Virus record (IMG/VR): IMGVR_UViG_3300021495_000014
Coordinates: 1-29,727 of that record
DNA: 29,727 nucleotides
Origin: a virus
Strand: one strand, 5' to 3'
A program made the translations under genes and the position numbers. The notes beneath the pieces are model-generated. The model was not told where the DNA came from. It did not search any database and was given only the letters and a program-made list of their open reading frames with translations. This document shows positions 1 to 29,727 of the stretch, in pieces (position 1 is the stretch's first letter; every line of letters begins with the position of its first letter).

Positions 1-57
1 AATCGGAGTTACATAATCAGGCAGGCATTGAAGCAGTATTTTAAAATCAAAGACTAA
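1..57 (+). CDS. C-terminal fragment of a ribbon-helix-helix (CopG/Arc-like) regulator
   Basis: Frame 1 is open from the window edge and ends at TAA 55-57. It encodes the C-terminal 18 residues NRSYIIRQALKQYFKIKD. The pattern R-S-x-x-I-R-x-A-L-x-x-Y is what the second helix of ribbon-helix-helix DNA-binding proteins usually looks like. The gene would be a small transcriptional regulator upstream of the early operon, but only its end is visible and the fold assignment rests on this one motif. It ends about 45 bases before the TnpB element. Confidence 0.45.
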   Translation, partial: NRSYIIRQALKQYFKIKD

Positions 58-106
58 AGTGGCATCTGGGCTTGAACTGAATGGTTAAAACATTTATTAA
101 TTTTAT

Positions 107-1184
107 AATCAAGTAAGGTAAATTATGATTAAATCTTACAAACTAAAAATTTATGCAAATAAAAATAAAATCAAGGAACTAAATAAACTTATTGCTTTTT
201 GGCAAGACCAAGTAAATCACAAAATAAAGCTGTTTTGGACATTTAAAGACATAAAAGGTTCATATCCTCCTAAAGAATATTGCAGGGGTGGAAGACTTGT
301 TAGGGATGCTTCTCAAAAAGCTTGGCAAATAGTTAAAGGTGCAAAAAAAACCAAACAAAAGGAAAGGCCATATTTCAAAGGCAAGGAAATAGATTTAAAT
401 CAGTTTAGTGCCTATATTATTCCTGAATTTAAAACAAAGGAGTTCAATATTTGGTTTAAAGTAATTTCTACTACACCAAGAAAAAGGATAATTCTGCCTT
501 GTAAACGGACTAAAATCTTTAACGAAGCAGTTAATAAAGGAAAATTAAGAAGGAGCTTTAAATTATTGAAAATCAATGGCAATTATTATATGCAATGCTT
601 TGTGGAGTTTCCCGAAATTAAACAAGAGAATAAAAATATTATCGGCATTGATGTAGGTTTAAATAAACCGATTGTAACTTCTGATGGTAAAGTTTTAGGT
701 AAAGAATTGAAAGGCTTAAAAATAAGAACGAAATGGAGGACTTATAAGCATTGTTTATCACCTACTAAACAATGGCTTAATCACTATGCTAAAGAGCTAA
801 TAAAGCTTTATCCTGATACTGATTTTGCTGTTGAGGATTTATTGTTTAAAGGCAAGAAAAATAGAACTAAAAAATTTAGGAGAGATAATAATAATTGGCC
901 ATATAAATGGTTGGCAAAGAAATTGATGGAGCTTTCAAGCCTCAAAGGTTTTGGGGTAATAAAGGTTAATCCATGTAATACTTCCATTACTTGCCCGTTA
1001 TGTGGATTAACTGATAAAGCGAATCGGCAAGGAGAATTGTTTCATTGTATTGGCTGTGGGCATAAGGAAGATGCTGATATAATTGGAGCAATTAATATCA
1101 AACTTCTTGCCGAGAGAGTAGCTAGGAAGCAATCCGTCTCCTCAACCAGACAGGAAGGATAAATGTCCATTAAGTCTGGAACGG
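107..1184 (+). mobile_element. TnpB-only IS200/IS605-type element, copy 1
   Basis: Ends were set by comparing this copy with the inverted copy at 8775-9854. On the left, similarity begins at TTTATAATCAA (102-112). On the right it ends at GGAACGG (1178-1184), after which the flanks differ completely. The right end carries a hairpin, CCAGAC (1146-1151) pairing with GTCTGG (1174-1179), conserved in the other copy. The left end carries a perfect TATAAT (104-109) that could act as a -10 box for tnpB. No tnpA transposase is encoded, so movement would need one supplied in trans. The shared TTTAT at 102-106 may be the target/TAM motif and not part of the element. Confidence 0.75.
125..1162 (+). CDS. 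tnpB: RNA-guided TnpB nuclease (IS200/IS605 OrfB), intact
   Basis: A 345-residue TnpB, the RuvC-like RNA-guided nuclease encoded by IS200/IS605 and IS607 elements. The catalytic residues are visible: D176 in GIDVG (RuvC-I), E237 in AVEDL (RuvC-II) and D318 in the EDADIIGAINI segment (RuvC-III). A four-cysteine zinc finger (C290, C293, C308, C311) sits between RuvC-II and RuvC-III, as in the family. It is slightly shorter than typical TnpB proteins of about 400 residues. The stop TAA (1160-1162) directly abuts the ATG of the next gene. The Shine-Dalgarno site is weak (GGTAA). The family cuts DNA next to a TAM using an omega RNA from the element's right end and promotes retention of the element at its donor site. 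The second copy at 8797-9836 is about 95% identical over the aligned C-terminal 199 residues but is frameshifted. Confidence 0.93.
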   Translation: MIKSYKLKIYANKNKIKELNKLIAFWQDQVNHKIKLFWTFKDIKGSYPPKEYCRGGRLVRDASQKAWQIVKGAKKTKQKERPYFKGKEIDLNQFSAYIIPEFKTKEFNIWFKVISTTPRKRIILPCKRTKIFNEAVNKGKLRRSFKLLKINGNYYMQCFVEFPEIKQENKNIIGIDVGLNKPIVTSDGKVLGKELKGLKIRTKWRTYKHCLSPTKQWLNHYAKELIKLYPDTDFAVEDLLFKGKKNRTKKFRRDNNNWPYKWLAKKLMELSSLKGFGVIKVNPCNTSITCPLCGLTDKANRQGELFHCIGCGHKEDADIIGAINIKLLAERVARKQSVSSTRQEG

Positions 1185-1204
1185 CGCAGAAGGGTTCTGT
1201 TTTA
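1120..1204 (+). ncRNA. Candidate omega RNA 3' part and guide
   Basis: In TnpB systems the guide RNA covers the 3' end of tnpB plus the right end, and its guide is the flanking host DNA just past the element. Here the right-end hairpin (CCAGAC 1146-1151 with GTCTGG 1174-1179) is followed by GGAACGG. The predicted guide therefore begins at about 1185 with CGCAGAAGGGTTCTG. The 5' limit is unknown and the span given is only the most structured part. The hairpin is seen in the sequence; that it is transcribed as a guide RNA is inferred from the family. Confidence 0.4.
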
Positions 1205-2131
1205 AAGTTGGTCTTGGAGTATTTAGACAGTTTCCAAGACTATGATGGTGAATTTGTTTTTACCATAAAAGAGATGATGCAAACTCTTGGGTTAAGTAGC
1301 AACCAATATTCAACGGCATATAAGATACTAAATAAGGCTGTTGAATTTGGCAAGGTAGAAAAAGTCAATTCAAGAGATTACCGCATCATCAAGCATACCA
1401 CACCTACCTCTTTTCAAGATATGTTAAAACCTGAATTAAAGATACCCTTACCATTTGGCATTGGATATAAATGTTTGTTGTTTCCATCAGACATCATCTT
1501 AATTTATGCGAGTTATGGACAGGGAAAGAGCTATTTTGCTATTAATATAGCTCTCTTTTACCTGCAAAAAGGATTGCCTGTCCATTATTACTATTCTGAA
1601 TGCAAAGAAAATATTGCTTACAGGTTTGCTAAATTAGTTGATGTAGAACAAATGATTGAATGGGAAGAACAAGGAAAGATTAGATTTATTCCTATTACAG
1701 ACCCCTTCATGAAGCCCTTAGCAATAAGTAAGAATAGTATCCTTATTTGGGACTGGGCTGATTTGACTGGACGATACGATAAAGTAAACAAGTTCATTCG
1801 TAAGTTACAAGAAGGGCATAGAAGTTTAATCTTTCTATTTTGGCAGGCCAAAGAAGAATATGGCAAGTTAAAGCCTTATGGCAGGGAAAGCTCATTACAA
1901 CGCCCTGCTTATGGCTTTGAAATTCTATATGACGGTGAAGATAAAAAGAGAGAATATCCAATCTTACAATTTACCAAGGTTAGGCAGAGTGAATATTACA
2001 CAGAAGGTAAGGAAATTTATTTAAAGTTTGAAGAGAATGGTCGCTTGGTTCATTTAGAAGATTGCCATCATAGAGGGCAGTTAAAAGAGATATTAAGAAA
2101 TGAAGGAGAAGAAAGTGAAGAAGAATACTAG
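1163..2131 (+). CDS. RecA-fold P-loop ATPase with N-terminal winged-helix-like region; start supplied by IS end
   Basis: A 322-residue protein as read from ATG 1163. Residues of about 13-75 look like a winged-helix domain. A RecA/KaiC-like ATPase core follows, with Walker A ASYGQGKS (116-123) and Walker B SILIWDWAD (192-200). A likely role is phage DNA replication or recombination, comparable to RepA/AAA_25-type ATPases, but the exact family is not certain. The first seven codons (MSIKSGT) lie inside the right end of the TnpB element and the ATG is preceded by AGGAAGG, so the insertion has provided a new ribosome-binding site and start. The original start was removed or lies downstream, for example TTG 1208 or TTG 1214. 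It overlaps the nuclease gene by about 30 bases, suggesting a joint job in DNA processing. Confidence 0.7.
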   Translation: MSIKSGTAQKGSVLKLVLEYLDSFQDYDGEFVFTIKEMMQTLGLSSNQYSTAYKILNKAVEFGKVEKVNSRDYRIIKHTTPTSFQDMLKPELKIPLPFGIGYKCLLFPSDIILIYASYGQGKSYFAINIALFYLQKGLPVHYYYSECKENIAYRFAKLVDVEQMIEWEEQGKIRFIPITDPFMKPLAISKNSILIWDWADLTGRYDKVNKFIRKLQEGHRSLIFLFWQAKEEYGKLKPYGRESSLQRPAYGFEILYDGEDKKREYPILQFTKVRQSEYYTEGKEIYLKFEENGRLVHLEDCHHRGQLKEILRNEGEESEEEY

Positions 2132-2552
2132 TCGCAGAAAAAAAGGCTTGGCTTTTCAAGACTGGATTAAGAAATGGCTTGAGGAATTAGGCTGGGTTGT
2201 TCATAACCAGAAACCTGTAGGCAGGATGATTGTTACAAAAGATAAATTTGGGAAGAAGAAGCAAATCTATATCAGCCAAAGAAATGACATATTTGGTTGT
2301 GTGGATTTAATTGCTAAGAAAGAAAATAAGCCTACTTTATGGATACAAGCTACATTGCATACGGGAATAGGCGAAAAAAAGAAAGCATTACAAACAATGC
2401 CTTGGGGTAAAGAAGACATGGTGCAAGTATGGGTTAAAAGAGAAAACGGGCATGTGGATATATTTATGCTGGGATGTGATAGTTTACATTTAATTGGAAA
2501 GATAATTAGAAGGAAATTTTATAAAGGGGAAAATGTAGTATGGGAGTTTTAA
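2100..2552 (+). CDS. PD-(D/E)XK-like nuclease, Holliday-junction-resolvase type
   Basis: A 150-residue basic protein. After a lysine/arginine-rich start, an amphipathic helix (GLAFQDWIKKWLEELGW) precedes NDIFGCVDLIAKKENKP and then LWIQAT. This is the usual helix, D, then (E/Q)-x-K arrangement of small PD-(D/E)XK nucleases such as Hjc-like resolvases and VRR-NUC proteins. The last motif reads Q-A-T instead of E-x-K or Q-x-K, so activity is uncertain. The start may be GTG 2115, because AAGGAG (2103-2108) lies six bases upstream of it; ATG 2100 has only a weak site. It overlaps the upstream ATPase gene, consistent with a replication/recombination pair. Confidence 0.55.
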   Translation: MKEKKVKKNTSRRKKGLAFQDWIKKWLEELGWVVHNQKPVGRMIVTKDKFGKKKQIYISQRNDIFGCVDLIAKKENKPTLWIQATLHTGIGEKKKALQTMPWGKEDMVQVWVKRENGHVDIFMLGCDSLHLIGKIIRRKFYKGENVVWEF

Positions 2553-2569
2553 TTTTATTAGGAGGTAAC

Positions 2570-2671
2570 ATGAATATAGATTATAGCAATTATGATGATA
2601 AAAATTTAGTGAGTGTATATATATTCAGTTATCCCGATGCCGATGACGATAATGCTACAAAGCTGGAATAG
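2570..2671 (+). CDS. Small acidic protein, 33 residues, unknown
   Basis: A short ORF starting at ATG 2570 behind a near-perfect Shine-Dalgarno site, AGGAGGT at 2560-2566, and ending at TAG 2669-2671. The peptide begins MNIDYSNYDDKN and ends DADDDNATKLE, so it is strongly acidic at both ends. No family is recognised. The strong ribosome-binding site and the fit between the nuclease stop (2552) and the next start (2685) are the reasons for calling it. The acidic composition would suit a protein-binding or DNA-mimic role, but that is only a guess. Confidence 0.5.
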   Translation: MNIDYSNYDDKNLVSVYIFSYPDADDDNATKLE

Positions 2672-2684
2672 GTAATCGCATTAG

Positions 2685-3362
2685 ATGATTTACCCACAAT
2701 CATCAATACAGCTTGATGCACCCATTGACTTAAGCACAGCAAAGGCATGTTTTACGGAGAAGCAGTTAGATTGGGTATTGGAGAAAAGAATTACTGGAGA
2801 AATCATGGAGTTATGGACGAGAATTAAATTTATTGGAATGAATACAAGAAAACATAATAAAATGATGCTGATAAATGAGATGGTCGGCAGGGTTAAAAAA
2901 ATGTCGTTTGATGATAAATTGGCATTAATACCCAAATTGATTGAGAGTGAGACATATCTTTTTGCTATATTACTCGGCGAACCTCAATATTATTTTAAGG
3001 AAGTTCTTTTTAATGACCCTAGAAGAAGACATATCCGTTTTATTATCTGCAAAAGATGCGGACAGATGCGTATTCATAAAAGTAAGGGGCTATGTGTTCA
3101 TTGTTATGGGTATCTTAAACGAGATAAAAAGATAAAATATGGGATAAGAGAGGTAACAAGAGGCAACAAAGTAATTTGCACCCATTGTAAGAGATTAAGA
3201 AAGCATCATAGTGCGGGATTATGCACTGTTTGTTATCACCATCTTAGGAGAAAGGAAGTATGGAATAAGTATGTTGAGTTATTGGTAATTAAGTTATTGA
3301 TAATTGTGAGAGGTAATTATGAAAGACAAGCCAATTATGTGTATAACAGAAGTTTTAGATGA
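2685..3362 (+). CDS. Tandem zinc-ribbon protein, unknown function
   Basis: A 225-residue protein. The N-terminal about 130 residues are helical with no recognised motif. Two clearly duplicated zinc-ribbon-like units follow: CKRCGQMRIHKSKGLCVHCY and CTHCKRLRKHHSAGLCTVCY, each with two CxxC pairs about 12 residues apart and followed by a basic (Y/H)L(K/R)R stretch. Such modules commonly bind nucleic acid. The start at ATG 2685 has only a weak AGGT site about 11 bases upstream, so an internal start is possible. The 3' end overlaps the next gene by 44 bases. Confidence 0.6.
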   Translation: MIYPQSSIQLDAPIDLSTAKACFTEKQLDWVLEKRITGEIMELWTRIKFIGMNTRKHNKMMLINEMVGRVKKMSFDDKLALIPKLIESETYLFAILLGEPQYYFKEVLFNDPRRRHIRFIICKRCGQMRIHKSKGLCVHCYGYLKRDKKIKYGIREVTRGNKVICTHCKRLRKHHSAGLCTVCYHHLRRKEVWNKYVELLVIKLLIIVRGNYERQANYVYNRSFR

Positions 3363-3531
3363 TGATTCTGGAATATGGACAAATTGTATTTGTGATACAT
3401 CTACTGATATAAGCACTTTAGAAAGGATATTAAGAGATTATGGGAAAGAAGGATATAAGGAAATTCTAGATTGTTTGAGCATCCTTAAAAAAGATTTAGA
3501 AAATGCATGGAAAGAAGTAAATAGGAGGTAA
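3319..3531 (+). CDS. Small hypothetical phage protein, 70 residues
   Basis: Begins MKDKPIMCITEVLDDDSGIW and has a helical C-terminal half. No known domain is recognised. It starts behind GAGAGGTAATT inside the end of the zinc-ribbon gene. It is the first of three consecutive genes whose last codons, AGG AGG TAA, double as the Shine-Dalgarno site of the next gene, so it ends in RR. Confidence 0.6.
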   Translation: MKDKPIMCITEVLDDDSGIWTNCICDTSTDISTLERILRDYGKEGYKEILDCLSILKKDLENAWKEVNRR

Positions 3532-3533
3532 CC

Positions 3534-3728
3534 ATGAAAGAAATTATCTCGCACCAAATTAAATGGCCGAAGAAAATAGAGCAAGAACTTAATAAAGAAG
3601 AAATAAAAAAAGAATTTGAAGGGCTTAAAAAAGATATGGCTGAAATAAAAGAATTTATTGAGAATTTTGAAAAGAAATTTACCCAGTTAGTAGTTGAGCT
3701 TACTAAGAGAGAATATTATAGGAGGTAA
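3534..3728 (+). CDS. Small coiled-coil protein, 64 residues
   Basis: A lysine/glutamate-rich, probably entirely helical protein; residues of about 15-60 (including LKKDMAEIKEFIENFEKK) have coiled-coil character. Its first 15 residues, MKEIISHQIKWPKKI, match those of the zinc-ribbon protein at 3922-4233 (MKEIISRQLKWQRKM), and the similarity extends into the upstream AGGAGGTAA. It ends in YRR, encoded by the next gene's ribosome-binding site. Function unknown. Confidence 0.6.
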   Translation: MKEIISHQIKWPKKIEQELNKEEIKKEFEGLKKDMAEIKEFIENFEKKFTQLVVELTKREYYRR

Positions 3729-3730
3729 TT

Positions 3731-3919
3731 ATGAAAAGTAATCAATCCAATATTGGTATTATTAAATTAAAACCTAATACTTCTTTAAAGACAAAAAGGG
3801 AATTGGAGAATTTCTTTATTATAGAAAGATTGTTTTTGGGCTGGACAGAAAAAGAAGATGGCATTGTTGTTACTGATTTAGATAAGGCAAAAGCGAAAGT
3901 GAAATTAAATAGGAGGTAA
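3731..3919 (+). CDS. Small hypothetical protein, 62 residues
   Basis: Begins MKSNQSNIGIIKLKPNTSLK and ends KVKLNRR. No family is recognised. It sits between two genes that share an N-terminal peptide. It starts two bases after the previous stop, behind AGGAGGTAATT, and its own AGG AGG TAA end serves as the ribosome-binding site of the next gene. Translation of this run is therefore probably coupled. Confidence 0.6.
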   Translation: MKSNQSNIGIIKLKPNTSLKTKRELENFFIIERLFLGWTEKEDGIVVTDLDKAKAKVKLNRR

Positions 3920-3921
3920 TC

Positions 3922-4233
3922 ATGAAAGAAATTATCTCACGCCAGTTAAAATGGCAGAGGAAAATGTTGGAAGAGGGCAGGTGTATCATCTGTGGGAAAC
4001 CTGCTATTCCAAGGGGAAAATATTGCGTGAGGTGTTGGCTAAATCAATACATCAGGTATGCTAACAGAAGGAAAAAGCCTGTAAAGTTTAAAAATTCAAA
4101 AACTGTTAGGGCATTGCAGTTGCTTGTAAATGAAGATTGGGAGAGAAAAAATAAAGTTGAGTATAAACCTTCTTCACCTCTTACTGTGTATGCACCAATA
4201 GACACAGAGCAAATAAGTAAGGAATTAGAATGA
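3922..4233 (+). CDS. Zinc-ribbon protein with N-terminal peptide shared with 3534-3728
   Basis: A 103-residue protein. After MKEIISRQLKWQRKM comes a zinc ribbon, CIICGKPAIPRGKYCVRCW, then a basic segment (RYANRRKKPVKFK) and a less ordered tail. The basic stretch after the ribbon suggests nucleic-acid binding. The N-terminal 15 residues are a near copy of those of the coiled-coil protein two genes upstream, as if a start cassette had been duplicated. Its TGA overlaps the ATG of the next gene (ATGA). Confidence 0.6.
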   Translation: MKEIISRQLKWQRKMLEEGRCIICGKPAIPRGKYCVRCWLNQYIRYANRRKKPVKFKNSKTVRALQLLVNEDWERKNKVEYKPSSPLTVYAPIDTEQISKELE

Positions 4234-4406
4234 AAAGAGCATTAATTTGGGAAAAAGATTTTAATCTTGGTTTGTGGTTTATAAGCAAGGAAGTAAAAAT
4301 TATAGAAGAAACTTCAACGGCGGTAAAGATAAAGAAATTTATAGGAAGTAAATGGATACCCAAAAGAGGATTTGGTTTAAGAGCGGAGATGATAAAAAAT
4401 GAGTAA
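4230..4406 (+). CDS. Small basic hypothetical protein, 58 residues
   Basis: An ORF from ATG 4230 to TAA 4404-4406, encoding MKRALIWEKDFNLGLWFISK and ending RGFGLRAEMIKNE. The start overlaps the previous stop as ATGA, and the end overlaps the next ATG (4399). It exactly fills the gap between two genes, which is the main support besides the upstream AAGGA. It is rich in lysine and aromatic residues and has no recognised domain. Confidence 0.6.
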   Translation: MKRALIWEKDFNLGLWFISKEVKIIEETSTAVKIKKFIGSKWIPKRGFGLRAEMIKNE

Positions 4407-4920
4407 GTATCATGGAAAGGAACTTAGATTATTCATCTCAAATAAAGAAGGCAAAGAATTATTTGAATGGGCTGATAAACTTAGCCCTACTCTTGCTGAA
4501 AAAGTTAAAAGTGCAGTTGCCTGTGCTTTGTCTGGATATTCCAGCGGGTCTTTTCTCTGGAATGCGTTTTATCATTATAGGTGCGATACTGAAAGAGTAA
4601 GGGAAGAATTAAGACAACAATACAAAGAAGAAGGCACAATAGAAATGGGAAAGCGATGGGGATTTGATTATCATATAATAGCTAAGGGATTACAGAAATT
4701 AGGTATTAAAATTAAACCACCAATATACAATAACGCTCCGCATGGTTTGGCGGGTGAGGCATTTGAAAAATATGGTGGAATAGAAAAAGTTTTGAAACAA
4801 TATAGTGTAACAAAATTCAGTAAAATTTGTAAACTCTCCGTTTCTTGTTTATTACAATATTTAAATAAACAGGGGTATTATTATGATAGAAAAGAGAAAA
4901 AATGGAAGATTGATAGATAA
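4399..4920 (+). CDS. Hypothetical protein with two helix-turn-helix-like segments
   Basis: A 173-residue protein of unknown family. Residues of about 78-103 (TIEMGKRWGFDYHIIAKGLQ) and of about 130-165 (TKFSKICKLSVSCLLQYLNK) both read like helix-turn-helix units. The second is followed by an aromatic, basic tail (GYYYDRKEKKWK) that could form a wing. A DNA-binding role in phage gene control or replication is possible but inferred only from this pattern. It overlaps both neighbours. Confidence 0.5.
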   Translation: MSKYHGKELRLFISNKEGKELFEWADKLSPTLAEKVKSAVACALSGYSSGSFLWNAFYHYRCDTERVREELRQQYKEEGTIEMGKRWGFDYHIIAKGLQKLGIKIKPPIYNNAPHGLAGEAFEKYGGIEKVLKQYSVTKFSKICKLSVSCLLQYLNKQGYYYDRKEKKWKIDR

Positions 4921-5419
4921 TTTAATTCATGCCGATAATTTCAACCATAATATATTAGAAATTTTTAGACAAATAGAAATAACAGAGGCAATTATAGAAG
5001 AACATAAAAAGGACAATCCTCTTGTAGATGAATGTTTTTTAGCTTTTCATTCAAAACTTATTACACCTAATTTTTCACCGTGGGTTTTCCATTCTCATTG
5101 CAAAGAGATTGCAAATAGGTTAAAAAAAGTTGGGAAAAGATGGAGTAAAAAGCAAATCTTTGATTTAATGTGTCCACCCACAAAAGCAGAAATTGTATGT
5201 GCCCTTTCAAAGGCTAGCACGCTTGCACCATTAAGACGGGATGGAGCAGCGTTGGCATTGCATTATTTTAATGAGATTGCTAGAGAGGAAGGGAAAGAAT
5301 TTAAAATTGAGCATATCCCAGTATCTGAAATAGAGTTAAAGCAAGCAAAAGAAGAAATTATGCATAATTTAAGGAGATTTGGTGAGGAAAGGGCTAAAAT
5401 AGTTTGGGAGAATTTTTAG
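4883..5419 (+). CDS. Hypothetical helical protein, 178 residues
   Basis: It starts at ATG 4883 behind AGGGGT inside the end of the preceding gene and stops at TAG 5417-5419. The sequence is mostly helical; the middle (SKKQIFDLMCPPTKAEIVCA) and the C-terminal helices show no motif I recognise. Context within the early operon is the only clue to function. Confidence 0.6.
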   Translation: MIEKRKNGRLIDNLIHADNFNHNILEIFRQIEITEAIIEEHKKDNPLVDECFLAFHSKLITPNFSPWVFHSHCKEIANRLKKVGKRWSKKQIFDLMCPPTKAEIVCALSKASTLAPLRRDGAALALHYFNEIAREEGKEFKIEHIPVSEIELKQAKEEIMHNLRRFGEERAKIVWENF

Positions 5420-5448
5420 TGTTTTAAAAAGATTAAAGGAGGTAAACA

Positions 5449-5736
5449 ATGAATACACTTTGTCTTTTTAGAGTGACAGTTAGGGGATTTTTTGGTGGTA
5501 TATATAAAAAAGTGTATGTAATATCTGATAGCTTGGATGATGCTTATCGGACTTATCGTAACTTTCTAGATGAAGAAGATTTAGGGTTTGAGTCAAACAG
5601 AGAATTAGAGAAAGTAGAGTTAGTAGCTAAATTTTATGAAAGTAATGAAGGAGGATGTGAGATGCTGTTTATATCAAATAAAGTTAGTGAAAAATTATGT
5701 GAAAGGAGTAAGCTATGTCAAGACCCGAAAAAGTAA
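5449..5736 (+). CDS. Hypothetical protein, 95 residues
   Basis: Strong ribosome-binding site AAAGGAGGTAAACA before ATG 5449. The N-terminal half (LCLFRVTVRGFFGGIYKKVY) looks like two beta strands, followed by a helix and an acidic segment. This suggests a small alpha/beta protein. No family is recognised. The 3' end overlaps the next gene by 22 bases. Confidence 0.6.
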   Translation: MNTLCLFRVTVRGFFGGIYKKVYVISDSLDDAYRTYRNFLDEEDLGFESNRELEKVELVAKFYESNEGGCEMLFISNKVSEKLCERSKLCQDPKK

Positions 5737-5945
5737 CTCAAACAAAACCAGACAAAGAGTATTGGTTACGCATTGCAAATCAAGTCCATTCAATTATTGC
5801 CTTGGTGCGGAGTTCTATTAAATTGGAAGACTTAGAAAGGTTTAGTCGCTTTCTGATGAGTCAAGAGGCAGTAGATTTGTTTAAGGGAGACTATCCTAGG
5901 CTAGTAACAAGAGCAAGGATAATAGAGAATGCGTTTAAGTGGTAA
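5715..5945 (+). CDS. Hypothetical helical protein, 76 residues
   Basis: Starts at ATG 5715 after GAAAGGAGTAAGCT. It begins MSRPEKVTQTKPDKEYW and continues as three or so helices. It is followed after 11 bases by the P-loop kinase gene. No domain is recognised. Confidence 0.6.
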   Translation: MSRPEKVTQTKPDKEYWLRIANQVHSIIALVRSSIKLEDLERFSRFLMSQEAVDLFKGDYPRLVTRARIIENAFKW

Positions 5946-5956
5946 GGAGTTAAATC

Positions 5957-6487
5957 ATGATTAGAGTTTACGCCTTATCTGGTAGCCACGGTATTGGCAA
6001 AACAATGACATTTGTCTATCTTGAAAAATTCCTACCACCTGAAAAGTTTGCTTTTGTGGGTGAGTTTGCTCATTGGATATTAGTGCAGATGGGAATAAGG
6101 GATACTTGGAAAGAAAAAATTTTTACTAATCGCCCAGCCTACAATTACTTTGAGAATGCACTGGATTTCTGCACCATTGCTAGCTATCTGGTTCATGGAG
6201 ATAAGATAATTGTAGCAGACAGAAGCATAGTTGATAATTGTGCTTACCGTTTATTAGCCAAGTTGCCATTGAACACAATCTCTTTGTTAGATTACCATGG
6301 AGTGAATTTATATACTTTCTTTATGCGGTCTAGAAAAAGAGAGGATGCTGAAGTAACTGAGGCAGTTAGAAAGATATTGGTGCGGTTTAAATTGCCTTAT
6401 GAGGAAGTGGATATAATTGAGAATAAGTCCAAAGAGACAGCCAAAGTAATTGTTGATAAAATTTTGAGATTGGAAAATGGCAAATGA
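5957..6487 (+). CDS. P-loop nucleotide/nucleoside kinase-like protein (AAA_28/NadR-type)
   Basis: A 176-residue P-loop protein. Walker A is GSHGIGKT (9-16) and a kinase-type motif IIVADRSIVDNCAY spans about residues 84-97, with D88-R89 in the place where AAA_28/NadR-like and deoxynucleoside-kinase-like enzymes have their DR(S) motif. A lid-like arginine-rich segment (RSRKRED) follows. The probable reaction is ATP-dependent phosphorylation of a nucleoside or nucleotide for phage DNA synthesis; the substrate cannot be read from the sequence. A good AAGGAG site precedes the start, and the TGA overlaps the next ATG. Confidence 0.75.
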   Translation: MIRVYALSGSHGIGKTMTFVYLEKFLPPEKFAFVGEFAHWILVQMGIRDTWKEKIFTNRPAYNYFENALDFCTIASYLVHGDKIIVADRSIVDNCAYRLLAKLPLNTISLLDYHGVNLYTFFMRSRKREDAEVTEAVRKILVRFKLPYEEVDIIENKSKETAKVIVDKILRLENGK

Positions 6488-6750
6488 ATTGTAAGAATTA
6501 CTCATTAAAAGAATTATGTGAAATGTATATAAGAATGATGGTAACAGGAATAGACGGAATAATGAGAATGCAGATACATGAATGTATTGCTAACAAGATA
6601 GGTTCTAGTTATGAGGATTTAAGAACAGTATTACATAATTTGGATAAAGAAATAGGTTTTGATATTACTGATGATTTATATACAAGAGAGGAAATTAGTA
6701 CATATACCAATAATCTTTATGAAAGATTAAAACATAGAATGGAGAAATGA
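6484..6750 (+). CDS. Hypothetical helical protein, 88 residues
   Basis: It starts as ATGA, overlapping the kinase stop, and ends the same way into the next gene. The product is all-helical in appearance, begins MNCKNYSLKELCEMYIRMMV and has no recognised motif. Overlaps on both sides indicate translational coupling with its neighbours. Confidence 0.6.
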   Translation: MNCKNYSLKELCEMYIRMMVTGIDGIMRMQIHECIANKIGSSYEDLRTVLHNLDKEIGFDITDDLYTREEISTYTNNLYERLKHRMEK

Positions 6751-7061
6751 ATATGGAAAATACCAAAAATAAAGATTGGCGTATGGATAAGCATTTAGTA
6801 ATTATGAAATTATGGTTTTTAGCAACACAAATACGAGAATGCCCTGATAAGATCACTGATGACCCCGTTGGAAGAATTAAATTAAACAAAATAGGGAAGG
6901 CTTTCTCTGAGCTAATTATTCTTCTTCGGTGTCATGAAGGAGAATTAAGATTTATAGAAGAAGAAATGAAGAACATGAGCTGGTATGACAGTGTTATGCA
7001 GTATTTCAGAAAATCAACAAAGGAGAAAAGCAATGACCCAAACCAATTTCAAAGTAGGTGA
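6747..7061 (+). CDS. Hypothetical helical protein, 104 residues
   Basis: Begins MNMENTKNKDWRMDKHLVIM; a second in-frame ATG two codons later is an alternative start. It is predicted mostly helical, with a probable helix pair around residues 43-75. No family is recognised. The 3' end overlaps the KOW-like gene by 29 bases. Confidence 0.55.
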   Translation: MNMENTKNKDWRMDKHLVIMKLWFLATQIRECPDKITDDPVGRIKLNKIGKAFSELIILLRCHEGELRFIEEEMKNMSWYDSVMQYFRKSTKEKSNDPNQFQSR

Positions 7062-7224
7062 TAAAGTAAAAATTCTATCAAGCTATCATACTAGGGAACT
7101 TGAAATATGTGGAGAAGAGGCTATTGTAGTGCATGTATGCAATGACGAGCCTAAGCAAGTTAGAGTGGAAGTGCCAAATCGGGGTAAGTATTATTTGTTG
7201 TTGAGTGAGGTGGAGAAGATATGA
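7033..7224 (+). CDS. Small KOW/SH3-like beta-barrel protein, 63 residues
   Basis: The pattern FKVGDKVKILSSYHTRELEI, then GEEAIVVHVC and QVRVEV, is that of a small SH3-like or KOW-type barrel. The start ATG 7033 is chosen because AAAGGAGAAAAGCA precedes it; the frame is open further upstream to ATG 6985, but that start has no ribosome-binding site and lies well inside the preceding gene. It ends as ATGA into the amidase gene. Its partner is unknown. Confidence 0.55.
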   Translation: MTQTNFKVGDKVKILSSYHTRELEICGEEAIVVHVCNDEPKQVRVEVPNRGKYYLLLSEVEKI

Positions 7225-7766
7225 AAAAACACACCATCGTAATTGACCCAGGGCATGGAGGTAAAGACCCAGGAGCTGTTTATGCAGGATACAAAGAGAA
7301 AGATATAGTTTTGCCTATTGCATTATATCTGGGTGGGTTCTTATCTCATACCTCTTCTGAAGCTAATCTAAAAATAAATTGTGTCTATACCAGAACGGCT
7401 GATATATATGTGCCATTACGAGATAGGGCTTTCATTGCAAATAGCATAAAAGCAGATGCCTTTGTTAGCATTCATGTCAATGCCTCTCCTAAACATAATG
7501 CTAGAGGAGAAGAAATCTGGATTTACCCTGGTTCAATCAAAAGTGCCAAATTAGCAAATAGTATTGCTACATACATTGATGAGATAGTCCCTGGCAGGTT
7601 CAGAGGAGTTAAGGAAGGGAATTTTTATGTGTTAAGAAAAACCAAAATGCCTGCTGTTTTAATTGAAGTGGGTTTTTTAGATAATCCTTATACGCCATTG
7701 CATTCTTCACATACTCAAATCAGGGCAGCATTTTTGATTGCTAGTGGGATTAAGAATATTTGTTGA
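7221..7766 (+). CDS. N-acetylmuramoyl-L-alanine amidase (Amidase_3), phage endolysin
   Basis: A complete Amidase_3 catalytic domain of 181 residues that cleaves the amide bond between N-acetylmuramic acid and L-alanine in peptidoglycan. Zinc ligands are seen as H12 in IDPGHGG, E26 in YKEKD and H85 in SIHVNAS. The catalytic glutamate is E149 in LIEVGFLDNP. There is no signal peptide and no extra cell-wall-binding domain, as in many single-domain endolysins. Release would need a holin or similar protein, and none is evident in the window. It lies near the end of the plus-strand operon, facing a second cell-wall enzyme on the other strand. Confidence 0.92.
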   Translation: MKKHTIVIDPGHGGKDPGAVYAGYKEKDIVLPIALYLGGFLSHTSSEANLKINCVYTRTADIYVPLRDRAFIANSIKADAFVSIHVNASPKHNARGEEIWIYPGSIKSAKLANSIATYIDEIVPGRFRGVKEGNFYVLRKTKMPAVLIEVGFLDNPYTPLHSSHTQIRAAFLIASGIKNIC

Positions 7767-7787
7767 GTATTGAGTAAGGAGATAAAT

Positions 7788-8009
7788 ATGAAAGAAAAAC
7801 TTTGTAAACTTATTTGGCAGTGCCCTAAGTGTGGTAAGAAACATATATTTACGTATTGGTCAGAAGGAGAAGAACTTAGAATAATATTTTCTTGCCCAAA
7901 TAAAGACCTTTCTGAAAATGCAATTAATTTCAGTTGTGATAAATGTGGATGGAAGTTTAGAATTTGGATGGAAAAAGAAGAAGTAGAATATATTAAGAAA
8001 ATAAAGTAA
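7788..8009 (+). CDS. Zinc-ribbon protein, 73 residues
   Basis: Start ATG 7788 is chosen because AAGGAG precedes it by seven bases; the frame also contains an upstream TTG at 7770. Motifs CPKCGKKH near the N-terminus and CDKCGWKF near the C-terminus form two CxxC pairs, with a further single Cys (SCPNK) between. The product is probably a small metal-binding protein of unknown partner. A decayed copy of its 3' end lies about 140 bases downstream (8087-8141). Confidence 0.6.
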   Translation: MKEKLCKLIWQCPKCGKKHIFTYWSEGEELRIIFSCPNKDLSENAINFSCDKCGWKFRIWMEKEEVEYIKKIK

Positions 8010-8086
8010 ACTACCCCTCTCTTACGGAAGGTCTCCTTGCCTAATTATGATGAAAGAAAACACTCTTGTTAAGTTTGTTTCTAATG

Positions 8087-8141
8087 AAATGTGGTTGGGA
8101 ATTTAGAATTTGGTAGAGAAAGAAGAAGTAGTATATTAAAA
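8087..8141 (+). pseudogene. Decayed duplicate of the 3' end of the 7788-8009 gene
   Basis: AAATGTGGTTGGGAATTTAG (8087-8106) and the following AATTTGG, GAAAGAAGAAGTAG and TATATTAA match, with small changes and deletions, the end of the zinc-ribbon gene at about 7941-8000. An in-frame TAG appears just after the matching start, so it is not coding. It looks like a tandem partial duplication that has degenerated. The rest of 8010-8254 holds no gene I can support. Confidence 0.7.
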
Positions 8142-8150
8142 CTCACACGA

Positions 8151-8172
8151 GAATGCCCTGTATTGCATTTTT
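8151..8172 (+). terminator. Weak candidate terminator for the plus-strand operon
   Basis: AATGC (8152-8156) can pair with GCATT (8165-8169), followed directly by a run of T (8168-8172). It lies in the convergent region where a terminator is expected. The stem is only five pairs with little GC, so the call is tentative. Confidence 0.25.
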
Positions 8173-8254
8173 CGGCCTTATCCATATCAAACATCCTGTT
8201 TCAATTTAAACCCGCCTCAGAGGCTAAATATGTGGCAGTTTATTGCCTTAGAAA

Positions 8255-8749
8255 TTAAACTTTACCTTCTTCAATCAATCTTCCTCCACAAGCCTGTATA
8301 ATCTGTATAAAATTTTCAGGGCTAACCTTCCAAGGCTTGATGTGTGACCAATCAAATATCTTTACCAGCGGTGCAATACAACCTTCACTGCAAAAGTATT
8401 GGCCTTCTTTCTCTTTCTTCCATTTTGTAAACAAACCAAATCCAGCTACATAATCAAACTTGGCTTTCTTTTCTACAAGACCTAGAAAGAAGTTATGTAT
8501 AACACAAGCTTGTCCATCAGAGACCTCTAATCCCCATATCTCATACTCATCACCCTTTTTGTATCCTTTAAAAATTGGCCTGATATTCCACCTTACATTT
8601 AACAACTGATACCAGTGTTCAGGCCAGCACTCAATTGTATGGTTGTCATCGCAAATATAGGCAATATGACTATAATCTGATTGGGTTTCCCACTTAATGA
8701 CCTTAGCTAGCCAGTCAGTGCCTTTGTAGGCGAGAAATTTAATCAGCAT
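8255..8749 (-). CDS. Permuted NlpC/P60 (YiiX/YebB-like, C92-type) papain-fold hydrolase
   Basis: A 164-residue protein. The motif DYSHIAYICDD supplies a histidine (H28), and QYFCSEGC supplies a cysteine (C120) well after it. The His-before-Cys order is characteristic of permuted NlpC/P60 enzymes such as YiiX and YebB. Family members hydrolyse peptide or amide bonds in peptidoglycan or lipid-linked substrates. The last gene of the late operon, it probably assists lysis or wall penetration. Its operon link to the lipoprotein gene upstream is interrupted by the TnpB element. Removing the element would place its ATG only a few dozen bases after the lipoprotein stop. Confidence 0.72.
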   Translation of the reverse strand: MLIKFLAYKGTDWLAKVIKWETQSDYSHIAYICDDNHTIECWPEHWYQLLNVRWNIRPIFKGYKKGDEYEIWGLEVSDGQACVIHNFFLGLVEKKAKFDYVAGFGLFTKWKKEKEGQYFCSEGCIAPLVKIFDWSHIKPWKVSPENFIQIIQACGGRLIEEGKV

Positions 8750-8754
8750 ATTAC

Positions 8755-8860
8755 AAAGCCCCCCACAAATTTAACCGTTCCAGACTTAATGGACATTTAT
8801 CCCCCCCCTGTCTGGTTTAAGGAGACGGATTGCTTCCTAGCTACTCTCTCGGCAAGAAGT
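8755..8860 (-). ncRNA. Candidate omega RNA 3' part of the second TnpB element
   Basis: The same right-end hairpin as in copy 1 is present on the minus strand: on the plus strand CCAGAC is at 8780-8785 and GTCTGG at 8810-8815. The loop differs (a run of G instead of GGAAGG) but the stem is unchanged. The element ends at 8775 and the predicted guide (minus strand) begins TTAAATTTGTGGGG. Transcription of this RNA is inferred only. Confidence 0.35.
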
Positions 8861-9854
8861 TTGATATTGATTGCCCCAATTATATCAGCATCTTCCTTAT
8901 GCCCACAGCCAATACAATGGAACAATTCTCCTTGCCGATTCGCTTTATCAGTTAATCCACATAACGGGCAAGTAAGGGAAGTATTACATGGATTAACCTT
9001 TATCACCCCAAAACCTTTGAGGCTTGAAAGCTCTATCAATTTCTTTGCCAACCACTTATATGGCCAATTATTATTATCTCTCCTAAATTTTTTAGTTCTA
9101 TTTTTCTTACCTTTAAACAATAAATCCTCAACAGCAAAATCAGTATCAGGATAAAGTTTTATTAGCTCTTTAGCATAATGATTAAGCCATTGTTTAGTAG
9201 GTGATAAACAACGCTTATAAGTTCTCCATTTCGTTCTTATTCTTAAATCTTTCAATTCTTTACCTAGGATTTTACCATCAGAAGTTACAATCGGTTTATT
9301 TAAACCTACATCAATGCCGATAATATTCATATTTTCTCGTTTAATTTCAGAAAACTCCACAAAGCATTGCATATAATAATTGCCATTGATTTTCAATAAT
9401 TTAAAGCCCCTTCTTAATTTTCCTTTATTAACTGCTTCGTTAAAGATTTTAGTCCGTTTACAAGGCAGAATTATCCTTTTTCTTGGTGTAGTAGAAATTA
9501 CTTTAAACCAAATATCAAACTCTTTTGTTTTAAATTCAGGAATATATAGGCACTAAACTGATTTAAATCTATTTCCTTGCCTTTGAAATATGGTCTTTCT
9601 TTTTGATTAGTTTTTCTTGCACCTTTAACTATTTGCCAAGCTTTTTGAGAAGCATCCCTAACAAGTCTTCCACCCCTGCAATATTCTTTAGGAGGATATA
9701 AACCTTTTATGTCTTTAAATGTCCAAAACAGCTTTATTTTATGATTTACTTGGTCTTGCCAGAAAGAGAGAAGCTTATTTAATTCTTTGGTCTTTCCTTT
9801 ATTCGCATAAATTTTCAATTTGTAAGATTTAATCATAATTTACCTTATTTGATT
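8775..9854 (-). mobile_element. TnpB-only IS200/IS605-type element, copy 2 (inverted)
   Basis: An inverted near-copy of 107-1184, bounded on the minus strand by TTTAT (9859-9855) on the left and GGAACGG ending at 8775 on the right. It lies between the lipoprotein gene and the NlpC/P60-like gene. It contains no tnpA. Its left end overlaps the last codons and the stop of the lipoprotein gene. Confidence 0.75.
8797..9836 (-). pseudogene. tnpB: Frameshifted tnpB, copy 2
   Basis: The same protein as the intact copy, but a single T is missing near 9543 (CCTATATATTCC instead of CCTATATTATTCC). This shifts the frame after QFSAYI and stops translation at 112 residues. Past that point the original frame is open to the stop at 8797, keeping RuvC D, E and D and the four cysteines. 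One deletion therefore appears to be the only disabling change. Substitutions relative to copy 1 are scattered. A sequencing or assembly error at this spot is an alternative. Confidence 0.85.
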
Positions 9855-10216
9855 ATAAACTTTATCATATACGGCACTACCTTCTCTATTATATCTTTAC
9901 CCACAAGATAAGTAAACCTCTGCCATAATCCTAATAATTTACCCTTCTCACACTCTGTCAATTCCTCTGCTGTTTTCCCTTTCACTGTTTGTTCAATCTC
10001 ATCCAGAATGTTTAAAGCCTCAGCAGGCAATTTATTTATATCGTCACCTAGTGCAGCTTGCCAGTAACAAGTAGAGAACCCACTATGTTCACATAAGACC
10101 TGAGCTAACTCATCGGCCTGTTTCATAAAACCTTCATAATTTCTAGTGAGCTTACTCGTATGCCCAGCACAGCCTAAAAATATAAAACAGAAAAGGATAA
10201 TGGATAGTTTTTTCAT
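9845..10216 (-). CDS. Phage-encoded lipoprotein
   Basis: A 123-residue protein with a lipoprotein signal, MKKLSIILFCFIFLGCAGH, Cys16 being the likely lipidated residue. The start at 10216 is preferred over the upstream in-frame ATG (10249) because AGGAGGCAAAG precedes it and it opens directly with the signal. The mature part is helical and carries three further cysteines. It lies among lysis and cell-envelope genes and may act in lysis or superinfection exclusion, but it lacks the proline-rich look of classical outer-membrane spanins. Its last residues, FIIK and the stop, lie in sequence shared with the left end of the TnpB element, so the original C-terminus may have differed. Confidence 0.6.
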   Translation of the reverse strand: MKKLSIILFCFIFLGCAGHTSKLTRNYEGFMKQADELAQVLCEHSGFSTCYWQAALGDDINKLPAEALNILDEIEQTVKGKTAEELTECEKGKLLGLWQRFTYLVGKDIIEKVVPYMIKFIIK

Positions 10217-10229
10217 CTTTGCCTCCTGC

Positions 10230-10415
10230 TTAATTTTTAAAATATTCAATCAAGTTAAGTAACCTCTCAAATTTTTTACTCAATTCAAGCAATTGTTCTA
10301 TAAGTCTTTTGCATTCCTCTGGGTCTTCTGTTTCAGGGCATCTAGTCCTAGCTTCCATTGCCCACTGCTTAATCAAAGTAATAAGTCTTCTGGCTTCTAT
10401 TTCTTGTTTATTCAT
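10230..10415 (-). CDS. Small helical hypothetical protein, 61 residues
   Basis: Begins MNKQEIEARRLITLIKQWAM. It is highly charged with probable coiled-coil character, includes a short acidic CPETEDPEEC segment, and has no membrane span. It starts as ATGA overlapping the stop of the phosphoesterase gene, so it is probably translated by coupling. Function unknown. Confidence 0.55.
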   Translation of the reverse strand: MNKQEIEARRLITLIKQWAMEARTRCPETEDPEECKRLIEQLLELSKKFERLLNLIEYFKN

Positions 10416-11068
10416 AATGTCTTAATTTCCACCTGACCTCTTTCAATTTCTACCCAGCTTCTGCTATCTAACCAATCACCACAATCAGCTAATTTTTGCC
10501 CTGTCTCCAATGTATGGACAGAAGGATAATGGGTATGTCCGATAACCAATATTCTGCACCAACGAGCTTTTTCTAAGAATGAAAATGCTTCAGCATATAT
10601 TTGCCCTATTTTCTCTTTCCATTTTTCTCTATCTCTTAGCTTCCATTCACTGGGTGAATTGAAAAACCAAGGTGCAAACTTTGATAACAACCTCCAATTC
10701 CAATGTTTACAAAGAGGGTCAAATTGATAACCATGCACAAAACCTATTCTGCCCATACGGTAAAAAGGGTATACGATGACTTCCATGCCCAATAATTCAG
10801 GGAGTTTCTTATCTAGCTCTTCATCATGATTACCTGTTATAAAAATTGCTTCAGTCTCCTTCACAATTTTCTTGACTGCCTTTATCAACTCTTGTCCCAT
10901 GTAGCAATTTTTAATTTCCTTTACGGAGCATCTAATTAAATCAAAAATATCTCCACAAAATATAACTTTGTCTGCTCCACAGGCATAATCAGCAAAAGGA
11001 ATGAAATATTGCGATGTATAAGGAATGTGAAGGTCGCTAATGCAAATTATCTTCTTATTTGTTATCAT
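10412..11068 (-). CDS. Calcineurin-type metallophosphoesterase
   Basis: A 218-residue protein with the full set of metallophosphoesterase motifs: D12-x-H14 (ISDLHIP), G39-D40 (CGDIFD), G79-N80-H81-D82, H112 in FVHGY and G177-H178-T179-H180. Two metal ions would be bound and a phosphomonoester or diester cleaved. The arrangement resembles LpxH/UDP-2,3-diacylglucosamine hydrolase-like and YfcE-like enzymes; the substrate is not known. Its position in a late operon beside protease, lipoprotein and wall hydrolase genes is unusual and hints at an envelope or nucleic-acid processing role. Confidence 0.85.
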   Translation of the reverse strand: MITNKKIICISDLHIPYTSQYFIPFADYACGADKVIFCGDIFDLIRCSVKEIKNCYMGQELIKAVKKIVKETEAIFITGNHDEELDKKLPELLGMEVIVYPFYRMGRIGFVHGYQFDPLCKHWNWRLLSKFAPWFFNSPSEWKLRDREKWKEKIGQIYAEAFSFLEKARWCRILVIGHTHYPSVHTLETGQKLADCGDWLDSRSWVEIERGQVEIKTL

Positions 11069-11071
11069 TTT

Positions 11072-11389
11072 CTACTGAATGGTTATTTTTTCGTCCACCA
11101 TTTCAGCACTCATACTTGCCTCTTTCTCTGCTTCAGTCATAGGGATATTTTTTAAGAGAAATGCTATATCTTCCACTGTTAGATATAAAGCAAACCAACC
11201 GCCAAAGGTAATAAAAGCTACATCCTTGACTTTTGCTTCTACTGATTTGAGCATATTGTAAAATACCAACTTTTCATTTTTACCCTTGATATAAAATGTA
11301 AAATGGCCTTTCCCGCATGTCAGAGCGTAGTTATCACCTTCAGCTTGCCTTATCCTCCAATTCTCATTTTCTGCAATTACTTTGCTCAT
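11072..11389 (-). CDS. Hypothetical protein, 105 residues
   Basis: The N-terminal half is beta-rich (NWRIRQAEGDNYALTCGKGH, then TFYIKGK). A helical region and an acidic methionine-containing tail follow. No domain is recognised. It starts as ATGA overlapping the protease stop, and its own stop lies three bases before the phosphoesterase start. Confidence 0.55.
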   Translation of the reverse strand: MSKVIAENENWRIRQAEGDNYALTCGKGHFTFYIKGKNEKLVFYNMLKSVEAKVKDVAFITFGGWFALYLTVEDIAFLLKNIPMTEAEKEASMSAEMVDEKITIQ

Positions 11390-12384
11390 TTATCTTTTTC
11401 TCCTTTATCTACCAATCTCCAACCGCTACCACTATAGCCTCCTCTAATTACATTCTCGTTCTTTACCAAGATTACATCATCAAATAAAGCATTAAATTGA
11501 CCATAATTAACTTGAATGGTAGCAGAAGGGTCAGTTACAATCGTTTTGTAACTGCACCAAAACGAAGACCCGATTACTTTATCCTTTTCTTTCACTTTCT
11601 TTATTGGAACAGCAAAACTATATCCTTCTTTCACCATATACTCTGCTTTACATATCACTCCTACTTGCTCACTTCCAGCAAATAACAAACCAATAAATGG
11701 TAAATCCTCATCAAACGAACTATCAGCAATTTTGGCTATATGTTTAACTGAGGGCTCGTAAACAGCAAAATCAATATGATTTACATTATCTCTAGATAAA
11801 CTAAGTCTACTTGAACTCCCAACTAATTTAGCTAGAAAGTTAAGTGCTTTTGTAACAAAATTACCAATTGGGCATCCCATATCCATTGGAATGATTTGTT
11901 TATGCCAATGATATTCCCCCACCACATTATCTGGGTTTTGTTTTCCATGATATGGGCCCGGCTGTAAAATCCGTTTTTCCTTAATCTGTTCAGGACTTAA
12001 ACTTGCATCAGGCGTTAATACATGACTATTAGAAGCTACTAAGACTTTATCTTCCTTATAGACAGGGAATATCCCCAGACTGCCAGCGGAAATGAGCCAG
12101 TTCCCTATACTAAGCCCTATAGTTACAGGACGAGTTCTGGCTGTCTTATCTACTTTTAATGCCTTTACTTCACCAATCTCAACAACATCTAATCTTGTCT
12201 TATTGTGATATCTTGGAAATAAATCCTTCTTGCTGATATAATCTATAGGCAATTTCTTTTTCACATATACTCTAATGCCCCTTTGTTCTGTCTCTTTACC
12301 TCTCTCTATCACTGGTAAAAGTGTATTAGAGTGGCCAATATATCCTCTTTTTTCCTTAAGCTGTTTATGTAATGTTTTAATCAT
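11386..12384 (-). CDS. Trypsin-like (chymotrypsin-fold) serine protease with rearranged C-terminal part
   Basis: The start at 12384 (MIKTLHKQLKEKRG) is preferred because GAGAGGAAAAGG precedes it; the upstream ATG 12408 is an alternative. Numbered from that upstream Met, the catalytic triad is H129 in SNSHVL, D213 in HIDFAVY and S326 in GGYSGSG. The N-terminal part (GIRVYVKKKLP, then VVEIGEVKAL) and the ILQPGPYHG segment match a family of bacterial trypsin-like proteases that read their own N-terminal domain. In that family GDSGS is normally followed by VGLLFAGS; here GLLFAGS (240-246) comes about 80 residues before the catalytic Ser, which lies only 14 residues from the C-terminus. The probable role is cleavage of a virion or host protein during late infection. 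The target is unknown. Confidence 0.75.
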   Translation of the reverse strand: MIKTLHKQLKEKRGYIGHSNTLLPVIERGKETEQRGIRVYVKKKLPIDYISKKDLFPRYHNKTRLDVVEIGEVKALKVDKTARTRPVTIGLSIGNWLISAGSLGIFPVYKEDKVLVASNSHVLTPDASLSPEQIKEKRILQPGPYHGKQNPDNVVGEYHWHKQIIPMDMGCPIGNFVTKALNFLAKLVGSSSRLSLSRDNVNHIDFAVYEPSVKHIAKIADSSFDEDLPFIGLLFAGSEQVGVICKAEYMVKEGYSFAVPIKKVKEKDKVIGSSFWCSYKTIVTDPSATIQVNYGQFNALFDDVILVKNENVIRGGYSGSGWRLVDKGEKDK

Positions 12385-12565
12385 CCTTTTCCTCTCTATA
12401 TAAATCAAAAATTTCCTTCAGTCTTTTTCGTAATTTAGTTTTAAGCCTACCTCTTTTACCCATATAAATTTCATGTAAATTATTCACAGTTTCAGTCTTA
12501 GCCTTGCGTAATCGCTTAATTTCGTCCTTTAGTGCCTTCTCTATATTAAATATGTCAACCGCCAT
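12377..12565 (-). CDS. Small basic coiled-coil protein, 62 residues
   Basis: A lysine/arginine-rich helical protein with segments such as EIKRLRKAKTETVNNLHEIY and RGRLKTKLRKRLKEIFDLY. It starts as TAATG directly on the stop of the adaptor gene and overlaps the start of the protease gene by a few codons. No domain is recognised. Proximity to both suggests a virion-assembly role. Confidence 0.5.
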   Translation of the reverse strand: MAVDIFNIEKALKDEIKRLRKAKTETVNNLHEIYMGKRGRLKTKLRKRLKEIFDLYREEKDD

Positions 12566-13239
12566 TATCTGTATAGAGGTCTGTGGAAAAGGAACTTGCC
12601 TTTGCCTTCACTGAGAGTTCTATCCCAATCCTTGAATGAAAATGCAGGAGTGTGTCCTGTTTTACCTCGTCCTATCACTCGGTTATACTCATTCTCAAGC
12701 TTATCTGCTAAAGCTGTGTATTGGCTTGTTTTGCTTCTATAATCCACTACATCAGCATCAATAGTGCTGTCTTTGGATTGAGCAAATCTAGCCGCTAACA
12801 TTCTAAAACAATAAGAGGTAGCCAATTTAACAACCAGCCTTGTATCACTCTCTGGGATTGTTCCCTCGTTATGTAAAGTAGTATACCATACTCTTAAACT
12901 TTCACTAGAAGATGGAGTATCATACTTCAAACGGAGATAATAAAGCTCATTCTTGAAATAAACAGCATATTTTTCTTCTTTAATAATTCTGGGTTCTTGC
13001 TTTCCTGCTGGATATTCCACCATTTTTATCCAACTGAAAGTTCCAATAAAATCATCAGGCAATAAGAAATCATAGCTACTACCATCACCATCATACTCTT
13101 TCATTCTAATTCTGGGTCTATCCTTTGAATATTGATGAATTGCATCATCCAAGGCTTGAGATTTATCGGGGTCAGTAAGAAATTCAGCCGTATCCTTTAA
13201 TTCTTTATCTATCCTTTTTAAAAATTCTTCTTTAGTCAT
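12565..13239 (-). CDS. Head-tail adaptor-like virion protein
   Basis: A 224-residue protein resembling a common family of phage adaptor/connector proteins. Visible hallmarks are an N-terminal helix ending in AIHQYSKDRPR, then YDFLLPDDF, then MVEYPAGKQEPR, a VYF...LRLKYDTP strand pair, RVWYTTLHNEGTIPESD and the helical VDYRSKTSQYTALADKLE. I recognise this order of motifs from uncultured siphophage genomes, where it is usually labelled as connector or structural. It would sit at the head-tail junction. AGAGG precedes the start. Confidence 0.65.
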   Translation of the reverse strand: MTKEEFLKRIDKELKDTAEFLTDPDKSQALDDAIHQYSKDRPRIRMKEYDGDGSSYDFLLPDDFIGTFSWIKMVEYPAGKQEPRIIKEEKYAVYFKNELYYLRLKYDTPSSSESLRVWYTTLHNEGTIPESDTRLVVKLATSYCFRMLAARFAQSKDSTIDADVVDYRSKTSQYTALADKLENEYNRVIGRGKTGHTPAFSFKDWDRTLSEGKGKFLFHRPLYR

Positions 13240-13270
13240 CCAAAACCTCTTAACTTATTATTGATACCAA

Positions 13271-13624
13271 CTAACCAGAAGTCAATCTAGAAACCTTAAA
13301 TAAACATGATTCATGCAACCGTGCATTAGTTTTATATTTGCTATCATAAATAACATCAACAATCAATTCCTTTTGTTCTGTTTTATTCCGCCTATTGATA
13401 ATTTTCAAATCATCATCTGATAAAAAAATATAAACAGGATTATCCACATCAACAGACACATCCTCTCTATCATTCACAACCCTACCAGTAAATACATCTT
13501 TCAATGTCCACTTAATGGATTTAATCAGGCTAGCCGAGATAGTATCTCCATCCTCATCAGTAAAGCTAGCCTGAATCACTACACTACCTTTTTCAGTAAT
13601 GCTAAATTCTAAATCTATTGGCAT
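13271..13624 (-). CDS. Ig-like beta-sandwich virion protein
   Basis: A 117-residue protein with alternating strands: VVIQASFTDEDGDTI, IKWTLKDVFTGRVVNDRED, VYIFLSDDDLKI and LIVDVIYDS. This is the pattern of a small Ig-like domain found in phage structural genes. It lies two bases after the preceding stop and just upstream of the adaptor gene. The fold is inferred from the strand pattern; the exact role (neck, decoration or tail) is not known. Confidence 0.55.
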   Translation of the reverse strand: MPIDLEFSITEKGSVVIQASFTDEDGDTISASLIKSIKWTLKDVFTGRVVNDREDVSVDVDNPVYIFLSDDDLKIINRRNKTEQKELIVDVIYDSKYKTNARLHESCLFKVSRLTSG

Positions 13625-13626
13625 CC

Positions 13627-14199
13627 TTATGTCCCGTTCTCAGTATGGTTTGCAAATACTTTACAAGAGGTTGAGCCATCCTTATCCCAACTAGATGCCC
13701 ATTTGTAACTATTTAATATCGGGTCAGTGCCACTAGCACTAGCTATTGAAATAAATGAGTGCGTTATAGCACTGAAAGGTCCATCACTGGTCGCATATTG
13801 AAATAACCAGGTTATTACATCCACACCAGCACCTGTATTATCACTGTCACTGTCGTTAGTCTTAGGATAACCTGTAGCCACAGCTTTTTCACTGCCACTA
13901 GCGACAGTGAAACTATCATAGTTATCTGATTTGCCAGGACTGGTAGGACCTGCCGTCGCCAAGTAAAGAGAATTGAAATCGTTATCTGGGGTTTCGCCAC
14001 AAGCTTTTTGGGCATAATATTTATCACCCTCATCAGTTACAATATTGCGTCCAGGAATAATTATACGGTCTGCTGTCTTTTCATTTACAAGGACAACTAA
14101 AGCATCAGAAAGCAAAGCAAGCTGTTCATCAACCATTACCCTTAACGGCACCCAAATCTTCCCAAACCTACCTAACTTAATTTTCTTACCGAGTAACAT
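13627..14199 (-). CDS. Phage virion structural protein, 190 residues
   Basis: It contains GDKYYAQKACGETPDNDFNS, a serine/glycine-rich VASGSEKAVATGYPKTNDSD, and GAGVDVITWLFQY, a motif order I recognise from phage structural proteins of unknown position. It is predicted beta-rich. The start at 14199 has GAAGGAGGGAAAGAAG before it and lies inside the end of the small upstream ORF. It forms a block with the Ig-like and adaptor genes. Confidence 0.55.
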   Translation of the reverse strand: MLLGKKIKLGRFGKIWVPLRVMVDEQLALLSDALVVLVNEKTADRIIIPGRNIVTDEGDKYYAQKACGETPDNDFNSLYLATAGPTSPGKSDNYDSFTVASGSEKAVATGYPKTNDSDSDNTGAGVDVITWLFQYATSDGPFSAITHSFISIASASGTDPILNSYKWASSWDKDGSTSCKVFANHTENGT

Positions 14200-14320
14200 T
14201 CTTCTTTCCCTCCTTCTTTGGATTTAAAACTACAATCATATTATCTGAAATATCAATTTTTTCTCTTATCATTTTCTCTCTTACATATCGTAAGATTTTT
14301 CTGAGTAACTTTTTAAACAT
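14186..14320 (-). CDS. Small basic protein, 44 residues
   Basis: An ORF from ATG 14320 to TAA 14188-14186, encoding MFKKLLRKILRYVREKMIRE and ending KKEGKKNVTR. It starts eight bases inside the end of the preceding gene and its 3' end overlaps the start of the 190-residue virion gene. Its N-terminus resembles that of the preceding gene (MFKKLIQRF). It probably forms an amphipathic basic helix. No function is recognised. Confidence 0.5.
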   Translation of the reverse strand: MFKKLLRKILRYVREKMIREKIDISDNMIVVLNPKKEGKKNVTR

Positions 14321-14579
14321 TTAAATTCTTCTCCTTAAATATATAATACTGTCCAATATTTTTATCTCGTTTTTGAAATTTAAATCTTGCTATGTATTCA
14401 CCTTCCTTATCAAAACCTTTCACTAAGCACCATTCTACACTTCCTTTAATATTATCTCTAGTTATATAAAGTGAAGTGAAATAACGACCAAAAATCCGTC
14501 TATACCATTTCTGATTAATTAATCTTTCAAACAATTTATCATGCAGATAATCAAATCTTTGTATTAATTTTTTAAACAT
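14313..14579 (-). CDS. Basic hypothetical protein, 88 residues
   Basis: Begins MFKKLIQRFDYLHDKLFERL and continues into a beta-rich C-terminal half (TSLYITRDNIKGSVEWCLVK, then YIARFKFQ). It has a strong AGGAG ribosome-binding site overlapping the end of the repeat-protein gene. No family is recognised. Confidence 0.55.
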   Translation of the reverse strand: MFKKLIQRFDYLHDKLFERLINQKWYRRIFGRYFTSLYITRDNIKGSVEWCLVKGFDKEGEYIARFKFQKRDKNIGQYYIFKEKNLNV

Positions 14580-16079
14580 TTAATCTCCTTTTCTTAAAAA
14601 GCTTATCTTAGACATCAATTTTTTAAAACTCATAGATGAATAGTATTTTTTAAAACTTACTGATGCACGGTGAGCTTGAAAGCTTATTTTACCAACTGCT
14701 AATTTAACCAAGGTTGTAATTTTGACTAAACTTTCTGTAATTGATACAGTCTCACTCATAACCTTTATCAATGTAGTAATACAAGAACGAGCAACTGTTT
14801 CAGCAATACCGATAGTTTCATTTAGAATTCTATTTGCTCTGCATCTTCTAACAATTGTTTCTGCAATTGACATTGTTTCAGCCATTATCTTTGATATTTT
14901 ACATTTTCTATTCAAAATTTCAAGAATACTCAATGTTTCCTGCATTATTCTATTACTGGTGCATTTTCTTACCAAACTCTCTGTTATAGAAACAGTCTCA
15001 TCCATTATCTTTACAATGCCTGCTATGCAAGAACGAACAAAAGTCTCGGTAACACTCACAGTTTCATTGATTATTTTGGTCACAAATCCTCTACGATTTA
15101 ATACTTCACTTATAGAAATACTTTCTACCATAGCTCTAACTGAACGAAGACGCCTTAAAATTCCTTCAGAGATTGATAGTGTTTCATCCATTATTCTTTT
15201 TGAATATAACCGCCTTACTAAAGTTTCTGTTACAGATATAGTTTCACTCATTATCTTGACTACCGTGCTAACACATGAACGGATAAAGCTTTCAGTTATA
15301 CTAACTGTCTCATTAATTATTCTTACAGCTCTCAACCGTTTGAACACCGCCTCGGTTATATTTAATGTTTCATTGATTATCTTAGTCAAAGATGCTCTAC
15401 GAATTAATATTTCACTTATAGAGATATTTTCTGCTATAGCTCTGATTGAAAAGGCTCTACGAGACATTGCTTCGATTATTGACAGTGTTTCATCCATCAC
15501 TTTTACTATTGCACCTATATATGAACGGACAAAGTTCTCAGTAATGCTTACAGTTTCGTTAATTATTCTTGCTGACCGTAATCTTCTTACTAAGTTTTCA
15601 GATATGGATATAGTCTCGCCAATTATCCTTGTGGCTCTTAATTGCCTAAGTACTGCTTCAGTTATATTTAATGTCTCATTGATAACTCTGGTTGAGAATG
15701 ATCTACGAGATAGTGCCTCGGCAATTGATACTGTCTCGTTTATAACTCTGCTTGACCTTAATCTTCTTAATATTCCTTCAGATATAGCAACTGTTTCATC
15801 TATTAAACGATTTGAATACCCTCTCCTTGGCATAGTTTCAGCAACTGCAACTGTTTCTCCAATAAAACGGTTTGCATAAAGTCGTCTTACTAAGGCTTCA
15901 GAGAGTGATAGTGTTTCATCCATTATCTTAGTTATTGCTTCTCCAGCTGCTGTTGCATAGTAAGTCTGCAACTGCCCAAAATACAAGCTGTATCCATTTG
16001 TAGCGATAAAGCCACTTGATGGTGCTTCATCCTCTATCTCAACTTCACCAAAGCTATGTATAAAATCTACATATGCCAT
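14580..16079 (-). CDS. Tail-associated protein made of twenty 20-21-residue repeats
   Basis: A 499-residue protein in three parts. Residues 1-48 form an N-terminal cap (including ATNGYSLYFGQLQTYY). Residues 49-457 are exactly twenty tandem repeats with consensus near RIINETVSITEALVRRLRA, 20 or 21 residues each. Residues 458-499 form a basic tail with its own short SFKK repeats (SVSFKK, MSFKKL, KISF). Nearly every repeat keeps the E-(T/S)-(V/L/I)-(S/A) core and a downstream glutamate, so the surface carries regular rows of acidic and basic residues. The fold cannot be read directly; a solenoid or a long fibrous trimer is plausible. Position directly after two spike genes suggests a fibre or stalk, but surface-adhesin use is also possible. 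Confidence 0.7.
   Translation of the reverse strand: MAYVDFIHSFGEVEIEDEAPSSGFIATNGYSLYFGQLQTYYATAAGEAITKIMDETLSLSEALVRRLYANRFIGETVAVAETMPRRGYSNRLIDETVAISEGILRRLRSSRVINETVSIAEALSRRSFSTRVINETLNITEAVLRQLRATRIIGETISISENLVRRLRSARIINETVSITENFVRSYIGAIVKVMDETLSIIEAMSRRAFSIRAIAENISISEILIRRASLTKIINETLNITEAVFKRLRAVRIINETVSITESFIRSCVSTVVKIMSETISVTETLVRRLYSKRIMDETLSISEGILRRLRSVRAMVESISISEVLNRRGFVTKIINETVSVTETFVRSCIAGIVKIMDETVSITESLVRKCTSNRIMQETLSILEILNRKCKISKIMAETMSIAETIVRRCRANRILNETIGIAETVARSCITTLIKVMSETVSITESLVKITTLVKLAVGKISFQAHRASVSFKKYYSSMSFKKLMSKISFLRKGD
14708..15935 (-). repeat. Twenty tandem 60-63-bp repeats inside the 499-residue protein gene
   Basis: Twenty degenerate units in frame, without gaps. 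Spacing is 60 bases for 11 units and 63 for nine. The 63-base units come in pairs (7/8, 11/12, 15/16, 19/20) plus unit 1. This marks blocks of seven, four, four, four and one units, suggesting nested duplication. The antisense strand stays open over most of the array because of the periodicity. Confidence 0.9.
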
Positions 16080-16081
16080 TC

Positions 16082-17602
16082 TTAGCTCACATTAGGTTTT
16101 GGGTCTATTGCAACCCAAGCCCCGCTTTCATATTTTTTCAACTTAATCTTAAAATATGCTACACCTTCTTGCCCTGGATTGAATGTTATCTGTAAATCAT
16201 TCCAAGTATCGTTTGTCACAGCACTCGGATTAGCAGAGCCATACTTTCTTTTTGTGCCAGATGACTCTTCCAAAAACCATACTTCAATTTCAATGTCACT
16301 TGTAGATAAAGAAGACCACCCTGTTGGCCTGAATTTCCAAGTATATGTTTTTGAGCCTGAAGAAACATTCCTGTGGTTCTCATAAATAAGAGGATAGATT
16401 GAATTGCAACGGCTGTTTGGTGCTAGCTTTATATAAGTCGTAGCCCCTGATGGCGGGTCAACTGTCCCGTCCTCATCTACATTATAAATTTCACCATTTA
16501 CAAACCATTGATGAAACTTGTCACTTTCGCTATTCCAGCCAGAAATTTTACAGTAGTCATTGGGCAAGTGATATTCCCAATATCCAAGAAACACAAGTGT
16601 ATTTGCATCCATGAAAACATTTTCACCGATAATATTTCCCATTTCTGATTGAAAATGTATCCCATAGTTATACTTTTTTACCTTTCCAATACTTACATCT
16701 TTCAAAATGATTTCACCATCTTGTTCTCTACGAATCCCCCGATGAGTTGAGTCACTATCATTCAGATGCACATCTTCCCAAATACCTACACAACCAACTC
16801 CTGCACAATTCACCACATATATATCTTGTAACTTTCTTGCTAACCCATATCTTATTGAATTATAAACATTTGTCACATCCTTAATTACAAGATGTTTCAA
16901 ATGAAAGGGAACCTTATAAACAGCCCTACCACTTGTATTTGACAGCACAAAGTTTGCCATTTCCCAGTATCGGTTTCCACTAAAGTCAAACAAATTAAAC
17001 GAACCACCTCCACCATCCACTTCAGGGCGGTCATAAGAGTCACTATTCCAACCTGCATCCTGCCCAGCTTGTGGTCTATCACCAAAATAGGCTGTTTCTA
17101 AAGTGATTGTATATTGGTCACCTGCTTGGATGTTGTTTGGTAAATCAGGAAAGAGGTAAAAATCATAGTGACTATTTCCTTCATTATTATATTTGAAAAA
17201 AATAACCTTGCGTTTTAGTCCAGAATTATTACCTGATGTAAACTCTATCTCTGCACCACACCAATAATAGTCCCTTTCTGTCCTTGCATCATCATAAAAC
17301 GCAAATTTCTCTTTACCACTTATCACTCCATCAACAGTCTGCCCTGTATATTGCTTCTGTATAGGCCAACCTACAAGTTTAATAGGATTGCTTTCTGTTC
17401 CATCATTTGTAGGAGACAAAGTAGAACTAATAGAAATAACACTGCCTCCCCTTCTTACCCAAATTATATCGCCAGCAGTTGCACTAGCCAAAGCAGAGGC
17501 AATGGAATTATAAGCTCCTGTTCCTCCTTCTGAGGCTGCACAAGATGGGCTCGTCCCATCCCCATTATTGGCACAACTTGGGTCTACCCAAATATCAGCC
17601 AT
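16082..17602 (-). CDS. Tail-spike-like right-handed beta-helix protein
   Basis: A 506-residue protein. The start (DIWVDPSCANNGDGTSPSCA, then AYNSIASALASATAGDIIWV) is the typical opening of pectate-lyase-like beta-helix proteins. It continues with short repeating strands such as NLFDFSGNRYWEMANFVL and HLKHLVIKDV. The C-terminal part (YTWKFRPTGWSSLSTSDIEI, then DLQITFNPGQEGVAYFKIKL) looks like a beta-sandwich. Such proteins bind or degrade surface polysaccharide. No catalytic residues can be assigned. GGAG inside the preceding gene is its ribosome-binding site. Confidence 0.72.
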   Translation of the reverse strand: MADIWVDPSCANNGDGTSPSCAASEGGTGAYNSIASALASATAGDIIWVRRGGSVISISSTLSPTNDGTESNPIKLVGWPIQKQYTGQTVDGVISGKEKFAFYDDARTERDYYWCGAEIEFTSGNNSGLKRKVIFFKYNNEGNSHYDFYLFPDLPNNIQAGDQYTITLETAYFGDRPQAGQDAGWNSDSYDRPEVDGGGGSFNLFDFSGNRYWEMANFVLSNTSGRAVYKVPFHLKHLVIKDVTNVYNSIRYGLARKLQDIYVVNCAGVGCVGIWEDVHLNDSDSTHRGIRREQDGEIILKDVSIGKVKKYNYGIHFQSEMGNIIGENVFMDANTLVFLGYWEYHLPNDYCKISGWNSESDKFHQWFVNGEIYNVDEDGTVDPPSGATTYIKLAPNSRCNSIYPLIYENHRNVSSGSKTYTWKFRPTGWSSLSTSDIEIEVWFLEESSGTKRKYGSANPSAVTNDTWNDLQITFNPGQEGVAYFKIKLKKYESGAWVAIDPKPNVS

Positions 17603-17604
17603 TA

Positions 17605-18075
17605 CTAATCCACTCCTTCAAATTTGGTGCTTATAAAATGTTCCTTCACCTCATCAAAATTCTTTTTGTTTAATTTATTTAATAACCATTTTGATAAAGC
17701 ATCAGCATCAAAAATGGAAACAGGAAATTTCTTTTTATACCAATCCTTGAAATTCTGATAATCAATATCTTTATGATTTCTTATTTGCTTAACTATTTCA
17801 TGGATAATCTGCTTTAATTCATCCTCTAATTCAGCAGAGAAGTCTTCATTTAAAGGGTTTTCTTCAAAAGATTTTTGTTTTTCAATATCTGTTATCCATT
17901 CCTTAAAATAAGGAGTTAGCATTTCTAAAGTGGGTTTTTCTGAAAAATACCAATTAGCATTATAAACTTGTTTCTTGTCTCCAGTTTCTGCATCCACTCT
18001 AAAAACTTTCCCTTCTTGAGCTATCCAATATTTAATTTTCCAGTCATTTACCTGTGTCTCTTGAATAGCCATCAC
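17605..18075 (-). CDS. Hypothetical protein, 156 residues, tail-fibre cluster
   Basis: The N-terminal part is beta-rich (DWKIKYWIAQEGKVFRVDAE), the remainder helical and acidic/lysine-rich. It starts ATGATG, and the second ATG (18072) is equally possible, with GAGGTG upstream. It lies between the Fn3 gene with a signal peptide and the smaller spike. It could be a chaperone or an attachment adaptor for the spike, but only context supports that. Confidence 0.5.
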   Translation of the reverse strand: MMAIQETQVNDWKIKYWIAQEGKVFRVDAETGDKKQVYNANWYFSEKPTLEMLTPYFKEWITDIEKQKSFEENPLNEDFSAELEDELKQIIHEIVKQIRNHKDIDYQNFKDWYKKKFPVSIFDADALSKWLLNKLNKKNFDEVKEHFISTKFEGVD

Positions 18076-18485
18076 TGCACCTCTATTTCAAAACTTTGTG
18101 GTGCTTCAGGTCTGGGCAACGGTATATGAATCATGCTTTCAACAATATCACTCTCAACCCCTTCCCTATTCACTGCCGTCATACCAAAAGTATAATCTTC
18201 ACCCAAAGTAGGTATTTCACACTCAAATAACTCTTCAAAATACTTTGTCTCTTGGTCTTCTTCGGTGCAATACGAGTCCATCTCTTTTATCAATTGCCAT
18301 TGGTCTCCATCCTTTACATATATCCTGAAGTGAATTGCCAAACCTGCTGGACAGTTATAGCTCCAACTAGCCTTGAATGTCTTAACTTCAGATGCAATCG
18401 CAATAGAAAAATCCTTCTCAACCTCTGCACCAATAGCCATAGCAACACAAAATAATAACAATAACATCATGATTAATCTTTTCAT
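18072..18485 (-). CDS. Secreted Fn3-like protein
   Basis: A 137-residue protein with a Sec signal peptide (MKRLIMMLLLLFCVAMAIGA, cleavage likely after residue 20) and one fibronectin-III-like domain. The segment WSYNCPAG, then YVKDGDQWQLIKEMDSYC, is closely matched by the protein at 22489-22812, including two cysteines that may form a disulfide. AAGGAGGTAAAAGG precedes the start. Export signals are unusual in virion proteins, so the product may act in the host envelope and not in the particle. Confidence 0.65.
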   Translation of the reverse strand: MKRLIMMLLLLFCVAMAIGAEVEKDFSIAIASEVKTFKASWSYNCPAGLAIHFRIYVKDGDQWQLIKEMDSYCTEEDQETKYFEELFECEIPTLGEDYTFGMTAVNREGVESDIVESMIHIPLPRPEAPQSFEIEVQ

Positions 18486-18673
18486 CCTTTTACCTCCTTA
18501 CCATATAATTCTTCAAACAATTTGACCATCCTATCTTTTATTTTTTGGTTCGGGCCTGCATAAAGTAAATCCTCCATCTCTACAACTTCCATCTCTGTCT
18601 CTCTTAACTGAAGCATATTATATTTAATCCTAATCCACCATTCATCAGCGTGCTTTTCTATTTTCCATTTCAA
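18482..18673 (-). CDS. Small hypothetical protein, 63 residues
   Basis: Begins MKWKIEKHADEWWIRIKYNM. The first half looks like two strands, and the second half is acidic and helical. It starts just before the stop of the next upstream gene and overlaps the signal-peptide Fn3 gene at its end. Function unknown. Confidence 0.5.
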   Translation of the reverse strand: MKWKIEKHADEWWIRIKYNMLQLRETEMEVVEMEDLLYAGPNQKIKDRMVKLFEELYGKEVKG

Positions 18674-18915
18674 CTTACAATGGCAAATCCGTATAAATCT
18701 TCAGAGCTAGCACTGCCTGTTATTGTTATAATATTACCTGATACTGTGCAAGCAACTGAAGTTCCATCTTCTTTCATAAGACAACAACCATGAACAGTTG
18801 TATAATCTCCTAATACGATTGTATCATCTGTGCTTGCAGAAGGTGCTTTAAACTGCACTCGTCTCTTTTTTCTTAGTAATTCGCTGCTAATGATTTCTTC
18901 ACTTATCTCTGCCAT
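18670..18915 (-). CDS. Small beta-rich virion protein, 81 residues
   Basis: The N-terminal 25 residues are helical and charged, followed by strands: RVQFKAP, DTIVLGDYTTVHGCCLM and GNIITITGSASSEDLYGFAI. The last segment is the kind of small beta domain seen in phage tail and decoration proteins. A strong AGGAGGT precedes the start, and it follows the large spike gene by nine bases. It may be a spike chaperone or trimer cap. Confidence 0.5.
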   Translation of the reverse strand: MAEISEEIISSELLRKKRRVQFKAPSASTDDTIVLGDYTTVHGCCLMKEDGTSVACTVSGNIITITGSASSEDLYGFAIVS

Positions 18916-18924
18916 TAAAACCTC

Positions 18925-21462
18925 CTACAAACTTTCAATAAAATTCAAGGATATAACGTTTCTTCTAATTTTATTTATCAACTCAGGTACATCTTCAAAC
19001 CTCCCATAAAGACGAGTGAGAACTCCCTTTACTTTAGTTTCATCTGGAAACATATCTATAACAATATCCTTACGTATCCCAAATCTCCTGACTATATCAA
19101 CAAAATATGTCCATGCCTCGTCTTTTTCAATCCATTCAAATGTAAAAGAAACTTTATATTGTTTTTCTAAAATGTATGTAATTGGCTGTCCACCTCTGGT
19201 GTATTTAACTCGTGTTCTATCTTGGGGAATAAATTTCCAATCCCAAACAAAATTGTAAGAAGGCTCAAAATAATGAGTAAGAAACAAACGACCTAGCTCA
19301 AAATATCCATCTGGATTATCATTATCTTCAAAGTATAATCTCCAATAACGAGCTTCTGTTGTTGGGAAATAATAAATTCTGATCACACCTGGAAATAACT
19401 TATTTACCTCTGCGGGTGTAGGAAAACCACCAAATCCATGTTCGCCAAATCCTCCTTCTCCAAAACCCCACACTGATTGCCATGCCCAAAACCGTATATA
19501 TAACTTTGGGTTGCTTTCATAATCGGAGCTATCCGTTGCAACCAGTTTAATCCGTCCATCATAAGTCAAATTATGGTTGATTAGAACTACACAGTTAGCA
19601 TATATACTACTACCAAAATCTATAGATATGTATTGGTTTGTAAGTGAAGATGAACGCCATGTCTTTTTTCGCCGCTGCTCTTGTAAATTGGAAACAGGAA
19701 ACCCACTTGCTTCTGAGGATGCAGTTATAATGGCAGAATCAAAATCCGTATTATCATATATAAATCTGATGTTTGCACTAGTAGTTCTCCTAAATTCAAA
19801 AGCACCAATATCAACACCAGTCCCCCATGGGACAGAATTACCTTCATAGTCCTCTGTCAATCCGACATTCACCCCTGCATCTATGCAAGGGGAGGAGGAT
19901 TGGAGACGGAAGTCATAATCATCTGCATCTATAAAGAGTGGGTTTTGGCATAAAGAATGAGAATCTTGAGAATGGTCATAAGAATAATAACTAGATTGGT
20001 TTCCAAGAACATGAGCAAAATCATACTCACTATAATAACTAATACAATTTTTATCACCTGAATCTTCATAAAAGAGATTATAGTCTGATTCAAAATTAAG
20101 AGTTCCATCACGAGGATAATAATACAAGTCAAAGCCTTCAGAATTTTGGAAAAGCCCTATTACATTATTCTTAAGAAATAAAGACAGTGTAGAATCTGAT
20201 TGCGTAGAAATATTAACATTTGCTTTTGAACCTGCACCTGTGCCACTATTCTTCCAAAATATATTGTTATATACCTTAACACTTGAAGTTGTCCCCCCAC
20301 GAGTATGTATTATTAGCCCACCCCATTGAACAGAACTTTCCTTATTTCCTATCCCATTATTGAAGATGATATTATAATAAACCTCATGGTCTCCATCTAC
20401 ATATTCAAGTGAGACTCCTCTGCCATCACAGTTATAGATTTTATTGTATCTAATTATAATATCAGTTATATTCCCACTATCAGCCCCCTCTGAGCATACA
20501 ACAATCCCTTTTGCCCTTGTGCTTTTGTCTGAATAATCACATCCAATATCATGGATTATATTATGTTCAATTGTGATATTAGAAGGCTCTTGAGAACCCT
20601 CAGACCCATGACTGGATATAACAATTCCTTCTTTATCTTCACCATTTTGGCCGTTTCTAATACTGGCCTTTTTCCCAATATGATGGATATAGTTAGAAGC
20701 TACTGTAATATCTGAACAATCAGCACCAATGTTAATTGCACGGTCTTCAATATATGTAAGTTCATTACTGTTAATAACACAATCAGTGCAACCATTAAGG
20801 CTTATCCCTAAATATGCACCATATAAAACTTCACAATTGAAAATCTCACAAGAACTGGAGTCTTCAAGAACTACTACACTCCTTAAATACAAAGAGTCTG
20901 GGTCATGGGGCGGTTCAAAGCCGTTTCCTGCTTCAAATCTTATATTTTCAATTTTTATGTAAGATTTTCCATTGATGTAAAGTGCCCGTTTTCTAGTTCC
21001 TAATTCTACAATGTGGTCATTAGGAGTGCCTGAAGATGGTTTATAATAAATATAGCTTGAGTCATCTCCTCCCCATTGTCCTGAACTCAAATCTGAGCCA
21101 TCCGTTGGACTTATTTTTTGCAATTTTTGACCATCTTCTAATAAAATTCTGTAATGCCGTGAATCCCCACTGATTTGCCAAACACCATTTTCATCTGGTC
21201 CTGTCCAACCTGTCTCAATATCTGCCCCTGTTATCTTAGGTTTATCACCGTTTCCATAAGCACCAAAAGTAATAAGATTCCCATTTGAACCAGATGAAGG
21301 CACAGTTAAAGTTTCTCGCCACACTTCTCCTCTTTTAAAATAAATATTATCTCCAGCACTAAAACTAGTAGAGTTTACCTTGGATATAGTTTTCCAAGGC
21401 TGGGTTTGTGTCCCAGGGTTGCTGTCATCACCCAAAGTTGCATCTACATAATAACTAGCCAT
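18925..21462 (-). CDS. Large beta-helix tail spike with discoidin-like C-terminal region
   Basis: An 845-residue protein. Residues 1 to about 560 form a right-handed beta-helix: the opening YYVDATLGDDSNPGTQTQPW, then WKTISKV...DNIYFKRGEV, is typical, and short coils with N and G turns follow (NNVIGLF, DITVASNYIHHIG). From about residue 565 a different part begins. ITASSEASGFPVSNLQEQRR, then KTWRS, YISIDFGS and CVVLINHN match the F5/8 type C-like domain used in many phage tail proteins to bind carbohydrate or to dock. A glycine-rich linker (GFGEGGFGEHGFGG) and a C-terminal tail domain complete it. The beta-helix probably recognises or cuts polysaccharide; the C-terminal part probably docks to the tail tip. 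Confidence 0.75.
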   Translation of the reverse strand: MASYYVDATLGDDSNPGTQTQPWKTISKVNSTSFSAGDNIYFKRGEVWRETLTVPSSGSNGNLITFGAYGNGDKPKITGADIETGWTGPDENGVWQISGDSRHYRILLEDGQKLQKISPTDGSDLSSGQWGGDDSSYIYYKPSSGTPNDHIVELGTRKRALYINGKSYIKIENIRFEAGNGFEPPHDPDSLYLRSVVVLEDSSSCEIFNCEVLYGAYLGISLNGCTDCVINSNELTYIEDRAINIGADCSDITVASNYIHHIGKKASIRNGQNGEDKEGIVISSHGSEGSQEPSNITIEHNIIHDIGCDYSDKSTRAKGIVVCSEGADSGNITDIIIRYNKIYNCDGRGVSLEYVDGDHEVYYNIIFNNGIGNKESSVQWGGLIIHTRGGTTSSVKVYNNIFWKNSGTGAGSKANVNISTQSDSTLSLFLKNNVIGLFQNSEGFDLYYYPRDGTLNFESDYNLFYEDSGDKNCISYYSEYDFAHVLGNQSSYYSYDHSQDSHSLCQNPLFIDADDYDFRLQSSSPCIDAGVNVGLTEDYEGNSVPWGTGVDIGAFEFRRTTSANIRFIYDNTDFDSAIITASSEASGFPVSNLQEQRRKKTWRSSSLTNQYISIDFGSSIYANCVVLINHNLTYDGRIKLVATDSSDYESNPKLYIRFWAWQSVWGFGEGGFGEHGFGGFPTPAEVNKLFPGVIRIYYFPTTEARYWRLYFEDNDNPDGYFELGRLFLTHYFEPSYNFVWDWKFIPQDRTRVKYTRGGQPITYILEKQYKVSFTFEWIEKDEAWTYFVDIVRRFGIRKDIVIDMFPDETKVKGVLTRLYGRFEDVPELINKIRRNVISLNFIESL

Positions 21463-21709
21463 TTCTCTTCTTTTCTAACCACTCATTTATTTCTTCTTGA
21501 GTAACCAAACCTTTATCTTTCAGAAGAGCAACTAATGCAGTTATTTCTGTTAGTAAATCTTGCAATTGTGCTGTTCTAGTATTCAATTCCTGCACCACCA
21601 TTTTTATTATTTCAGGTCTAATTTTTGCAACCTCCCCCTCAAGTCTAATTAGTTGCTTTACGACCTCTTTAATTGTTGGCTTTTTTTTGAATTTAATGGG
21701 TACACTCAT
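21455..21709 (-). CDS. Small coiled-coil protein, 84 residues
   Basis: Begins MSVPIKFKKKPTIKEVVKQL. Residues of about 15-75 form a long amphipathic helix (EVAKIRPEIIKMVVQELNTR, then LQDLLTEITALVALLKDKGL). The 3' end overlaps the start of the large spike gene, suggesting coupled production and possibly a folding or attachment partner for it. No family is recognised. Confidence 0.55.
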   Translation of the reverse strand: MSVPIKFKKKPTIKEVVKQLIRLEGEVAKIRPEIIKMVVQELNTRTAQLQDLLTEITALVALLKDKGLVTQEEINEWLEKKRNG

Positions 21710-21717
21710 ATCAAATC

Positions 21718-22488
21718 CTAAAAGCTATCACACTGCCAAACTATTTCTCCACCTACGCCCCAAAGCCCATAGTCCCAATCTTTAATAGTTATATTGCAAG
21801 GGCATGATAAAGTCCACTGTTCCGATACATAACTACCCCAAGGGATTAAATGCCAATTGCTATCCAAATCCTGAAACCACAGGTTAAAGGCTCCCCCTTT
21901 AAAATTAAAATAATTAGCATTAGTTTCAACTCCATGTAATATCCTAATAATATGTCCAGAGCTTCCAAAATTAGGAAACACGAGTTCCTTAATCCACTTC
22001 ATTCTATGATTGTCTATAAGAGAAACTCTGGCAAAATTCTCCCCTTCCCTCCTGCCTATTGTAAACCTAATACTCTGTTTTTGTTTTAAATTACCTAAGT
22101 TGTATATTAACTCTTGTTGCTTTGAACCACAGGGTAGAGATTTGTGATTGAATCTAAAGAACTTAACACCTATAAAGGCTGTAGAAATGCTACCAAATGG
22201 TAAAGCTGAATTAGACATTCCTATAAAAACTTCAACCCCATCTAAATATGTTTCATATCTACCTTGGGGTTCATCATATTTAAAAAGAAAGTAAGTTGTG
22301 TATATAAGTATTTTACCTTCACGTAGAGAGAAATTATCATAATTTTGAGAGGTGATGGTTATAGTTTTAACATCAACAGTCTGCTGTTCATCCCACACTA
22401 ACCAATGTCCAACAATATCAGCATAACATACAGCAACATAACTAAATAATAAAAGAAACACTGAATAAAAAATGCCCCATTTTCTCAT
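21718..22488 (-). CDS. Secreted beta-rich protein of unknown function
   Basis: A 256-residue protein with a Sec signal (MRKWGIFYSVFLLLFSYVAV, cleavage probably after CYA near residue 23). The mature part is beta-rich with many aromatic residues and ends in SEQWTLSCPCNITIKDWDYG, where CPC and other cysteines suggest disulfides. No known domain is recognised. GGAGG at the end of the Fn3 gene serves as its ribosome-binding site. As with the other exported product in this operon, it may act in the host envelope or on the cell surface. Confidence 0.55.
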   Translation of the reverse strand: MRKWGIFYSVFLLLFSYVAVCYADIVGHWLVWDEQQTVDVKTITITSQNYDNFSLREGKILIYTTYFLFKYDEPQGRYETYLDGVEVFIGMSNSALPFGSISTAFIGVKFFRFNHKSLPCGSKQQELIYNLGNLKQKQSIRFTIGRREGENFARVSLIDNHRMKWIKELVFPNFGSSGHIIRILHGVETNANYFNFKGGAFNLWFQDLDSNWHLIPWGSYVSEQWTLSCPCNITIKDWDYGLWGVGGEIVWQCDSF

Positions 22489-22812
22489 TTAGTCGCCTCC
22501 ATTTAATATTTTGATAGTAAAATTTTCTGGTGACTCAGGGTCAGGTATAGGGATAGAGATAAGATATTCAATTTTTTCAGATTCCCCAGCTTGGTTTACA
22601 GCAGATAAACCAAGTATAAATTCTTTGCCAACAGGAGCATCATGCTCAACAAGCTCTTTAAAGCTCTTATAACCATCTTCACTACCATCGCAATGAGAAT
22701 CTAACTCCTTTATCAGCTTCCATTGGTCTCCATGTTTAACGTAAAGCATAAATCGTGTCTCTGAGCCTTTAATACAATTGTAGTCCCAAGTAATTTCAAA
22801 TTGTTTAACCAT
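22489..22812 (-). CDS. Fn3-like protein without signal peptide
   Basis: A 107-residue paralogue of 18072-18485. ITWDYNCIKG, then YVKHGDQWKLIKELDSHC, aligns with the Fn3 core there, with the same two cysteines. Unlike its relative it has no signal sequence, so it probably acts in the cytoplasm or the virion. AAGGAGGAAGAAT precedes the start. It follows the propeller fibre gene by 11 bases and overlaps nothing. Confidence 0.65.
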   Translation of the reverse strand: MVKQFEITWDYNCIKGSETRFMLYVKHGDQWKLIKELDSHCDGSEDGYKSFKELVEHDAPVGKEFILGLSAVNQAGESEKIEYLISIPIPDPESPENFTIKILNGGD

Positions 22813-22823
22813 ATTCTTCCTCC

Positions 22824-24605
22824 TTATAACATTATCATCAGAGTATCAGATGCAACAGCTACACCTGCTTTAATACCAGTAGCAGAATCATCTCCAGCAG
22901 AAACCACACTTCCATCAGGAGCGAACTCATATTTAAAGCTAGGAATCAAAGAGCTGAATCCATCCAATTTACCCAAATTATATAAGACACAAGTATCCCC
23001 ACTACTTGTATCTGTAATAGCAACCCCAACTGGGTAAGCAGTTATCAGCTCTCTGTAATGAATTTGGCATGTAGTAAAAGCCCAAATGAATTTATCTGTA
23101 TCAAATATTGCAGCATTCCCAAAGTCTGCTACTCTATTTGCTCTATCACTAAGTATGAATGAAGAACCGCTCTTTTTGATTATCCGAAGATAATCTCTAT
23201 TCGCAACTAAAGCATAATTTGCATCAAAGCAAATTAAATCACCACCAACAGCAATAGAATCAAATATTGTATATGTAGTCCCATAAGTTATAGCAGAATC
23301 TGATACTGTGCCTTCTCTTAAATATTGCCCAACATAAAAGACCAAAAAGTGGGTTGTATCGAGTGTTGACACATGTAGATTTGTATTTGATAAACTTGAA
23401 CCAAACTGATATGCGGTACCTTGGGTGATGCTTGAGTCTGATATGGTAAGTACCTTAGCATACCCATTGTCATTATCTTCATCCTTATATGCTGAAATAA
23501 TTTTACCAGTGGAGCTATCCAATAAGCAACAATCATGTCCTTCTGGGCTATTGGTTGGTGATAAAATAGTTGCCTCTGTCCCAAATGTTATTGTCCGAGC
23601 ACTACAATCAACTGTTCCAACAATACCAAGTAAATCTGTGCCTGCTACGTATTGAAGATATATCTTAGAAGAGGTAATCTTGCATGCTTTAATATGGTGT
23701 GTGTTTGCTGATTTAAAAACTGTTTCTGACCCAAGCGTAATTGTGGTATCAGAAACAGTGCCAACTATGGTTGTTCCATAACCTGAATTTCCATTGTCGC
23801 TGAAAACAACAACAAAACAGGTGCTAGAAAGTGCGACTACCTTAATATATAACACGGTTGCTGCATTAAATGTAACAGGAGACCCCCAAGTAATGCTATT
23901 CCCAGATACTGTACCAACAACTACCCTACCATAATGGTCACTATTTCGCCGATAGGCAAGAACAACATGAGTTGAATCTAGAACATCTATATATGAACAA
24001 CTCTGGGTGGTATAATCTGCAATAGTTTCAGGTGGTGATATATCATGTGCACTGCCAGAGTGCCTAAATGTATAAACCTTCCCATCACTCTTTATACAAA
24101 CAGCTTTACCCTTAGAAATATCCTCACCAGCTTCATAACTGTAAAGGCCTAAAACTGAAGGAGCATTCACAACCTGTTGCCCATATTCAATCTTGCTAAG
24201 AGTATTGTCTAGAATTGCATCTCTTAAAGTTACAGTTGTCTTATTATCTGCACTGCTATAACTAGATGAAAATACATAGGAAGTAGGTGTGCTGTCACTC
24301 AAAGTAGCCCTGATAGCCCGTCTTTCCGTATAAATACTAGTAAAATCACCTCCGCTAATCTTAAACTGTGTGCTTGATATATAAGTTACTGTATTACTTT
24401 CCTCTGTCCACCAACCACTTGACGGCGCACTTGATTTTAGCGTTCCATCAGGCTCAAGGGATACATTAAGTCTTGTAGCAAGATCATCACAAGTGCCTCT
24501 TGCATCCTCCACATCCTCTTTCAATAAATCACATATCTCATTTAACTTTTCATGCCAGTTAGCATCACCTTTACTCTGTTTTTTGTCCAAATAACTATCA
24601 GCCAT
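22824..24605 (-). CDS. Beta-propeller tail fibre protein
   Basis: A 593-residue protein. The N-terminal 150 residues include a helical segment (LNEICDLLKEDVEDA) and strands, probably the tail attachment part. A short GLYSYEAGEDISKGKAVCIK domain, of a type common in phage fibres, follows at about 165. From about residue 205 about seven repeats of 45-50 residues each have the pattern D-(S/T)-T-H-(V/F)-(V/L)-(V/L)-x-(Y/F), then a glycine-valine strand and (T/G)TVS...IT(W/L/Y)G, as in a bladed propeller. The C-terminus returns to a GIKAGVAVASDTLMI motif. A receptor-binding fibre is the likeliest role. Confidence 0.65.
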   Translation of the reverse strand: MADSYLDKKQSKGDANWHEKLNEICDLLKEDVEDARGTCDDLATRLNVSLEPDGTLKSSAPSSGWWTEESNTVTYISSTQFKISGGDFTSIYTERRAIRATLSDSTPTSYVFSSSYSSADNKTTVTLRDAILDNTLSKIEYGQQVVNAPSVLGLYSYEAGEDISKGKAVCIKSDGKVYTFRHSGSAHDISPPETIADYTTQSCSYIDVLDSTHVVLAYRRNSDHYGRVVVGTVSGNSITWGSPVTFNAATVLYIKVVALSSTCFVVVFSDNGNSGYGTTIVGTVSDTTITLGSETVFKSANTHHIKACKITSSKIYLQYVAGTDLLGIVGTVDCSARTITFGTEATILSPTNSPEGHDCCLLDSSTGKIISAYKDEDNDNGYAKVLTISDSSITQGTAYQFGSSLSNTNLHVSTLDTTHFLVFYVGQYLREGTVSDSAITYGTTYTIFDSIAVGGDLICFDANYALVANRDYLRIIKKSGSSFILSDRANRVADFGNAAIFDTDKFIWAFTTCQIHYRELITAYPVGVAITDTSSGDTCVLYNLGKLDGFSSLIPSFKYEFAPDGSVVSAGDDSATGIKAGVAVASDTLMIML

Positions 24606-24617
24606 ATTTATTCCTCC

Positions 24618-26078
24618 TTATCCCCAAAGAGTGACCACTGTCTCGCTCTCCTCGTAATTTTCTTCTATGCTTATTAATCGGTAATAACCATCCAAATTAT
24701 ATCTGGTTCTCTCATATTTTATATTGTCATTAAGCTCTGAGTTGAATACTTGCAAGTTTATTTTATCCGTGATAATCATCCGCTTTTGACCGAAAATGGA
24801 CAAATATCTATCAGCTAAAGTTTCTGCATCAGCTTTGTTTTTCAAAAATGTATCAATTGTCCTCTCCTTTGAGGAACCGTATAACGAATGTGTGCTGGAG
24901 CTTTCTTTAGAGGTATAGCGATACATATTCTTTAACCACTCTTTTCTGCTCAGACCAACACTGCCTCCCAAACCTGTTGTTTGTATAGTCCAGTTTCTGT
25001 CGTATCCAATATTAACTTTCCAGTAAATATGAGGATAAAACTCTCCTTTAAACTCTCCCTCATGCCCTTCCATGTCCGTAATTGTAACTGATGAACTGGA
25101 TGTAGGTTCTTTAAACTGCCAAACTCTAAACTTGCCATCTCTTGTAATCCCATAAGCACTCAACAAAGGAACTAAAATCATATCAATTACATCAAGCAGT
25201 TGCGTCTTGTTCATAACATATACTCCAATCGGCCAAGGTACATCGGTATTAAAATTGCTTAAATAAGTGCTGTCAATATCATCGTCTGAAAAGTTAGCAT
25301 AGGCCTTCAGCATATATTCTACTATCTCTCCAGGTTTAGTGAGAAAACTACCGTTACTAACAGCGCCCTCAACATCACATGTGACAGTGCCAACAGGTGC
25401 TGCGGACAGTCTAAAAGTGCCATTTGTTAAGTCCTTCGAGGCTATCGTTACCTCAACGCCATCGTCATAGGCATGAGTAACATCATTGATTTGCCCATCG
25501 TGAACCTTATAAGTGTAGTTTGTATCATCAATTAACACTGGAGTAATATTATAGCAATATCCAAAACATAAAGGGATTGGACGACCTATAACACTGGTTG
25601 GAGCATTGGGATAAGAAGTAGAGTCAAACTCATTCGGTGGAATCTCTATGTTTTCCAATTTGTATTGTGCATCATAAACAGGAATTCTGATTTCTTCGTC
25701 AGTAAATTCTGGGTCTTTCATATATCCTTTAAAAATTGTCCCATGTACCGACCAATCTGGCTTACCCGCTTCTATAACAACCTCTTGCCCATTGAGAGTC
25801 CAAGTTGTGTCTGAGTTTATATAATCATCAAAGAATCCATCTCCGTTGAACAAGACTAGATCGCCCCAAGAAATCTGAGACCTACCAAACATAATCTCTT
25901 GCATATTTTTTGACATTCTGGGGATACCAACCAAATAAGGTTCATAGTACTGATTGTCATAAACGCCTGCATGGGTAGAGACATAAAGCGTTTTAGTTTC
26001 GGAGCTACTTTTTACAGTCAGTCTAGCGCAATATACGATTTCAATGTTTAATGAAGTGATCCATTCTTCAAATGTCAT
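24618..26078 (-). CDS. Tail hub/baseplate-like protein
   Basis: A 486-residue protein directly downstream of the tape-measure gene, overlapping its stop. Motifs include LVLFNGDGFFDDY, IRIPVYDAQYKLENIEIPPN, SVIGRPIPLCFGYCYNITPV and ERTRYNLDGYYRLISIEENY. The IGRPIPLCFG...N(I/V)TPV segment is one I recognise from siphophage tail hub or minor tail proteins. The position after the tape measure is also right for the baseplate hub. GAGGTAATCTG precedes the start. Confidence 0.68.
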   Translation of the reverse strand: MTFEEWITSLNIEIVYCARLTVKSSSETKTLYVSTHAGVYDNQYYEPYLVGIPRMSKNMQEIMFGRSQISWGDLVLFNGDGFFDDYINSDTTWTLNGQEVVIEAGKPDWSVHGTIFKGYMKDPEFTDEEIRIPVYDAQYKLENIEIPPNEFDSTSYPNAPTSVIGRPIPLCFGYCYNITPVLIDDTNYTYKVHDGQINDVTHAYDDGVEVTIASKDLTNGTFRLSAAPVGTVTCDVEGAVSNGSFLTKPGEIVEYMLKAYANFSDDDIDSTYLSNFNTDVPWPIGVYVMNKTQLLDVIDMILVPLLSAYGITRDGKFRVWQFKEPTSSSSVTITDMEGHEGEFKGEFYPHIYWKVNIGYDRNWTIQTTGLGGSVGLSRKEWLKNMYRYTSKESSSTHSLYGSSKERTIDTFLKNKADAETLADRYLSIFGQKRMIITDKINLQVFNSELNDNIKYERTRYNLDGYYRLISIEENYEESETVVTLWG

Positions 26079-29000
26079 CAGATTACCTCTCTTGCCATCT
26101 TACTCTTCCAAATCCACCTTTTGATTTCCCTTCCATCTAATTTGATAGGAGCATCTATCTCAACTCTAATTGGTCTAGACTCAATCTTTTTTGCTAAAGT
26201 AGAAGCAAGTTTATCATAATCTATCTTCACATGGAATGAATAATTGCGAGCCAAAGGGATAACTGCTTCAGGGCCACTTTCACCCAGCATTGCAAAAGTT
26301 GGAGAAGTAACAATGCCCCCTTTTTGTAAATGATACATTCCCTTTGTTTCTGTTTCATGTATCAACCTTGCTTGTTCTTCAGGAATAATTACACCAGTAG
26401 CCTCAATTGCTTTTATTATTCTATCCCCTGCTTGTTCCACTGTTTGCCCTATTTCTTCCACATGTTCCGCAAACCCTCCAAACTGAGTTGTTACTATTGA
26501 GGGTGCAGAAAGTAAAGCAACAACCCGTTCTAACCAAGTATTTACTTGATTTAACTGATTTGTAAGGTTAGTATCCAATTGACTTAATATATTACGAATA
26601 TCTTGTTCTGTTGAATACAAACTAAGGAGTTGTGAAATTAGAGCATCTTGCTGAGACATAGCATATTGTCGCACTCCCGTTAAAAGATTGATAACATCTT
26701 GTTTAATTTCAAGAAATTTCTCACTGCTTTTATACATATCCTCAGCAGCAGAGAGATATTGGTTTGAGTAATCCAATAATGCTTGTGCAGTTTCTGCAGA
26801 AGGTTGCGCCCAAAATGCTTGAACCAAACTTTGCCACTGCTTTTGCACCTGACTCCAAGTTTGCTCAGGTGTTAATGCTATGAGTTGAATTTCATTAATC
26901 TTATCTTGCACAGCATCAGCCACATTCCCCCAAGTTTGAATTAAATCTTCTGTGTATTCTATTTGTTCACGGATATGCTCTATTTGTTGTTCATAGAGTT
27001 TCTTTTCTTGTTCACATTGCTCTTGCAGTAAGTTAATATATTTTTTGGTATCTGAAATTAAATTAGGCAAATTTTTCCCATAAAATTCAGCATAAGTTTT
27101 GGTTAAGTCTTGGACTTGTGGGAATACTTGCTGGATTGCTACCGTTAATGATTGTAACAATTCAGGCCTCATTTTCATGTAAGAACCCCACTTTGAAAGA
27201 AAACGCTCTATTGTAAGAGTGGGTGTAGCTATACCCATAGATTTGAGAGTGCTATTAATATCCCTAATTAAATCATTCAATGGCTCTAAAAAATCACTAA
27301 AAATTTTTCTCCTAGCTCTTTCATACATGTCTCTTAAGTCATCTAAACTAAATCCTAATGATTCAAATGCTTCTTTATGTGTTTCATAAAATTCCAAGGC
27401 TGCATCCCACCACTCATCAATATTTCCTACTTGGGCCTTAAATTCATCATATTCTGTCTTGAGAATTTCATTTAACGGCCCTAAGAACTGTGTTAACATA
27501 GCCTCGTTTAGCTTGTCTATTAAACCCAAATCCAGTATCTCTATAGCTGTAGATAAATCCTCATACCATGAGGACAGTTCCTCTAGGCTTAAGACTAATG
27601 GCTCAGTATATTGTTTAATTTCAGATAATATACTCTCTCTTAACCGTTTTCTTGCCTTTCCAAAAGCCTCATCAATCATATCAAGTGACAGACCATATTT
27701 CTCAAGTATATCTGCATTTTCTTCAAAGAATGTCTTAAAGGTTTCTGTAAAGCCTATCATAGCATTATACCAATCTATTAACTCTTGCACTTGGGATTCA
27801 AACTCACCTTTTGTATCTTCCAACATCTCTTGCATTGGCTTAAAAAACATTAAAATATATGCTTCATTCAATTTTTCTATGGATGCACCAACCTCAGTCA
27901 CTCGTGGATACATTTCTCTATAGCCCCAAACCAATTTCCAAAGCCCCCATAACGGTTCACTCATAGTATATTGCTGTATTAATTGCTCCAATTCTTGTTC
28001 TATTCTTGCTCTAGCTCTTTCAGCATCTCCTCGTGACTGTTTAATTGCTTCCATTGCTTCTTTCATTGATTCTTCAATATTTATCCGTTGAACTTGATAA
28101 GCCTGTGTAATTATATCTATAGAATATCCTAACGATTCAAAGATTTCTTTATGTGCATTGAAAAATTCTACGGCAGCATCATACCATGCATCCAAATCAG
28201 CTAACGCCTTTTCATAGTCATTCCGAGTATCAAGAATATCCTCCAATGGTTTGAAAAATTGCACTGCCAATGCTTCATTCAATCTTTCAGTAGATAAATT
28301 TAGTATTTCAGCTCTTGCAAACATTTCTTGATACCAGTTTTCTAGCTTCCTAATATCTCTCACACTAGATGGTAAAGTGTATTGAGCAATAACATCCTCT
28401 ATCTCGCCGATAATGGAAACTACTGTTGATAAGTATTCATTGACTGTTTGTCCAAACTCCTCTGCTTTCTTTTTCACTTCTTCTTCTTTTAATCCCTGCA
28501 CCTCACCTTTGTATCTTCCCAGCATATTCACGAGTTCATTAGCAATTTCATCCTTATACACACTAACCAATTCCTCTCCGTATTTATCCACTAGGTTCAT
28601 GATTGTTTTGGCATAAGTGAAAGCAACTCCTAGAGATGGTAATACTTCTCTGCTAAGCCTCTCATACAACTTTTTCATTTGTTCATTCCAGCGATGCCCA
28701 ATTCCACCAACTAGCTCTCCAATTTCAGGTAAGCCAAATTTTTCAAATAAATCCATGCCAAGTAATCTATTGTATTCTTCTAAAATTGGCACTGCCCAAG
28801 CATTGTATGTTTGTGATATCAGTTCATTTACGAACTGTTTGGCCAAATTCTCCATGTTCTTTTTCCCAGCACCAAAAGTCATTTCAATCTTAGGCAATTC
28901 TTCAAATCTCATTGTTGAAGGAAGAATACTTTGATAGAAATCAAGCAAATCATCTACAAAGCTACCAAATGTCTGTGTAATCTTATCCATACTTCCTTTT

Positions 29001-29727
29001 ACATCTCTCTTTTCCATTACTGTAATTCTAGCAAACTTAGTTTTATACATTGCATAAATTTCAGTATGCTCACCCAAATACTTTTCAATCTCCCTCATAT
29101 ACCCTTCAACATAATCTAGACTATCACTTAAACCTTTCAATGATACCTCTGCCGTTCCACGGATAGTTGGCCATTTACGGCTAAACATTGAGGTAAATAA
29201 AGTAATTAAGCCACCAACAGCAGCACCAAGCACTCCACCAGCTATCATACCTAAACCAAGCATTGAAGCTGCAGCTCCACCAGTCGCACCGCCTATGCCA
29301 GCTAATACTTGTTGACCCCAAAATCCCATTCCTCTTCTCAATCCAATCTGAGTTGATGGTATCCCTGCTGCACCAGCACCAACACCTACCCATTCAACTC
29401 TGCCTTTAAAAATTGCTCGTCCAATTTCTGCTGCTGTAATTGTTGCCATAGCAATTACAGGATGTCCCGTAAACAAGGCTGCTGTTGCACCAGCACCACC
29501 AATAGCTCGCCAAGGCTCACTTCCTGCTATCCCAGCGATACCATAGGCAACGGTGCCCAATGCTCCAAGTAATTTACCTGTTGAGCCTTTGAGCCAATTC
29601 ATGGCAGAAGACCAAATTTTCTTTATTGCCTCCAGCGGGTCTTTAAACGCTTGAGGAAGTCTTACTTTCAAATTTCCGATTAAGGTATTTTCCCATTCAA
29701 TTTTTTTCGTAATCATTCCAGCTAAAC
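26078..29727 (-). CDS. Tail tape-measure protein, 5' end open at the window edge
   Basis: The longest gene. Counted from Met 29716 it has 1212 residues, but the frame is open to the right edge (GGA, GCT, TTA before the ATG), so the true N-terminus is probably outside. Residues of about 45-185 are hydrophobic and glycine-rich membrane-active segments, as in tape-measure proteins. Three long helical repeats follow, with LNEA motifs at about 480, 617 and 738 and each with a W(Y/W)(D/N)A and an ESLG-type segment. A coiled coil with EQEKKLYEQQIEHIREQIEY lies near 895-920. The C-terminus has the tape-measure hallmark GGIVTSPTF...GESGPEAVIPL (about 1131-1153). The protein sets tail length and helps DNA entry. 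Confidence 0.9.
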   Translation of the reverse strand, partial: LAGMITKKIEWENTLIGNLKVRLPQAFKDPLEAIKKIWSSAMNWLKGSTGKLLGALGTVAYGIAGIAGSEPWRAIGGAGATAALFTGHPVIAMATITAAEIGRAIFKGRVEWVGVGAGAAGIPSTQIGLRRGMGFWGQQVLAGIGGATGGAAASMLGLGMIAGGVLGAAVGGLITLFTSMFSRKWPTIRGTAEVSLKGLSDSLDYVEGYMREIEKYLGEHTEIYAMYKTKFARITVMEKRDVKGSMDKITQTFGSFVDDLLDFYQSILPSTMRFEELPKIEMTFGAGKKNMENLAKQFVNELISQTYNAWAVPILEEYNRLLGMDLFEKFGLPEIGELVGGIGHRWNEQMKKLYERLSREVLPSLGVAFTYAKTIMNLVDKYGEELVSVYKDEIANELVNMLGRYKGEVQGLKEEEVKKKAEEFGQTVNEYLSTVVSIIGEIEDVIAQYTLPSSVRDIRKLENWYQEMFARAEILNLSTERLNEALAVQFFKPLEDILDTRNDYEKALADLDAWYDAAVEFFNAHKEIFESLGYSIDIITQAYQVQRINIEESMKEAMEAIKQSRGDAERARARIEQELEQLIQQYTMSEPLWGLWKLVWGYREMYPRVTEVGASIEKLNEAYILMFFKPMQEMLEDTKGEFESQVQELIDWYNAMIGFTETFKTFFEENADILEKYGLSLDMIDEAFGKARKRLRESILSEIKQYTEPLVLSLEELSSWYEDLSTAIEILDLGLIDKLNEAMLTQFLGPLNEILKTEYDEFKAQVGNIDEWWDAALEFYETHKEAFESLGFSLDDLRDMYERARRKIFSDFLEPLNDLIRDINSTLKSMGIATPTLTIERFLSKWGSYMKMRPELLQSLTVAIQQVFPQVQDLTKTYAEFYGKNLPNLISDTKKYINLLQEQCEQEKKLYEQQIEHIREQIEYTEDLIQTWGNVADAVQDKINEIQLIALTPEQTWSQVQKQWQSLVQAFWAQPSAETAQALLDYSNQYLSAAEDMYKSSEKFLEIKQDVINLLTGVRQYAMSQQDALISQLLSLYSTEQDIRNILSQLDTNLTNQLNQVNTWLERVVALLSAPSIVTTQFGGFAEHVEEIGQTVEQAGDRIIKAIEATGVIIPEEQARLIHETETKGMYHLQKGGIVTSPTFAMLGESGPEAVIPLARNYSFHVKIDYDKLASTLAKKIESRPIRVEIDAPIKLDGREIKRWIWKSKMAREVI
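27420..28350 (-). repeat. Three imperfect long repeats inside the tape-measure gene
   Basis: Each unit has QYT...L(E/S)xW(Y), then LNEA(xxx)FFxPL, then a short WY(D/N)A stretch and SLGxS(L/I)D. The units lie about 120-140 residues apart, at LNEA residues 480, 617 and 738. They differ in spacing but keep the order. This probably adjusts tail length. Confidence 0.65.

Follow-up and report, generated by a model that had tools for sequence, protein, structure and literature searches.

Few folds have been studied as thoroughly as the trypsin fold, and we are not aware of any case in nature where its strands are circularly permuted. Proteases of the PA clan carry a His-Asp-Ser triad in that order, and their last two strands and a helix follow the serine. 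Streptogrisin B and alpha-lytic protease (PDB 2sgp, 2alp) share the two-barrel trypsin fold with the protein described here, but have the ordinary order and are without a NAL1_N region. Closer relatives are found among prokaryotic proteases such as those of Desulforamulus aeronauticus (L026) and of archaea (L075, L081), which feature the same domains, triad and tail block with the tail behind the serine and with intact GRTTG and GDSGS motifs. The ordinary relatives scanned match Pfam NAL1_N, Nal1_C or Trypsin_2, and on account of the NAL1_N and Nal1_C matches, the family whose members ordinarily carry GLLFAGS behind the serine is designated NAL1-like (NARROW LEAF 1).

Among phage records, the sole match is ORF25-326 of the Aeropyrum coil-shaped virus (ACV; Spiraviridae; HE681887), present under two accessions. 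It exhibits 37% identity over 93% of the protein described here and shares its rotated order (IGLLFAGS, GRTTG, GDSGS and the end soon after), its triad, its N-terminal region and its early end past the serine; it differs in keeping GRTTG and GDSGS and in coming from a ssDNA virus of Aeropyrum. ORF25-326 has been listed as a putative trypsin-like serine protease, with no remark on its motif order found in the accessible sections of that source (PMC7416610). A member with the rotated order is already on deposit, as a 'putative serine protease', but no text noting the order was found, so that an earlier description of such members, named at the outset as a refutation, is only half present.

Gene position and motif order

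The window, meaning the whole stretch of 29,727 nucleotides analysed here, is a tailed-phage contig. The protease gene is encoded on the minus strand (11386..12384), as are all of its features given below, and runs from an ATG at 12384 to a stop at 11386, which shares an ATGA with the start codon of the following gene. The 332 aa product matches phrog_20754 'protease' (E 1.1e-34), as does the ACV protein, and this profile matches permuted and ordinary proteins alike. The window protein has no useful match in Pfam or NCBIfam, and none to the Pfam NAL1 entries. An N-terminal NAL1_N-like region is predicted at residues 1–75 (12160..12384) from the Pfam NAL1_N match of the ACV homolog (E 2.6e-5, under the curated cut-off) and from profile A3 of the permuted family, which matches NAL1 chains in the PDB (E 4e-4, profile positions 25–148). 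Rice NAL1 is the only significant PDB match of this sequence profile, and the profile was needed, as a PDB sequence search with the single window protein gave no match.

The triad of the PA clan is present in its usual order, with His121 in SNSHVL (12022..12024), Asp205 in NHIDFAV (11770..11772) and Ser318 (11431–11433) in GGYSGSG, which covers residues 315–321 (11422..11442). An alignment of 38 sequences shows no variation at these three residues, at the oxyanion Gly316 or at Gly319. The strand order of the clan is violated, since the two strands and helix that should follow the serine precede Ser318. GLLFAGS is located at residues 232–238, 83 residues ahead of GGYSGSG where the original prediction had put about 80, and 14 residues remain C-terminal to Ser318, as had been noted. 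The moved block (FIGLLFAGSEQVGVICKAEYMVKEGYSFA, residues 230–258; 11611..11697) was delimited with a tail-only HMM and the predicted secondary structure and consists of two strands and a helix. It is followed by the remaining strands of barrel 2 (residues 266–324; 11413..11589), and the protein stops just past the serine. Ordinary archaeal proteins terminate in '...GDSGSPVDKGGKFVGLAFAGSSSVAVVCKAKYIISGLGIRV', while the permuted ones have 'IGLLFAGSEKVGVICKAKYIQQEG' ahead of the serine.

Homology and predicted fold of the moved block

An HMM built from the post-serine tail alone of ordinary relatives matches residues 230–252 of the window protein (E 5.4e-8), the best of 1000 shuffled proteins reaching E 0.6, and in each of the 17 permuted proteins it finds a match that lies between Asp and Ser (E 2e-10 to 4e-4). 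The permuted-family profile in turn matches an ordinary protein in two out-of-order pieces, 264–324 then 227–253 (E 5.8e-6), and a second example gave profile positions 268–325 then 230–256 (E 4.6e-6). When the tail was moved in silico, the window protein aligned better with 24 ordinary relatives, its mean score rising from 157 to 190 (158 with a shuffled tail); for all permuted proteins, 94% of 408 pairwise scores improved and the mean rose from 195 to 229 (198 with a shuffled tail). A chance motif is ruled out by these shuffles, in both the HMM matches and the alignment scores. The circular-permutation-like move of the last strands that had been proposed is thus supported at the level of sequence and secondary structure, by the profile matches, by the element order relative to an ordinary control and by a tree with a single change.

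The ORF stops 14 residues past the serine, as it would if the gene were truncated or mis-assembled with GLLFAGS ahead of the serine by coincidence. This explanation is hardly credible, because the same order recurs in 17 proteins from separate records, the complete ACV genome among them, the tail HMM match is significant, no other copy of the tail exists in six frames and the dN/dS is 0.09. The tail block is present in the window DNA as a single copy (nt 11629–11697), and six-frame searches of 14 loci identified one copy per locus, before the serine, which rules out a frameshift or a missing 3' end with a second tail. The dN/dS of the window protease against L001–L003 is 0.086–0.095 and that of the moved block against the closest relatives is 0–0.02; purifying selection on the protease is strong.

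The structure prediction suggested at the outset was performed with AlphaFold2, for the window protein and for an ordinary family member. The window protein was modelled with a pLDDT of 90.1 and a pTM of 0.71; in the input alignment the ordinary proteins were cut after the serine, so that residues 236–258 were informed by permuted rows alone. After the Asp, the model features strands at 230–237 and 241–246, a helix at 247–252 and then strands at 269–273, 278–293, 298–308 and 321–324. The ordinary archaeal control L081 (pLDDT 90.3, pTM 0.85) features strands at 250–255, 259–275, 281–291 and 303–306, then 309–317 and 321–326 and a helix at 327–334. In these models, the order of the barrel 2 elements of the window protein is an exact rotation of that of L081.

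Foldseek ranks rice NAL1 (PDB 7y77, 8hau, 8pmm; Pfam NAL1_N, Nal1_C) first for both models. It is the best structural match to the window model (E 4.5e-11), but it is a plant protein, its sequence-profile match is confined to the first half, and its rmsd to the window model is approximately 18 A. The TMt to streptogrisin B (2sgp_E) is 0.61 for the window model and 0.76 for the control, a drop that is about what would be expected if the moved block of approximately 35 residues were lost from a sequential alignment; the TMt of the window model to alpha-lytic protease is 0.56. Expressed as residue equivalents, the streptogrisin B values correspond to approximately 113 (window) and 141 (control) of 185 residues, and since both exceed the share of one barrel, both barrels are probably docked in the models. 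The two-beta-barrel fold is thereby present on the predicted model, given the NAL1 and streptogrisin B matches. The rmsd to NAL1 implies that the window model, the pTM of which is below that of the control, differs from NAL1 in the placement of at least one part. This may be the N-terminal region, which is set off by a linker (pLDDT 69). Fold matches of the window model were also obtained in BFVD (A7WKJ8, A0A140F3K9, P19300; E 7e-6 to 4e-4); these are archaeal filamentous virus proteins and include the PFV1 structural protein VP3.

The protein is best explained, with a probability of roughly 80%, as an intact NAL1-like serine endopeptidase of the PA clan with a His-Asp-Ser triad, whose barrel 2 is predicted to be a circular permutation inside a single chain. 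In ordinary relatives, two strands and a helix complete barrel 2 behind the serine; here, these elements would sit immediately downstream of barrel 1 and lead into what is usually the opening strand of barrel 2, and the chain would terminate just past the serine strand. The moved strand would still occupy its usual place beside the serine strand, lining the substrate cleft, and the permuted enzyme would be active. A domain swap, in which the moved strands of one chain complete the barrel of a neighbor so that the oligomer rather than the single chain completes the fold, is quite improbable: several NAL1 entries contain 6 chains and the modelled arrangement departs from NAL1 (rmsd approximately 18 A, pTM 0.71), but in the single-chain model the block is predicted with high confidence (pLDDT 94–97) and the TM-scores to the small proteases are near the value for two docked barrels minus the block.

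Substitutions at the active site

Both GRTTG and GDSGS are absent from the window protein, which has SSFWC and GGYSGSG in their place. In the alignment, Phe275 (11560..11562) stands where the family GRTTG has Arg, and Tyr317 occupies the position of Asp194. The replacement of the GDSGS Asp by Tyr was correctly noticed in the original prediction, but it is separate from the permutation, because ACV, L014, L018, L019 and L066 are permuted yet keep GDSG; in the first four of these, GRTTG and GDSGS are both kept or nearly kept. Across the 38 aligned rows, position 317 is occupied by Y, W, C or D, and all sequences with GRT(T/S) have Asp before the serine. In the subclade of the window protein (n = 7), Phe or Leu replaces the GRTTG Arg and Trp or Tyr replaces the Asp, while the L012 group retains the Arg and has Cys for Asp and another Cys two residues past the Arg. 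Arg138 and Asp194 form an ion pair in streptogrisin-like proteases, and the joint loss of Arg and Asp makes sense in light of this pair.

The same two replacements in the window subclade could mark a pseudo-protease, which would keep the fold and triad with the oxyanion hole disabled and serve as a binding or scaffold protein. This alternative is rather unlikely, as neither the triad nor the oxyanion Gly varies and purifying selection is strong, and the HtrA (GNSGG), flavivirus NS3 (GTSGS) and sobemovirus (GWSG) proteases do not require the Asp. In a survey of proteases, Asp194 was conserved in just 71% (PMC3434108). The loss of both motif residues in the window subclade nevertheless counts against the preferred reading of an intact endopeptidase.

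Distribution, origin and genomic setting

The permuted order was identified in IMG/VR contigs L001–L003, L009, L010, L012, L014, L015, L045–L047 and L066, and in the archaeal genomes L018 (Bathyarchaeota), L019 (Brockarchaeota), and G388 and G239 (phylum of L018). Several permuted members come from hot environments. The viral proteins L016, L017 and L067 exhibit the ordinary His-Asp-Ser-tail order, and the ordinary arrangement (GRTTG, GDSGS, GLLFAGS and the end) is common in Bacillota, Chloroflexi, Bacteroidota, Pseudomonadota and archaea. A viral scan queried with L014 contributed L066, which has the permuted order, and L067, which has the ordinary one; scans with L018 and L066 as queries added no new members. 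Permuted proteins were recognized by one match to the permuted-family profile that reaches position ~330 with E 1e-120 or better; the exceptions are the Brockarchaeota protein and the intein gene of L015, with in-order pieces and best E of 1e-77 and 1e-70. In 398 sampled genomes of the Desulforamulus phylum (Bacillota), 156 match this profile and none of the 156 is permuted, the best match (E 1e-49) ending at profile position 216, which was taken as ordinary order. By the same profile criterion, 0 of 14 matching Chloroflexi genomes are permuted. In the phylum of L018, 4 of the 22 matching genomes are permuted. The L015 gene is also found in L056 (3902-7288, plus strand), where the C-terminal part of the permuted protease is 93% identical to L014 and two apparent intein-like inserts follow ITAG and LQPG in one 1128-aa frame.

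In a tree constructed without the moved block, the 17 permuted proteins form one side of one branch (support 98/92). This split is present in 98% of bootstrap trees, and a single order change is needed where shuffles need a mean of 13, so the order change appears, from these sequences, to have arisen once. The tree is unrooted, and the ordinary order is taken as ancestral from its wide occurrence and from trypsin-fold proteases in general. The distinct phage subfamily that had been offered as another reading is borne out as a distinct clade defined by the move, but the clade is not restricted to phages, since an ssDNA virus of archaea and several archaeal genomes also belong to it. Such permutations usually arise by duplication of the barrel and loss of the outer parts, and parts of barrel 2 may likewise have been duplicated and then partly lost to give the rearranged order; no duplication-loss intermediate was seen among the relatives.

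The window also encodes a tape measure protein (26078-29716), a beta-helix protein (18925-21462) and an N-acetylmuramoyl-L-alanine amidase (7221-7766), the last of which suggests a bacterial host. The protease gene follows the tail genes, with which it shares its strand, and closes the tail module, and no signal peptide was seen by eye; from this position and the missing signal peptide, cleavage of phage (structural) or host proteins by a late, cytosolic enzyme is tentatively put forward as the most likely role. A metallophosphoesterase gene (10412-11068, minus strand; Pfam match) is located near the protease, and genes that look like it lie near the permuted protease at L012 (2478-3308), L066 (1097-1927) and L069 (15-812). 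Two TnpB-like genes are present in the window, one at 125-1162 (plus strand) and one split into two ORFs (8797-9396 and 9498-9836, minus strand) that is a single 349-aa ORF in L001 (4118-5167). A protein encoded at 14580-16079 (minus strand), which is also present in L003, contains numerous degenerate repeats of the 'IMDETLSISEAL.RR' type, and opposite it the other strand has a long open frame.

The literature searched, in which subscription journals are largely outside coverage, yielded no account of a trypsin fold that is permuted in nature. We consider it somewhat probable that a single barrel of this fold underwent a natural circular permutation on one occasion, that the product spread among viruses of thermophilic archaea and bacteria and also entered archaeal genomes, that it yields working proteases with a chain end just past the catalytic serine, and that this has not been described before. 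For annotation, PHROG 20754 merges the two orders, and Pfam Nal1_C and Trypsin_2 matched 0 of the 3 permuted proteins scanned. As close relatives of the permuted clade have kept the ordinary order, the event can be tested directly, including whether a permuted barrel forms the same active site and how the rearrangement may affect specificity, stability and oligomerization.
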